From Flavobacterium sp. (GTDB taxonomy: Bacteria > Bacteroidota > Bacteroidia > Flavobacteriales > Flavobacteriaceae): a stretch of DNA of 64,000 nt. A program made the position numbers and the translations under genes. This document shows, in pieces, positions 1 through 64,000 of the stretch (positions within the stretch are counted from its first letter, which is position 1; each line of letters opens with the position of its first letter). The notes beneath the pieces are model-generated. The model was not told where the DNA came from and did not search any database. It saw nothing but the letters and a program-made list of their open reading frames with translations. The stretch spans positions 1-64,000 of the forward strand of contig JAIXSK010000016.1 of NCBI GenBank assembly GCA_027484725.1. The letters run 5' to 3'.

Positions 1-516
1 AATTTAAATGTGAGTCGCTACAGAAACGGTGATCCGATTCCACAAGTTACTGATCCTACGCAATGGGCCAATCTCACTACTGGGGCTTGGTGTTATTATG
101 CAAACAATTCTGCCAACGGCCCTGTGTATGGCAAACTCTATAATTGGTATGCCGTAAACGACCCCCGTGGTTTAGCACCAACGGGTTACCATGTGCCCAG
201 CGATGCCGAGTGGACAACTTTAACCACCTTTTTAGGCAGCGAAGCAGTAGGAAACAAAATGAAAGCCACAACAGGATGGGCTACTTATCCCGGTATTACA
301 AATACCAACAGCAGTGGTTTTACGGGTCTTCCGGGAGGTTTTCGTAGCTTCAATGTTACATTCTTCTACATTGGCTACTTCGGTTTCTGGTGGAGTTCGT
401 CAGAGTACTCAACTACTTACGCTTGGAGCCGCCTCCTGAATTATACCACCAGCAATGCGTACAGAAACTCCAATTATAAGGAGTACGGTTTCTCGGTGCG
501 TTGCCTCAGGGATTAG
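1..516 (+). CDS. DGR variable (target) protein, FISUMP-like (Fibrobacter succinogenes major paralogous domain) C-terminal region; 5' end runs off the window
   Basis: Frame is open to base 1 (NLNVSRYRNGDPIPQVTD...), so the GTG at 10 is probably not the true start. Protein has the FISUMP pattern RNGDPIPxV...WANLTTGAWCYYxN...YGKLYNWYAVNDPRGLAPTGYHVPSDAEWTTLT...WWSSSEYS...GFSVRCLRD. C-terminus contains the VR. Confidence 0.9.
   Translation, partial: NLNVSRYRNGDPIPQVTDPTQWANLTTGAWCYYANNSANGPVYGKLYNWYAVNDPRGLAPTGYHVPSDAEWTTLTTFLGSEAVGNKMKATTGWATYPGITNTNSSGFTGLPGGFRSFNVTFFYIGYFGFWWSSSEYSTTYAWSRLLNYTTSNAYRNSNYKEYGFSVRCLRD
323..514 (+). repeat. DGR variable repeat (VR)
   Basis: 192 nt aligning without gaps to TR 1060-1251 (constant offset 737). 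30 mismatches by hand count, 29 at TR adenines. Identical 5' block (cgggtcttccgggaggtt), central block (ctggtggagttcgtcagagtactcaac) and 3' block (acggtttctcggtgcgttgcctcagggatt). Ends just before the TAG stop. Confidence 0.95.
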
Positions 517-557
517 CCCTTTTGCCCTTTGACTCTTTGACTCTTTGAAAAATTGAT

Positions 558-581
558 AAGGGGCGTAAGCCCCTTTTTTTT
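558..581 (+). terminator. Hairpin with GTAA (GNRA) tetraloop plus T-run between VR and avd; terminator and/or DGR target-recognition hairpin
   Basis: aaggggc-gtaa-gcccctt (7-bp stem) followed by a T-tract, 43 nt after the VR end. Confidence 0.6.
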
Positions 582-587
582 GAAAAA

Positions 588-929
588 ATGAAATTACATT
601 CTGATTTACCAGTTTATAAAAGTACCTATGACTTGCTTTTAGGAATTTTTGAATTTACCAAAAGCTTTAGTAAAGAGTATAAATATACAGTGGGGGAGAG
701 CTTGAAAAAAGAAACTATAGATTTGTTAATCCTTATTTATAGAGTAAATTCAAGGCATGATAAAGGAAAAGTGCTAGAAGAAGCCAAAGAACGAATAGAA
801 GTGATTCGTTTATTAATACGCTTAATGAAAGATTTACATCAAATAAGCATTAAAAATTTTGTAAACATCAATTCTAAGGTAGAAGATGTATCAAAACAAC
901 TCACAGGTTGGCACAAATCAACCCAATAG
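588..929 (+). CDS. avd: DGR accessory variability determinant (Avd-like, four-helix-bundle / 23S-IVP-like protein)
   Basis: 113 aa, helical and basic (MKLHSDLPVYKSTYDLLLGIFEFTKSFSKEYKYTVGESLKKETIDLLILIYRVN...); lies between VR and TR, the usual place for avd. Confidence 0.85.
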   Translation: MKLHSDLPVYKSTYDLLLGIFEFTKSFSKEYKYTVGESLKKETIDLLILIYRVNSRHDKGKVLEEAKERIEVIRLLIRLMKDLHQISIKNFVNINSKVEDVSKQLTGWHKSTQ

Positions 930-1059
930 TTTCCAGACAGCGTTCTGAATGTTACGGCAAACAGAAGAGATCAAATTAAATCCGGTAACCCGCTGCATTA
1001 GTAAATACCTTTAATAGTAAGGTTTGGTGTAGCTAAAACAATAGTGGTTACTTCAGCGT

Positions 1060-1251
1060 CGGGTCTTCCGGGAGGTTATCGTAACAACAATGGAACATTC
1101 AACAACATTGGCAACAACGGTAACTGGTGGAGTTCGTCAGAGTACTCAACAACAAACGCTTGGAACCGCAACCTGAATTATAACAACAGCAATGCAAACA
1201 GAAACAACAATAATAAGAAAAACGGTTTCTCGGTGCGTTGCCTCAGGGATT
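1060..1251 (+). repeat. DGR template repeat (TR)
   Basis: Adenine-rich near-copy of VR (about 69 A in 192 nt by hand count). Lies between avd and RT. 21 AAY codons in the VR frame. Confidence 0.95.
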
Positions 1252-1262
1252 CAATAGGAAAC

Positions 1263-1285
1263 AACCTCCGATAAAATCGGAGGTT
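1263..1285 (+). other. Strong hairpin between TR and RT
   Basis: aacctccgat-aaa-atcggaggtt, 10-bp stem with 3-nt loop, 12 nt after the TR end and 13 nt before the RT ATG. Confidence 0.6.
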
Positions 1286-1298
1286 TATTGTTTATAGT

Positions 1299-2501
1299 AT
1301 GCAATTAGAACTTTTTTCTGATACAGTACCACTATCCTTAGCCGAAGAAGTCTTTTTGGCTTATTATGCTTGTAGAAAAAATAAACGGAACACACTTAAT
1401 GCACTTCGTTTTGAAAAACATTTAGAGCACAACTTATTTGTACTTATAGAGCAAATCAAAACAAAAACCTATTTTCCAGGCAAATCCATAGCCTTTATAG
1501 TAAACAAACCTGTAAAAAGAGAAATCTTCGCTGCTGATTTTAGAGACCGAGTGGTGCATCATTTTCTAATCAACAAGCTCAATCCTATTTTTGTGGATGT
1601 ATTTATACAAGATAGTTATGCATGTAGAATAGGAAAAGGAACTCATTTTGGTATAAAAAGAGTCGATGGTTTTATTAAGTCTTGTTCAAATAACTACAAA
1701 CAAGATTGTTTTATTTTGAAGTTAGACATTCAAGGATTTTTTATGAATATCAATAGAAGCATTCTTTATGAAAGGCTATTCGACTTTATCAATAAAAAAT
1801 ATCACGAACCAGACAGAGAACTGGTTCTTTTTTTATGCAGCAAAATTATTTTTAATGACTCAACAAAAAATTGTATCATCAAAGGCAATAAAAGCAATTG
1901 GATTGGATTGCCTAATAGCAAAAGCTTATTTTACAGTCCATTAAATTTTGGTTTGCCAATAGGAAATTTAACCAGTCAAGTTTTTGCTAATTTTTATATG
2001 AACATTTTTGACCATTATGTCAAAAAAGAACTAGATATTGAGTTTTATGGTCGTTATGTTGATGATTTTGTAATTGTGCATCAAGATAAAGAATATCTAA
2101 AATCATTATTACCAATAATTACCAATTTTCTTAAAACAAAATTACAACTAACTTTACACCCAAAGAAAATATATTTTCAGCATTACAGTAAAGGGGTTAA
2201 GTTTTTGGGAACATTTATCAAGCCCAATCGCATTTTCATCAGTAATCGAACAAAGGGGAATTTTTATACAGCTATTATGAAACAAAATGAGGTTGTTCAA
2301 AATACTAAGCCTAGTAGTGATGACCAAAAGCAATTTTTAAGTAGCATGAATTCCTATTTGGGAATTATGAAACACTATAAGACTTATCGATTAAGAAAGA
2401 AAATGCTTTTCAAAAATTTGAGTGGTTGGTGGTGGAACCAAGTTTATTTGAGCGGTGGAATTGCAAAATTTGTATTAAAAAAAAAGATAAAGACAATATA
2501 G
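1299..2501 (+). CDS. DGR-type RNA-directed DNA polymerase (reverse transcriptase)
   Basis: 400 aa RT with GLPIGNLTSQVFANFYMNIFD (IGxxxSQ motif typical of DGR RTs) and catalytic YVDD (codons 2055-2066); adjacent to TR/VR; no maturase or endonuclease domain visible. Confidence 0.95.
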   Translation: MQLELFSDTVPLSLAEEVFLAYYACRKNKRNTLNALRFEKHLEHNLFVLIEQIKTKTYFPGKSIAFIVNKPVKREIFAADFRDRVVHHFLINKLNPIFVDVFIQDSYACRIGKGTHFGIKRVDGFIKSCSNNYKQDCFILKLDIQGFFMNINRSILYERLFDFINKKYHEPDRELVLFLCSKIIFNDSTKNCIIKGNKSNWIGLPNSKSLFYSPLNFGLPIGNLTSQVFANFYMNIFDHYVKKELDIEFYGRYVDDFVIVHQDKEYLKSLLPIITNFLKTKLQLTLHPKKIYFQHYSKGVKFLGTFIKPNRIFISNRTKGNFYTAIMKQNEVVQNTKPSSDDQKQFLSSMNSYLGIMKHYKTYRLRKKMLFKNLSGWWWNQVYLSGGIAKFVLKKKIKTI

Positions 2502-2575
2502 TTAATAGCTTTTATTTTGAGTTAAGTATCAATGCGTCTGAAAAAACTTTAAACTAGCTTGAGATGTTAGATTAA

Positions 2576-2668
2576 ATAGCGTGAGGGACCTGCCTGCCGG
2601 CAGGCAGGTGCCAGCGATAGCCCACACCCGCGCAGTGTAACGGAGCGGCGAGGACTTTAGCGCACAGC
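2576..2668 (+). repeat. Dispersed intergenic repeat family 1, copy a
   Basis: gcgtgaggga...gccagcgatagccca...gcgcag...cggagcggcgaggactttagcgcacagcc; resembles the copy at 60538-60623. Confidence 0.6.
2588..2609. repeat. 22-bp perfect palindrome acctgcctgccggcaggcaggt inside a dispersed intergenic repeat
   Basis: acctgcctgcc is the exact reverse complement of ggcaggcaggt. Confidence 0.8.
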
Positions 2669-2731
2669 CAGACGGAGAACGCGTAAACTTTCCAGAAAGC
2701 AAATCATGAATGAGCCGGCACGCCCCAAAAA

Positions 2732-4585
2732 TTACTGTAATGTTTTCTGCAAATCTTGAACGGTAGTCAGATGATAACCCGATTTCGCTTTTTCAAAAAT
2801 GCTTTTCGCCCAAGTTTTTCCTTCAGGCGTTTTGACCATTTCTTTATATAAAGTTTGCAGCGAACCAGTACGACTGGTAGCAATCATGAATTGTTCGATT
2901 GCGGGATAAGCGGGTTTGTATTGGTGTTTAATCGCTTGCACGAACCATTGGCGCTTGACCACAAAATTCCCGCCTTTGGTAAAATTGAATTCTTGATCAA
3001 TAGCGGCCATTTCTTCTAGGGTCATATTTGACGGAAGGTAATCAATGAAATGCTGTTTTTCATTCGTGGATTTGATTTTTGCACTCAATCCTTTCACGCC
3101 GGTTTGTCGCCAAGTTTTTTGAATTTGGTCGATGGCGTTGAAATCTTCGGAAACCGCCGCAGTGATGTTGGACGGAACATCGGGCTGATAAATCCACTCT
3201 TCGGCTTTAATTTTATCGGCCAATGCTTTGTTGCCTTTGATGAGATGCTCGTTAAAATATTTCAAGAAATCTTCGGTGGTGATCGATTGAAACGCGTGTG
3301 CATTGAAGTATTCGGTAATGAACTTGTCGAAGGTAGCACGACCCACCGCATTTTCTACCACTTGAAGAAATGCATAACCCTTTTCATACGGAATATCGCT
3401 CAGTGATTCATCAGGATTTATCCCGTCAACATTCACTTTAAGTTGTGTAGCCGGATTCTTTGGGCCATAATCTTGCATATTGTCATTAAGTGATTTTCTG
3501 CTTAAAACATCTTGCATTTGTGCTTCTTTTAGACCGAAAATTGCTTCGCCAATGCGGTGTTCTACATAGGTGGTAAATCCTTCGTTGAGCCAAACGTCGT
3601 TCCAAGTGGCATTGGTTACTAAATTGCCGCTCCAACTGTGACCCAGTTCGTGTGCGAGCAAACTAGTTAAAGAACGATCGCCCGCAATGACGCCCGGAGT
3701 CAAAAACGTAAGGTTCGGATTTTCCATGCCACCATACGGAAAGCTCGGCGGTAAAACCAGTACGTCATAGCGTCCCCAACGGTAGGGGCCAAATAATTTT
3801 TCGGCAGCGGTAACCATTTTTCCGAGTTCGCCAAATTCCCAAGCGGCTTTATCTAGAACTGATTTTTCGGCATATACCCCGGTGCGTTGGTCAATTGATT
3901 TAAAACCGATATCGCCCACGGCAATCGCCATTAAATAGGATGGAATGGGTTTGTTTTGCTTGAAAGTGTAAATTCCAGTGTTGTTTTTTTGCTGTGGATT
4001 CACCGCGCTCATCACAGCCATCAATTCTTTTGGAACGGTAACTTTGGCATTATACGTAAAGCGAATTGCCGGAGAATCTTGACACGGAATCCAAGTGCGC
4101 GACCAAATGCTTTCGCCTTGTGAGAACATAAACGGATGTTTTTTATCAGCGGTTTGCCCTGGTGTTAGCCATTGCAGAGCAACCGCATCTTTGGTGGTTG
4201 CATAGTAAATGTTGACTTGTGTGGTGTTGGGTTCGATGGTAATATGCAGTGGTTTTCCGTGAAATTCAACTTCATCACCGAGTGTGAAAGTGGTAGGTTT
4301 TTCATCTTTGCCTAAAGTGACTTTACTGATGTTGAGTGTGTTTTCGTCGAAGATGATTTCGTTTCCTTTGCTCAAATTATCAATGGTCCAAGATGCTTTT
4401 CCGGCGATGGTTTGCGTGTCAAAATCAACTTTGATGTCTAAGTCTAGATGTTTGACCACTGCGGCTTGCGGGTTTGAAAAGGTATGGCTGTCTTTGGGCG
4501 CTGCGTTTTTTAGCTCGACGTTGTTTTCTTTTTTCTGACAGGCAAAAACTACCAATACTAAACTTAGGAAAAATAAGTTTTTCAT
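2732..4585 (-). CDS. M1 family metallopeptidase (aminopeptidase), lipoprotein signal
   Basis: GGMENP and HELGHSW zinc motifs; N-terminal MKNLFFLSLVLVVFACQKK. Confidence 0.92.
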   Translation of the reverse strand: MKNLFFLSLVLVVFACQKKENNVELKNAAPKDSHTFSNPQAAVVKHLDLDIKVDFDTQTIAGKASWTIDNLSKGNEIIFDENTLNISKVTLGKDEKPTTFTLGDEVEFHGKPLHITIEPNTTQVNIYYATTKDAVALQWLTPGQTADKKHPFMFSQGESIWSRTWIPCQDSPAIRFTYNAKVTVPKELMAVMSAVNPQQKNNTGIYTFKQNKPIPSYLMAIAVGDIGFKSIDQRTGVYAEKSVLDKAAWEFGELGKMVTAAEKLFGPYRWGRYDVLVLPPSFPYGGMENPNLTFLTPGVIAGDRSLTSLLAHELGHSWSGNLVTNATWNDVWLNEGFTTYVEHRIGEAIFGLKEAQMQDVLSRKSLNDNMQDYGPKNPATQLKVNVDGINPDESLSDIPYEKGYAFLQVVENAVGRATFDKFITEYFNAHAFQSITTEDFLKYFNEHLIKGNKALADKIKAEEWIYQPDVPSNITAAVSEDFNAIDQIQKTWRQTGVKGLSAKIKSTNEKQHFIDYLPSNMTLEEMAAIDQEFNFTKGGNFVVKRQWFVQAIKHQYKPAYPAIEQFMIATSRTGSLQTLYKEMVKTPEGKTWAKSIFEKAKSGYHLTTVQDLQKTLQ

Positions 4586-4612
4586 CTTCTTTGAAATTTA
4601 ATCGAAAGTTAA

Positions 4613-4648
4613 ACAAAAAACCCGTCGAGAAAAATCAGGACGGGTTTT
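4613..4648 (-). terminator. Rho-independent terminator downstream of the E2 gene
   Basis: aaaaaacccgtc...gacgggtttt inverted repeat with T-run on the minus strand. Confidence 0.65.
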
Positions 4649-4666
4649 GTTAAATGTATTTATTGA

Positions 4667-6304
4667 TTAGGCCAACATCGTGACCGGATTTTCTAAATAT
4701 TGTCTGAGCGTTTGCAAGAATTGTGCTCCTGTAGCGCCATCAACAGTTCTGTGATCGCAAGCCAAAGTTACTTTCATCGTATTGCCAACAACAATCTGTC
4801 CGTTTCTCACGACCGGTTTCTCAACAATGGCACCCACAGAAAGGATGGCCGAATTAGGTTGGTTGATGATTGAAGTAAACTCTGTAATGCCAAACATACC
4901 CAAATTCGAAACTGTAAAGGTACTGCCATCCATTTCGGCTGGTTGTAGTTTTTTAGACTTGGCTTTTCCGGCCAAATCTTTTACTTGTGCACCAATTTGC
5001 GAAAGCGTCATCTGATCGGTAAAACGCAATACCGGAACCACCAATCCGTCTTCAACCGCAACAGCCACGCCTACATTGACATGGTGGTTGATGATGATGG
5101 CGTCTTCTCTCCATTGTGAGTTCACTTTCGGATGTTTTTTCAAGGCCATCGCACAAGCTTTGATTACCATATCGTTAAATGATACCTTGGTATCAGGAAT
5201 GTTGTTGATCATACTGCGTGAGCGCATGGCTTCGTCCATAGCAACTTCTATAGTCAAATAGAAATGCGGTGCGGTAAATATTGATTCAGACAAGCGCTTG
5301 GCAATGGTTTTGCGCATTTGCGAATTCTTGATTTCTTCAGAGTACATTTCACCAGCCGGTACAAATGGTTGAACCGCAGTTGTTGGCGAAGCTGTCATAG
5401 GTTGAACTGATGATGCAGCAGCAGCTGAAGGCGTGAAGTTTTCAATATCGCTTTTTACGATGCGGCCATTTTCTCCGCTTCCTTTTACTTGAGCAATGTC
5501 AATTCCTTTTTCTTCGGCCAATTTTTTAGCCAGTGGAGAAATGAAGATTCTACGGTCATCTGATGAAGAAGCAGTAGCGGGTGCAGTTGTTTCTGTAACG
5601 GTTGGTGTTGCAGCCGGAGCTGAAGCCGGAGCAGCTGTATTGCCGCCTTTTTTGAAGTTTTCTGCGACACCGGTGATGTCGGTGCCTGCTGGTCCGATGA
5701 TGGCCAGAACGCTATCCACCGGAGCAGTTTGACCTTCTTGTACACCAATGTATAACAAAGTTCCTGATTGGAATGATTCAAACTCCATGGTGGCTTTGTC
5801 GGTTTCAATCTCGGCTAAAATATCGCCTTCTTTAACGGTATCTCCGATTTTTTTGAGCCATGTTGCAACGGTTCCGTCGGTCATGGTGTCACTGAGTCTT
5901 GGCATGGTGACCACAACGACACCCTTAGGTAAGGCTGACGAAGCAGCAGTAGTTGCAGCCGGAGCAGCAGTCTCTTGTGCTACATGAGTTTCATTTGCAG
6001 AGGCAGCAGTAGCAGTAGCCGGAGCTTTTCCTAGATGGAGTAACGGAGCGATATCTTCGCCTTCGGCACCAATAATGGCCAAAAGTGAGTCAACCGGTGC
6101 GGTTTCGCCTTCTTGGATTCCAATGTGTAAAAGAGTTCCTGAATTGAACGACTCAAATTCCATGGTGGCTTTGTCGGTTTCAATTTCGGCTAAAATATCT
6201 CCTTCGTTGATTTTGTCTCCTACTTTTTTAAGCCATTTGGCCACAACACCTTCGGTCATGGTATCGCTCAAACGGGGCATGGTTATAATCTTTGCCATAA
6301 TCAA
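4667..6304 (-). CDS. Pyruvate dehydrogenase complex dihydrolipoamide acetyltransferase (E2), two lipoyl domains
   Basis: Two repeated lipoyl motifs (EIETDKATMEFES), E3-binding domain (ISPLAKKLAEEKGIDIAQVKGSGENGRI), C-terminal catalytic DHRTVDG. Confidence 0.95.
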   Translation of the reverse strand: MIMAKIITMPRLSDTMTEGVVAKWLKKVGDKINEGDILAEIETDKATMEFESFNSGTLLHIGIQEGETAPVDSLLAIIGAEGEDIAPLLHLGKAPATATAASANETHVAQETAAPAATTAASSALPKGVVVVTMPRLSDTMTDGTVATWLKKIGDTVKEGDILAEIETDKATMEFESFQSGTLLYIGVQEGQTAPVDSVLAIIGPAGTDITGVAENFKKGGNTAAPASAPAATPTVTETTAPATASSSDDRRIFISPLAKKLAEEKGIDIAQVKGSGENGRIVKSDIENFTPSAAAASSVQPMTASPTTAVQPFVPAGEMYSEEIKNSQMRKTIAKRLSESIFTAPHFYLTIEVAMDEAMRSRSMINNIPDTKVSFNDMVIKACAMALKKHPKVNSQWREDAIIINHHVNVGVAVAVEDGLVVPVLRFTDQMTLSQIGAQVKDLAGKAKSKKLQPAEMDGSTFTVSNLGMFGITEFTSIINQPNSAILSVGAIVEKPVVRNGQIVVGNTMKVTLACDHRTVDGATGAQFLQTLRQYLENPVTMLA

Positions 6305-6311
6305 TACGCAA

Positions 6312-7310
6312 TTACAATTTGTGTGGAATAAATGGATAATCTCTTTGCTCGTATACTACGTCATACATTTGTTGAATTTCTGGGAAATCAGATTCTTCAG
6401 CAAAAGTTGCGCACTCCTCAACCAAATTTTTTACACGCTCATCAATGGCCTCAATATCAGCATCGGTAGCGTATTTTTGATCTTTGATCACATCGAGCAC
6501 TTGGGTAATCGGGTCAATTTTGCGATACTCATCGACCTCTTCTTTGCTGCGGTATAATTGCGCATCAGACATCGAGTGACCTCTGTAGCGATAGGTTTTC
6601 ATTTCTAAGAAGGTTGGGCCATCTCCACGACGCGCACGCTCAATGGCTTCGTGCATGGCTTCGGCTACTTTTACCGGATTCATTCCATCCACAGGACCAC
6701 AAGGCATTTCATAGCCTAAGCCCAGTTTCCAAACATCGGTATGGTTGGCGGTTCGCTCTACTGAAGTACCCATCGCATAACCGTTGTTCTCAACAATAAA
6801 AACCACCGGAAGTTTCCAGAGCATGGCCATATTAAAGGCTTCGTGTAAAGAACCTTGACGCGCCGCACCATCACCAAAATAGGTAAGGGTAACACCATCG
6901 CGACCAAAATATTGATCGGCAAAAGCAATTCCGGCGCCTACGGGGATTTGAGCTCCTACAATACCGTGTCCGCCGTAAAACCCATGTTCTTTTGAGAAAA
7001 TGTGCATCGATCCGCCCATTCCTTTTGAAGTGCCGGTAACTTTTCCGAGTAACTCAGCCATAACAGCTTTTGGATCAACGCCCATACCAATAGGTTGTAC
7101 GTGGTTGCGGTAAGCGGTAATCATTTTGTCTTTGGATAAATCCATGGCATGGAGTGCACCTGCCAAAACGGCTTCTTGACCGTTGTATAAGTGAAGGAAT
7201 CCTCTAATTTTTTGTTGAATGTAAAGAGCGGCTAGTTTGTCTTCAAATTTTCTCCAAAATAGCATGTCTTCATACCATTTTAAGTAAACTTCTCTTGTAA
7301 TTTCTTTCAT
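6312..7310 (-). CDS. pdhA: Pyruvate dehydrogenase E1 component subunit alpha
   Basis: TPP-binding GDGAARQGSLHEAFNMAMLWKLPVVFIVENNGYAMGTSVER; RYRGHSMSD. Confidence 0.95.
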   Translation of the reverse strand: MKEITREVYLKWYEDMLFWRKFEDKLAALYIQQKIRGFLHLYNGQEAVLAGALHAMDLSKDKMITAYRNHVQPIGMGVDPKAVMAELLGKVTGTSKGMGGSMHIFSKEHGFYGGHGIVGAQIPVGAGIAFADQYFGRDGVTLTYFGDGAARQGSLHEAFNMAMLWKLPVVFIVENNGYAMGTSVERTANHTDVWKLGLGYEMPCGPVDGMNPVKVAEAMHEAIERARRGDGPTFLEMKTYRYRGHSMSDAQLYRSKEEVDEYRKIDPITQVLDVIKDQKYATDADIEAIDERVKNLVEECATFAEESDFPEIQQMYDVVYEQRDYPFIPHKL

Positions 7311-7450
7311 CGTGTTTCTTTAGACTTGATGGTTGTTGAATGATGTTTTTTTTGAAAACGCAAAACTTTCGCCTCACACCATTTTGCGAAAGGCAAAAGT
7401 AAACATTCCAACTAAGAATTAAAATATAAAAACCTTAATTTTTATAACCT

Positions 7451-7966
7451 TTAAAGGAAGTTTTTATCGAAGGTAAAAGGGAGTAAATTTTTGAGTGAAT
7501 CGGACAGATAAATTGCACCCACTTCGCCCATAAAGTAAATGGGAATCGGTTGGTCTTGCTTGAACTCGTACTCAGCGATTGATTGTCTGCAAGCGCCACA
7601 CGGCGGAATCGGAGATTGTGTCTGATTTGTATCAGAGGCTGCGGTAATCGCCATAGCAACAATCTTGGCTTCAGGTGCTAGAGCGCCTGCATGAAAAATA
7701 GCCACTCTTTCTGCGCACAAACCCGACGGATAAGCGGCATTTTCTTGATTTGAGCCCAACACTACTTGGCCATTGTCTAAGAGCAAAGCGGCGCCGACTC
7801 TGAATTTTGAATACGGAGCATAGGCTTTTTTTCTGATTGCTACGGCTTGATGCATGAGTTGCTGAATGTGCTCGGGCAGTTCAGATAAAGATTCGAAAAC
7901 CGTAAGTTGGGTGTTGATGGTAATGTTCTTCATAAAAGTACAAGGGAAAAAAAATCCAAATTTCAA
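7451..7966 (-). CDS. cdd: Cytidine deaminase
   Basis: YSKFRVGAALL...CAERVAIF...PCGACRQ zinc-binding motifs. Confidence 0.93.
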   Translation of the reverse strand: MKFGFFFPCTFMKNITINTQLTVFESLSELPEHIQQLMHQAVAIRKKAYAPYSKFRVGAALLLDNGQVVLGSNQENAAYPSGLCAERVAIFHAGALAPEAKIVAMAITAASDTNQTQSPIPPCGACRQSIAEYEFKQDQPIPIYFMGEVGAIYLSDSLKNLLPFTFDKNFL

Positions 7967-8005
7967 AAAGCAGAAATTTGGATTTTTAATTAAATTATTT
8001 GTTGA

Positions 8006-9187
8006 CTAGTATTCATCATATTTGTCTCCGAAAGCAAAACTGAGCGAGAAGCGCAGTGTGTTTTCAAGTGGGTTTTTGACTTTTGAAATCGCAAACAAAT
8101 ACGATACGTCAACTTTGATGGTGTTGTATTTGAAACCGGCTCCGAGCGAAGCAAATCGTCTGGCTCCTTTTTCAGGACTTTCGTTGAAATATCCCAAACG
8201 GAACGCAAAAGAATCTTGATAGCTGTACTCAGTTCCGATGGAGTAGGTAAATTCTTTTAATTCTTCACTGAATCCGTCAGGTGCATCACCGAACGATTTG
8301 AAAACACCTTCAACCCACCCAATTTTGTCATATTCTGCAATAGCTTCGGCTGTTTCGGTGTCATCAATTACACCATTGTTGTTTGAATCTTTTGGCTCGA
8401 TGGGTGTCGGAACTAAAAGTTTATTGACCTCGGCATTTAAGGTTACTTTGTTGTAGTCATCTAAGATGAAGTCAAATCCGGCGCCTATTTTCATGTTTGA
8501 CGGAAGAAAATTGGCTCCTGAATCACCCTGAGATTTGTCGTAATTAATTTTTGGACCTAAATTTTGTAAGTTGAATCCCCAGCGCAGTCTTCCGTTAAAA
8601 CTGTTGAAAGCCATTTCTTCTGATTGGTGAAAACCCGATACGTCAAAGGCAAATGAACTCGCAGCTGCTGAACTTTGACCTTCTGTTGGAATTCTCAAAT
8701 TAGATCGGATAAAACGGCCGGCTACCGACATCGAGAAATAATCACTGAGTTTCAAAGCATAAGAAACATCTAAAGCGTACTCAGCCGGTTTAACGACGTT
8801 TGGTTGGTCATCAACGTTTTGTCTTAATTCAATTTCACCTAAACTAAAGTAGCGAATACTGGCTGCAAAAGCACTTCGATCATTGTATTTGTTGAAATAA
8901 GTAACTTGAGAAAGCGAAATATCATTGACCAATTCAACCAAATAGGGCGTATAGCCAACTGAAAATCCTTGTTTGTCAACAGAAAATGCATATTTGGATG
9001 GATTCCATTGCTGAGAAAAAACATCTGCTGAAGTTGCCACACCGTTATCAGCCATACCTGCTGAACGGGCGTCACCAGCAACTAGTAAAAAAGGCACGCC
9101 GGTAGTAATGACACGCGTAGTGGTGGTTTGAGCAAATGAAAATTGCAGGGTAATTAAACAAAGAATTCCGGCTAAAATCTTTTTCAT
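8006..9187 (-). CDS. porV: Type IX secretion system outer membrane protein PorV
   Basis: ITTGVPFLLVAGDARSAGMADNGVATSADVFSQQWNPSKYAF, typical PorV/LptO; next to PorU-like gene and gldJ. Confidence 0.92.
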   Translation of the reverse strand: MKKILAGILCLITLQFSFAQTTTTRVITTGVPFLLVAGDARSAGMADNGVATSADVFSQQWNPSKYAFSVDKQGFSVGYTPYLVELVNDISLSQVTYFNKYNDRSAFAASIRYFSLGEIELRQNVDDQPNVVKPAEYALDVSYALKLSDYFSMSVAGRFIRSNLRIPTEGQSSAAASSFAFDVSGFHQSEEMAFNSFNGRLRWGFNLQNLGPKINYDKSQGDSGANFLPSNMKIGAGFDFILDDYNKVTLNAEVNKLLVPTPIEPKDSNNNGVIDDTETAEAIAEYDKIGWVEGVFKSFGDAPDGFSEELKEFTYSIGTEYSYQDSFAFRLGYFNESPEKGARRFASLGAGFKYNTIKVDVSYLFAISKVKNPLENTLRFSLSFAFGDKYDEY

Positions 9188-9224
9188 TCTGAATTTTTAA
9201 AAAGTTTACAAATATAGTATTTTA

Positions 9225-12200
9225 TTAAAGTATTACAAGTTTCTCGTATTTTTCTGCTTTTGAATTGCTCAGCAGTGATTTGACAGTAAGCTTGTAAATA
9301 TAGACACCTTTTCCGATTCGGTCTCCAAAATCATCCCGTCCGTCCCAAGTAATACTTCTGGCTAAATTGCCATCGGTGGTGATGGTTTGGTTCTTGGTCC
9401 ATACAATTTTTCCGGTAACGGTTAGTACTTGGACTTGAACTTCTAATGGCTCGAGCGGTTTGTTGTGGTTGAACCAAAATTCAGTATAGCTGGTAAAAGG
9501 ATTTGGGTAATTGAGCACATTGCTCAAGGTCAATGAACTGTCGCCAACCACAATGAATTGTATTTCAGAGGTGACTAAATTATTGTAGACATCCCAAGCT
9601 TTGAATAATAGCGTATGCAAACCTGGTTTTAGATTTCTGAAAGGAAATTTAACTTTGCCAATTTTATAATTATCCAAAGCAGTTTCATAGTAATCGTTGA
9701 GTTTGTATGGGTTGGTTTCGTCACCGTCTAAAATGGCCACAATGTCATGACCAATACCGCTGGCAGTGTTGATGCCGTTTTCATCTTCAAGAAATGCCAA
9801 AAACAAAGGAGATTGATTGGTTATGCCTCCTGAAATAAAACTTTCGTCATTCATGTATAATTTAACCTTGGGTGGGGTATTGTCGGTGGCTGCATTCGGG
9901 TTGATTCCTCCGATTCTGATAGAGGTATTGTAACCTGTTTTATCAAAATTCAAACTGTTTTGTTTGGCATAAAAACTAATTTTCCCGTTTCCAATCGGAA
10001 TACTGATGTCTCTTGGAACTACAAAGCCAAATTCAAATTGTCCGTTGCTAACTGTTGCGTTTCCTCTAAAAATGGTTTCTCCTAAAGTATTGAAATTTAT
10101 AGGTGGGCTATTACCGTCATTGTTAAGAGTGGTTCGGACAATTTTTTTATCAAAAATATTGATCAATAATTCACCATTGTATTGGTTTAAAGGTTGGTTG
10201 TTTTCATCGGTAATTTCACCCGCAAGTTTTACATAAGCCAATGATTTGAAATCATCAACAGCCGTTGCTCCTGTAATAGATACATCGTTTACTTTGGTTA
10301 AATTAATACGCGGTGACGGAATGGCTAATTTTAGTGCGGGGTCGCCTAAATAGAAAACAATATCTGTTCTTGCTCCAAAATCATTTTTTGCCAATCTAAG
10401 CGCTTCGGCCATAGAAACATATTGGTCTGAACCGTATGAAAATAGGAATTCAGACAACACATCGTTAAAATTCTCACCGGTTGACTGAAAAATCTCTCGC
10501 ACAGTAGTAATCATTGAGATGGCACCGCCTTTAGGATTCCAATAAACATATTCACCCGCAGTTGGTCTGAACGGATTGTCAAATCTTGAAAACTCACAGG
10601 TAATTGTGATGAACAGCGGATATCGGTATCGGTTAGACAAGTTTTGCCCGTCTGATTTTTCCCAAATGCGTTCTTGAGACAAACCATCTTCACCGCCATG
10701 CCCCAAATAATTCACCATGAGGGCTCCTTTTTCAAAAAAGTCAAAAACATCTTTACGGGCTTTCGGGTAGCGACTTCCACCAGCAGAAGTTTCTTGTACA
10801 TAAGAGTCTAAAAGCACTTTTTCATAGTTCAAAAATGGCTTTTGCCCCACAATAGTTTCAGCCATATTGTTGATTCGCCCCTGAAGCGAGCTGTCGCTGT
10901 CTTTATCAGCATCGTCTGCGATAACAACAATATTATTTCGCCAACTTCCGTATGATTTCAAGTCTTTGTATTCAATAACTTTATTGACCAATTCTGCGGC
11001 TTGAGTGGTGTTGTTGGCAATCATTCTTCCTACGGCAATATCAATTTGTCCTGTTTTAACCGGATAAGATGAATCTAAATTTCCTTCGTTGTCATCCATA
11101 AGTCCAAAAAAATCGTCGCAAGCAAATGAACTTGGGTCAACGCTATAGCTGTTCAAGGCATGGTAAATCGGGACAATGTTGGCCGCTATCGAAATTCGAT
11201 TTTTAAAATCGTAAGAAGCATCGCCAAAGAGATTGACGTATTTGACGCGTTTGTCATCAGCCGATGCATTTAAATAGACATATCGGATGAAATTTCTAAT
11301 AGCAGCTACATCTTGTTTTCCGGAGGAAAATTCTTGATAAATAGATTCAAGAGTAACCACTTTTGCATTGAGTTGGCTATCCGTTTTGTGAAAATTTGCC
11401 AGTTTTTCGGCTTGGGATTTTAAGAAATTAGGGGTGATGATGAGATAATCAACATCTTCAAACTGACCTTGATTGTTTTTGAAGATGGTGCCTTTGAGAT
11501 TTTGATTGGCTACACGAGTTCTCGATTCGGTGCTTGGAGTGTAATAGTCATTGGCATCAACAGCAATGAATTTTTTGTCCGAGCCCAAAACTGACTTAAA
11601 CGTAAAAGTACTTTGGTTGTTGTTGACGGCTTGTTTTACATTGTAGATATCTGTAATGTCCCAAACTTTTTTAATGTTTGCTGCATTACTTATTTGATAT
11701 TCGCCAATTTGACTACTGTTGGCTGGAGTGTCATATTGAAAAGCAAATTGTTGGTTGTACCCGATTAGATTTCTCTTTGATTTAAGCAAAATATAGTCGA
11801 GAAAACCTTTTGAATCAGGAACCCCGTTGTTGTTGTAGGTCAGCGTGATGCGAATGTTTTCTGAGGCTGTAATGTTGGTGTTTAAAACAGACCAATCAGC
11901 TTTGCTTGAGCCGCCAATTGCTGAAAAGTTGATTGTTCCAACAGATTCATTATTTGCTTTTACTTCAAGCGAAGTTGTGGTCGATGAAATAGCAGCGGCA
12001 TATACATATAAATTTACTGGATTTGCGGTTACAACATTTGGCAATCTAAAGTCAAAGCTCTGTTCTTCGGTAAAATCAAATTGTTCGCCAAACCATCTTC
12101 TGCCCAATCGCGCTATGTTTACCAAATCTTTTTCGTAGTACTGATAACTGTCAAACTGCGTAATGGTTACGTCAGCCGGGGCATTGGGCTGTGTCATATT

Positions 12201-13061
12201 GGTTATTCTTTTGCCGTCATTGCCTTCAACATGCACATAGTAATAAGATTTTGAATCATATAAATTGTTGGTGGTTTGGTTCTCCGGATTCCACTGATCA
12301 ACTCCCTCTCCGTAGAAAAGAACGTAATCAGAATCGTTAAACACACCATCGTCTTCTCCAACCACTTCAATGGCATTTTCAGCCAAGTCAATCGGGTAAT
12401 AATCTCCGTTTTTGAGTGGTAGCATTCGACCGCCATTTCCGTATATTTTTATTTTTTTAGGATCAACGCCTTCTACATTAGCGCCTAAACTTCTCAAAAA
12501 ATCTTTGGTTAATTTGTAAACTCCCGATTTGGTTATGTAAAATCGATACCAATTTCCCGAAGATAAAACAGAATTTGATACAGGGGTATATTCAGAATTT
12601 GCAGTCAATCTTTTTGCGGCAGTCAAAGCTTTTAATTGGTAACTAAAAGATTTTAACCTTTTAAACCCCGAACCGTCTTTGATGATAGGGTTTAATGACA
12701 ATTGAGCAGACAAAACACCTCGGGCATTCGCATTGTTGATTTTTGCATTGATTTGGTTGGTCAGCGCAGCAACAGATAAATCGCCCAACTGATCTGAGGT
12801 GATGTTCTCAAAAACAACATTCGATAGTTCTACTGCTTCTTCATCAATCAGGGCATTGGTTTTAATACCCAAACAGAAAAATACTTGACCCTTGTAGGTG
12901 TCGAGTTGGAAGTTTTTCGGATTGAATTGCGGTGTAATAAATTTGGTTTCGCCAATATTAACTGCGGTTTTCTCAGACCATTGAAGAGAAACATCACCTT
13001 TTAATTGGCCAAAAATTACACTGCTTAACAATATGGTGTATAGAGTTAATAACTTTTTCAT
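9225..13061 (-). CDS. porU: Type IX secretion system sortase PorU (C25 gingipain-like)
   Basis: Very large C25-type protein (NYLGHGGEDGLSQERIW...ITITCEFSRFD) with T9SS-type C-terminus. Likely start MKKLLTLYTILL at 13061; the ORF track extends to 13136. Confidence 0.92.
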   Translation of the reverse strand: MKKLLTLYTILLSSVIFGQLKGDVSLQWSEKTAVNIGETKFITPQFNPKNFQLDTYKGQVFFCLGIKTNALIDEEAVELSNVVFENITSDQLGDLSVAALTNQINAKINNANARGVLSAQLSLNPIIKDGSGFKRLKSFSYQLKALTAAKRLTANSEYTPVSNSVLSSGNWYRFYITKSGVYKLTKDFLRSLGANVEGVDPKKIKIYGNGGRMLPLKNGDYYPIDLAENAIEVVGEDDGVFNDSDYVLFYGEGVDQWNPENQTTNNLYDSKSYYYVHVEGNDGKRITNMTQPNAPADVTITQFDSYQYYEKDLVNIARLGRRWFGEQFDFTEEQSFDFRLPNVVTANPVNLYVYAAAISSTTTSLEVKANNESVGTINFSAIGGSSKADWSVLNTNITASENIRITLTYNNNGVPDSKGFLDYILLKSKRNLIGYNQQFAFQYDTPANSSQIGEYQISNAANIKKVWDITDIYNVKQAVNNNQSTFTFKSVLGSDKKFIAVDANDYYTPSTESRTRVANQNLKGTIFKNNQGQFEDVDYLIITPNFLKSQAEKLANFHKTDSQLNAKVVTLESIYQEFSSGKQDVAAIRNFIRYVYLNASADDKRVKYVNLFGDASYDFKNRISIAANIVPIYHALNSYSVDPSSFACDDFFGLMDDNEGNLDSSYPVKTGQIDIAVGRMIANNTTQAAELVNKVIEYKDLKSYGSWRNNIVVIADDADKDSDSSLQGRINNMAETIVGQKPFLNYEKVLLDSYVQETSAGGSRYPKARKDVFDFFEKGALMVNYLGHGGEDGLSQERIWEKSDGQNLSNRYRYPLFITITCEFSRFDNPFRPTAGEYVYWNPKGGAISMITTVREIFQSTGENFNDVLSEFLFSYGSDQYVSMAEALRLAKNDFGARTDIVFYLGDPALKLAIPSPRINLTKVNDVSITGATAVDDFKSLAYVKLAGEITDENNQPLNQYNGELLINIFDKKIVRTTLNNDGNSPPINFNTLGETIFRGNATVSNGQFEFGFVVPRDISIPIGNGKISFYAKQNSLNFDKTGYNTSIRIGGINPNAATDNTPPKVKLYMNDESFISGGITNQSPLFLAFLEDENGINTASGIGHDIVAILDGDETNPYKLNDYYETALDNYKIGKVKFPFRNLKPGLHTLLFKAWDVYNNLVTSEIQFIVVGDSSLTLSNVLNYPNPFTSYTEFWFNHNKPLEPLEVQVQVLTVTGKIVWTKNQTITTDGNLARSITWDGRDDFGDRIGKGVYIYKLTVKSLLSNSKAEKYEKLVIL

Positions 13062-13260
13062 CGCAGTTTGAAACGCATTAAGACTTGAATTATTACAAAA
13101 GTTTGTAAAAATAAAATTTTCATGCGCGATTAACAATATCAGTAATAAATTAACGTTTGTGTGGTTGTATCTGATTTCAGAACAAAAAAAATAAAAAAGG
13201 GCTTGCTATATAAAGGTTAATTCTTATATTGCGCCACAAAATTTATTACCTACTATACGT

Positions 13261-14979
13261 ATGAAACTAAACAAAATTATGACTGTCAGACTCCTAATGT
13301 CAATGATTGTTGTCCTTGGGGTAGCTACAGGTTGTAGTAAGAAGTCGAACGCAAAAAATACTTCGTCGGCTACGGGTTGGAAGATCAACGATAAAAAAGG
13401 CGGCTTCCAATATGCTTCTAATTTCAAGAAGCAAGAAACCGGACCAGGCTTGGTAATGGTAGAAGGAGGAACTTTTACTATGGGTAAAGTTCAGGATGAC
13501 GTGATGCACGACTGGAACAATACCCCTAATCAGCAACACGTGCAGTCATTCTACATGGATGAAACCGAGGTAACCAATTTGATGTACATGGAGTACCTAG
13601 ATTGGTTGAAACGCGTGTTCCCTCCGGATCAAGAAAACTATAAAAATATCTACGAAGGAGCTTCTCCAGATACCCTTGTTTGGAGAAATCGCTTAGGATA
13701 CAACGAAACCATGACCAATAACTACCTCAGACATCCGGCTTATGCTAATTATCCGGTAGTAGGAGTCAATTGGATTCAAGCTGTTGAGTTCAGTAAATGG
13801 AGAACAGACCGTGTAAACGAAAATGTCTTGGAGCGAGAAGGGTTTCTCAAAAAAGATGCAAAGGTTACCGAGGTCAGCGCTGATAAAACTTTCAGCACCG
13901 AAACCTATTTGAACCAACCAACCAAAGCTTTTGGCGGAGATGAAAAAGTAATTCTCAAAGGTCGTAAAAATTCAAAAGCCAAGCCAACCAAAACCAAAGG
14001 AACTAAAGATCAACCTGCGGCAGAATCTGCACAAAAAAATGTATATGCACAAAGATCTTCTGGTTTGATTTTACCTGAGTATCGTTTACCTACCGAAGCA
14101 GAGTGGGAATACGCAGCTGCAGCAGATGTAGGTCAACGCGAATACAACATCTACAGAGGTCAAAAGAAATATCCATGGTCAGGAACCTATACACGTTCAG
14201 GCAAACGCAAAGTGCGCGGTGACCAATTGGCTAACTTCAAACAAGGAAAAGGTGACTACGGTGGAATTGCCGGATGGTCAGATGACGGTGCTGATATTAC
14301 CAATGCGGTCAAATCATATCCGCCAAATGATTTTGGTTTGTATGACATGGCAGGTAACGTAGCAGAATGGGTAGCGGATGTTTACAGACCTATTGTTGAT
14401 GATGAAGCCAGTGATTTTAACTACTACAGAGGTAACGTTTACACCAAAAACAAAATTGGCGAAGACGGAAAAGCCGAGTTGGTTACCGGAGAAACTCAAG
14501 TCTTTGATACTTTGGCCAACGGACGCGTCATGGCGCGTAATTATCCGGGTCAATTAGCCCAAGTACCGGTAGACGAAAAAGAAACTTACCTCAGACAAAA
14601 CTTTGACAAGAGTGATGAGCGTAACTACCGCGATGGAGACAAACAATCAACGCGTTATTTTAAATTCGGAAATTCTGAAGAAGAAGACGGTAAAAACAAA
14701 ACCCAACAAAGAATGTATGATTCTCCGGTACACAATGTAACGGTGGATAGTTTGGGTAATATGGTTAGAAAATATGACAAGTCGAGCAAAAGAACAACTT
14801 TAGTAAATGACAACGTTCGTGTGTACAAAGGAGGTTCATGGAGAGACAGAGCTTATTGGTTAGATCCTGCACAAAGAAGATACTTCCCGCAAGATATGGC
14901 TACTGACTACATTGGATTCCGTTGTGCTATGTCAAGAGTAGGTCCTAAAGCAGACAAAAAGAAAAGACCAAGAAACTAA
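13261..14979 (+). CDS. gldJ: Gliding motility lipoprotein GldJ (SUMF1/FGE-sulfatase-like fold)
   Basis: Lipobox GVATGCSKK; MVEGGTFTMG, YRLPTEAEWEYAA, VYKGGSWRDRAYWLDPAQRRYFPQDMATDYIGFRCA; divergent from porU/porV. Confidence 0.92.
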   Translation: MKLNKIMTVRLLMSMIVVLGVATGCSKKSNAKNTSSATGWKINDKKGGFQYASNFKKQETGPGLVMVEGGTFTMGKVQDDVMHDWNNTPNQQHVQSFYMDETEVTNLMYMEYLDWLKRVFPPDQENYKNIYEGASPDTLVWRNRLGYNETMTNNYLRHPAYANYPVVGVNWIQAVEFSKWRTDRVNENVLEREGFLKKDAKVTEVSADKTFSTETYLNQPTKAFGGDEKVILKGRKNSKAKPTKTKGTKDQPAAESAQKNVYAQRSSGLILPEYRLPTEAEWEYAAAADVGQREYNIYRGQKKYPWSGTYTRSGKRKVRGDQLANFKQGKGDYGGIAGWSDDGADITNAVKSYPPNDFGLYDMAGNVAEWVADVYRPIVDDEASDFNYYRGNVYTKNKIGEDGKAELVTGETQVFDTLANGRVMARNYPGQLAQVPVDEKETYLRQNFDKSDERNYRDGDKQSTRYFKFGNSEEEDGKNKTQQRMYDSPVHNVTVDSLGNMVRKYDKSSKRTTLVNDNVRVYKGGSWRDRAYWLDPAQRRYFPQDMATDYIGFRCAMSRVGPKADKKKRPRN

Positions 14980-14998
14980 TTACAATATCAATGACCGC

Positions 14999-15027
14999 AA
15001 AAGCCCTACTTCAGGGCTTTTGTTTTT
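14999..15027 (+). terminator. Rho-independent terminator after gldJ
   Basis: aaaagccct-acttc-agggctttt followed by T-rich run. Confidence 0.75.
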
Positions 15028-15037
15028 TCATATCGTT

Positions 15038-16324
15038 ATGAACATTCAAAAAATTCACGAGCTTTTTTTACAATGCTCATCTATATCAACTGATACTCGA
15101 AAAATAGCACCCAACTCTATGTTTGTGGCGCTCAAAGGCGAACGTTTTGACGCCAATACTTTCGCAGCTGAAGCACTTGAAAAAGGGGCTTCTTATGTCA
15201 TCATTGATCATTTAGATTATTATATAGACCAAAGAACAATTTTGGTCTCAGACAGTTTAAAGGCTTTACAAGCATTGGCTCAGTTTCACAGAACTTATCT
15301 CAAATTACCTATTATAGCCCTTACCGGAAGCAATGGCAAAACCACCACCAAAGAACTCACTCATGTGGTACTTTCGCAAAAGTTCAACACCAAAGCAACA
15401 TTAGGCAATCTGAACAATCACATCGGGGTTCCACTTACTTTGTTGTCTTTTGATGCAACTACAGAAATCGGTATTGTTGAAATGGGTGCTAACCACCAAA
15501 ACGAAATTGAATTTTTGTGTGAAATTGCTCGTCCTGATTATGGTTACATTACCAATTTTGGCAAGGCGCACTTAGAAGGTTTTGGCGGCGTTGAAGGGGT
15601 GATTAAAGGCAAAAGTGAAATGTACAATTTTCTCCAGGCGCACAACTGTAAAGTTTTTGTCAACCTTGACGATGCTCTTCAAAACGAAAAAACTTCCCAT
15701 TTAGAACGTTTTGGTTTTTCGCAAAATAGCCTAGATGCTTACCTCAAAATTGACCATATTTCAGCCAATCCACTTGTAAAAGTTAAATTTGAAGACACAC
15801 AAATCAATTCGCATCTCATCGGACTTTACAACGCCAACAACATCTTGGCTGCGGCCACCATCGGAAAGTATTTTGGCGTCAGCAATCAGCAAATAAAAGC
15901 CGCCGTTGAAAGCTACATTCCAGAAAACAATCGCTCACAACTCTTGCAAAAAGGCAGCAACGAAATCATCTTGGATGCCTATAATGCCAATCCGAGCAGT
16001 ATGAAAGTAGCCATCGAGAATTTTATTCAGCTTGACAAATCCAACAAGCTCATGATTTTGGGCGATATGTTTGAGCTGGGTTCAGAAAGTGCTCATGAGC
16101 ATCAGAGCATCGTTGCGTTGGTGGCCGCTCACCCAGAAACCGCCTGTATTTTTGTTGGTAAAGATTTTTCTGCCCATACTATTTCAGCGCCACAGTTGCA
16201 GTTTTTTGCGCATTTTGATGATCTGGCCGCGCACATCCAGACTCAGACTTTTCAAAACCAAACCATCCTGATCAAAGGTTCGCGCGGTATGGCTTTAGAG
16301 CGTTTGTTGCCCTATATTCAGTAG
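15038..16324 (+). CDS. murF: UDP-N-acetylmuramoyl-tripeptide--D-alanyl-D-alanine ligase
   Basis: ALTGSNGKTTTKELTHVVL, GNLNNHIGVPLTLL, EMGANHQNEI, DAYNANPSSM. Start taken at MNIQKIHELF. Confidence 0.94.
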   Translation: MNIQKIHELFLQCSSISTDTRKIAPNSMFVALKGERFDANTFAAEALEKGASYVIIDHLDYYIDQRTILVSDSLKALQALAQFHRTYLKLPIIALTGSNGKTTTKELTHVVLSQKFNTKATLGNLNNHIGVPLTLLSFDATTEIGIVEMGANHQNEIEFLCEIARPDYGYITNFGKAHLEGFGGVEGVIKGKSEMYNFLQAHNCKVFVNLDDALQNEKTSHLERFGFSQNSLDAYLKIDHISANPLVKVKFEDTQINSHLIGLYNANNILAAATIGKYFGVSNQQIKAAVESYIPENNRSQLLQKGSNEIILDAYNANPSSMKVAIENFIQLDKSNKLMILGDMFELGSESAHEHQSIVALVAAHPETACIFVGKDFSAHTISAPQLQFFAHFDDLAAHIQTQTFQNQTILIKGSRGMALERLLPYIQ

Positions 16325-16454
16325 GGCGTTCCCCGAAAATCGGTCGCGAAAACTGCTTTTCAAATCATAAAGTAAGTTGCTCCTGATTTTCGGGTCGGGC
16401 TTTTCGCTGCAAGTCCTCGCTGTGCTGCGGGCTTTTCGCTTCAATCCCTAACGC
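16323..16454 (-). repeat. Dispersed intergenic repeat family 1, copy b
   Basis: gggcgttccccgaaaatcgg...gtcgggcttttcgctgcaagtcctcgctgtgctgcgggcttttcgcttcaatccctaacgc; close match to 50661-50723. Confidence 0.65.
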
Positions 16455-16471
16455 AAACCTATATTCATAAA

Positions 16472-16507
16472 AAAAACGCCTTCCCGAGTAAGAAGGCGTT
16501 TGGTTTT
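16472..16507 (-). terminator. Terminator hairpin after the tRNA-Val pair
   Basis: aaaacgccttc-ccgagtaa-gaaggcgttt with flanking A/T runs. Confidence 0.65.
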
Positions 16508-16511
16508 TTGT

Positions 16512-16584
16512 GGGTCATACTGGAATCGAACCAGTGACTTCTACCCTGTCAAGGTAGCACTCTGAACCGCTGAGTTAATGACCC
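16512..16584 (-). tRNA. tRNA-Val (anticodon GAC)
   Basis: Reverse complement GGGTCATTAACTCAGCGGTTCAGAGTGCTACCTTGACAGGGTAGAAGTCACTGGTTCGATTCCAGTATGACCC folds as a cloverleaf; anticodon loop TTGACAG; T-loop GGTTCGATTCC. Confidence 0.93.
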
Positions 16585-16627
16585 GTTGGCTAAATGAAAA
16601 AAAGCAAGCGGTAAAGCTTGCTTTTGT

Positions 16628-16701
16628 GGGCGATGAGGGGTTCGAACCCCCGACCCCCTCGGTGTAAACGAGGTGCTCTGAACCAGCTGAGCTAATCGCC
16701 C
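16628..16701 (-). tRNA. tRNA-Val (anticodon TAC)
   Basis: Reverse complement GGGCGATTAGCTCAGCTGGTTCAGAGCACCTCGTTTACACCGAGGGGGTCGGGGGTTCGAACCCCTCATCGCCC; anticodon loop TTTACAC. Confidence 0.95.
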
Positions 16702-16721
16702 GTACAGCTTGATTGCGAGTG

Positions 16722-16751
16722 CAAATATAAAGCAAGTTTTGTTATGTGCAA
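16722..16751 (-). promoter_or_regulatory. Bacteroidota-type promoter for the tRNA-Val pair
   Basis: Minus strand TTG-N19-TATATTTG matches the flavobacterial consensus TTG-N17-23-TAnnTTTG, about 20 nt upstream of the tRNA. Confidence 0.6.
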
Positions 16752-16765
16752 ATAAAAAATCAGTT

Positions 16766-17989
16766 TTATTGCAATATTTCTGCAACCACAAAGGTGCTTC
16801 CGCCCACATAAATAAAATCATCCTCATCCGCTTGAACTCTGGCGGCTTGGTAAGCTTCTGAAACTGAGTTGTAGACGTTTCCTTTTAAGTTGAATTTTTC
16901 AGATTCTTGTTGTAAAATGGCGGCATCCAATCCGCGGGGTAAATCGGGTTTGCAGAAATAATATTTTGCTTTTTGCGGCAATAATGGTAAAATTTCAGTC
17001 AAATCTTTGTCATTCACCACGCCCAAAACCAGATGCAATTGTTCGAATTTTTCTTTTTCAATTTGTTGCATCACGATTTTTAAGCCTGCAGCATTGTGCG
17101 CCGTATCACATATAATTTTCGGATGCTCGCTCAGTTGTTGCCATCTGCCTTGCAATCCGGTGTTGTGAACTACATTCATAAAACCATCTGAGATGTTTTC
17201 GTTGGTTAAATGAATGAGTTTCAGGTTTTGTAAAACGCGCAAAGTTTGCAAGGCGGTCTTTTTATTGAACTGCTGATAATTTCCCATTAAGACAGTTTCG
17301 GGCGTTACATCAATCAAATCAGAAGCGTAATAAATGTCTGTATTCGCTAGGTTGGCTTGAGTTGCAAAAATCGTTTTAGTTTCTGGCGTATATTCACCAA
17401 TCACTACCGGAATTTTTGGTTTGATGATGCCCGCTTTTTCTCCGGCTATTTCAGGCAAAGTATTTCCCAAAAAGGGCGTGTGGTCTTTACTAATGTTGGT
17501 AATCACAGAAACCATGGGTGTAATGATGTTGGTGGCGTCTAATCTGCCGCCCATACCCACTTCAACAACTGCAATGTCAACTTTTTCATGTGCAAAATAA
17601 TCAAAGGCCAGCCCAACAGTCATCTCAAAAAAGCTCAATGAATTTTTTTCAAAAAAGGTTTTGTGTTTTGCGATAAAAGCAACAACATAATTTTCAGAAA
17701 TCACTGCTCCGTTGATTTTGATACGCTCGCGAAAATCTATTAAATGCGGCGAAGTATACAAACCTACCCGATAACCTGCTTCTTGTAAAACTGAGGCGAG
17801 TAGGTGTGAGGTAGAGCCTTTTCCGTTGGTACCGGCCACATGAATACATTTGAGTTTTTGCTCCGGATGTTCCAAATGTTCAGACAAAGCCCGAATATTG
17901 TGCAAATCTTTTCTGTAAGCCGAAGCGCCTTGTTGTTGGTACATCGGCAATTGCGCAAACATCCATTGTACGGTATCGTTGTAGTTCAT
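16766..17989 (-). CDS. folC: Bifunctional folylpolyglutamate synthase/dihydrofolate synthase
   Basis: HVAGTNGKGSTSHLLASVLQEAGYRVGLYTSPHLIDFRERI; GGRLDATNII; DTAHNAAG. Confidence 0.94.
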   Translation of the reverse strand: MNYNDTVQWMFAQLPMYQQQGASAYRKDLHNIRALSEHLEHPEQKLKCIHVAGTNGKGSTSHLLASVLQEAGYRVGLYTSPHLIDFRERIKINGAVISENYVVAFIAKHKTFFEKNSLSFFEMTVGLAFDYFAHEKVDIAVVEVGMGGRLDATNIITPMVSVITNISKDHTPFLGNTLPEIAGEKAGIIKPKIPVVIGEYTPETKTIFATQANLANTDIYYASDLIDVTPETVLMGNYQQFNKKTALQTLRVLQNLKLIHLTNENISDGFMNVVHNTGLQGRWQQLSEHPKIICDTAHNAAGLKIVMQQIEKEKFEQLHLVLGVVNDKDLTEILPLLPQKAKYYFCKPDLPRGLDAAILQQESEKFNLKGNVYNSVSEAYQAARVQADEDDFIYVGGSTFVVAEILQ

Positions 17990-18112
17990 TACTTTCTTAA
18001 TAAATTATTTTAGGGCAAAATATTTTCAGGAATTTTTAGTTTAATATTGTATTCATCGCTTAGTCGATGCAAAGGTCAAACTATTTAATTTAAAGTCAAA
18101 ATTCAATCTTCT

Positions 18113-18829
18113 ATGCTGATTACTTTCTTACAGGTACAAGCTGATTCTCTCGCACAAGCACCGGTTCAAGCCGCGCAAAATTCACCACTGACCAATGAAA
18201 TTTCTGTTCTTGAATTTATTTTCAAAGGCGGTTTCTTTTTGATTCCTATTGTGATTTTATTGGTCTATACCATTTACTTGATTTTTGAGCGGACTATGTA
18301 CATCAACAAAGTCGCTAAAATTGACCACCACTTAATGAAAGACATCCGCAACAGCCTCAATACAGGCAATCTTGATATGGCTTATTCTGTGGCGGATCGC
18401 GTGGGTAATGCACAGGGCAACGTGCTCAAAGAAGGCATCTTGACTATTGGTCGCCCTATTTCAGAAATTGAATCCAATATGGAACGCGCTGCCAACATTG
18501 AAATTGGCGAGATGGAAAAGAAACTCGGTCAACTCGGACTCATCGCCGGTATTGCACCTACACTGGGTTTTATCGGAACCATTTCTGGTGTTATTAAAAT
18601 TTTCTACAGTATCTCGGTTACCGAAGACATTAGTATCGGAAACATCTCAGGCGGTTTGTATGAAAAAATGATCAGTAGTGGTGCCGGTTTGATTGTAGGT
18701 ATTTTGGCCTACAGTGCTTATCACTTATTCAACGGGCGCATCGATGGTTTTGCGTTGTCTATTCAGAAGCAAGTATTAGAATTTGTAAGTATCATTCAAA
18801 GACCAAATCATGCCGATAAGACGAAATAA
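18113..18829 (+). CDS. MotA/TolQ/ExbB proton channel family protein
   Basis: TM segment FKGGFFLIPIVILLVYTIYLIFER; LGLIAGIAPTLGFIGTISGVIKIF; GLIVGILAYSAYHLF. Confidence 0.92.
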   Translation: MLITFLQVQADSLAQAPVQAAQNSPLTNEISVLEFIFKGGFFLIPIVILLVYTIYLIFERTMYINKVAKIDHHLMKDIRNSLNTGNLDMAYSVADRVGNAQGNVLKEGILTIGRPISEIESNMERAANIEIGEMEKKLGQLGLIAGIAPTLGFIGTISGVIKIFYSISVTEDISIGNISGGLYEKMISSGAGLIVGILAYSAYHLFNGRIDGFALSIQKQVLEFVSIIQRPNHADKTK

Positions 18830-19205
18830 AAGATTCCACGCTGAAGTTGCAACCTCGTCGCTCAGCGACATTATGTTCTTCTTGTTGTTGTTCTTTTTGA
18901 TTATTTCAACTCTGGCCAACCCCAACGTAATCAGAATGGTGTTGCCCAAATCAAAGAACAACGAAAAAACCAACAAGCAGCATATTTCGCTTTCGGTCAC
19001 CGAAGAGAAACGCTATTTTGTAGACAAAGAAGAAGTTGCTTTTGAAAACCTTGAGCAAACGCTGCTCTCTAAAATGGGGCCAGAGAAGGACCAAACCGTG
19101 GTTGTGCGAATTCCGTTCAATATGCAGGTACAAGATTTGGTTGATGTATTGCAGATTGGCGTCAGAAACAAACTCAAATTTGTGATTGCCACAAGTCCGA
19201 AGTAG
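18810..19205 (+). CDS. ExbD/TolR family biopolymer transport protein
   Basis: SLSDIMFFLLLFFLIISTL TM motif; overlaps the upstream ExbB-like gene. Confidence 0.92.
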   Translation: MPIRRNKRFHAEVATSSLSDIMFFLLLFFLIISTLANPNVIRMVLPKSKNNEKTNKQHISLSVTEEKRYFVDKEEVAFENLEQTLLSKMGPEKDQTVVVRIPFNMQVQDLVDVLQIGVRNKLKFVIATSPK

Positions 19206-19224
19206 ATTTTAAAAACAAAATACA

Positions 19225-19258
19225 AAAAAAGCAATAGTCTCACGGCTATTGCTTTTTT
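19225..19258. terminator. Bidirectional terminator between convergent exbD-like and tonB-like genes
   Basis: aaaaaagcaatag...ctattgctttttt inverted repeat. Confidence 0.75.
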
Positions 19259-19277
19259 GTTTGGGTAAACTTTTATT

Positions 19278-20171
19278 TTAATTCAAGCTAAAATTATAAA
19301 TAATCAAACCAACTTGTTTGTCCGGTGCTTTGGCATCAGCTTGCCATTTGGTACGCATGGCTGCATTTTTGGCTTCGTCTAGGAGGCATTTTGCCGCGTT
19401 GGTGGTTCCTCTAACACCGGGTTTGGCATCAATCACATTGCCCGATTGATCTACTGAGATCTGAACCGCTACTTTTCCTTCTTCATTACAGGTATAATTC
19501 GGCACTGGTTTACTGAGTGCTTTTCGGTTGCCTAAAAAATAACCCGGGCCATTGCCGGCACCGCTTCCTGAACCATTACCGCTTCCATTGCCTGAGCCAT
19601 TACCCGAACCATTGCCCGAACCGTTTCCGGTGCCTGATCCTGTTCCTGAACCAGAGCCACTATATCCGGATGAACTCAAGCTGCCATCCGGACGGCCTTT
19701 GTTTCCGGCTTGTTTGTCATTGCCGTCACCCCCTTTGTTTCCGCTTAATAAATTAGCCAAAGCATCGTTGGTGTTTTTTGAAACTTTTGGTTTTTCCGGA
19801 GCCGGTTGTTTGGTTTCAACTTGGGTCGGAACCGGGGTGGTTTTTTTAACTTTCTCGTTTTGTGTCATTGAAACAACATCTTCATCGTCGTTGTCTTGCG
19901 TGAGCACATTGTCTTGGGTTGCAGTAGGAGTCGGTGCTGATTGAGCCTCATTTTTCACATTGAGTGTTTGGCTTTTATAGTTATCGCCCAAGCCGTAGTC
20001 GCTGTCGCCAAAGTTCATTTCAATGCCGCCACCGCCACCGCCACCGATGAGCTCTTCTAAGTTGGCAGGTGGCCAAAAACGAATAAAAAACAAAATTAAA
20101 ATCAGTAAAGCCATGACCAAAGCGGTCAAAAGCATTGATTTTTGTTGGTCTTTATTAAGGGTAATGTCCAT
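19278..20171 (-). CDS. TonB-like energy transducer with Gly/Ser/Asn low-complexity linker
   Basis: N-terminal TM anchor; GSGNGSGNGSGNGSGNGSG repeat; C-terminal NYTCNEEGKVAVQISVDQSGNVIDAKPGVRGTT TonB-like domain; beside ExbB/ExbD. Confidence 0.8.
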   Translation of the reverse strand: MDITLNKDQQKSMLLTALVMALLILILFFIRFWPPANLEELIGGGGGGGIEMNFGDSDYGLGDNYKSQTLNVKNEAQSAPTPTATQDNVLTQDNDDEDVVSMTQNEKVKKTTPVPTQVETKQPAPEKPKVSKNTNDALANLLSGNKGGDGNDKQAGNKGRPDGSLSSSGYSGSGSGTGSGTGNGSGNGSGNGSGNGSGNGSGSGAGNGPGYFLGNRKALSKPVPNYTCNEEGKVAVQISVDQSGNVIDAKPGVRGTTNAAKCLLDEAKNAAMRTKWQADAKAPDKQVGLIIYNFSLN

Positions 20172-20252
20172 ATACGATTGAGTTAACTTCCTTTTTTAAA
20201 ACGAATAAATCTACTCAAAATTGTTGACCTGAAATGATTCGTTTGGCTAAGT

Positions 20253-21479
20253 TTATAACAATTGTTTCAACGCAATTTCAAATGCGGTTGCGCTGATGTT
20301 GGTCTTTGAAGGATTTTGATCGTAGGCTTTTTGAATCGCCTTTTTGATGGTTTGTGAAGTATCTGAAAAAATGGCTTCATCGGTCATTTGTACTTTCTTT
20401 TCCATAAAATAGGCAAATACGCGCGCCATTCCGCAATTCGAGATAAAATCCGGAATCAAGCTTGTGTTGGCATCGGTCGCTTCCATAATGGGGCCAAAAA
20501 AGATGGCTTGATCAGCAAACGGAACATTCGCTCCGCAAGTAATGACTTCTAATCCAGAGGCAATCATGCGCTCAGTTTGGTCTTGCGTCACCAATCTTGA
20601 AGCCGCACACGGAGCAAAAATTTCAGCACCCATCGACCAAATTTTTTCGTTGATTTCTTCAAAAGGTCTCAGGTTGTGTGCCACCAGTTTATTGCCGTCT
20701 TTATTGAGGAACAAGGTTTTGATTTGGTCAAACGTAAAGCCGTTTTCTGAAATCAATCCGCCTTCGCGATCAATAATTCCAACTACTTTTACACCCATTT
20801 CTGCCAAGTAAAATGCCGCGGCAGAACCCACATTGCCAAAACCTTGTACAATGGCTTTTTTGCCTTTGAAGTTGCCTCCGTATATGTCGTAGTAATGACG
20901 AACTGCTTCAGCCACGCCATATCCGGTTATCATATCGGCTACGGTATATTTACGCGACACATCGGGTGAGAATTTTGGGTTTTCAATCACTTTAATGACG
21001 CCTTGTCTGAGTTGTCCAATGCGGTTGATTTTATCGGCATCGGTTGGTTTGAAATGTCCGTTGAAAACACCTTCTTGCGGATGCCAAACACCACATTCTT
21101 CAGTCATAGGAATTACCTCGTGAATTTCATCGACGTTCAAATCACCGCCGGTTCCGTAGTAGCTTTTGAGCAACGGAGAAACCGCCTTGTACCAACGCTG
21201 CAAAACGCCTTTTTTGCGCGGATCATTCGGGTCAAAGTTGATGCCTGATTTAGCACCGCCAATAGCTGGCCCAGAAACTGAGAATTTAACTTCCATGGTT
21301 TTGGCCAACGATAAAACTTCATTCATGTCCAGACCTTTACGCATACGAGTTCCACCACCGGCAGCTCCGCCGCGCAAAGAATTGATGACGGTCCAACCTT
21401 CGGCTTCGGTTTCAGAATCTTTCCAGTTGAATATTATTTCGGGTTTTTTGTTTTCGAATTTTTCGAGTAAATCTTTCAT
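20253..21479 (-). CDS. Glu/Leu/Phe/Val dehydrogenase
   Basis: GGAKSGINFDPNDPRKKGVLQRWYKAVSPLLKSYYGTGGDLNVDE; VQGFGNVGSAAAFYLAEMGVKVVGIID. Start MKDLLEKF; the longer ORF start overlaps a TATATTTG box at 21504-21511. Confidence 0.92.
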   Translation of the reverse strand: MKDLLEKFENKKPEIIFNWKDSETEAEGWTVINSLRGGAAGGGTRMRKGLDMNEVLSLAKTMEVKFSVSGPAIGGAKSGINFDPNDPRKKGVLQRWYKAVSPLLKSYYGTGGDLNVDEIHEVIPMTEECGVWHPQEGVFNGHFKPTDADKINRIGQLRQGVIKVIENPKFSPDVSRKYTVADMITGYGVAEAVRHYYDIYGGNFKGKKAIVQGFGNVGSAAAFYLAEMGVKVVGIIDREGGLISENGFTFDQIKTLFLNKDGNKLVAHNLRPFEEINEKIWSMGAEIFAPCAASRLVTQDQTERMIASGLEVITCGANVPFADQAIFFGPIMEATDANTSLIPDFISNCGMARVFAYFMEKKVQMTDEAIFSDTSQTIKKAIQKAYDQNPSKTNISATAFEIALKQLL

Positions 21480-21683
21480 AAGTAATGATGCTTTTGAGCG
21501 CGGCAAATATAGTAAATACGTTTAGAGAAAAGAGCATTTTCGAGCTATTGAAAGTGAGTAAATTCATTTCAGGATTAATTTTTATATGTTATCAAAATGT
21601 GATTTAAACATAAAATTAATTCGATGTAAATGTTAAATAAATAAAGAGTTTTTAACAACTGTTAAACAGAGATAAGAAATCAA

Positions 21684-21691
21684 TATATTTG
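21684..21691 (+). promoter_or_regulatory. Putative -7 box (TATATTTG) for the reprolysin-like peptidase gene
   Basis: TATATTTG 27 nt upstream of the MKNKLLL start; no clear TTG -33 element. Confidence 0.4.
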
Positions 21692-21718
21692 ACAACTTAT
21701 CTAACTAATTTTAATAGT

Positions 21719-24700
21719 ATGAAAAATAAACTACTCCTGGTTGCTGCCTTAGCAATCTCTGGCTTTTCCTTTGCCCAAACGGGAAGGATTGCCTTCACTC
21801 AAGCCACTCATAAAGCAGGTGAAGCGGTGGTTGCCAACAAAAGTAACCTATTCAATCCAAGATTATTTTCGCTAGACGTAAATGCGTTGCGTCAATCATT
21901 AAGCAACGCGCCTGATCGTTCCGTTGTAGGAAAATCAAACGTGATTATTTCTTTTCCGAATTCAGAGGGTCAAATGGAACAATACCGTATTAAAGAATCA
22001 TCCAATATGGATCCGGCTTTGGCTGCACGATATCCTGAAATCAAATCCTATATTGGTCAAGGCGTGACTTCGCCAAGTTCGACCATTTATTTTAGTTTGT
22101 CACCGTTGGGTTTGCAAACCATGGTCATTAAAGCTGATCAATCAGCAGAGTTCATTGAACCATACACCACCAATTTAAGCACATATGCAGTATATCGCAG
22201 AGCAGACAGAGCAGCTTCATTGAATCGTTTTGAATGTAAAGTGATCAAAGATGTGCAGGATGATTTAGGGGTTGTTTCTGCCGCAAGACCTAATGCCGAT
22301 GATGCAACGCTCAGAACTTATCGTTTGGCGATGTCAGTAACGGGCGAATACACTGCCTATTTTGGAGGGACAAAAGCACTCGCTTTGGCTGCGATCAACA
22401 ACAGTTTGACCCGCGTTAATGGAGTTTTTGAAAAAGACTTTGCGGTTCATTTAAATTTGATTGCCAACACTGATTTGGTGATATATACCAGCGCATCAAC
22501 AGATCCGTACTCACCAGCATCGGCTTTAGATAATTGGAACTATCAATTGATGAACACCCTGAGTTCGGTAATTGGAAACGCTAACTTTGACATTGGTCAC
22601 CTTTTTGGTGCTACTGGTGGTGGCGGAAATGCTGGCTGTATAGGTTGTGTTTGCAGCAATGATATGTCAACATTCGTAGATACGGGCGTAACTTATCCAA
22701 ACAATTACAAAGGCAGCGGATATACATCTCCGGCAGATGGAATCCCGTCAGGCGATAATTTTGATATTGACTATGTTGCGCACGAAATGGGTCACCAATT
22801 CGGAGCCAACCACACTTGGACACACGGAGGTAATGAAGGAACAGGAGTTCAAGTAGAACCAGGTTCAGGTTCAACCATCATGGGGTATGCCGGTATTACT
22901 ACATTAGATGTTCAGCCGCATTCTGACGCTTATTTTCACGCGGTAAGTATTCAACAAGTGACCAATTTTATTAAGACGACCACTTGTCAAACCAATACGG
23001 CTACCGGAAATTCTATTCCAACAGCCAATGCAGGCTTAGATTATACAATTCCCAAAAGCACTCCTTTTATGCTCACCGGAACCGGAACTGACGCCAACGG
23101 AGACGCACTCACATACAATTGGGAGCAAATGAATTCTCAGACAACAGCTGCAGCGCCCAGCGCAACTAAAACTACGGGTGTTAATTATCGTTCATACATA
23201 CCCACTACATCTCCAACGCGTTATTTTCCGAAAATGTCATCGGTATTAACTGGTGCAACCACCACTGCAGGGAGTGAAATCACTGTGGAAGCTTTGTCTT
23301 CAGTAGCCAGAACACTCAACTTTAGATTTACCGTTCGCGACAACAGAGCAGGCGGAGCCGGAAACAACAGCGACGATATGGTGGTAACCGTCAACGGAAC
23401 TGCCGGGCCGTTTGCTGTAACAGCTCCTAATACGGCTGTTTCGTATTTGGGTGGAAGTACGCAAACCGTAACTTGGAATGTATCCGGAACAACAGCCAAC
23501 GGTGTGAATTGTGCCAATGTAGACATTTTAATTTCTACCAATGGCGGAACCTCTTGGAGTACTTTATTGGCTGCAACTCCGAATGACGGAACGCAGGCGG
23601 TAACCATTCCAAATACACCGGGAACAACCAATCGCATTATGGTCAAAGGAACCAATCATATTTTCTTTGATGTTTCAAACACCAATTTTACGATTACTGC
23701 AGGTTCATCAGATACTACAGCGCCAACGGCTCCGACAGGCCTAGCTGCTTCAGGAACTACTCAAACGACTACGAATTTGTCGTGGACAGCTTCAACCGAC
23801 AATGTGGGTGTTACAGGCTATGATGTATATCAAGGGGCAACTTTAAAAGGTTCTACTACCACGGCCACTACTTTTGCTGTAACCGGATTAACCGCTTCAA
23901 CAGCCTATACATTTACGGTAAAAGCAAAAGATGCAGCCGGAAATGTTTCAGCGGCGAGCAATACAGTAAACGTGACCACCTTAGCAGCATCTGACACCAC
24001 CGCACCAACCGCACCAACAAGCTTAGCTGCTTCAGGAACTACACAAACAACCACTAATTTATCGTGGACAGCGTCAACCGACAATGTTGCGGTTACTGGA
24101 TATGATGTGTATCAAGGCGCTTCTTTAATTGGGTCAACCACAACGGCTACTAGTTTTGCGGTGAGCGGTTTGACAGCTTCAACAACTTATGCATTTACTG
24201 TAAAAGCCAAAGATGCCGCCGGTAATATTTCAGCAGCGAGTAATACGGCTAACGTAACTACTTTGGCCAACTCAGGCAACGCGACCGATTTGATGTTCTC
24301 AGAATACATCGAAGGTTCATCCAACAACAAAGCGCTTGAAATTGCCAACAATACAGGCGCAGCCGTGAATCTTTCTATTTACACCGTAAAAAAACAAACC
24401 AATGGCGCTGGCGCATGGTCAACCGGAATTGCGCTTTCAGGTACTTTAAACAACGGAGCCAAGTTTGTTATGGTCAATAGTTCAATTAACGTGGCTTGTT
24501 ATAGTGCTGCATCGGCCAATATTTCAACTGCAGGAAATGAATTGACTTTTAACGGTAACGATGCGGTAGGCTTGTTCAAGAATGGCGTGCTGATTGACAT
24601 CATCGGAACTTTTAACGGAGGAACCGCCAACTTTGCTATTGATGTTACCCTCAGAAGAAAAGCTACCATATTGTCCCCTAATACCACCTTTAATTTAACC

Positions 24701-24997
24701 GGTGAATGGGATTCTTTTGCTACGGACACTTGTGGTGGATTAAACAATCGTCCGGCTCAGATTACGGCTGATATGAGCAACATCAAATTATTTCCGAATC
24801 CGGTTCAAGGCGATTTCTTGAACGTTTCAGAAGCTGAGAATGCATCATACAGAATTATCAATTTACTAGGGCAAGAAGTTTCGAAAGGAACTGTTCAAAA
24901 CGGAGCAATTTCTGTTTCAACATTGGCCGCCAATATCTATATGTTAGAACTAGAGTCAAAAGGAGAAACCGTTGTCAAACGTTTTATCAAACAATAA
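21719..24997 (+). CDS. Secreted reprolysin-like (M12B-type) metallopeptidase with two FN3 domains, lamin-tail-like domain and T9SS type A sorting domain
   Basis: Zinc motif [13 protein letters not shown]; tandem FN3 modules ([31 protein letters not shown]); [24 protein letters not shown]-terminal [14 protein letters not shown]...VVKRFIKQ. Confidence 0.92.
23706..24262 (+). repeat. Tandem near-identical FN3-encoding repeats (two units of about 280 nt)
   Basis: Protein units [54 protein letters not shown]... and [54 protein letters not shown]... Confidence 0.9.
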
Positions 24998-25016
24998 TTT
25001 TAGATTATTATATATT

Positions 25017-25049
25017 AAAAACGCTACTCATTGAGTGGCGTTTTTTTTT
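25017..25049. terminator. Terminator between convergent peptidase and anmK genes
   Basis: aaaacgctactca-ttg-agtggcgttttttttt inverted repeat. Confidence 0.75.
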
Positions 25050-25113
25050 GTTTTTTCAATAGAGCAAATACTATATTCGTTAAAAAGATGATGTGCAAAA
25101 AAGAAAAGTGCAA

Positions 25114-26178
25114 TCAACTTAAAATCACGCCCGAGGAATGGTCTTTTTTTGCGCCCGTTACACTCGATAAAACATTGATTTCGCCCCGAAGTTTGAGCAC
25201 GCCCAACAACCCAAAAATGAGGGCTTCTTTGTATTCTAATATTTTGGCTGACGGAATTTCAATCTGCATTTCGGGCAGTTCGCTTCTGAGATGATGCATC
25301 AAAAAATCATGGTATGCCCCACCGCCGGTAGCCAATAATTTTCCTGATTTTTTGGGCAAAGCCAAAGCTGTTTGATAGGCGATGTGTTGCACAAAAGTGT
25401 TTAGTTTATCTTCGGTCGGGATTTCAAACTTTTCAATCAAAGGGAGCACGGTGTTTTTAACATATTCGATGCCGAGTGATTTGGGATAAGACAAACGATA
25501 ATATTCTAATTCATTAAGCGCTTTTAAAAGCATCGGGTTCAATTGCCCCGAGCGTGCGATTGTTCCGCGGTTGTCATAAGCAAGCCCGAGTTGGTGGGCA
25601 TAAAAATTCAAAACGGTATTCACTGGAGCAATGTCAAAAGCAATTCTGCCGGCAGACGTTTCAAAAGAAACATTTGAAAATCCACCCAAATTCAAGCAAT
25701 AATCATAATTGGCAAAAAGCAATCGATCGCCGATGGGTACTAGAGGAGCGCCTTGTCCACCGAGTTTTACATCTTGCACCCGAAAATCGCAGACTACTGT
25801 TTGCCCGCAATACTCAGCTATTTCGGGTAAATTGCCAATTTGTAAAGTAAAACCGTTTTGCGGTTGATGCAAAATCGTGTGTCCGTGCGAACATACTGCA
25901 TCGAGATTTTTAAGTTGATTCTTTTGAATAAAATCGCGGATGATATGGCCCAAAAGTGCGGTATAATCCTCATTGAGTTTTTGTAATTGTGTCTCAGAAA
26001 AATCAACGGCTGATTTAAGCTGATCGACCCAAAAATCTGAATAAGCAACGGTCTGGGCTTCTAAAATTTCAAACGACCATCGACCTTGGTCAATACTGAA
26101 TTTCAGGTGTGCCAAATCAACTCCGTCGAGCGAAGTTCCCGACATCACACCCACTACATGATAGCTATGGTTCAACAT
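25114..26178 (-). CDS. anmK: Anhydro-N-acetylmuramic acid kinase
   Basis: VGVMSGTSLDGVDLAHLKF; CSHGHTILHQP; NLGGFSNVSF; ATGGGAYHDFLM. Confidence 0.93.
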   Translation of the reverse strand: MLNHSYHVVGVMSGTSLDGVDLAHLKFSIDQGRWSFEILEAQTVAYSDFWVDQLKSAVDFSETQLQKLNEDYTALLGHIIRDFIQKNQLKNLDAVCSHGHTILHQPQNGFTLQIGNLPEIAEYCGQTVVCDFRVQDVKLGGQGAPLVPIGDRLLFANYDYCLNLGGFSNVSFETSAGRIAFDIAPVNTVLNFYAHQLGLAYDNRGTIARSGQLNPMLLKALNELEYYRLSYPKSLGIEYVKNTVLPLIEKFEIPTEDKLNTFVQHIAYQTALALPKKSGKLLATGGGAYHDFLMHHLRSELPEMQIEIPSAKILEYKEALIFGLLGVLKLRGEINVLSSVTGAKKDHSSGVILS

Positions 26179-26199
26179 GTTTTAAAATTACGAAATCGT

Positions 26200-26230
26200 T
26201 TGAAAAATTAACATTAATATCATACTTTTG
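26200..26230 (+). promoter_or_regulatory. Bacteroidota-type promoter upstream of acyl-CoA dehydrogenase
   Basis: TTG (26200-26202)-N20-TACTTTTG (26223-26230). Confidence 0.55.
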
Positions 26231-26274
26231 GGGCACTAAAAATAAAGAATCAACAAACATAAACCCAACAAACC

Positions 26275-27414
26275 ATGGATTTTAATTTGACCGAAGAACA
26301 CCTCATGATCCAACAAGCAGCCAAAGATTTTGCACAAGCAGAGTTGTTGCCAGGCGTTATTGAAAGAGACGAACATTCTAAATTTCCGGTGGAGCAAGTC
26401 AAAAAAATGGCGGAGCTTGGATTTTTAGGAATGATGGTTGACCCAAAATACGGTGGTTCTGGTTTAGACAGCGTTTCATACGTCTTAGCTATGACTGAAA
26501 TTGCTAAAATAGACGCTTCGGCTGCGGTGATTATGTCGGTGAACAATTCACTGGTTTGTGCCGGTTTAGAAAAATATGCCTCTGAAGAGCAAAAACAAAA
26601 ATATTTGGTGCCATTGGCGCAGGGTCAGGTCATTGGTGCATTTTGTTTGTCAGAGCCTGAAGCGGGTTCTGATGCGACTTCACAAAAAACTACGGCCATT
26701 GACAAAGGTGATTACTATTTGCTCAACGGAACCAAAAACTGGATTACCAATGGTTCGTCGGCTTCAACCTACATTGTGATTGCGCAAACCGATATTGAAA
26801 AAGGCCACAAAGGAATCAATGCTTTTATCGTTGAAAAAGGCTGGGCCGGTTTTGAGATTGGACCCAAAGAAAAGAAAATGGGCATCCGCGGTTCAGACAC
26901 GCATTCACTGATGTTTTCTGATGTAAAAGTTCCGAAAGAAAACCGCATTGGCGAAGACGGCTTTGGGTTTAATTTTGCGATGGCGGTGCTCAACGGCGGC
27001 CGTATCGGGATTGCCTCACAGGCACTCGGAATCGCCACCGGAGCTTATGAATTGGCTTTAAAATACGCACAAGAGCGCAAAGCTTTTGGCAAAGAAATTT
27101 TCAAACATCAAGCCATTGCCTTTAAACTGGCCGATATGGCTACCCAAATTACTGCAGCTAAAATGTTGTGTTTAAAAGCAGCCTGTGAGAAAGACCAAGG
27201 TTTGGATATTTCAACCTCGGGTGCCATGGCCAAATTGTACGCTTCAGAAGTAGCTATGAATACCACCGTTGAAGCGGTTCAAATTCACGGCGGAAACGGA
27301 TACGTATCAGAATATCACGTTGAACGTATGATGCGCGATGCCAAAATCACACAGATATACGAAGGAACTTCAGAAATTCAACGCATTGTTATTTCGAGAG
27401 GTTTGATAAAATAA
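26275..27414 (+). CDS. Acyl-CoA dehydrogenase
   Basis: AFCLSEPEAGSDATSQKTTA; KMGIRGSDTHSL; QIHGGNGYVSEYHVERMMRDAKITQIYEGTSEIQRIVISR. Confidence 0.95.
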   Translation: MDFNLTEEHLMIQQAAKDFAQAELLPGVIERDEHSKFPVEQVKKMAELGFLGMMVDPKYGGSGLDSVSYVLAMTEIAKIDASAAVIMSVNNSLVCAGLEKYASEEQKQKYLVPLAQGQVIGAFCLSEPEAGSDATSQKTTAIDKGDYYLLNGTKNWITNGSSASTYIVIAQTDIEKGHKGINAFIVEKGWAGFEIGPKEKKMGIRGSDTHSLMFSDVKVPKENRIGEDGFGFNFAMAVLNGGRIGIASQALGIATGAYELALKYAQERKAFGKEIFKHQAIAFKLADMATQITAAKMLCLKAACEKDQGLDISTSGAMAKLYASEVAMNTTVEAVQIHGGNGYVSEYHVERMMRDAKITQIYEGTSEIQRIVISRGLIK

Positions 27415-27430
27415 ATTTTCCTGAAAAATT

Positions 27431-27466
27431 AAAGAACCCGTTCCATTCAAATGAACGGGTTTTTTT
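27431..27466 (+). terminator. Terminator after acyl-CoA dehydrogenase
   Basis: aacccgttc...gaacgggtttttt inverted repeat. Confidence 0.7.
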
Positions 27467-27493
27467 ATGCAAATCTTTTTTATATTAGCCCTC

Positions 27494-28174
27494 ATGTATG
27501 AAGAGCTAAAATATTGGTATTTGCGTGACCACAAATTGTTTCGCACTTTGAGCATGTCTCAAATCAAACAATTGTGCATCATTACCGGATACAAAAAAGC
27601 CCAAAAAGGCGATGTTATTTATTTTGGTTCCGGAGAACTTCCGCGTATTTATTTGCTCAAAAAAGGAAGCATTAAAATTGTTGCTTTGGATGAAGAAGGC
27701 AATGAAGTGGTCAAGGATATCATTCAAAAAGGAGATTTATTTGGTCATCTTGAGCTGGATGAAGTTCAAGAAGTCAATGAATATGCAAAAGCGTTGACTC
27801 CAGAGGTTTCCATATGCAGTTTTTTGCAATCTGACTTTGAACAATTGATGCTCAAACATCCGGATTTGGCATTGTCATACACCAAATTTGTCGGGTTAAA
27901 AATGAAGCGCCTCAAAAACAACTACAGCAATTTGATGTCTAAAGATGCCCGAACACGTTTGATTTCTTTTTTTTATGAATGGGCACAAAAAGAGGGCAAA
28001 ACCACCAATGGCAAAACATATATTGAGAATTACCTTACCCAAAATGATATTGCTCAAATCATTTGCACTTCAAGACAAACCGCTGTTCAATTGCTCAACG
28101 AATTAGAGTCGGCGGGATGGGTATACTACAGCCGCAAAGAGATTATTATTGAGGATATTGAAAAATTAAAATAA
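27494..28174 (+). CDS. Crp/Fnr family transcriptional regulator
   Basis: Cyclic-nucleotide-binding-like N-terminus and HTH_Crp C-terminus (YLTQNDIAQIICTSRQTAVQLLNELESAGWV). Confidence 0.9.
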   Translation: MYEELKYWYLRDHKLFRTLSMSQIKQLCIITGYKKAQKGDVIYFGSGELPRIYLLKKGSIKIVALDEEGNEVVKDIIQKGDLFGHLELDEVQEVNEYAKALTPEVSICSFLQSDFEQLMLKHPDLALSYTKFVGLKMKRLKNNYSNLMSKDARTRLISFFYEWAQKEGKTTNGKTYIENYLTQNDIAQIICTSRQTAVQLLNELESAGWVYYSRKEIIIEDIEKLK

Positions 28175-28194
28175 AATTTACCGCTAATGTCGGG

Positions 28195-28665
28195 TTGCTG
28201 ACATTTCTCCATTTCAGGGCTCTATACTTTTGGAAAAAAAAGATGAGCCACAGTTTCAAAATTATTGTATTTCTTTTCTTGTTGACCGCTTGTCAGGTTG
28301 AAGGAAATTTAACAAGCAATCACGCTTTAGGAACAAGTTTGTCCGGCCAAGCAAGATTGGTTTACACAGCTGATTTTACAACCACTGATGGCATCTCAGG
28401 CAGCGGTAGTCTAGAGATTTATGCAGACCAAAAAAAGTATAAACTTAAATTGGTCAATTATTCTATTGAAGATGGCCCTGATTTAAAGGTTTATCTCTCT
28501 CAAAGCAATACGCCTAATGCCTTTGTCAATTTGGGGAATTTAGCTCGTCAGCAGATATATATATTACCTGAAAACATAAATTTTTCCGAATATAACCATG
28601 TGCTTATTCATTGTCAGCAATACAATCATTTGTTTGCTTATGGCACTTTAATCCCTCAGATGTAA
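28195..28665 (+). CDS. DM13-domain lipoprotein
   Basis: Lipobox LLTACQ; GSGSLEIYADQKKYKLKLVNYSIEDGPDLKVYLSQSN...YILPENINFSEYNHVLIHCQQYNHLFAYGTL. Start may be the internal ATG at 28242 (MSHSFKI). Confidence 0.8.
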   Translation: MLTFLHFRALYFWKKKMSHSFKIIVFLFLLTACQVEGNLTSNHALGTSLSGQARLVYTADFTTTDGISGSGSLEIYADQKKYKLKLVNYSIEDGPDLKVYLSQSNTPNAFVNLGNLARQQIYILPENINFSEYNHVLIHCQQYNHLFAYGTLIPQM

Positions 28666-28666
28666 T

Positions 28667-29563
28667 ATGAAATTATTTTGTTTAGTGTTTGCTTTTGTTT
28701 GCCTGCCTGGTTTTTTGCGGGCTCAAGGTTGCAGTGATGCCGGTATTTGTACTTTTGATAAAAGTGGTGCTCAAGAATTACCGTATCCCAATCAACTTGA
28801 TTTTAGCCCTCAAGTAGCCCAAGGAGCTGAAGACATTATTTATTTTGCGCCGTCTATTACTTACACGCATCAGTTTGACAAAGGATATTCTTTGGCGACT
28901 CGAATTACCTACAATCAAGCCCACGGTGATTTGGGCACACGCGGTCAGTTTGGGGATGTTTACCTCACCGGTAGCCGCAGATGGCAAAATAGTCAAAAGC
29001 ATTTTTGGAATTTGTCGGTGGGGCTCAAAGCACCGCTAAGTGCAGCCAATTTAAAAATCAATGGTTATTCATTGCCGATGGATTACCAACCGAGTTTGGG
29101 AACAGCAGATCTTTTGCTCGGACTCTCGTACAGCAGAGGTTTTTGGGATTTTTCAGGCGGATTTCAATACCCTTTTTTAAACAAAAACAGAAATTCTTAT
29201 TTCAAAGAGTACAGCCCTACGGATGATTTTGAATCTACCAATCTTTTTGAGCGAAAACCCGACGCTTTACTCAAAATCAACTACAAAATTATTCGTCGTA
29301 AGATGTTTCAATTACAACCGGCCTTGTTGACTCTTTATCATTTGGGCAATGACTCATATGAAAATATATACGGGCAAAGGGTTTCCATCAATGGTTCACA
29401 GGGCTGGACTGTCAACGCAGTAGTATCAGCCCTTTGGAAATGGTCACCCAAGCAATCTGTTGAAGTTGTGGCAGCTACACCTTTAGCGGTTCGTTCCTCT
29501 AGACCCGATGGGCTCACCCGCGCGTGGGTACTTTCAGTTAATTATCAAGTTAAATTTAAATAA
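28667..29563 (+). CDS. Outer-membrane beta-barrel-like protein
   Basis: Signal peptide MKLFCLVFAFVCLPGFLRAQG and alternating beta-strand-like sequence; C-terminal aromatic strand WVLSVNYQVKFK. Confidence 0.6.
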   Translation: MKLFCLVFAFVCLPGFLRAQGCSDAGICTFDKSGAQELPYPNQLDFSPQVAQGAEDIIYFAPSITYTHQFDKGYSLATRITYNQAHGDLGTRGQFGDVYLTGSRRWQNSQKHFWNLSVGLKAPLSAANLKINGYSLPMDYQPSLGTADLLLGLSYSRGFWDFSGGFQYPFLNKNRNSYFKEYSPTDDFESTNLFERKPDALLKINYKIIRRKMFQLQPALLTLYHLGNDSYENIYGQRVSINGSQGWTVNAVVSALWKWSPKQSVEVVAATPLAVRSSRPDGLTRAWVLSVNYQVKFK

Positions 29564-29570
29564 ACCCAAT

Positions 29571-30032
29571 ATGAAAACCAGAATTTTTTTATGGCTATTG
29601 CTTGCGACTGTATCGCTTCAGGCCCAATCGGTGTCAAAAAGACAGCAAAACTTTAATCTTGAAAACAAAGTGGCCTTACAAGGATATGACCCGGTAAGTT
29701 ACTTTGCGCAAAAAAAACCATTACGCGGAAAAAAAGAAGTAGCCGTTCAATTTGAAGGAGTCACTTATTATTTTGCCAATCAAAACAACAAAGAAATCTT
29801 TATCAAGAATCCTCAAAATTACGAGCCACAATATGGCGGTTGGTGCGCTTATGCTATGGGCAGCACAGGCGAAAAAGTTGAAATTGACCCGGAAACCTTT
29901 AAAATTCTTGACGGAAAGTTGTATGTTTTTTACAATGCTTATTTCAACAACACGCTCAAAAGTTGGAACAAAGACGAGGCAAGACTTAAAAAACAAGCAG
30001 ATAAAAATTGGCAACAAATTATTAAATCATGA
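29571..30032 (+). CDS. YHS domain-containing secreted protein
   Basis: KVALQGYDPVSYFAQKKPLRGKKEVAVQFEGVTYYFANQNNKEIFIKNPQNYEPQYGGWCAYAM. Confidence 0.88.
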   Translation: MKTRIFLWLLLATVSLQAQSVSKRQQNFNLENKVALQGYDPVSYFAQKKPLRGKKEVAVQFEGVTYYFANQNNKEIFIKNPQNYEPQYGGWCAYAMGSTGEKVEIDPETFKILDGKLYVFYNAYFNNTLKSWNKDEARLKKQADKNWQQIIKS

Positions 30033-30424
30033 AAAACTCAAAAATCATTTGGCTTTTGCGTTTAGTGCCGGCAGTTATTTTACTGCAAACGCTTTTCTTT
30101 AAATTTACGGCAGCTCCTGAGAGTGTTTATATTTTCAGTACCTTGGGTATTGAGCCTTACGGAAGAATTGGTTCAGGTGTTTTTGAATTGATTTCGGCTA
30201 TTTTAATTCTTTGGCCGCGCCATACGTGGTTGGGTGCTTTGTTAGGATTGGGCACCATGATGGGCGCTTTGTTTAGCCACATTTTTATTTTGGGAATTGA
30301 AGTACAAAACGACGGAGGTTGGTTGTTTTTTTTAGCAGTAGTTACCAGTATTTGCTGTGTTTTGCTTTTGTTCATTTTTAGAGCTCAAATAAGAGAAAAT
30401 CTAAAAGTGTTTCTGAAATTTTAA
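30029..30424 (+). CDS. DoxX-like membrane protein
   Basis: Four TM segments; overlaps the YHS stop (ATGA). Confidence 0.65.
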   Translation: MKNSKIIWLLRLVPAVILLQTLFFKFTAAPESVYIFSTLGIEPYGRIGSGVFELISAILILWPRHTWLGALLGLGTMMGALFSHIFILGIEVQNDGGWLFFLAVVTSICCVLLLFIFRAQIRENLKVFLKF

Positions 30425-30461
30425 TCGCATTGGATGTTTTTGTTCGTCTGTATATAAATTA

Positions 30462-30956
30462 TTGATTATGTTAAAATTAGCTATTGATTCTGTTTTGAAA
30501 GATTTGCTCGAGGTTCTTACCCAATTATCTGATGAGCAGTACGCTACTCCTTGTGCGCAACTGAGCGGTGCAAGTATAGGAGCACATGTTCGCCACATTC
30601 TTGAATTGTTTGTTTGTTTAGAAAATCAATATCAAAACGGGGAGATCAATTATGAATTACGCGCTCGTGATTTATCATTGCAAACTCATCCGAAACAAGC
30701 AATTGAATTAATAAAATCTTTGGGAACTTTGTTAGATAAACCTGATAAAAATTTGACACTTTATCAGAGCTTTGACCAAGGAATTTTAAAAATACAAACC
30801 AATTACCAAAGAGAGTTGGCCTATAATCTTGAGCATTGTGTACACCACCAAGCCTTGATTCGGGTAGCTTTGCTGTCTATGCCACAAGTAATTTACAACC
30901 ATCATTTTGGGGTAGCCCGATCAACCATGCAACACAGAAAACAATGTGCACAGTAA
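30462..30956 (+). CDS. DinB-like superfamily protein
   Basis: SGASIGAHVRHILELFVCLENQY...LAYNLEHCVHHQALIRVAL (His motifs). Confidence 0.75.
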   Translation: MIMLKLAIDSVLKDLLEVLTQLSDEQYATPCAQLSGASIGAHVRHILELFVCLENQYQNGEINYELRARDLSLQTHPKQAIELIKSLGTLLDKPDKNLTLYQSFDQGILKIQTNYQRELAYNLEHCVHHQALIRVALLSMPQVIYNHHFGVARSTMQHRKQCAQ

Positions 30957-31651
30957 GTTATGTTTTTTCAAAAGGTAAAATCATCATCACCTCTAACCGC
31001 GATGAGCAAACCCTCAGACCGGCTTGGGCCCCTAAAATGTATTCGCTGAGCGGAAAGAATATTTGTTTTCCGAAAGATCCCAGAGCTGGCGGAACTTGGT
31101 ATGCAGCTGATGAGCAAGCCAATATAGTGGTTTTGCTGAACGGAGCCGACGACCAACACCTTTGGCAACCGCCTTATCGCAAAAGCCGAGGACTTATTGT
31201 ACTGGACATCATTTGCAGTCAAGAAATGATAGATTTTTGGACGCAACTAGATCTGGATCAGATAGAACCCTTTACCATTGTCTTGTATTTTAAGTCAGAA
31301 CTCTACCAGTTGCGCTGGGATGGTCATCAAAAAACAACGCAAATGCTCCCTGCCCAACAATCGCACATTTGGTCTTCTTCTACACTGTATCCGGCGCCGG
31401 TAAGAGCAAGGCGCAGAGAATGGTTTACCGCTTTTTTGCAACAAAATCCAAACCCTGATCCTGAAGAAATTTTGCGCTTTCATCAATTCACCCAATCTGA
31501 TGATATGCAACACGGACTGGTTATCAATAGAGACGATGTGCTCAAAACCTTGAGCATTACCCAAACGGTGATTGATACCAACAAATGGCAAATGCATTAT
31601 CTGGATTTAATGAGCCAAAAAGAATTTGATCATTCCTTTATCAAGTTTTAA
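30944..31651 (+). CDS. NRDE family (TANGO2-like) protein
   Basis: MCTVSYVFSKGKIIITSNRDEQTLRPAWAP; PRAGGTWYAAD. Confidence 0.88.
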   Translation: MCTVSYVFSKGKIIITSNRDEQTLRPAWAPKMYSLSGKNICFPKDPRAGGTWYAADEQANIVVLLNGADDQHLWQPPYRKSRGLIVLDIICSQEMIDFWTQLDLDQIEPFTIVLYFKSELYQLRWDGHQKTTQMLPAQQSHIWSSSTLYPAPVRARRREWFTAFLQQNPNPDPEEILRFHQFTQSDDMQHGLVINRDDVLKTLSITQTVIDTNKWQMHYLDLMSQKEFDHSFIKF

Positions 31652-31652
31652 G

Positions 31653-32690
31653 ATGAAGTTGTTTTTTCACAAACTCACCCATTGGGAATATTGGCCGATG
31701 CCGGTGGTGTATTTTCCTATTTTTTTTCAATGGTTGTGGTATGCTGCGCGTTGCAAAACGGTTTTCTTTTTTAACACAGCCAATCCGAGCATCAAGAATG
31801 GCGGATTTTTTATGGAATCAAAAATGAATATTTACGCCTTGATTCCGCCAGAATTTTATCCTAAAACCCACTTGATTACTTCTGGGATGAACACTCAAAA
31901 GTTGCTTCAAACCTTTGCAAAGTTCAACTTTTCATATCCGTTGATGGTGAAGCCCGATATTGGTCTGCGCGGTTCAGCGGTTCAGAAAATTGAGTCTGAA
32001 AAACAATTGTTGCATTATCACAGCCGGGCATCATTTGACTATTTATTACAAGATTTGATTCCGTTTGAAAATGAAATTGGTGTTTTTTACGTCCGATTTC
32101 CGAATGAATCAAAAGGACGAATTACGGGTATTGTTGCCAAAGAATTGCTTACAGTTACCGGCGATGGTATTTTGAATATAGAGCAGTTGCTGCAAAAAGA
32201 CCCACGGCACCAAATGCAACAAAAAGCAATAGCGTATGAACACGGAACTGCGCTTAAAACGGTTTTGCCGCAAGGAGAAAAACGAAAATTGGTTCCTTAC
32301 GGAAACCACATCAGAGGAGCAAAATTTACAGATGCCAGTCATCAGATTTCAGCGCAACTCAATGAGGTAATTGATGGTCTTTGTACACAAATTCCCGATT
32401 TTTATTTTGGCAGATTGGATATTATGTTTCAAAGTTGGGAAGAACTAGAGGCCGGGGTTAATTTTCAAATTGTTGAACTCAATGGCTCGGCCAGTGAACC
32501 CACCCACATTTATGACCCGAAACACAGTATATTTTTTGGTTGGCGTGAACTCAGCCGGCACGTGAGTTATATGTTTCAAATCAGTCAGCTCAACCATCAA
32601 AGAGGCTGGCCCTATTTAACTTTTTCAGAAGGAATCAAGCAATATCAAATGCACCGAGCACACAACCGTCAAATTTTGAATTTTAAATGA
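31653..32690 (+). CDS. ATP-grasp domain-containing protein (D-ala--D-ala ligase-like)
   Basis: YPLMVKPDIGLRGSAVQKIES...FQIVELNGSASEPTHIYDP. Confidence 0.75.
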   Translation: MKLFFHKLTHWEYWPMPVVYFPIFFQWLWYAARCKTVFFFNTANPSIKNGGFFMESKMNIYALIPPEFYPKTHLITSGMNTQKLLQTFAKFNFSYPLMVKPDIGLRGSAVQKIESEKQLLHYHSRASFDYLLQDLIPFENEIGVFYVRFPNESKGRITGIVAKELLTVTGDGILNIEQLLQKDPRHQMQQKAIAYEHGTALKTVLPQGEKRKLVPYGNHIRGAKFTDASHQISAQLNEVIDGLCTQIPDFYFGRLDIMFQSWEELEAGVNFQIVELNGSASEPTHIYDPKHSIFFGWRELSRHVSYMFQISQLNHQRGWPYLTFSEGIKQYQMHRAHNRQILNFK

Positions 32691-33322
32691 ATTTGTTCAA
32701 ATATCTATTCTGGGGTTTTGGAATTAGTTTTTTGGGGTCAATTCCGCTGGGTTATCTCAATGTAATTGGTTTTCAAATCTACCAACAATCAGGTTTGTCT
32801 GCTTTGTCCGGGTATCTTCTGGGCGTGATTTCAGTAGAGCTGGTCATGCTTTATCTGACCTATAAAGGGGTTGTTTTTTTGAGCAAACAGCTGCAAATGG
32901 CTCGTTTTATTGAGTTGTTCAGCATTGTTTTTTTATTGATTTTGGCCTTTGTTTTTTGGCAAAATTCTTCAGTGATTACGCACAAAAATGGGGTATTCAA
33001 CAAGCCTTTCGCAGGCTCTTATTTTGCCACCGGCATCGTTCTGAATTTATTGAACTTTATGCAAATACCGTTTTGGTTGGGCTGGCATTTATTTGTTAAC
33101 AAATCTGGCGTTCTGAGTCGTTCACAGCGAAATGTATATTTTTTCGGAGCTTTAACCGGCACTTTTTGTGGAATGTTGTTGCTCATTGCGGTTTTGGCGC
33201 ACTTTGTCTCGGGCTCACTCTGGATTCAAAAGTATTTCCTGACTAGTTTTGTACCCGCTTTCTTTTTGCTTATGGCAGGCTATCAAATATATTCTTTTCA
33301 AAAAAAGTACTTTTTTCACTAA
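32687..33322 (+). CDS. LysE-family-like transporter
   Basis: Multi-TM; FLGSIPLGYLNVIGFQIYQQSGLSALSGYLLGVISVELVMLYLTYKG; overlaps upstream stop. Confidence 0.6.
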   Translation: MNLFKYLFWGFGISFLGSIPLGYLNVIGFQIYQQSGLSALSGYLLGVISVELVMLYLTYKGVVFLSKQLQMARFIELFSIVFLLILAFVFWQNSSVITHKNGVFNKPFAGSYFATGIVLNLLNFMQIPFWLGWHLFVNKSGVLSRSQRNVYFFGALTGTFCGMLLLIAVLAHFVSGSLWIQKYFLTSFVPAFFLLMAGYQIYSFQKKYFFH

Positions 33323-34071
33323 GTCAATTTGTTCAAAGCCAGCATCAAATTTATTTTCTTTCGTTGTGAAACCGGTAGTGTACTTTTATCTGAAAGAATG
33401 ACATAACCTCCGTCTTTGTTCACAAAACTACTCAGGTGATTTAAATTGATGATATGCGAGTTGTGGATCCGCTCAAATCCGCTGTTGCAGAGCAATTCTT
33501 CAAACTCTTTGAGTGTTTTAGAGAACAACATTTTCTTGCCATTGGTAAAATAAATACAAGTATAATTGCTTTCGGCAGAACATTTCAAGATATTTTCAAC
33601 TTCAAAAACCGAAACCCCTTCAGAGGTAGGCAATACAATTTTTTTGCGCGCAGGAGTTTCAGAATGATTCCGAATCAGTGTTTCAATTTTGGTGGCGAGT
33701 TCGTTTTGCGATGATTTAAAAGCTTTTTCTACCGCTTTTTTGAGTTCTTCAGCATCAATGGGTTTGAGCAAATAATCAAGCGCACTGAATTTAATTGCCT
33801 TGATGGCATATTGACTGTATGCTGTGGTAAAAATGACTTTGAAATCAACCTTATTTTGAAAATGACTCAGCACATCAAAGCCAATTCCATCTGAGAGTTG
33901 AATGTCTAGAAAAATAAGTTCGGGTTGCAGGGTTTCAATCATCAAAATGCCTTCTGAAACTGTTTTGGCTTCCCCAACAATTTCAAGATTTGGACAGTTC
34001 ATTGCAATTTCAGAGCGCAAGGCTGAAATAGATTGTTCTTCGTCTTCAATAATTAATACTTTCATCACCAT
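33319..34071 (-). CDS. LytTR-type response regulator
   Basis: Receiver domain (KVLIIEDEEQSISALRSEI...LIFLDIQLSDGIGFDVL...KPIDAEEL) plus LytTR C-terminus (ILKCSAESNYTCIYFTNGKKMLFSKTLKEFEELL...HNSHIINLNHLSSF). Confidence 0.93.
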   Translation of the reverse strand: MVMKVLIIEDEEQSISALRSEIAMNCPNLEIVGEAKTVSEGILMIETLQPELIFLDIQLSDGIGFDVLSHFQNKVDFKVIFTTAYSQYAIKAIKFSALDYLLKPIDAEELKKAVEKAFKSSQNELATKIETLIRNHSETPARKKIVLPTSEGVSVFEVENILKCSAESNYTCIYFTNGKKMLFSKTLKEFEELLCNSGFERIHNSHIINLNHLSSFVNKDGGYVILSDKSTLPVSQRKKINLMLALNKLT

Positions 34072-36971
34072 AAGTTTGTAATCGGAATTGTAACGATAAC
34101 TAAGGTACCGCTGGGTTTTTGGTTGGTTTCTAAATCGATGATTTGTATGCCTAATTTTCGGTTTTGCGGGTCTAATAATTTAATTCGCTCTGAAGTGATT
34201 TCAAGTGCTTTTGATTCATGATCGCGGTGGGTTTGCATTTTTTCAGACGCTTTACGGCCAATTCCGTTGTCTTGAACCGAACATTCGAGCATGTCGTTTT
34301 TCAGTTCAAATGAAATAGTGAGCTTTCCATGAGGATCATTTTTCGGAGCCAATCCGTGAATAATGGCATTCTCAACAATGGGTTGTAACAACAAAGTTGG
34401 AATCGCAATATCATTAATATTGAGTTTCGGATCCATTGAAATGGCATATTCAAATTTGTTCTTATATCTGATTTTAGTGAGTTCTAAATACAGTTCAAGC
34501 ATCTCAATTTCTGAGGCCAATGAAACGGTTGGGTCTGTGTTTTCAAGCAACATCCGCAACATCCGCGAAAATTTGGATATGTAGGTGCTGGCCTTAACGA
34601 CATCGCCCTCTGAATAATATCCTTTGATGGTATTGAGCGCATTAAAAATAAAGTGCGGATTCATTTGCAACCGGAGTGCTTTTTGTTCAAGTTCGGTCAT
34701 TTGTTTCTCGAGATTGGCTTTGTCTCGTTCCAGTTGAATGGCTGCTTTTTCTGAATCAAATACTTTTTGTTGTTCGTTTAATCGGTATCTGACAAAATAA
34801 TAAATGACACATGATAAAAGAAAAATCATCAACAAAATAAACCATATTTCTTGCCAGAACGGAGTTTCAATTTCAAAATGCAGGGTTTGAATGTTGCTTT
34901 TAATACCATAACCATCTTCACAATACACACTAAAAGTGTAATAATTGGGTGCGAGTGATTTATAGTTGATTTGTGACTCTCGGCTTTCAAACCACCGATC
35001 GCTTTGTCCGCCCAATCGGTAGTAATATTTCAGGTTGTTTTGATTGATGTACGATATGCCAGTGAAATTAATGCTGACATCGTTGTTTTGGTATGAAAAA
35101 CAATAGTCTTTATCCAATTGCGGCCTGATGTATTGATTTTGACTTTTGATGTATTCAATGCTGCAAATAGGCCGGCTTCTTTTTCTGCGAATTTTTTGAA
35201 TGTCAAAATAAAGCAATCCTTCATCGGTTGCCGAATAAATCGTATTGTTTGATGCTTCAATATCGTTTATTTTTTTGTTTTTAAGCCCCAGAAGTGCATT
35301 GAGATTTTTGACTTCGCAGCGATTTTTCCTGAGTAAGATGCCATTGATTCCATTATTAGAGCCAATTAAATAATAGGTGTTAGAGAGTTTTCTGATTGAA
35401 TTACAGGCAATGCTATTCAGGCCATCGCGTTTTGTGATGTGATAAATAATTTTGTTCTTTCTAAAAAAAAACAAACCTTTTGAACTTGTGGCAATGACCA
35501 GAAAATCATTTTCTGTATCGTAGTACAAATCCAAAATAGACGATTGAAGTTGCGGTAATAATTCAAACCATCTCTGAATTTTGCCTTCAGAAGTAAATTG
35601 ATACAAGCCATAATTGGTGCCTATCCATACGTTTTTTTGACGGTCTTGTTCAAAAACGGTTGTTCGCTTGTCAATGAAGATACTGTCGTATAAAAAATGT
35701 TTCAGATGGGCTTCGGTACTGATTTTTTTAGAGACTTTATAAGTATAATTATATCCGATGAAATAATTTTTTTCATCTTGAAAAAAGTCATTGGCTCCAA
35801 AACCCAAAGATTTTCTTTGACCTTTAGCGTCAATTTTTTCAACGAGTTTTTTGCCAATGATGTATGTATTGTCTGGGGTGAATCGGATGCGACTAATTTG
35901 ATCGGGCAAAGCATCATTGCTCAGTAATTGATATTTTTTCAAAACTCCGTTTGGCGATTTGTGGTAATAAGTATTATCATCACCGCCCACCCACAAATCA
36001 TTTTCCGAACCAACACCAATACAATTTAGCTTTAACGGTGCAGAATGATGCAACTGGTCAATGAAAATTTCAAATGACGGAACGTACAATAGCCCGTTTC
36101 TCAGGGTTGAAATCCAATAGCCGCCTTCAAAATCTTGGGTTATGTAAGAAATGCTTTGGTTTGTAAAGTACTTTTTGATAAATATTTGATTTTCAAATAA
36201 ATAAAGTCCGTTGCGGGTGCATATCCAGGTTTTTTCTTTTGATTCGGGATACATCTGAATAATCTCTGTTTTGTCAGGAACTGTAGCAATTTCAACTATT
36301 TGTTTTTGCGCAGTTATTTGATATAGATTATTACCCATACTAAAATAATTCTGGTCTTGGTAATGATAGGATCTGTAACTGTTTGATTTGGGGTGATGAG
36401 GTTCCAATAAAGGGTGTATTTGATTGATTATGCCACAGCTTTTCAGAAAGAGGTATTCGCTTCGAATTTTTTTCATTTCAGGATCAAATTCTTTCAAATA
36501 AGTTATTCTACTTACTTTTCCGTCGGGTTTTAAAACAGTGATTTCGCGATCTCGGTACTGAAAATAAATTTTTTTATCGGGTGCTTGATAAAAATCAATC
36601 ATGGCACTTGATCCCGAAACGTCTCGGACTAATTTTGAATTTCTTTGATTGTAGATTTTATGCTTGTAAATAAAACAAGTTTTTCCGCTCAGCGTAAGCA
36701 TCCAAATACGACCTAGATAGTCTTTTTTCATCTGAAACACCTCATTGTCAGATAAGCCGTTGTCAGAATTAACCAACGTAAAACTATGACTGTCATATCT
36801 TACAATGCCCGCATCTGTTGTTAACCACAACTTGCCATTGTCTTCTGCAAAAACAGAATATACATTTGCAGAAGGCAAACCATCTGCCGTTGCGTATCGA
36901 ATAAAAAAAGGATCTTGAGCATAAACAAGTTGCGTCAAGAGCAAGAGCAGTATGGGTATTAGTTTATTCAA
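34065..36971 (-). CDS. LytS-like sensor histidine kinase with extracellular beta-propeller (two-component regulator propeller / YYY) domain
   Basis: TADGLPSANVYSVFAEDNGKLWLTTDAGIVRYD; TM; QMNPHFIFNALNTIKGYY His-kinase motif. Confidence 0.92.
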   Translation of the reverse strand: MNKLIPILLLLLTQLVYAQDPFFIRYATADGLPSANVYSVFAEDNGKLWLTTDAGIVRYDSHSFTLVNSDNGLSDNEVFQMKKDYLGRIWMLTLSGKTCFIYKHKIYNQRNSKLVRDVSGSSAMIDFYQAPDKKIYFQYRDREITVLKPDGKVSRITYLKEFDPEMKKIRSEYLFLKSCGIINQIHPLLEPHHPKSNSYRSYHYQDQNYFSMGNNLYQITAQKQIVEIATVPDKTEIIQMYPESKEKTWICTRNGLYLFENQIFIKKYFTNQSISYITQDFEGGYWISTLRNGLLYVPSFEIFIDQLHHSAPLKLNCIGVGSENDLWVGGDDNTYYHKSPNGVLKKYQLLSNDALPDQISRIRFTPDNTYIIGKKLVEKIDAKGQRKSLGFGANDFFQDEKNYFIGYNYTYKVSKKISTEAHLKHFLYDSIFIDKRTTVFEQDRQKNVWIGTNYGLYQFTSEGKIQRWFELLPQLQSSILDLYYDTENDFLVIATSSKGLFFFRKNKIIYHITKRDGLNSIACNSIRKLSNTYYLIGSNNGINGILLRKNRCEVKNLNALLGLKNKKINDIEASNNTIYSATDEGLLYFDIQKIRRKRSRPICSIEYIKSQNQYIRPQLDKDYCFSYQNNDVSINFTGISYINQNNLKYYYRLGGQSDRWFESRESQINYKSLAPNYYTFSVYCEDGYGIKSNIQTLHFEIETPFWQEIWFILLMIFLLSCVIYYFVRYRLNEQQKVFDSEKAAIQLERDKANLEKQMTELEQKALRLQMNPHFIFNALNTIKGYYSEGDVVKASTYISKFSRMLRMLLENTDPTVSLASEIEMLELYLELTKIRYKNKFEYAISMDPKLNINDIAIPTLLLQPIVENAIIHGLAPKNDPHGKLTISFELKNDMLECSVQDNGIGRKASEKMQTHRDHESKALEITSERIKLLDPQNRKLGIQIIDLETNQKPSGTLVIVTIPITNLW

Positions 36972-37313
36972 TCTCAGAAATGGTTTTAAAAGTAAAAGTA
37001 AACATTATTTAACACTGCCCAGATGTAAATCATTGCACTTATGTTTGGCTTTACATCAGTTATCAGTCCAAGGCAAACACTTGCTAATTTATAGATGCAG
37101 TTACAAAGTTTATTCAGTGATTTGCACTTGGTTTATTACCTTAGATTTGCATTGAGACTCCATCAAAAAATGAAGCAGTGCAAAACGTAACAGAATACAC
37201 TTGAGCAGGCATCGGTAGTGGTTTTTATATTGTTTTTTTGAGCATGATGCAATCAGTAATTAAGTAATAGAATAAGCTGGTGCCTGGAGTGTATTTTTTA
37301 AAAAATACGAGCT

Positions 37314-37628
37314 ATGAATAACAGACAGATCACTGTGTTATCGATTTTTGGATTGGCTTGTCTTATCCTGCTGAGTTTTATTGCGCTAAGTGCATCTGAA
37401 GGATTCTATGAATTGTCATCAACAGGTTTTAAAGCACAAACTTTGTCCGCAGTTCCAGAGGGACTTCGCGATATGTATCAAGGGTATCCCTGTTTTATGG
37501 CCTTGTTGGGTTATATACTGTTTACATTGAGTGCTTTTTTGTTTTTGAATGAAAAGAACAAGGCATTCAAGACCATCAGCTTTTTGTCATTTACTTTTTT
37601 AGTGGGCATCTTTGTTTTTTTTCTGTAG
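37314..37628 (+). CDS. Small membrane protein of unknown function
   Basis: 104 aa with about three hydrophobic segments; isolated by long intergenic stretches. Confidence 0.5.
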   Translation: MNNRQITVLSIFGLACLILLSFIALSASEGFYELSSTGFKAQTLSAVPEGLRDMYQGYPCFMALLGYILFTLSAFLFLNEKNKAFKTISFLSFTFLVGIFVFFL

Positions 37629-37807
37629 CATATATCTAAAAAGTATATTTTTTTATGATTCCTTTTTTTTGAAAGTTTCGCCTTGAGATTTTGCTTTTTA
37701 GTATTTATCTCGCCATCGGTACTTTTATCATTTATTGTTTTAGTTAGATATTAGACAGCTCGAAAGGGTTGTCTTTTTTTGTTACTTTTACCAGCAAATT
37801 CATCTAA

Positions 37808-38482
37808 ATGAAAATCATCATAACGGGTACTTCGCGCGGTATCGGACTTGAATTGGCCCTACAATTGGCTGAAGCCGGACACAGTGTTTTGGCTTTATCT
37901 AGAAAAACCCATACAAAACTTTTGGCACATGCTCATATTACTTCGCTTTCGGTTGATTTGGGTCATGAACATGAACTCAAACAAGTAGAGCAATTCATAG
38001 CATCCTCTTGGGGTCAGGTAGATGTTATTGTGCACAACGCGGGTTTGCTTTTATCAAAACCTTTCTCTGAAACCTCGCAAGCAGATTTTGAACTTATCTA
38101 CAAAACCAACGTTTTTGGGGTAGCCAACTTGACCCGAGTTTGTTTGCCGTATCTCAAGTCCGGAAGCCATGTAGTGAGTATCAGCTCTATGGGGGGCATT
38201 CAAGGCAGTATGAAGTTTGCCGGATTATCAGCCTACAGTTCTAGCAAAGGTGCTTTGATAACCCTCACAGAATTACTCGCCGAAGAATACAAAGACTACG
38301 GCATCGCCTTTAATGTTTTGGCCATAGGAGCGGTGCAAACCGAAATGCTTTCTGAAGCTTTTCCGGGCTACCAAGCTCCGGTAACAGCTGCTCAGATGGC
38401 GCGTTATATTGCTCATTTTGCCTTGACCGGAAACCAATTTCACAACGGAAAAATCATTCAGGTTTCGTCAACAACGCCTTAA
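37808..38482 (+). CDS. SDR family oxidoreductase
   Basis: GTSRGIGLELALQLAEAGH; HNAGLLL; YSSSKGAL. Confidence 0.92.
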   Translation: MKIIITGTSRGIGLELALQLAEAGHSVLALSRKTHTKLLAHAHITSLSVDLGHEHELKQVEQFIASSWGQVDVIVHNAGLLLSKPFSETSQADFELIYKTNVFGVANLTRVCLPYLKSGSHVVSISSMGGIQGSMKFAGLSAYSSSKGALITLTELLAEEYKDYGIAFNVLAIGAVQTEMLSEAFPGYQAPVTAAQMARYIAHFALTGNQFHNGKIIQVSSTTP

Positions 38483-38485
38483 AAA

Positions 38486-39085
38486 ATGAATCCGGTTCTG
38501 TCTAAATATTTACCTGAACATGCCGTGGCACCTGTCTTTGATTTGATTGTGCAAAATCAGGTGCATTTACGGGTGGTCAACCAAAGAGTGACCCGTCATG
38601 GCGATTACAGAAAAGGTCCCAGCGGAAAGCATGAAATTACGGTCAATGCCAATTTAAATCCGTATAAATTTCTCATTACACTCATTCATGAAATTGCCCA
38701 TTTGGTGGCTTTTGAACAATTTGGTCGAAACATCAAACCGCATGGGAATGAGTGGAAATATACTTTTCAGCGATTGATGGTACCCTACATCAGACCTGAG
38801 ATTTTTCCCGGCTCATTGCTGCCGCTGGTGGCCAGACACTTCAAAAACCCGTCGGCCAGCAGTGATGTTGATGCCACGCTTACATTGGCGCTCAAGCAAT
38901 TCGATGACCGGAACGATAAAAATTATATCTTTGAAATCCCGTACGGAAGCCGATTCAGAATACCAAACGGCAAAATTTTTCAAAAGGGCGCTTTGCGCGT
39001 CAAGCGTTATGAATGTACAGAAATCAGCTCAGGCAGATTATATTTGTTCAATCCGAACGCCGAAGTTGAATTATTACACAATTGA
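38486..39085 (+). CDS. SprT-like domain protein (putative zinc metalloprotease)
   Basis: LITLIHEIAHLVAFEQFGRNIKPHGNEWK. Confidence 0.88.
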   Translation: MNPVLSKYLPEHAVAPVFDLIVQNQVHLRVVNQRVTRHGDYRKGPSGKHEITVNANLNPYKFLITLIHEIAHLVAFEQFGRNIKPHGNEWKYTFQRLMVPYIRPEIFPGSLLPLVARHFKNPSASSDVDATLTLALKQFDDRNDKNYIFEIPYGSRFRIPNGKIFQKGALRVKRYECTEISSGRLYLFNPNAEVELLHN

Positions 39086-39087
39086 TT

Positions 39088-40146
39088 ATGAACAAAAATT
39101 ATTATGCCGTTATTATGGCTGGCGGAGTTGGCTCAAGGTTTTGGCCGGTGAGCACCACTGATTTTCCGAAACAATTTCACGATATGCTCGGAGCTGGGCA
39201 AACCTTGATTCAAAAGACTTTTAGCCGTTTGTCAAAACTCATTCCGGCCGAAAATATTTTGGTGCTTACCAATGAAAAATACAGTTCGATTGTTTTAGAT
39301 CAGTTGCCGCAAATCAATCCGAGTCAGGTATTGACCGAACCGGCCATGCGCAATACGGCTCCGTGTATTTTATACGCTTCACTCAAAATAAAAAAGCAAA
39401 ATCCAGATGCATTGATGATTGTTGCCCCGAGTGATCACTGGATTGAAGACGAAGCGGCTTTTACAACCAATGTGCAACAGTGTTTTGATTTTTGTAGCCA
39501 GCACAATGCACTCATGACTTTGGGCATTCAGCCCACTTTTCCGAATACCGGTTTTGGTTATATCGAATTTGATAAAGCCGATGCAAATGCAGTGAAAAAA
39601 GTCCATCAGTTCAGAGAAAAACCGGATTATGAAACGGCCAAATCTTTTTTAGAGCAAGGGAATTTCTTGTGGAATGGGGGTATTTTTATTTGGAGCGTCG
39701 CCTCGGTTACGCAGGCATTTGAACAATATCAACCAGCCATGAATAGCTTGTTTATGCAAGGTTGGGCGCAATTTAATACAGGTTCAGAAAAGGATTTTAT
39801 CGATCAGCATTATGCACTGGCCGAAAACATCTCAATTGATTATGCGCTCATGGAAAATGCCCAAAATGTCTATGTGCTTCCGGCTACTTTTGACTGGAAC
39901 GACCTCGGAACTTGGGGTTCATTGCATGAAAAACTGGACAAGGACGAAAACAACAACGCCGTGGTCAACGCTACGGTGATGATCAACAACGCTTCGAGTA
40001 ATATCATCAGCACGTCAAAAGATAAATTGGTGATTATTGACGGATTGGAAGATTTTATCATTGTTGATAAAGACAACGTTCTGCTGATTTATCCAAAAAG
40101 CAAAGAGCAAGAAATCAAGGGAATTGTGGGTCAGTTGCCCAAGTAA
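39088..40146 (+). CDS. Mannose-1-phosphate guanylyltransferase
   Basis: AVIMAGGVGSRFWPVSTTDFPKQF; LVLTNEKYSSIV; APSDHWI; FREKPDYETAKSFLEQGNFLWNGGIFIW. Confidence 0.94.
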   Translation: MNKNYYAVIMAGGVGSRFWPVSTTDFPKQFHDMLGAGQTLIQKTFSRLSKLIPAENILVLTNEKYSSIVLDQLPQINPSQVLTEPAMRNTAPCILYASLKIKKQNPDALMIVAPSDHWIEDEAAFTTNVQQCFDFCSQHNALMTLGIQPTFPNTGFGYIEFDKADANAVKKVHQFREKPDYETAKSFLEQGNFLWNGGIFIWSVASVTQAFEQYQPAMNSLFMQGWAQFNTGSEKDFIDQHYALAENISIDYALMENAQNVYVLPATFDWNDLGTWGSLHEKLDKDENNNAVVNATVMINNASSNIISTSKDKLVIIDGLEDFIIVDKDNVLLIYPKSKEQEIKGIVGQLPK

Positions 40147-40153
40147 ACATGGG

Positions 40154-40921
40154 TCATAAACCTTCTTTGAGCTGAACCTCGCGCACTTTTTTAAATAAGT
40201 TTGACGAATACACAAAATCAACCAAGGCTTGCGAATCAGTTTTGTATATGTCATGTCGCGTTCCCTGCCAAGCTTTGAGACCGTTTTTCAGAAACACAAT
40301 GTTCTCGCCAATTTCCATCACCGAGTTCATATCGTGTGAGTTAATCACGGTGGTGATGTTGTATTCTTCGGTGATTTCTTTGATCAAATTGTCAATCAAA
40401 ATCGAGGTATTCGGATCCAGCCCAGAGTTGGGTTCGTCGCAAAACAAATACTTCGGATTGTTTACAATTGCCCGCGCAATGGCCACACGTTTTTGCATTC
40501 CGCCCGAAATTTCCGAAGGTAATTTATGATGTGCGTCAATTAAATTCACACGTTTGAGCACAAAATCCACGCGGTCATTGATTTCAGATTTTGAATTATT
40601 GGTAAACATCTGCAGCGGAAAACCCACATTTTCGGCCACAGTCAATGAATCAAACAACGCGCTGCCTTGAAATACCATCCCGATTTCGGTGCGCAATTCC
40701 ATTTTTTCATCGCGCGAAAGCTCAGAATAAATGCGTCCGTCAAATGAAATGGTTCCGGCGTCAGGCGTGTGAATCCCCAACAATGATTTGAGCAAAACCG
40801 TTTTTCCAGAACCACTCTGGCCAATAATCATATTGGTTTTTCCGGTTTCAAAAACAGTAGAAATTCCTTTGAGCACTTTAGAATCTCCGAACGATTTTTC
40901 GACATCTTTTACTTCGATCAT
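40154..40921 (-). CDS. ABC transporter ATP-binding protein (MlaF-like)
   Basis: GQSGSGKTVLLKSLLG; SGGMQKRVAIARAI; DEPNSGLDP; paired with MlaE-like permease. Confidence 0.92.
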   Translation of the reverse strand: MIEVKDVEKSFGDSKVLKGISTVFETGKTNMIIGQSGSGKTVLLKSLLGIHTPDAGTISFDGRIYSELSRDEKMELRTEIGMVFQGSALFDSLTVAENVGFPLQMFTNNSKSEINDRVDFVLKRVNLIDAHHKLPSEISGGMQKRVAIARAIVNNPKYLFCDEPNSGLDPNTSILIDNLIKEITEEYNITTVINSHDMNSVMEIGENIVFLKNGLKAWQGTRHDIYKTDSQALVDFVYSSNLFKKVREVQLKEGL

Positions 40922-41676
40922 CAGGCGAGTAATAATTGGGTTAATATGTAGTTCATCAAAATAATGGATACCGAAGTCCAAACAAATGATACCGTACTGG
41001 CTTTGCCCACTTCAAGCGCACCGCCTTTCATGTAATAGCCGTGAAACGATGGAATGGTTGCCAAAAGCAAAGCAAAAACCACCGTTTTAATAAAAGCATA
41101 TGCAATGTGAAACGGAATAAACTCTTGCTGCAAACCGCCAATAAACTGCGAACTCGAAGCAAAACCGCCATAAACGGCTGCCATCCATCCGCCTAAAATA
41201 CCCAGAAACATACTGATTCCAATCAAAAAAGGGTAGAGCAGTAGGGCAATAAGTTTCGGAAAAACCAAATAATTCAGCGAGTTGATGCCCATGACTTCAA
41301 GCGCGTCAATTTGTTCGGTTACCCGCATGGTGCCAATACTTGAGGTAATAAACGAGCCCATTTTTCCGGCCATAATGATCGAGATAAAGGTCGGGGCAAA
41401 TTCTAAAATCACCGATTGTCGCGTTGCAAAACCAATCAAATACTTCGGAATCAGCGGATTGGTCAAATTAAGCGCCGTTTGAATCGATACAACGCCCCCC
41501 ACAAAAAATGAGATAAACGCCACAATACCAAGCGAGCCAATGATCAAATCGTCAATTTCTTTAAAGATCAAATTACGCATCACGGGCCATTTGGTAGGCT
41601 TGTTAAAAATGTCTTTGAGCATCAAAAAATACCGGCCAATCTGCGACAAATAACGTACGAGCATCATAGTTTTCAA
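40921..41676 (-). CDS. ABC transporter permease (MlaE family)
   Basis: FFVGGVVSIQTALN...SVILEFAPTFISIIMAGKMGSFITSSIGTMRVTEQIDALEVMGINSLNYLVFPKL. Confidence 0.93.
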   Translation of the reverse strand: MKTMMLVRYLSQIGRYFLMLKDIFNKPTKWPVMRNLIFKEIDDLIIGSLGIVAFISFFVGGVVSIQTALNLTNPLIPKYLIGFATRQSVILEFAPTFISIIMAGKMGSFITSSIGTMRVTEQIDALEVMGINSLNYLVFPKLIALLLYPFLIGISMFLGILGGWMAAVYGGFASSSQFIGGLQQEFIPFHIAYAFIKTVVFALLLATIPSFHGYYMKGGALEVGKASTVSFVWTSVSIILMNYILTQLLLA

Positions 41677-41734
41677 ATATGCGCTAAAGTAGGAAGAAGT
41701 TGTCAGTTCTCAGTTATCGGTTTTGAGTTTTTTT

Positions 41735-41813
41735 AGGGCGTGCCCCTGCGGGTCGGGCTATGCGCTTCAATCTTTTGTTGCACAAAAGGATTTTCGCTGC
41801 TATCCCTCACGCG
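41735..41813 (-). repeat. Dispersed intergenic repeat family 1, divergent copy c
   Basis: agggcgtgcccctgcgggtcgggctatgcgcttcaatc...ttttcgctgctatccctcacgcg. Confidence 0.5.
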
Positions 41814-41861
41814 ACTCACAACTACAAATAAAGCATTTGTCAAAAATGAAAGTTTAAAGAT

Positions 41862-41947
41862 ACCTCAAGTCCACTGGACTTCCTCCTTTTAATTTCTACC
41901 CGGGGCACAGCCGAACTGAGCGAAGCTAAATCTCACGCGCGCAATTG
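41862..41947 (-). repeat. Dispersed intergenic repeat family 2, copy a, with 15-nt palindromic core aagtccactggactt
   Basis: Minus strand ...gaaattaaaaggaggAAGTCCAGTGGACTTgaggta; shares the frame aattaaaaggagg/..aggta with 59378-59411. Confidence 0.65.
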
Positions 41948-41981
41948 TAATTGCAACATTTGTCTATATTTTAGTAAAAGC

Positions 41982-42845
41982 TCACGCAGCTTTTTTCCCG
42001 GTGAGTTTTTCTTTGATTTTGCGCCAACGGTATTCCCTGATAAATTTAGATTGTTGAGGCGTTACCAGCATCGGTTTTCTTTTAGATTTAGCTTGGTAAA
42101 ATCCAATGAGATAGTCTAGCAAAAGCAAAGGTTTTTTCTTGCGTAAAGCCAATTTTACCGAGGCAATCAGCGTAATCATAAAACCATAACCCAGCGTGTA
42201 AAAAGCGGCGCCTTGTTTGAGCCCAGCGGCTCGGTTATAATTGGCTCCGGTAGGCTTGAGGTGTTTTACTTGAAGCGATTCATCGGTCAAAATTTCCCAA
42301 TGGTAATAGCGTGCGAGCAATTCATCGGCGGTATCCCAACCCATGGCTGGTCTGAGTCCGCCCATTTGTTCAAAACACTCTTTTCGGTAGGCTTTAAACG
42401 CACCGCGGATGTGGTCTTTATCGGTTAAGTTTTCTAAAACCCATTTCCCGTTTTTCTCAATATAGGCAAATCCGCCCACCATGCCCACTTTTGGGTTTTG
42501 TGCAAAATGTTTGGCAACGGTTTCAAAGTAATTCTGAGGCAAAATCAAATCGGCATCGAGCTTTACGATAAAATCATAGGCATCATCTACAGCTGACAAA
42601 CCTTTTTCAAAGGCGCGAATGACTTTGCTTCCGGGTTGATGAACAGCATCAGATAAGTTGTTGAGTAAAATAATGTTCGGGTTTTTTTCTGCAATGCTTC
42701 GGACTATTTTTTCAGTTGCATCGGTTGAGTGGTCATTCACCACCACTATTTTTTTGGGCTGAAGCGTTTGCGCCAAAACTGAGTCAAGCATTAACTTTAT
42801 GAATTTGGCTTCATTGTGCGCCGGAATAATCAGGTAATATTGCAT
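41982..42845 (-). CDS. Glycosyltransferase family 2
   Basis: IIPAHNEAKFIKLMLDSVLAQTLQPKKIVVVNDHSTDAT; DFIVKLDADLILP. Confidence 0.92.
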   Translation of the reverse strand: MQYYLIIPAHNEAKFIKLMLDSVLAQTLQPKKIVVVNDHSTDATEKIVRSIAEKNPNIILLNNLSDAVHQPGSKVIRAFEKGLSAVDDAYDFIVKLDADLILPQNYFETVAKHFAQNPKVGMVGGFAYIEKNGKWVLENLTDKDHIRGAFKAYRKECFEQMGGLRPAMGWDTADELLARYYHWEILTDESLQVKHLKPTGANYNRAAGLKQGAAFYTLGYGFMITLIASVKLALRKKKPLLLLDYLIGFYQAKSKRKPMLVTPQQSKFIREYRWRKIKEKLTGKKAA

Positions 42846-42927
42846 TCGGTGATGGGTTTAGCGCCATAAAAATAAAAAAAAAGGGATTCCTTTTCAGAAA
42901 TCCCTTGTTAGATTAAGGTTATGAATC

Positions 42928-43563
42928 TTAGTTTGTTTCAGCAACGGTTGATTTTTTCTTCACAAAAGCCTCAATGTTGTCATACACTACCGGAATAACT
43001 TCTTTTCCGGTCTTGTCAATGAACCCGAGTTTTTCTTTGCGGTCTTTAACCAAAGCCCAGTTTTTGCGTACATTGTCAAACTTGTCTATCTGTACATACT
43101 TTACTGGAACAATGATGTTTCCTTCTTTATCGATAAATCCTTTGAGTCCTTCTGATTCAACCAGCATCCAATCTTTGGCATATTCGCCAAAACCGCTGAT
43201 TTTGTCATAAATGGGCGGAACGATTTCTTTTCCTAAATCGTCAATAAATCCAAATTTACCTTCTTTTTGAACCATGGCCCAGCCTTCGTTAAGCGTGCCA
43301 TAAGCATTGATTACTTCATATTTTGGTTCGACAATAATTTTACCTTTTTTATCGATAAAACCGTACAAGTTATTCAGTCCAACTTTTGACCAATTCAGGT
43401 GCACTTTGTCAAACTCATCTACCGAGCTGTACTTGGTAGGAATGATCTCTACGCCGTTTTCATTGATCACGCCATATTTATCATCCGAGCTGACAATAAA
43501 TAATTTTTGACCAAAACTAACGGAACATAAAGCCAAAGCCGCGTAGGTGTAGATTGCTTTCAT
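42928..43563 (-). CDS. WG repeat-containing secreted protein (paralog A)
   Basis: Repeats of YGFIDKKGKIIVEPKYE / FGFIDDLGKEIVPPIYD with signal peptide. Confidence 0.9.
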   Translation of the reverse strand: MKAIYTYAALALCSVSFGQKLFIVSSDDKYGVINENGVEIIPTKYSSVDEFDKVHLNWSKVGLNNLYGFIDKKGKIIVEPKYEVINAYGTLNEGWAMVQKEGKFGFIDDLGKEIVPPIYDKISGFGEYAKDWMLVESEGLKGFIDKEGNIIVPVKYVQIDKFDNVRKNWALVKDRKEKLGFIDKTGKEVIPVVYDNIEAFVKKKSTVAETN

Positions 43564-43706
43564 AAAATCTAAATTTCGTTAATTTTTGAATTATTATTAC
43601 GAGTCAATATTAAGTTAAAAAACCGATAAAACGCAAAAATAATCGATGAAATACATAAAATATAAAAATAATGCTATATAAATCTTACAAAAAAAGTCCG
43701 ATATCT

Positions 43707-44231
43707 CTATCGAACTTTTTCAGCATACACCATATAATATCTAGGAGTGAAGTATCTTAGTAATGGCCTGATTCCTATTTTTTTCACCGGATGCGTCCAT
43801 TTTTTTCTGTCGATAATTTTCCAACCTGTTTTTTCAAGCAACCAATCTAGCTGCCAATCTTCAAATTCGTGGTAATGTCTGTCCCAAGGATCTGTTTTGC
43901 TTTTGTAGGCCGAAGAAAACCAGAGTCTGAGCGGAACTGAAATCAATATTTTATCCGCTTTAATTTCTTTTAAAATAGTATATGGGTTGAGCAAGTGTTC
44001 AAATATTTCAAAAGCAGTAACCACAGGAGCTTCTGAATTTTTAAGTGTATGCTGATTTTCATCCAAATCTTCACCGATTGTATTTTGAACTGAATAACCA
44101 TTGGTTTTCATGATTTCTGAAAACGGATTTTCTACACCCAAATCTAAAATAGATTCAGAAGTTTGTATGTGTTTTTTGAGAAATTCCAGCGTAATGCCGA
44201 AACGTTTGGCCGGATAACTGTGCTCGTACAT
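43707..44231 (-). CDS. Class I SAM-dependent methyltransferase-like protein
   Basis: SILDLGVENPFSEIMKTNGYSV...VVTAFEIFEHLLNPYTILKEIKADKILISVPLRLW. Confidence 0.75.
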   Translation of the reverse strand: MYEHSYPAKRFGITLEFLKKHIQTSESILDLGVENPFSEIMKTNGYSVQNTIGEDLDENQHTLKNSEAPVVTAFEIFEHLLNPYTILKEIKADKILISVPLRLWFSSAYKSKTDPWDRHYHEFEDWQLDWLLEKTGWKIIDRKKWTHPVKKIGIRPLLRYFTPRYYMVYAEKVR

Positions 44232-44331
44232 AGTTGAGATTTAGTTTTGCAAATATAGAGCATGACCAAAATAAAAGCATAAAAAAAGGAGCCTTTTTGG
44301 GGCTCCTCAATTACTAATTCAAAACTTAAGG

Positions 44332-44967
44332 TTATTCAGCGTTGGCAAGCGCTGTAGGTTTTTTTACGAAAGCTTCAATGTTGTCATACACCACCGGAAT
44401 CACTTCTTTTCCGGTTCTGTCTATGAATCCAAGCTTATCTTTGCTGTCTTTAACCAAAGACCAGTTTTTTCTGATATTGTCAAATTTCTCAATTTGAACA
44501 TATTTAATCGGAACAATTACGTTTCCATCTTTATCTACAAATCCTTTCAGACCGTTGGCTTCAACCAACATCCAGTCTTTTACATAGTCGCCAAAAGCAC
44601 CGACTTTGTCATAAACTGTCGGAACAATTTCTTTACCGGCATTGTCAATAAAACCGAATTTTCCGTCTTTTTTCACCAATGCCCAACCTTCGTGATAAAT
44701 GTTGTACGCACTGATTTCTTCATATTTTGGTTCAATGATGATTTTACCTGATTTATCGATAAAACCATACAGATTATTCAATCCAACTTTAGACCAATTC
44801 GGATGAATTTTGTCAAACTCTTCTACAGAAGAATATTTAGCCGGAATAATTTCAACACCGTTTTCATTGACAACGCCAAATTTGTTGTCTGAATTAACGA
44901 TGAATAGTTGCTGGCCAAATGAAATTGAGCAAAAGGCCAAAGCAGCGTAGGTGTAAAATGCTTTCAT
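44332..44967 (-). CDS. WG repeat-containing secreted protein (paralog B)
   Basis: Highly similar to the 42928-43563 product over its length, same size (211 aa). Confidence 0.9.
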   Translation of the reverse strand: MKAFYTYAALAFCSISFGQQLFIVNSDNKFGVVNENGVEIIPAKYSSVEEFDKIHPNWSKVGLNNLYGFIDKSGKIIIEPKYEEISAYNIYHEGWALVKKDGKFGFIDNAGKEIVPTVYDKVGAFGDYVKDWMLVEANGLKGFVDKDGNVIVPIKYVQIEKFDNIRKNWSLVKDSKDKLGFIDRTGKEVIPVVYDNIEAFVKKPTALANAE

Positions 44968-45146
44968 AAATTTAGGGTTTAATTAATTATTTAATCTGTT
45001 TTAACAACGGGACAATATTACCATCGTTTTCCGATTAAAAACAAAAAAAATCGATGAAATGCATTAAATTTAATTTTTAAAAGGTAAAAATCTTACAAAA
45101 TTATTTGCTTCCACTTGTTTTTCGCTAGAATTAAATTAGGTTAATA

Positions 45147-46205
45147 TCAATAACGATAAACAAAAGCATTGATGTTCATGCCTGCGCCCACCGATGCAAA
45201 TATCAATACATCGTCTTTGTTCAACTCATGACCTTCAATTTGGCCTTTTTGCAATAAATCAAATAGAGTTGGAACCGTTGCTACACTTGAATTCCCGAGC
45301 TTGTGAATACTCATCGGCATGATGTCTTTGGGCGGAAGTTGCCCATATAACTTATAAAATCTATGAATAATGGCTTCATCCATTTTCTCATTGGCTTGAT
45401 GAATGAGTACTTTTTTAACTTGGCTAATTTCAATTCCACTCTTATCCAAACAAGCTTTCATGGCTAATGGAACCTGATTCAATGCAAATTCATAGATTTT
45501 TCGTCCGTGCATTTTAATGTAGCGAACATCCGGATCTAAACGGGCATCAAATGAGTTTCCAAAGTATAAATAATACGCTTCGTCATAGGTAAAAGTAGCG
45601 CTTTGGTGCGACAAAAGACCTGATTTGTCATGACTTGATTCAACTACTGAGGCACCGGCGCCATCGGCATAAATCATACTGTCACGATCGTGCACATCAA
45701 CCACACGTGACAAGGTTTCGGCGCCAATCACCAAACAGCGCTGGGCCATTCCAGACTTTATAAAAGCATTGGCTTGCAGGATACCTTCAATCCAACCAGG
45801 GCAGCCAAACAATAAGTCATAGGCTACACAATTCGGGTTTTTAATTTTGAGTTTAAACTTAACGCGTGTGGCCAAACTCGGAAGCATGTCTGATTGAATC
45901 GCTCCTGGTTTTACATCGCCAAAATTGTGTGCAAAAATAATGTAATCTATAGTTTCCGGGTCAATGCCTGATTGTTCAATGGCCTTTTGAGCAGCCATAA
46001 AGCCCATGTCGGAGGTGTTGTATTGACTTTCGGCATATCGGCGTTCTTCAATACCGGTGATGGCTTTGAATTTTTCAATAATGACTTCGTTTGGATCAGT
46101 AATTTCTTGGCCTTCTTCAGTCAAAAAAACATGTTGGTTGAAGTCTGAATTTTTGACTTGTATTGAGGGTATATAGCTGCCAGAGCCGATTATTTTAATA
46201 TTCAT
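45147..46205 (-). CDS. 3-oxoacyl-ACP synthase III family protein
   Basis: YNTSDMGFMAAQKAIEQSGIDPETIDYIIFAHN; FGCPGWIEGILQANAFIKSG; LIHQANEKMDE; GNSSVATVPTLFDLL. Confidence 0.88.
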   Translation of the reverse strand: MNIKIIGSGSYIPSIQVKNSDFNQHVFLTEEGQEITDPNEVIIEKFKAITGIEERRYAESQYNTSDMGFMAAQKAIEQSGIDPETIDYIIFAHNFGDVKPGAIQSDMLPSLATRVKFKLKIKNPNCVAYDLLFGCPGWIEGILQANAFIKSGMAQRCLVIGAETLSRVVDVHDRDSMIYADGAGASVVESSHDKSGLLSHQSATFTYDEAYYLYFGNSFDARLDPDVRYIKMHGRKIYEFALNQVPLAMKACLDKSGIEISQVKKVLIHQANEKMDEAIIHRFYKLYGQLPPKDIMPMSIHKLGNSSVATVPTLFDLLQKGQIEGHELNKDDVLIFASVGAGMNINAFVYRY

Positions 46206-46324
46206 GAAAGGGATTTTACAACGAAGTTACCCATAATAAACGGGCTTTTGTTCAAATAAGTTGTTCACCACAACCGATTTGCGAATTCACTAACAGAAAA
46301 CCCCTATTTTTTTGAATATCAGAA

Positions 46325-46705
46325 TTATTGCTGTTTTTGCTGCGCAATCTTAATTTGCATTATCGTAGCAATACTGAGTGCATTGGTTTTGATTTGTTCG
46401 GCTTTTTCGCCGGAAAAAAGCGTATCCACGCTATTGTTGAAGTGCCCGAGCCAAATCTTAAAAAGTTCAGGTGATAGATATGATTTTTCGCTTACGTCCA
46501 AATGAATTTGCGTTAGGTTGTGGGTATAACCACCGGTTCCTAAAACCGCTTGTGACCAAAAAGTCACCAATACAGGTAAGTGTTCTTCAAGTTTGATTTT
46601 GACCACTTCTGTAAAAATATAGCTTATGGATTCATCTGAGAGTAACTTATCATAAAACAAAGTTACCAGTTGCAATAAATCGTCTTGGCTTTGAATGTCT
46701 TTCAT
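46325..46705 (-). CDS. Group III truncated hemoglobin
   Basis: LVTLFYDKLLSDESISYIFTEVVKIKLEEHLPVLVTFWSQAVLGTGGYTHNLTQIHLDV. Start taken at MKDIQSQ. Confidence 0.85.
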   Translation of the reverse strand: MKDIQSQDDLLQLVTLFYDKLLSDESISYIFTEVVKIKLEEHLPVLVTFWSQAVLGTGGYTHNLTQIHLDVSEKSYLSPELFKIWLGHFNNSVDTLFSGEKAEQIKTNALSIATIMQIKIAQQKQQ

Positions 46706-46758
46706 ATTCAAAAGAAATCCCAAACTCTGTGTTGAATTTGGGATTTTATTTTTAAAAT

Positions 46759-49608
46759 TTATGCTTGCATATAAGCTTCTATCGGAGCGCAACTGCAAAT
46801 CAAATTGCGGTCGCCATAAGCATCATCGGCACGGCGAACCGTTGGCCAGAATTTATTTTCAGCAATATATTCCAGCGGGAAAGCCGCTTGTTCACGGGTG
46901 TACGGTAAATTCCAAACATCTGAAGTCAACATGCCCAAAGTATGTGGTGCATTTTTGAGCACGTTGTTCGGATTTTCTGCTGTTGCCGCTTCGATTTCTT
47001 TTCTGATGGATATCATCGCATCACAAAAACGATCAAGTTCCTCTAAGTTTTCACTTTCAGTCGGCTCAATCATCAAAGTTCCGGCTACCGGGAACGATAC
47101 CGTTGGAGCGTGGAATCCGTAATCCATCAAACGTTTGGCAATATCGGTTACTTCGATTCCTTTTTGTTTAAACGGGCGACACTCCAAAATCATTTCGTGT
47201 GCCGCGCGACCCATTTCACCAGAATATAGCGTGTCGTAATGTCCGCTCAGGCGCTCTTTAATATAGTTGGCATTCAAAATGGCCATTTCAGTAGATTTGG
47301 TCAAACCTTCAGCACCCAACATGGAGATGTATCCGTATGAAATCAAACAAACCAAAGCCGAGCCCCACGGAGCTGCAGAAATAGCCGTAATAGGCATGTC
47401 ACCACCGGTTGGAATCACCGGGTTGGTTGGTAAAAACGGAACCAATTGTGGTGCTACACAAATTGGTCCTACACCTGGGCCGCCGCCGCCATGCGGAATT
47501 GCAAAGGTTTTGTGCAAGTTCAAGTGGCAAACATCAGCACCAATAGTTGCCGGATTGGTGAGTCCAACCTGTGCATTCATGTTGGCTCCATCCATGTAGA
47601 CTTGACCGCCGTTTTCATGAATAATTTTAGTTACTTCAATAATCGAAGCTTCGTAAACCCCGTGTGTTGACGGATAAGTCACCATCAAACACGATAAATT
47701 GTCTTTGTGTAAAATGGCCTTTTCGCGCAAATCATCCACATCAATATTTCCGTTTTCAAGGGTTTTGGTTACTACCACTTGCATCCCTGCCATGGCCGCT
47801 GATGCCGGATTGGTCCCGTGCGCAGAGGCTGGAATCAATGCAATGTTTCGGTGGTAATCACCTCTGGAATGATGATACGCCCGAATCACCATCAGCCCGG
47901 CGTATTCGCCTTGCGCTCCGGAATTTGGTTGTAAAGTTGTGCCGGCAAAACCGGTTACTACGTTGAGGTATTTTTCAAGTTGCGACAACATTTCCTGATA
48001 ACCTTGCGCTTGGTTGAGTGGCGCAAAAGGGTGAATGTTGTTCCATTGTGGGTTACTCAGCGGAATCATCTCGGCCGCCGCATTGAGTTTCATCGTACAA
48101 GAACCCAACGAAATCATCGAATGATTCAATGCCAAATCTTTGCGCTCGAGCATTTTGATGTAACGCATCAGGGAAGTTTCAGAGTGGTGTTTGTTAAACA
48201 CTTCATGCTCTAAAAAAGTAGAAGTTCTCTGCAATTGATTCGGAATATATTCTGTAGAACTCAAAGCATTTACAGTTTCGGCTGTTTTCCCAATAGCTTG
48301 AGCGAACACAGAAACGATATCGTTCAAATCATTCAAACTCACGGTTTCATTAAGTGCGATTGAAATGGTTTGCGCGTCTATATAATAAAAGTTGATTTCT
48401 TTGGCTTCGGCCAAGGTGCGAACTTTTTGCGCATCTGCTTTTACCACCAAAGTGTCAAAATAACTCGTGTTGGTTTGTTCGATACCGATTTTTTTCAGTG
48501 CTTCTGACAAAGTAACCGCTGATGCATGAACTTTATTGGCAATATATCGCAAGCCTTTCGGGCCGTGATAAACCGCGTACATTCCGGCCATGACTGCCAA
48601 TAAAACCTGTGCGGTACAAATATTTGAAGTCGCTTTGTCGCGTTTGATGTGTTGTTCGCGGGTTTGCAAAGCCATGCGCAAAGCTCTATGGCCGTCGGTG
48701 TCTACCGTTACGCCAATAATACGGCCTGGCATGCTGCGTTTGTATTCTTCTTTTGAGGCAAAATAAGCTGCGTGTGGTCCGCCATATCCCAATGGAATTC
48801 CAAAGCGTTGCGTAGTTCCAAAAACTACATCGGCGCCCATTTCACCCGGAGGCGTGAGTTTTACCAAACTTAAAATATCAGCGGCCACGGCTACTTTAAT
48901 TTCAGCGGCTTTTGCTTGCGCAATGAATCCTGAAATATCTTCAACCTGACCAAATTTACCTGGATATTGCAACACTGCTCCGAAAAATTCTGTTGAAAAA
49001 TCAAAACTTTTGTGATCGCCAATGACCAGTTCAATACCCAGTGGCGTTGAGCGTGTTTGTAAAACAGATATTGTTTGCGGCAAAACATCTTCTGAGACAA
49101 AGAATTTGCACACATTATTTTTTTTCTGATCGCGTGAACGAACATCAAACAAAAGCGCCATAGCTTCAGCCGCAGCAGTTGATTCGTCCAACAATGACGC
49201 ATTGGCAATCTCCATTCCGGTGAGTTCAATGACCATGGTTTGATAGTTCAAAATCGCTTCTAATCTACCTTGTGCAATCTCAGCTTGATAAGGCGTGTAA
49301 GCAGTATACCAACCCGGATTTTCTAATATGTTGCGTTGAATTACCGCCGGAACAATGGCTTGATGATAACCCAAACCAATGTAGGAACGAAACATTTTAT
49401 TCTTGTTGCCGAGTTGTTGAATGTGTAAAGCAAACTCGTATTCGGTCATCGCAGGCGGCAAATTGAGCGGCGCTTTGAGACGAATGTCATCGGGAAGCGT
49501 TTCATAAATCAGTTGTTCTAATGAATCAACTCCGATGGTTTTAAACATATGGGCTAAATCTTGCTCGCCCGGTCCAATGTGTCTTAATGCAAAAGCGTCC
49601 GTTTTCAT
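46759..49608 (-). CDS. gcvP: Glycine dehydrogenase (aminomethyl-transferring), P-protein
   Basis: [53 protein letters not shown]. Confidence 0.96.
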
Positions 49609-49751
49609 AAGGTATTAATAGGGTAGAAGTTTAAAATTTTGATGCACAAATTTATGGATTAATCTCAAAAATACAGGCCAATTAACGGTTCATTTGTATT
49701 AATTTGTTAACCAAAATCAAGTCTTATTAACAGCTTTGCTATTTTTGTTCG

Positions 49752-50570
49752 ATGCAAGTATTTCGCCGACTTTTTGATTTTTACCTAACCGCCAGTTTTC
49801 ATGTGGCGCTTTCGTGTTGGTCATTGGTTCGGCTCACCCAATGCTGGTTTCATTTACCCGATGATAAAGCCGTTTCGGGTTTTGCTTTTTTCGGAACCAT
49901 CGTTGGGTATAATTTTGTCAAATATGACGCGCTCGTTCGAACACAAAAATATCCGGCCAAAACAAAGTACCAACTCATCGCAGGGCTCAGTTTGTTTGCG
50001 TTTTTTGGTGCGCTGTATTGTTTCTCAAAGTTTCAAACACGCACCCAAATCGCTTCCGTAGCCGTTCTATTGTTGACCGTTTTATACACCCTGCCCTTTT
50101 TTCCGAACCGAAAAAATGCCCGCAATTGGGCCGGAATCAAAATCTACATCGTCACTTTGTGTTGGCTCGGAGTTACCCTTTTTTTACCGGTCATCAATGC
50201 CCAAATGCCCATCAAAACTGATTTTTACTTTTTTGCCGTGCAACGTACCTTGCTGATATTTTCATTGGTTTTGATTTTTGAAATTGTTGATCTCAAAACC
50301 GACGATCCGCATCTGCAAACCGTTCCGCAGCAAATTGGCGTTCGTGCCACCCAAAAGTTAGGTTTGTGGCTCATGGTATTTTTTGTTTTGGCAGAGCTTT
50401 TTGCGCCCCATCCGTTCGGGACAATTACTCTGATCAAAATCGGATTGGCTGTGACCACTTCAGCGATGCTTTTGCTGGCCAACCCCAACCGATCTCATTA
50501 TTTTTCATGGTTTTGGGCCGAGAGTATTCCGGTGGTTTGGTGGGCCGCGGTTTGGTTTTTATCGCGTTAG
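49752..50570 (+). CDS. Multi-pass membrane protein, possibly UbiA-prenyltransferase-like
   Basis: Several TM helices, 272 aa; no decisive motif. Confidence 0.5.
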   Translation: MQVFRRLFDFYLTASFHVALSCWSLVRLTQCWFHLPDDKAVSGFAFFGTIVGYNFVKYDALVRTQKYPAKTKYQLIAGLSLFAFFGALYCFSKFQTRTQIASVAVLLLTVLYTLPFFPNRKNARNWAGIKIYIVTLCWLGVTLFLPVINAQMPIKTDFYFFAVQRTLLIFSLVLIFEIVDLKTDDPHLQTVPQQIGVRATQKLGLWLMVFFVLAELFAPHPFGTITLIKIGLAVTTSAMLLLANPNRSHYFSWFWAESIPVVWWAAVWFLSR

Positions 50571-50660
50571 TTTTGGGCGCTCCCTTACACAGGTGTCCCT
50601 GCAAAAGTGTGCCTTTCTACTAAAAATAGTCTACAAGATTGTTTCATTCCATTGGGCTCA

Positions 50661-50723
50661 GGTCGGGCTTTTCGCGGCAAGTCCTCGCTGCGCTGTGGGC
50701 TTTCTGCTGCAATCCCTAGCGCA
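50661..50723 (-). repeat. Dispersed intergenic repeat family 1, copy d
   Basis: ggtcgggcttttcgcggcaagtcctcgctgcgctgtgggctttctgctgcaatccctagcgc; matches copy b. Confidence 0.65.
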
Positions 50724-50830
50724 AGTGTTTTCTTATAAAATGGGGTTTTAAATCAATCCATTTTTGATGTTAAATCTTGTTCATTTAAAGCTATATTTGT
50801 TTGATACTAAACTGTATAATCCATCCAATC

Positions 50831-52180
50831 ATGAAAAAAGCATTCCTCATTTTTATTTTATTCCTGGCTTCAAAATCTCAAGCACAAGATTTTTGGACTG
50901 AATATTCCTCTGCACAAACCATCCAAGGCACTGGTGTTAGAAGTATTTCAATTGTGGATGAAAATGTCACATGGCTCAATATGGAGATTGGCAATTCTTC
51001 TGAAAATTCTATCAGACGTTTTTCAAAAACCCTAGATGGTGGTTTTGTTTGGGCCTCTGCAGAAATTGATTTAGGCTCAGATGCACCCAATTTAGAAATT
51101 GCCAACATTTCCGGAACTTCTGCATCTGAGGCTTATGCGGCTGTTTTTCCTAAAACATCTAATGTTCAGGGCGGTATCTGGAAAACCATCGATGGGGGTG
51201 TTCATTGGAACAGACAGAATTCAACTGATTTCTCTGATGAATCATCCTATCCAAACTTAGTGCATTTTTGGAATCAAAATCAAGGAGTAGCCATGGGCGA
51301 TCCGGCGGGCGGTTATTTTGAAATTTATACCACAACCAACGGCGGAGTGAATTGGTCACGCGTGTCTATTTCAGAAGCATTAATTCCATTAGCTGCCGAT
51401 GAATACGGCATGCGCAATAAATACACAGTCACCGAAAATACCATTTGGATTCTAACCACTTATAACCGGCTTTTAAAATCATCCGACAGAGGCCTTACTT
51501 GGACCGCTTTGTCAACGCCCATCCCTGATTTTGGTGGTGCAATAATCAATAATGAAACTATTGATTTTGCTTTTACAGATCAAAACAACGGAATATTAGC
51601 CTCAGAATTTGAATTGTATTATACCAATGATGGTGGTTTCAATTGGTTCGAGAACCTTTGGGCCGGGGATTTTCGCGATGGTTCAATTTCTTCGATTCCC
51701 GGAATTCCCCATGCCTATATTGTGATAGGTAATGACCCTGTTTTTCAGAGAGGTTCTTCGTATACAATAGATTCAGGTGTCACTTGGGAAGGGATATATG
51801 ATTCAGTTCCGGTTGACGGAAATCAAGTAGCGATGCTCAATCAATACCACGGTTTTGCAGGTGGTTATAGTGAAAGTCCTTTGGTTGGTGGAATCTTCAG
51901 ATGGAATTATTTAAGTTGTATTTGCGCTGCAACCACTGACTTTGCATCTATAAATCCCGTCAAAGTCTTTCCCAATCCTACTGAAAAATCTCTAACGGTT
52001 ACCGGTCAAAACATACAAAAAATCCAGCTGATTGATGTGCTCGGAAAATCTGTAATGGATATTAGTTATCCTCAAATCAATCAAACAGAACTTGATATAA
52101 GTTCATTAGAAAAGGGCGTTTATTGGTTGAAAGTCTTTGAACAAGAAAAACCAAGATCCTTAAAAATCATCAAACTATAA
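50831..52180 (+). CDS. Secreted protein with YCF48/sortilin-like propeller repeats and T9SS type A sorting domain
   Basis: GGIWKTIDGGVHWNR...TTNGGVNWSR...SSDRGLTWTAL repeats; C-terminal VKVFPNPTEKSLTVTG...GVYWLKVFEQEKPRSLKIIKL. Confidence 0.85.
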   Translation: MKKAFLIFILFLASKSQAQDFWTEYSSAQTIQGTGVRSISIVDENVTWLNMEIGNSSENSIRRFSKTLDGGFVWASAEIDLGSDAPNLEIANISGTSASEAYAAVFPKTSNVQGGIWKTIDGGVHWNRQNSTDFSDESSYPNLVHFWNQNQGVAMGDPAGGYFEIYTTTNGGVNWSRVSISEALIPLAADEYGMRNKYTVTENTIWILTTYNRLLKSSDRGLTWTALSTPIPDFGGAIINNETIDFAFTDQNNGILASEFELYYTNDGGFNWFENLWAGDFRDGSISSIPGIPHAYIVIGNDPVFQRGSSYTIDSGVTWEGIYDSVPVDGNQVAMLNQYHGFAGGYSESPLVGGIFRWNYLSCICAATTDFASINPVKVFPNPTEKSLTVTGQNIQKIQLIDVLGKSVMDISYPQINQTELDISSLEKGVYWLKVFEQEKPRSLKIIKL

Positions 52181-52195
52181 TTTTCAGCAGAAGCA

Positions 52196-54220
52196 TTACA
52201 ACAACCCCGCGCGTCTGAGCAAAGCTTCCGGTTTTGGCTCTTGTCCGCGAAAGCGTTTGTAGAGTTCCATTGGCAATTCGGTTCCGCCTTTTGAAAGTAC
52301 ATTTTCTTTGAAACGCTCGGCGATTTCTTTGTTGAAAATTCCGTTTTCTTCAAAGAACTCAAAAGCATCGGCATCCAACACTTCGGCCCATTTGTAGCTG
52401 TAATAACCCGATGAATATCCACCCTGAAAAATATGCGAAAATGACGGGCTCAAACAATTCTCTGCCACATCCGGATACAAAGCGGTGCGCTCGGTCGCGG
52501 CTACTTCAAAAGCTTTGACATCTTTGATTTCGGTTACTTGCGCATGGTAGGCCATATCGAGCAAACCAAAACTCAGTTGGCGCACCGTAGCCATCCCTTC
52601 TAAAAAGCTCGCACTTTCTTTAATTTTGTTCACATATTCCTGCGGAATCACTTCGCCGGTTTGGTAGTGATGCGCAAACAAAGCCAAAGCTTCAGGCGCG
52701 TAACACCAATTTTCCATTACTTGGCTTGGGAGTTCAACAAAATCCCAATATACTGAAGTGCCCGATAAGCTCGGATATACCGTATTGGCGAGCATGCCGT
52801 GTAGCGCGTGCCCAAATTCGTGAAACAAAGTTGTGACTTCATTAAAAGTCAACAATGATGGTTTGGACGGTGTAGGCGGCGTGAAGTTGCACACAATCGA
52901 TACGTGTGGGCGTTCATTGATGCCGTTTTGAATAGATTGCGATTTAAACGAGGTCATCCAAGCGCCCGGACGTTTGCCTTTGCGCGGAAAGAAGTCGGCA
53001 TAAAAAATGGCCACGAGTTCTTGCTGAAAATCGCGCACTTCATAGGTTTGTACTTCCGGATGATATTTCTCGATGTTGGATACTTCGTGAAAAGTAATGC
53101 CAAAGAGTTTTTCAGCTACCGTGAACGCTCCGTTTAAAACATTTTCGAGTTTAAAATACGGCTTGAGCAATTCATCGTCTAAGCTGAACAATTTTTGTTT
53201 GAGTTTTTCAGAATAATAAGCGCCATCCCATTTTTCGAGTTGTTCAATACCGTCTAATTCTTTTGCAAAAGCGCTCAGCTGCGCAAATTCGCGCTCGGCT
53301 GCCGGTTTGGCTTTTTGCAGTAAATCTTCTAAAAAGGTTTTGACGCGCTCGGGGTTTTGCGCCATACGCTCTTCAAGTACAAAATGCGCATGCGATTCAT
53401 AGCCCAACAATTGTGCGCGTTCATGACGCAGGGCCACTATTTTTTGAATGTTTTCAGTATTGTTATATGCGTTGTTTTGGAATGCTTTTTTGCCATAGGC
53501 CAAAGCAATTTCGCGGCGCAAAGCTCGGTTGTCGGCATAGGTAACTACCGGCATATAACTCGGAAAGTCAAGCGTAAACAACCAACCTTCGAGGTTTTTA
53601 GATTGTGCCAATGCAGCCGCGGCTTCTTTGGCGCCTTCGGGCAAACCTGATAATTCACCCTCGCTGGTAATGTGCAACTGATAGCTGTTGGTTTCGGCCA
53701 AAACATTTTCGCCAAAGGTGAGTTTGAGTTTGGCGAGTTCGGTGTCAATTTCGCGCAAACGCTCTTTTTTATCTTCAGAGAGCAAAGCTCCGTTGCGGCT
53801 AAAACCTTTGAATTTTTTCTCGAGCAACATGCTTTGTTCGGCGGTAAGATTCAGCTGATCGCGCTGCTCGTAGACCGTTTTGACGCGTTTGAACAAATCT
53901 TCATTGAGCGCAATATCGTTGCCAAAAGCCGTGAGCAACGGCGAAACCTCTTGCGCTATTTTTTGCATGGTTTCGTTGGTTTCGGCCGAGTTTAAGTTGA
54001 AGAAAATCGATGACAACCGATCGAGCGCTTGCCCGGAAAATTCCAAAGCTTCGATGGTGTTTTCAAAAGTGGGCGCTGCGGGATTGCTGATGATGGCATC
54101 AATCTCGGCGCGGGCGGCGGCGATGTTGGCCTCAAAAGCCGGTTGATAATCTTCGAGTTTGATTTGGCTAAACGGCGCCGTATTGTGTGGTGTCGTGAAA
54201 CGTTGGGTAAGTATTTGCAT
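52196..54220 (-). CDS. M3 family metallopeptidase (oligopeptidase A / Dcp-like)
   Basis: TLFHEFGHALHGMLANTVYPSLSGTSVYWDFVELPSQVMENW. Confidence 0.94.
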   Translation of the reverse strand: MQILTQRFTTPHNTAPFSQIKLEDYQPAFEANIAAARAEIDAIISNPAAPTFENTIEALEFSGQALDRLSSIFFNLNSAETNETMQKIAQEVSPLLTAFGNDIALNEDLFKRVKTVYEQRDQLNLTAEQSMLLEKKFKGFSRNGALLSEDKKERLREIDTELAKLKLTFGENVLAETNSYQLHITSEGELSGLPEGAKEAAAALAQSKNLEGWLFTLDFPSYMPVVTYADNRALRREIALAYGKKAFQNNAYNNTENIQKIVALRHERAQLLGYESHAHFVLEERMAQNPERVKTFLEDLLQKAKPAAEREFAQLSAFAKELDGIEQLEKWDGAYYSEKLKQKLFSLDDELLKPYFKLENVLNGAFTVAEKLFGITFHEVSNIEKYHPEVQTYEVRDFQQELVAIFYADFFPRKGKRPGAWMTSFKSQSIQNGINERPHVSIVCNFTPPTPSKPSLLTFNEVTTLFHEFGHALHGMLANTVYPSLSGTSVYWDFVELPSQVMENWCYAPEALALFAHHYQTGEVIPQEYVNKIKESASFLEGMATVRQLSFGLLDMAYHAQVTEIKDVKAFEVAATERTALYPDVAENCLSPSFSHIFQGGYSSGYYSYKWAEVLDADAFEFFEENGIFNKEIAERFKENVLSKGGTELPMELYKRFRGQEPKPEALLRRAGLL

Positions 54221-54242
54221 AATGTTATTGAGCGAAAACGTT

Positions 54243-54315
54243 GGCTTTAGCCCTGATGGTAGCGGCATCCTTTTGGGCTGGGGTTCAGCCCGAAAGATAG
54301 AGCGAACAGCGGGAA
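54243..54315 (+). repeat. Dispersed intergenic repeat (family 1-like), copy e
   Basis: tagccctgatggtagcggcatccttttgggctggggttcagcccgaaagatagagcgaacagcgggaaaaagc. Confidence 0.55.
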
Positions 54316-54322
54316 AAAGCTT

Positions 54323-54811
54323 CTAATATTTATTCTTTAATTCAGCCGAAGCTTTTAAAACGGCTTCTTTAAGGCTTTGTTTGTAATCGATGATTTTTTG
54401 GAGCACTTCAGGGTTGGATGCGCCGATGATTTGAGCGGCCAAGATGCCGGCATTTTTGGCTCCGTTGAGCGCTACTGTGGCCACAGGCACGCCGCCGGGC
54501 ATTTGCAAAATGGATAAAACCGAATCCCAGCCGTCTATAGAATTGCTGGATTTAACCGGAACGCCAATGACCGGAAGCGGACTCATTGAGGCAACCATAC
54601 CAGGTAAATGTGCCGCTCCGCCGGCGCCGGCTATGATGACGTTGATGCCGTTTTGGTGTGCGCTGGTGCTAAATTCGACCAGTTTTTCGGGGGTTCGGTG
54701 AGCCGATACAATATCGACTTGGGTGGCAATGCCTAAATGATGCAGAACATCAATGGCTTCTTGCATGACGGGGAGGTCGCTTTGGCTTCCCATGATGATG
54801 GCTACTTTCAT
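54323..54811 (-). CDS. purE: 5-(carboxyamino)imidazole ribonucleotide mutase
   Basis: IIMGSQSDLPVMQEAIDVL; SAHRTPEKL; GAGGAAHLPGMVAS; MPGGVPVATVALNGAKNAGILAAQI. Confidence 0.95.
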   Translation of the reverse strand: MKVAIIMGSQSDLPVMQEAIDVLHHLGIATQVDIVSAHRTPEKLVEFSTSAHQNGINVIIAGAGGAAHLPGMVASMSPLPVIGVPVKSSNSIDGWDSVLSILQMPGGVPVATVALNGAKNAGILAAQIIGASNPEVLQKIIDYKQSLKEAVLKASAELKNKY

Positions 54812-54853
54812 CGGTTGGATTTTTTTGACGTTGTAAATGTAGACAATCGGCGG

Positions 54854-55999
54854 TTATTTTTTACTGATCACGCGTATGGTTTTTTTGACTTCTTCGGCTG
54901 TTTTGCGCGCTTGGTTCATGTTGGCATGCACGATGGTTACGTGGCCCATTTTTCTGAAAGGGCGCGTTTGTTTTTTGCCGTAGATGTGCGGTGTGACTCC
55001 GTCTAACGCCATGATTTTTTGGATATTTTCATACACAACTTCGCCCGAATAACCTTCTTCGCCCACCAAATTGACCATCACGCCGGCTACTTTGCTCTGG
55101 GTGTTTCCAAGCGGTAAGCCCAGTAGGGCGCGCAGGTGGTTTTCAAATTGCGATGTGTAACTGGCTTCAATACTGTAATGACCTGAATTGTGCGGACGTG
55201 GCGCTACTTCGTTGACATAAATGGCGCCGTCTGCCGTCAAAAACATTTCAACGGCCAAAAGGCCTACATGCGCAAAAGCAGTGGAAACTTGCAGGGCAAT
55301 TTGCGTGGCTTTTTGTGCAATATCCACGGGAATTCTGGCCGGACAAAGCACGTATTCTACTTGGTTGGCTTCGGGGTGAAATTCCATTTCAACCACCGGA
55401 TAAGTTTTGACTTCGCCCGATGCTGAGCGCGCCACAATCACGGCCAATTCATGCGTAAAGGGAACCAGTTGTTCGGCAATGCATTCGGTGTCGGGCAGCG
55501 CGTTTAAATCATGATGGTTTCGAACCATTTTTACTCCGTTGCCATCATAACCAAATCGGGCGGCTTTCCAGACAAACGGAAAACTCAAGTTGGCTTTTTG
55601 CAATGCACTTGCATCAGAAAATCTCTGATGTGATGAGGTGGGAATTTGATGCTTTTGGTAAAAATCTTTTTGATTGCCTTTGTGCTGTATTAGCTTTAAA
55701 GTCTGGGCTGATGGATAAACTTTAAGACCTTCGTTTTCGAGTTGTTCGAGCGCGTCGAGGTTGACGTTTTCAATTTCTATAGTAAGAACGTCGACTTGTT
55801 GGCCAAAGTTGTACACCGTGTCATAATCCATTAAATCGCCTTGAAAAAAACGATTACAGCCAAATTGCCCGGGGGCTTCAGCAGAGGGGTCGAGCACAAA
55901 AGTTTGAATATCCAATTTGCGCGTTTCGGTCAAAAGCATTTTGCCGAGCTGACCGCCGCCCAAGATTCCGAGGGTAAAATCGGAAGAGAAATAATTCAT
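54854..55999 (-). CDS. purK: 5-(carboxyamino)imidazole ribonucleotide synthase
   Basis: LGILGGGQLGKMLLTE; ATP-grasp core; VNEVAPRPHNSGHYSIEA; upstream of purE. Confidence 0.95.
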   Translation of the reverse strand: MNYFSSDFTLGILGGGQLGKMLLTETRKLDIQTFVLDPSAEAPGQFGCNRFFQGDLMDYDTVYNFGQQVDVLTIEIENVNLDALEQLENEGLKVYPSAQTLKLIQHKGNQKDFYQKHQIPTSSHQRFSDASALQKANLSFPFVWKAARFGYDGNGVKMVRNHHDLNALPDTECIAEQLVPFTHELAVIVARSASGEVKTYPVVEMEFHPEANQVEYVLCPARIPVDIAQKATQIALQVSTAFAHVGLLAVEMFLTADGAIYVNEVAPRPHNSGHYSIEASYTSQFENHLRALLGLPLGNTQSKVAGVMVNLVGEEGYSGEVVYENIQKIMALDGVTPHIYGKKQTRPFRKMGHVTIVHANMNQARKTAEEVKKTIRVISKK

Positions 56000-56082
56000 G
56001 GGTTGTAGTTATTTTGGTTTTGTACTTATCAGTACGTGTGTTGTTGTGTGCGCAAAGATAATTTTTATCCTCGAACAATGCA

Positions 56083-56754
56083 TCAAGCTTTGAGCTTTTT
56101 GAGCACGAGTTTCGCCGCTGCTTTGTAAGCCGCCGATTGCTGCGCGAAATCTTTGCCGATGATTTCTTTGAGTTCATCTTTGAGCCAGGTTTGCTTTTTC
56201 ATATAATGCGCCAAAGTATAGAGCGCATTGGCTTTTGGGGCAACTTTGATGGCGTCGTTGATGAGCCAATCCAGCGCAATCTCAATACAAGCTTGCTGCT
56301 GCGCTTCACTCAGAAATGAAGGCTCAAACGTACTCATAAACAAGACAATCCTTGACGAGCCACGAATGGCCGATTCATGTTTCAATTGTGGAATCGTCTC
56401 TAATAATTTTTGCGCATAAGGTTGGAGTATCGCTGCGTTTTGTTCGGCGAGCATTTCAACAATCCAAATGGCTTTGTGTTGGTTTTTGTCAGATAGGTCT
56501 ACGGCTATGTCTACCAAATTGGCCAGCAATTCAGGTGCATCCAGAACGCGCTTGATGTTCGCGTTGCGGCATTTAAGGCCGGCATTACCGGTGGTGATTT
56601 GTTGGTAGAAGTTCATATTCATTGCATAAATATACCATTTTTGCAAAAAAGTCCACAACCAATTGAGGTGGTAGTCAATACTTGTGTAAATTTGCAGCTT
56701 ATTCAAACAGCACAACATGATACGTTTACACGACAAAACTTTTGAGCCTTTCAT
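56083..56754 (-). CDS. Uncharacterised helical (HEAT-like?) protein; likely start at the internal MNMNFYQQ
   Basis: Alpha-helical repetitive character only; the longer ORF start overlaps the hpt start on the opposite strand. Confidence 0.5.
   Translation of the reverse strand: MKGSKVLSCKRIMLCCLNKLQIYTSIDYHLNWLWTFLQKWYIYAMNMNFYQQITTGNAGLKCRNANIKRVLDAPELLANLVDIAVDLSDKNQHKAIWIVEMLAEQNAAILQPYAQKLLETIPQLKHESAIRGSSRIVLFMSTFEPSFLSEAQQQACIEIALDWLINDAIKVAPKANALYTLAHYMKKQTWLKDELKEIIGKDFAQQSAAYKAAAKLVLKKLKA
56663..56694 (+). promoter_or_regulatory. Bacteroidota-type promoter for hpt
   Basis: TTG (56663-56665)-N21-TAAATTTG (56687-56694), 22 nt before the ATG. Confidence 0.6.
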
Positions 56755-57250
56755 CTCGTCCGATGAAATTCAGTTCGCCATTCAAAACATGGCCAAACAA
56801 ATGGACGATGATTTTTTTGAAGAAGTGCCCGTTTTTGTGGGTGTACTCAACGGTGCTTTTATGGTGGTGGCTGATTTAATGAAACACTACCGCGGCATGT
56901 GCGAGGTGAGTTTTGTCAAAATGTCCTCATATGAGGGCACGCAAACCACCCACGAAGTCAAACAACTCATCGGTGTAAACCAAAACCTCGAAGGCCGCAC
57001 GGTTGTGGTTGTTGAAGACATTGTTGATACCGGTAACACCATTGAAGAACTCAAAGCCATGTTCAAAGCGCAAAACGTCAAGCACCTTAAGTTTGCCGCT
57101 TTGTTCTTTAAACCGGAAGCATATAAAAAAGACATCAAGATTGATTACGTAGGCATCCGCATTCCCAACAAATTCATTGTGGGTTACGGACTTGACTACG
57201 ACGGACTCGGCCGCAATTTGCCCGACGTTTATCAACTCGCCGCCAACTAA
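56717..57250 (+). CDS. hpt: Hypoxanthine phosphoribosyltransferase
   Basis: PVFVGVLNGAFMVVADLMKH; VVVVEDIVDTGNTIEEL PRPP motif; YVGIRIPNKFIVGYGLDYDG. Confidence 0.94.
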   Translation: MIRLHDKTFEPFISSDEIQFAIQNMAKQMDDDFFEEVPVFVGVLNGAFMVVADLMKHYRGMCEVSFVKMSSYEGTQTTHEVKQLIGVNQNLEGRTVVVVEDIVDTGNTIEELKAMFKAQNVKHLKFAALFFKPEAYKKDIKIDYVGIRIPNKFIVGYGLDYDGLGRNLPDVYQLAAN

Positions 57251-57316
57251 ACCTTTTAAACTTTCTAAACTTTTTTAAACTTTCATAAACTTTTCTAAAC
57301 TTTCATAAACTTTCAC
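57245..57316 (+). repeat. Short degenerate tandem repeat (TTTCATAAACTTTTCTAAAC-like) upstream of adk
   Basis: aactaaaccttttaaactttctaaacttttttaaactttcataaacttttctaaactttcataaactttcac. Confidence 0.8.
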
Positions 57317-57317
57317 A

Positions 57318-57890
57318 ATGATCAATATCGTTCTCTTCGGAAAACCAGGCGCCGGCAAAGGAACCCAAGCCGAATTTTTAAAAGAAAAATACAACCTCAC
57401 GCATTTGTCTACCGGTGATATTTTTAGATACAACATCAAAAACAACACGGAGCTTGGTCAATTGGCCAAAAGCTATATGGATCAAGGCGATTTGGTGCCC
57501 GATGCAGTAACCATTCAGATGTTGCAAAGCGAGGTGGACCAGAACCCCGATTCAGCCGGATTTTTGTTTGACGGATTCCCGAGAACCATTGCACAGGCCG
57601 AGGCGCTCGATGCTTTTTTAACCACCAAAGGGCAAAGCATTACGGCTACCGTGGCACTTGAAGCTGACGATGAAATTTTGGTGCAACGCCTTTTAGAGCG
57701 CGGAAAAACCTCGGGCCGTCCGGATGATCAAGACGAAGAAAAAATCAGAAATCGCTATCAAGAATACAATGAAAAAACAGCTCCGCTCATGGATTTTTAC
57801 AAAGCCCAGGGCAAGTTTCACGCGGTAAACGGAATCGGCCCTATTGCCGAAATCACCGAGCGTTTGAGCGCTGTGATTGATTCTTTGTAG
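57318..57890 (+). CDS. adk: Adenylate kinase
   Basis: LFGKPGAGKGTQAEFLKEKYNLTHLSTGDIFR; DGFPRTIAQAEALD; SGRPDDQDEEKIRNR. Confidence 0.95.
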   Translation: MINIVLFGKPGAGKGTQAEFLKEKYNLTHLSTGDIFRYNIKNNTELGQLAKSYMDQGDLVPDAVTIQMLQSEVDQNPDSAGFLFDGFPRTIAQAEALDAFLTTKGQSITATVALEADDEILVQRLLERGKTSGRPDDQDEEKIRNRYQEYNEKTAPLMDFYKAQGKFHAVNGIGPIAEITERLSAVIDSL

Positions 57891-57892
57891 CT

Positions 57893-57956
57893 TTTTCCCG
57901 CTACGCGGTAGCTTGCTTCCATCGCTTGTCTGACGCAGGCAGGGGGCTAGGGCAGT
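57893..57956 (-). repeat. Dispersed intergenic repeat (family 1-like), copy f
   Basis: Minus strand gccctagccccctgcctgcgtcagacaagcgatggaagcaagctaccgcgtagcgggaaaaagc; shares the gatggaagc...tagcgggaaaaagc layout with copy e. Confidence 0.45.
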
Positions 57957-57990
57957 CGTGTTTATTTAAATTTTACTAAAACAACCATCT

Positions 57991-59265
57991 TTGGAAATAC
58001 TCATTATTCTTTTTTTGATTTTGCTCAACGGCGTGTTTTCAATGTCTGAAATCGCACTGATTTCGGCACGTAAAAACCGCTTGGAAACCGCTGCCAAAAA
58101 AGGAAGCGATGGCGCCAAAACTGCCCTTGATTTGGTCAATGCGCCCAACAAATTACTCTCGACGGTGCAAATTGGCATCACGCTCATCAGTATTTTAACC
58201 GGAATTTACTCTGGTGATAAAATTACCTCTGATGTACAACTGTTCATCGAAGGATTTCCAATGTTGCAACCCTATGCGCATTCGCTGGCCGTGGGCATTG
58301 TCGTGGTCGTTTTGACCTATTTTTCACTCGTTTTGGGCGAATTGTTACCCAAACGCATCGGGCTCAATTATCCTGAAGGCATTGCCAAATCAGTAGCCGT
58401 TCCGATGAAGTTCATCTCGCAGGTAACCGCACCTTTTATATGGCTATTGACCATTTCAACCGATGGTTTGCTCAATTTGTTCAACATCAAACCTACCGCC
58501 GACGGCAAAGTCACCGAAGACGAAATCAAAGCCATCATCAAAGAAGGTACTGAAGTGGGCGAGGTGCAAGAAATAGAGCAAGATATTGTAGAGCGTGTTT
58601 TTCACATTGGCGATCGAAAAGTCAATTCGCTCATGACGCACCGCAGTTCAGTGGTGTATCTTTCAACCGACGATAGCGTTGAAGAACTCAAAGCCAAAGT
58701 GCTTGAAGAATTGCATTCGGTGTATCCGGTGTGTGGCGAAAACCTAGATGAAGTTTTGGGCGTGGTTTTACTCAAAGATTTATTTGTTGCCATTGAAACC
58801 GGAAAGTTCGACTTGAAAAAGATCACCAAAGAACCGGTATATCTCATTGAGCAAACCTCTGCTTATAAAGCACTCGAAAACTTCAAACGCTCCAAAGTGC
58901 ATCACGCTTTTGTCATGGATGAATTTGGGGTTTTTCAAGGGATTATCACGTTGAATGACATTTTAGAAGCGCTTGTGGGTGATGCCTCAGATTTTGACGA
59001 TGACGAGTATCAACTCATAGCGAATCCTGACAATACCTGGACTATTGACGGGCAATATTCACTGCATGATTTCTTGACCTATTTTGATTTGGACGAACTC
59101 ACCAGCGATTATGAAGTAACCACCGTGAGCGGATTTGTAATCACTGAGCTCGGAAACATTCCTAAAAAAGGAGAGAAACTCATTTGGCAAAAATTTGAAC
59201 TCGAAGTCCTTGAAATGGACGGCGTGAAAATAAGTAAAGTGGGCATGCGTGCCTTGAAAGAATAA
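57991..59265 (+). CDS. Hemolysin/CNNM-CorC family transporter (DUF21-CBS-CorC_HlyC)
   Basis: NGVFSMSEIALISARKNRLE; CBS pair; C-terminal VSGFVITELGNIPKKGEKLIW. Confidence 0.92.
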   Translation: MEILIILFLILLNGVFSMSEIALISARKNRLETAAKKGSDGAKTALDLVNAPNKLLSTVQIGITLISILTGIYSGDKITSDVQLFIEGFPMLQPYAHSLAVGIVVVVLTYFSLVLGELLPKRIGLNYPEGIAKSVAVPMKFISQVTAPFIWLLTISTDGLLNLFNIKPTADGKVTEDEIKAIIKEGTEVGEVQEIEQDIVERVFHIGDRKVNSLMTHRSSVVYLSTDDSVEELKAKVLEELHSVYPVCGENLDEVLGVVLLKDLFVAIETGKFDLKKITKEPVYLIEQTSAYKALENFKRSKVHHAFVMDEFGVFQGIITLNDILEALVGDASDFDDDEYQLIANPDNTWTIDGQYSLHDFLTYFDLDELTSDYEVTTVSGFVITELGNIPKKGEKLIWQKFELEVLEMDGVKISKVGMRALKE

Positions 59266-59340
59266 TAATTTGTTGGTAATTGGTTACCTGTTATAGCTTA
59301 ACTGACAATTGATAACCAACAACCGACAATAAAAATATGA

Positions 59341-59412
59341 CCGAAGATTTGACACGAGCGAAGCGAACTGACGAAGTAAATTAAAAGGAGGACAGCTAGT
59401 GGCTGTCAGGTA
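59341..59412 (+). repeat. Dispersed intergenic repeat family 2, copy b, with hairpin ACAGC-TAGTG-GCTGT
   Basis: cgagcgaagcgaactgacgaagtaaattaaaaggaggACAGCTAGTGGCTGTcaggta; aligns to the minus strand of 41862-41947. Confidence 0.65.
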
Positions 59413-59456
59413 TTTTAATCATCTAATGGGTCGTATCATAATAGCAAACCAAAAAT

Positions 59457-60458
59457 ATGACAGAAGGTAACTTTGTAGACTACGTAAAAATATATGTCGC
59501 ATCGGGCAAAGGAGGCCGAGGCTCAAGCCATTTGCACCGCGAAAAATTTATTGAAAAAGGCGGCCCTGACGGCGGCGATGGCGGTCGTGGCGGTCATGTG
59601 TATTTGGTGGGCAACAGCGGCTTGTGGACTTTGTTTCACCTGAAGTTTGCGCGCCACGTGAAAGCCGGACATGGCGGCGATGGCGGAAGCTCGCGCAGTA
59701 CGGGCCACGATGGTGAAGACAAAATTATTGAAGTGCCACTCGGAACCGTAGTGCGCGATTTTGAAACCAACGAAATCTTGTTTGAAATTACCCAAGACGG
59801 CGAAAAAAGAATCTTGGCACCCGGCGGAAAAGGCGGATTGGGCAACTGGCATTTTAGAAGTTCGACCAACCAAACGCCTCGGTATGCACAACCCGGTATG
59901 CCCGGTGCTGAAATGGACATCATTCTAGAACTCAAAGTTTTGGCCGATGTAGGTTTGGTAGGTTTTCCAAATGCCGGAAAATCAACTTTGTTGTCAGTAT
60001 TGACTTCGGCCAAACCCAAAATTGCCGATTATCCGTTTACGACTTTGAAACCCAATTTGGGCATTGTGGCCTATAGAGATTTTCAGTCATTTGTGATGGC
60101 AGATATTCCCGGAATTATTGAAGGCGCTGCCGAAGGAAAAGGCCTCGGGCATTATTTCTTGCGCCATATTGAACGCAATTCGACGCTGTTGTTTTTGGTG
60201 CCGGCCGATGCGCCCGACATCAAAGCTGAATATGATATTCTGGTTAAAGAGCTTTCAGAATACAACCCGGAATTGCTTGATAAAGAGCGCTTGCTCGTGA
60301 TTTCAAAATGCGATATGCTTGACGATGAACTCAAAGCCGAGATGAAAAAGCAACTGGACAAAGAGTTCAAAAAAGTTCCGTATTTGTTTATTTCGTCAGT
60401 GGCACAACAAGGTTTGACCGAACTCAAAGACAAATTGTGGGCGATGCTCAATAATTAA
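59457..60458 (+). CDS. obgE: GTPase Obg/CgtA
   Basis: Gly-rich Obg fold ([18 protein letters not shown]), G1 [54 protein letters not shown]. Confidence 0.96.
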
Positions 60459-60478
60459 TCAAATACAACCCAATTTAC

Positions 60479-60510
60479 AAAAGCGCTTTAGAGATGAGGC
60501 GCTTTTTTTG
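60479..60510 (+). terminator. Terminator after obgE
   Basis: aaaagcgc...gcgctttttttg inverted repeat. Confidence 0.65.
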
Positions 60511-60537
60511 TGTGCTGATGTTTCTGTTGGTTGAAAT

Positions 60538-60623
60538 GCGCGACAGGGATGGAAGCGGCAGCCCACAGCCGCGGAGCGCAGCGCAGCGGCGAGGACTATA
60601 GCGGACAGCCCGGCCGTTCGCCC
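60538..60623 (+). repeat. Dispersed intergenic repeat family 1, copy g
   Basis: gcgcgacagggatggaagcggcagcccacagccgcggagcgcagcgcagcggcgaggactatagcggacagcccggcc. Confidence 0.6.
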
Positions 60624-60793
60624 CAAAAATCATCATAATCCATAACGACATCGTTGTAGTTTTTGAGAAAGTTTTTGGCCAAAATGCGTTATCTTCGCAC
60701 GCACGAGTTGGAACTCATGAGGTTGATATTGTAACAAACCGTCTCATGCGCCGACTATAAGCTCGATTATTAACTAATTCAATTTAATTACCG

Positions 60794-62944
60794 ATGAAAA
60801 AAATGATTCTTTCCGTAATTGTTGCTGTGATGCTCCTACCCATGAGCGTGAAGGCCGATGAAGGAATGTGGTTTTTGATGTTTATTGAACGACTCAATCA
60901 CCGCGACATGCAAAAAATGGGTCTGCAATTGACCGCTGAAGAAATTTACAGCATCAACCACCACAGTTTGAAAGATGCGATTGTTCAGTTTAACGGAGGT
61001 TGTACGGCTGAACTTATTTCAAAAGACGGTTTGGTACTCACCAACCACCACTGCGGATATGACGCCATTGCAGAGCTTTCAACCGCCGACAAAAACTATC
61101 TGAAAAACGGTTTTTGGGCCGACAGCAAAAAAGGCGAGCTAAAACCATCGAGTTTATTTGTGCGCTTTTTTGTGCGTATGGATGATTGCTCAAAACGCAT
61201 CTTGGCGCAAGTAAACGACAAAATGACTGAAGCTGAGCGCGAAAAAGCGATCAATGCTGAGATTGCTAAAATTGAAAAAGAAAACAACGAAGGCGGAAAA
61301 TATGTGGTTTCGGTTCGTTCGTTTTTTCAAGGAAATGAATTCTACTATTTTGTTTATCAAGATTATAAAGATGTTCGTTTGGTAGGAACTCCGCCGGAGA
61401 GTTTGGGTAAATTTGGCGGTGATACCGACAACTGGGAGTGGCCCCGTCAAACAGCAGATTTTTCTATGTTTAGAATTTATGCGGATAAAAACGGAAATCC
61501 TGCTGATTTTTCAGCGGATAATGTGCCTTTACAACCAAAACACTATTTACCTGTGAATTTAGGTGGTGTTAAAGAAGGTGACTTTGCGATGATTTTGGGT
61601 TATCCGGGCAGAACCAACCGATGGATGCCTGCCGGCGGAATTGAGCAAAACGTAAAATTCGGATACCCAGCTTGGGTAGAAGGTGCCAAAACGGGTATGG
61701 ACAACATGAAAAAATACATGGATCAGAGCGCTGCTTTGAACTTGGTGTATGCTTCAAAATATGCCTCGACCGCGAATTATTGGAAAAACCGTCAAGGAAT
61801 GATTGATGCGCTCACCAAATTCCAAACCTCAAAAACCAAAGCGGCACAAGAAGCCAAATTCAACGCTTGGGCCAACAAACCTGCCAACAAAGCCAAATAC
61901 GGAAACGTGGTGGAGACCATCAACAAATATTACAGCATGACCAATGAAAAGTCACGTCATGATAACTATTTGCAACAATTGTTCAGAACCACTGCGTTTG
62001 GAACTATTGGTCGTAGCATAGGAAAACAACTAGACAATTACGTAAAAGCCGATGCTGCTAAACGCAAAGAAATGGCTCCGGCGATTACTGAAATGGCTGA
62101 GGAAATGTTCAAAGAATTGTATCTTCCGGCTGAAAAAGATTTGTTGGCAGCGCAATTGAAATTGTACGCAACTAAATCTGTAGGTTATCCGATTGCTCCG
62201 ATGGTGGAGAAAATTGGGAAAGAAACCAACAATGACTTTACCCAATACGCAGCTTCTATTATTGATTTGAGTATTCTAACTTCAAAAGAGCGCATTGCCG
62301 CTTTCTTGAATTGGCCAAGCCAAGCGGTTTTAGACAATGACCCATTGTATGCTTTGTCTAATGATATGGTAGCGCATTTTAGTTCAAAATCAGATGCAAT
62401 TGCCAAAGCGCAAAATGACTACGGTGCTGCTTTTCGCAAATTGGTGGAAGGTTTGAGAGAATCAAAAATTGGGACTATTAAATATCCGGATGCCAACTCA
62501 ACTTTGCGTTTAACGTACGGAAAAGTACGTGCATTGCCGGCTGACAAACGCAATCCGGTATCTATAAACAACTACACCACTTTAGACAGTCAAGTAAAAA
62601 AATACAAAAAAGGAGATCAAGAATTTGATTTACCAACACGTGTTTTAGACATGAACAAATCTAAAGATTACGGTAGATATGCTGATAAAGACGGAAGCTT
62701 GCACGTAAACTTCTTAACCGATAACGATATTACCGGCGGAAACTCGGGTTCTCCGGTTTTGAACGGCAAAGGTGAATTGATTGGTTTGGCTTTTGACGGA
62801 AACATTGAGGCTATGGCCGGGGATGTTATTTTTGACAACAAATTGCAAAGAACCATCAACGTAGATATTCGTTATGTGCTTTGGGTTATTGATAATTTCT
62901 CAGGAGCAAAACACATTGTGGATGAAATGACTATTGTAAAATAA
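60794..62944 (+). CDS. S46 family peptidase (dipeptidyl-peptidase 7/11-like)
   Basis: DEGMWFLMFIERLNHRDMQKMGLQLTAEEIYSIN; TNHHCGYDAI; DITGGNSGSPVLNGKGELIGLAFDGN. Confidence 0.94.
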   Translation: MKKMILSVIVAVMLLPMSVKADEGMWFLMFIERLNHRDMQKMGLQLTAEEIYSINHHSLKDAIVQFNGGCTAELISKDGLVLTNHHCGYDAIAELSTADKNYLKNGFWADSKKGELKPSSLFVRFFVRMDDCSKRILAQVNDKMTEAEREKAINAEIAKIEKENNEGGKYVVSVRSFFQGNEFYYFVYQDYKDVRLVGTPPESLGKFGGDTDNWEWPRQTADFSMFRIYADKNGNPADFSADNVPLQPKHYLPVNLGGVKEGDFAMILGYPGRTNRWMPAGGIEQNVKFGYPAWVEGAKTGMDNMKKYMDQSAALNLVYASKYASTANYWKNRQGMIDALTKFQTSKTKAAQEAKFNAWANKPANKAKYGNVVETINKYYSMTNEKSRHDNYLQQLFRTTAFGTIGRSIGKQLDNYVKADAAKRKEMAPAITEMAEEMFKELYLPAEKDLLAAQLKLYATKSVGYPIAPMVEKIGKETNNDFTQYAASIIDLSILTSKERIAAFLNWPSQAVLDNDPLYALSNDMVAHFSSKSDAIAKAQNDYGAAFRKLVEGLRESKIGTIKYPDANSTLRLTYGKVRALPADKRNPVSINNYTTLDSQVKKYKKGDQEFDLPTRVLDMNKSKDYGRYADKDGSLHVNFLTDNDITGGNSGSPVLNGKGELIGLAFDGNIEAMAGDVIFDNKLQRTINVDIRYVLWVIDNFSGAKHIVDEMTIVK

Positions 62945-62959
62945 TCGGCAACCACTTCA

Positions 62960-62993
62960 TAAAAAAAGCCGCTCAAGTTGAGCGGCTTTTTTG
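62960..62993. terminator. Terminator between convergent S46 peptidase and T9SS cargo genes
   Basis: aaaaaaagccgctca-agt-tgagcggctttttt inverted repeat. Confidence 0.75.
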
Positions 62994-63006
62994 TTTTATA
63001 ATGTTT

Positions 63007-64000
63007 TTAGTTGATGATTTTCTTGGAACTTATTTTTCCGTTGTCAAGCGTTATTCGGGCCAGATAAACCCCGCGGGCAAAATTGAAAAGTGTTTTAAAT
63101 TGATTGCTTTGCGGCTCATAACGAGCAATTAGTTTTCCGGTGATATCATACATTTCAATGGTGTTGATGCGCGTATTGCTTTGCGCGAACAATTCGTGTT
63201 GCATGATACCTACACTTACATTCTGTTCATTAAAATCTATGTTAGACAATGCAGCAGTATTATTGTATTTGAGCACAAAGCGATTGTTGAAAACACCGGC
63301 CTCAGAAGTAAACACATACGGACTTTGTTTGAGGTTGTGCGTGAGGTTGAGTTGTAAGTCTTCAACAAAGATGTCTTGTGTTTCAAACATGCCGTCTACC
63401 GCGTCTAAACCAAATGAATAAGTGCCGTTATGCATAGCTTTGTAACCAATTGCAACTTGATCTTGTTGGTCAAAAGGCAATGGGCGGCCTTGGATTGAAA
63501 GGTGTCTGTCTGGGATGATCGAGTACAAAGTCATGCCGCTTGATTCATCCATTGGAGCACCATCATACAGGCGATCCCAACCCAAAGTTGCATCGGCTTT
63601 ATAGCCAACGAGAATTTGACTAAATCCGCCATTGTTGTCAATTAAATCTACCCAATAGCGGTGGTTGTTAGATACAGAAGCATTTCTGAAGAACTGATTG
63701 TTATTGCCAGCTACGCGCATTGAGTTTTTAAAGGTAACCGGTGTGGGTGAAGGTGCAGTTCCGCTGCTTTTGGCAAAGAAACCTTGTCCGACACCAATGA
63801 ATCCGTTAGGAACAGTTCCGCCGGTTCCTGCTTGAATACCGCGAAAGCCAACAGCACCCAAACTATTCCAAGCTGCGTAATCATTGTTGTTGTAGTTTAA
63901 GGCAAAAGTCCCATAAAAAGGATTCGGATTGGAAGCGCTGATAGGTGAGTTGTGTGTCCAAAAATAAATGGTACCGTCAATGACCGGTGTATTGGCAGGA
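63007..64000 (-). CDS. T9SS type A sorting domain-containing secreted protein, N-terminal part outside the window
   Basis: Frame stays open from the listed ORF start (63861) to the window edge (PANTPVIDGTIYFWTHNSPISASNPNPFYGTFALNYNNNDYAAWNSLGAVGFRG...). C-terminus MYDITGKLIARYEPQSNQFKTLFNFARGVYLARITLDNGKISSKKIIN. Confidence 0.85.
   Translation of the reverse strand, partial: PANTPVIDGTIYFWTHNSPISASNPNPFYGTFALNYNNNDYAAWNSLGAVGFRGIQAGTGGTVPNGFIGVGQGFFAKSSGTAPSPTPVTFKNSMRVAGNNNQFFRNASVSNNHRYWVDLIDNNGGFSQILVGYKADATLGWDRLYDGAPMDESSGMTLYSIIPDRHLSIQGRPLPFDQQDQVAIGYKAMHNGTYSFGLDAVDGMFETQDIFVEDLQLNLTHNLKQSPYVFTSEAGVFNNRFVLKYNNTAALSNIDFNEQNVSVGIMQHELFAQSNTRINTIEMYDITGKLIARYEPQSNQFKTLFNFARGVYLARITLDNGKISSKKIIN

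Follow-up and report, generated by a model that had tools for sequence, protein, structure and literature searches.

In the 64,000-nucleotide stretch of Flavobacterium sp. DNA analysed here (the window), the repeat at positions 1060–1251 is, with a probability that we put at about 0.93, the template repeat (TR) of a chromosomal diversity-generating retroelement (DGR) that acts by adenine mutagenesis and whose template follows a codon design of AAY triplets and adenines preceding G. All parts of such an element are present and in order (table 1): a target gene with a variable repeat (VR), avd, a leader resembling RT-7 RNA, the TR and a reverse transcriptase (RT). By analogy with the known mechanism, the transcript of the leader and TR would be copied by a complex of RT and Avd, which would misincorporate at template adenines, and the resulting cDNA would then replace the VR, located 3′-terminally in a gene for a predicted lipoprotein with a FISUMP (putatively C-type-lectin-like) domain. 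The TR is held constant and the VR altered almost solely at TR adenines; residues that vary are coded by AAC and sometimes AAT, from which no stops can arise, and residues that are kept have adenine-poor codons or, in the DGR group of the window, adenines that escape mutation by standing before G. Activity of the element is deduced from two genomes, and the related loci drawn upon below are not mutually independent. Core genes adjoin the cassette, which is therefore chromosomal: its neighbours are GldJ (assigned by TIGR03524) and, by reading of their translations, an M1-type peptidase, pyruvate dehydrogenase subunits and PorV- and PorU-like proteins, and its surroundings showed no phage genes.

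Table 1. Features of the DGR cassette in the window.
Feature	Position	Strand	Basis
FISUMP / Fib_succ_major target gene, 3′ part only, VR at its end	1–516	+	PF09603, TIGR02145
VR (variable repeat)	323–514	+	84% identity with TR; 29/30 mismatches at TR adenines
Hairpin AAGGGGC-GTAA-GCCCCTT, 43 nt 3′ of VR	558–575	+	0/300 shuffles equally good
avd, accessory variability determinant	588–929	+	PF22296 bAvd, E=3e-15
Structured leader immediately 5′ of TR, similar to Rfam RT-7 RNA (RF03028)	936–1058	+	56.8 bits, E=1.5e-12
TR (template repeat), 69 adenines, 21 AAY codons in VR frame	1060–1251	+	TR/VR alignment; CYK-55 copy identical
TR codon AGA, can become TGA; first A precedes G	1200–1202	+	read from TR
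TR codons AAG (1215) and AAA (1218), stop-capable by adenine change	1215–1220	+	read from TR
Perfect 10-bp inverted repeat AACCTCCGAT-AAA-ATCGGAGGTT, between TR and RT	1263–1285	+	direct reading of sequence
DGR reverse transcriptase, 400 aa, YVDD and GLPIGNLTSQ	1299–2501	+	PF00078, E=4.5e-20

Contig base 1 is also the start of the window and lies inside the target gene, the 5′ part of which accordingly falls outside; the complete gene is present in the copy of Flavobacterium sp. CYK-55, where the protein begins MKNYFSATLIFCLVIVVISCSQQ, a lipoprotein-like signal. The target domain scores above the family cut-offs of both PF09603 (141.8 bits against 33.9, E=3.9e-41) and TIGR02145 (88.1 bits against 41.65, E=1.1e-24), and Avd lies above the cut-off of PF22296 and under that of NF033474 (E=1e-15). 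The GxxxSQ motif marks DGR-type reverse transcriptases, and in the RT of the window G222, S226 and Q227 as well as Y253, V254, D255 and D256 are invariant in alignment A1, as are most motif residues. The RT-7 model scores 56.8 bits on the leader, i.e. below the gathering threshold of 116.8 despite E=1.5e-12. An RT-7-like leader is found at the same place in three other loci (L034, 1820–1985; L036, 4573–4737; L038, 1094–1362) and scores above gathering in a further relative (L070, 1961–2144); because it stands immediately 5′ of the TR in five DGRs, that of the window (936–1058) included, RT-7 RNA is probably the leader of DGR template RNA. The 7-bp hairpin with the loop GTAA, 43 nt downstream of the VR, is a candidate target-recognition hairpin or terminator; GC-rich hairpins of phage DGRs stand 4–34 bp after the VR and have a GRNA loop (PMC3240598), a pattern outside which GTAA falls.

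Over 192 positions, TR and VR have 30 mismatches; all but one lie at adenines of the TR (20 changed to T, 5 to G and 4 to C), the exception being a G-to-T difference at TR base 1093. At the protein level (numbered along the 171-aa target fragment) there are 19 residue differences, consisting of 16 Asn residues together with Y114F, G119V and K161E, and 18 of these are pure adenine changes, whereas G119V requires a non-adenine change. Read in the VR frame, the TR contains 16 AAC and 5 AAT codons, and the 16 of these 21 that are changed in the VR code for Tyr (6), Phe (4), Ser (3), Thr (2) and Leu (1). The original prediction had located and translated the repeat and had counted 21 AAY codons, 16 of them changed, and 19 differing residues; alignment of TR and VR bears out every one of these statements. 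The genome of the window carries three further FISUMP genes (L044–L046 on contigs C18, C26 and C32), two of which lie at the very start of a contig or close to it. Such paralogues in the same genome, and homologues that vary at the same columns, could suggest that no retroelement is at work and that TR and VR simply arose by divergence of two copies of an Asn-rich FISUMP domain, driven by ordinary positive selection. This reading, however, is already refuted by the adenine-only pattern, in which 29 of the 30 differences fall on adenines of a single copy, and we consider it close to excluded, since RT and Avd lie adjacent, the TR is identical between species while the VR is different, and the DGR footprint is absent from the two own-genome paralogues that are testable over AAY codons, in which the third base is kept in only 4/15 and 0/7 changed codons.

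The comparison between species concerns CYK-55 (L033), which has an equivalent cassette at the equivalent locus. Bases 501–2600 differ from the window at 5 of 2100 positions (99.8% identity); the flank (2601–7100) is about 11% divergent, and divergence reaches up to 25% per 100 bases towards the 5′ side of the target gene. The TRs are identical at all 192 positions; between the VRs there are 37 differences in 192 positions, only one of which is not at a TR adenine, and the 30 mismatches between TR and VR within CYK-55 itself are all at TR adenines. On the simplest reading, the cassette would have been exchanged recently between two Flavobacterium species and each VR rewritten since. Two species with a near-identical cassette and different VRs provide a natural record of recent diversification. 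In CYK-55 the cassette is located downstream of a 5S rRNA gene.

FISUMP genes of many other Flavobacterium genomes bear the adenine footprint of this TR, with mismatches to it at 40–50% of TR adenines and at about 9–20% of other positions, and their changed AAY codons still have the third base of the TR (e.g. in 14/15, 15/16 and 18/19 cases). Such genes (L050–L058, L354, L361, L363 and L364, from genomes G002, G016, G130, G355 and others) lie in genomes where a full-length RT of the window's clade was looked for and not found; among 400 Flavobacterium genomes, only two have one, namely those of the window and of CYK-55; several of the RT-less genomes are fragmented metagenome assemblies, and some are 98–99% complete. 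One genome, G355, shows a decayed cassette (L052, bases 1–560, minus strand): after the target gene with its VR come avd residues 1–51 (98% identity), then a stop and a repeated inverted motif (ATCTGAATTTATTTCAGAT), and finally what is left of the RT (residues 310–375). For the RT-less FISUMP genes in general, loss of the machinery after diversification is the best reading, and action in trans by another strain or phage is the alternative; past DGR action can in this way be read in RT-less genomes from the retained adenine footprint. That most relatives in the genus with a matching VR have no RT, and that one has a visibly decayed cassette, might suggest that the DGR of the window is itself recently dead, with a VR that was diversified formerly and is now static. 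We consider this improbable, as RT and Avd are open in the window and 100% and 99% identical to their CYK-55 copies, and as divergence of the VRs contrasts with 5 differences in 2100 bases in the remaining cassette.

Taking the repeat, then, as the TR of a DGR, the question arises what its codon design accomplishes. The excess of AAY is not due to chance: dinucleotide-preserving shuffles contain 4.5 such codons on average and 12 at most (2000 shuffles) compared with 21 in the TR, and the ratio AAY:AAR is 21:2 in the TR versus 264:275 in neighbouring genes (P=5e-5). It had been proposed that the template is pre-adapted for stop-free diversification, with Asn codons that cannot become stops. The latter is correct for AAY itself, but not for the TR overall, in which AGA (1200), AAG (1215) and AAA (1218) are stop-capable. 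Under a naive estimate that treats all adenines as mutable at 0.43 and all replacements as equally likely, each event yields a stop with a chance of 0.22 when the TR is read in the VR frame, of 0.63 and 0.98 in the two remaining frames and of 0.82 in shuffled sequences; across 72 DGR repeats, however, the median is 0.08, and the TR of the window ranks 67th of 72, i.e. among the least stop-safe. By this estimate truncation is rare, and the TR is strongly protected against it, yet it is no outstanding example among DGRs and is stop-poor rather than stop-free; its design limits truncation without abolishing it. AAA is changed in both known VRs, to GAG and to ATT, and the first A of AGA, which precedes G, is nearly immune in the DGR group of the window. 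A context-based stop estimate of 0.35 was set aside, as it gives full mutability to the first A of AAG, an assumption not borne out by the data, in which AAG is changed in 0/2 and 4/49 cases.

The codon design recurs in 76 TR/VR pairs taken from the window locus and relatives, and within it the working variable codon is AAC, not AAT. In the VRs of the window and CYK-55 together, AAC is changed in 30/32 cases and AAT in 4/10 (P=9e-4), and in other DGRs in 605/705 and 143/207 cases, respectively (P=2e-7); AAC:AAT is 16:5 in the TR compared with 126:138 in neighbouring genes (P=0.013). This preference agrees with a study of the BPP-1 enzyme in E. coli (PMC12875486), in which the error profile at an adenine is governed by its 3′ neighbour and that of AAC stands apart. 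These observations (the AAC:AAT ratio, the more frequent change of AAC than of AAT here and elsewhere, and the distinct AAC profile of the BPP-1 enzyme) also lend themselves to an explanation of the design, as opposed to the identity of the DGR, in which the enzyme would be the main cause of the AAY richness: AAC would be an error hot spot of the RT, towards which templates drift, with freedom from stops as a by-product. We hold this to be a real possibility, if somewhat short of an even chance, because AAR, which is equally adenine-rich, is nearly absent (2 versus 21 AAY), just as stop avoidance predicts, and because AAT is also stop-safe and used.

The original prediction further noted that variable residues often become aromatic, as expected for a binding surface. 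Tyr and Phe indeed make up 10 of the 16 changed codons in the window (P=0.046), but 7 of 18 in CYK-55 (P=0.58) and 39% of changed AAC codons in other DGRs; aromatic replacements need no selection, and selection for a binding surface is not needed to explain them. Across 71 TR/VR pairs from the RT group of the window, the outcomes of AAC change strongly avoid Cys (TGC, seen 4 times where independence predicts 70) and show an excess of Leu (CTC, 40 versus 9), which may reflect either coupled errors or selection.

Adenines that precede G behave differently from all others. Within the mutated span of 63 loci of the window's RT group, an adenine is changed in 62% of cases if the next base is A, in 42% if it is C, in 39% if it is T and in 4% if it is G, corresponding to 10/242 changes before G versus 1181/2331 at other adenines. 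Even where changed adenines lie within 12 nt on both sides, only 3/154 adenines before G are changed. Selection at the protein level is an unlikely cause, because synonymous sites show the same immunity (2/31 changed before G versus 23/54 otherwise; P=4e-4). Among TR adenines outside AAY codons, G is the next base in 37% of cases, compared with 25% of adenines in the remaining long reading frames that these loci contain. It seems somewhat more likely than not that the RTs of this group copy an adenine faithfully if the next template base is G, such that AAC would signify ‘vary’ and A before G ‘keep’. If so, the mutable adenines of any TR in the group could be read from its sequence, and estimates of DGR diversity made in the customary way, by counting every adenine, would be too high. 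For NAG, the text of PMC12875486 gives the rate of G misincorporation alone, 0.08%. The idea that structural motifs contain few mutable adenines fails by simple count for WWSSSEYSTT, which has 9 adenines in 30 nt; of these, three stand before G, where this DGR group hardly ever mutates an adenine, and three are synonymous third positions. The immunity was rejected as a general rule for DGRs, because a second, independent group (L177–L256, together with L005 and L006) shows the reverse, and the rule is limited to the DGR group of the window. In that second group, adenines before G are changed in 358/361 cases, 91% of them to G, including synonymous TCA (87/87); these sites, at repeat ends, may be fixed differences.

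The AAY columns of the TR are also the variable columns of the FISUMP family, although this support is only partly independent. In an alignment of the VR with 19 homologues, column entropy is 2.9 bits at AAY codons and 0.8 at codons without A, and the difference between AAY columns and the rest of the VR (P=2e-9) is partly circular, as several of these homologues show a DGR footprint. A model of the complete CYK-55 domain from a deeper alignment reached a pLDDT of 94.5 and a pTM of 0.90; a model of the truncated window protein, based on 21 sequences, was discarded (pLDDT 45.7). Along the predicted strands 158–165 and 171–177 of the CYK-55 model, most variable residues take turns with constant ones (A, W, R and L), the pattern that a sheet with one variable side would give; clustering of the variable residues on one exposed face thereby has indirect support only. 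Matches of the model in the PDB are weak, all with E>0.1 (4eps, E=0.16; C-type lectins, E~1), and a PDB sequence search gave chance matches to tubulin only.

Much of this has precedents. The AAY rule has been published (PMC4159848, as a DGRscan filter; PMC6328139; PMC5006420), as have FISUMP targets of DGRs (PMC4159848) and degenerate DGR loci (PMC10907252); the template design is well known, and the DGR of the window is an ordinary one that adds one example, with the prospect that the mutable fraction of a TR may be predictable from the next base. It resembles the BPP-1 DGR (mtd / avd / TR / brt) in having a 3′ VR in the target gene followed by avd, TR and RT, in the adenine specificity of TR/VR differences and in the AAC coding of variable sites. 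It differs in its chromosomal target with a FISUMP domain, in the RT-7-like leader upstream of the TR, in a gap of 47 nt between TR and RT and in its hairpin loop GTAA, compared with GRNA in the BPP-1 target hairpin (PMC3240598); the BPP-1 TR has no AG dinucleotide and so provides no test of the A-before-G rule. With DGRs from human gut metagenomes that have Fib_succ_major or DUF1566 targets (PMC4159848) it shares the C-terminal domain and the predicted lipoprotein, but in contrast to these it resides in a Flavobacterium chromosome and has many RT-less relatives of its target gene in the genus. The DGRs of Thiohalocapsa PB-PSB1 likewise include degenerate loci without machinery and have a codon composition said to prevent nonsense codons (PMC10907252); there, action in trans within one genome has been proposed, whereas no matching RT was found in the RT-less Flavobacterium genomes.
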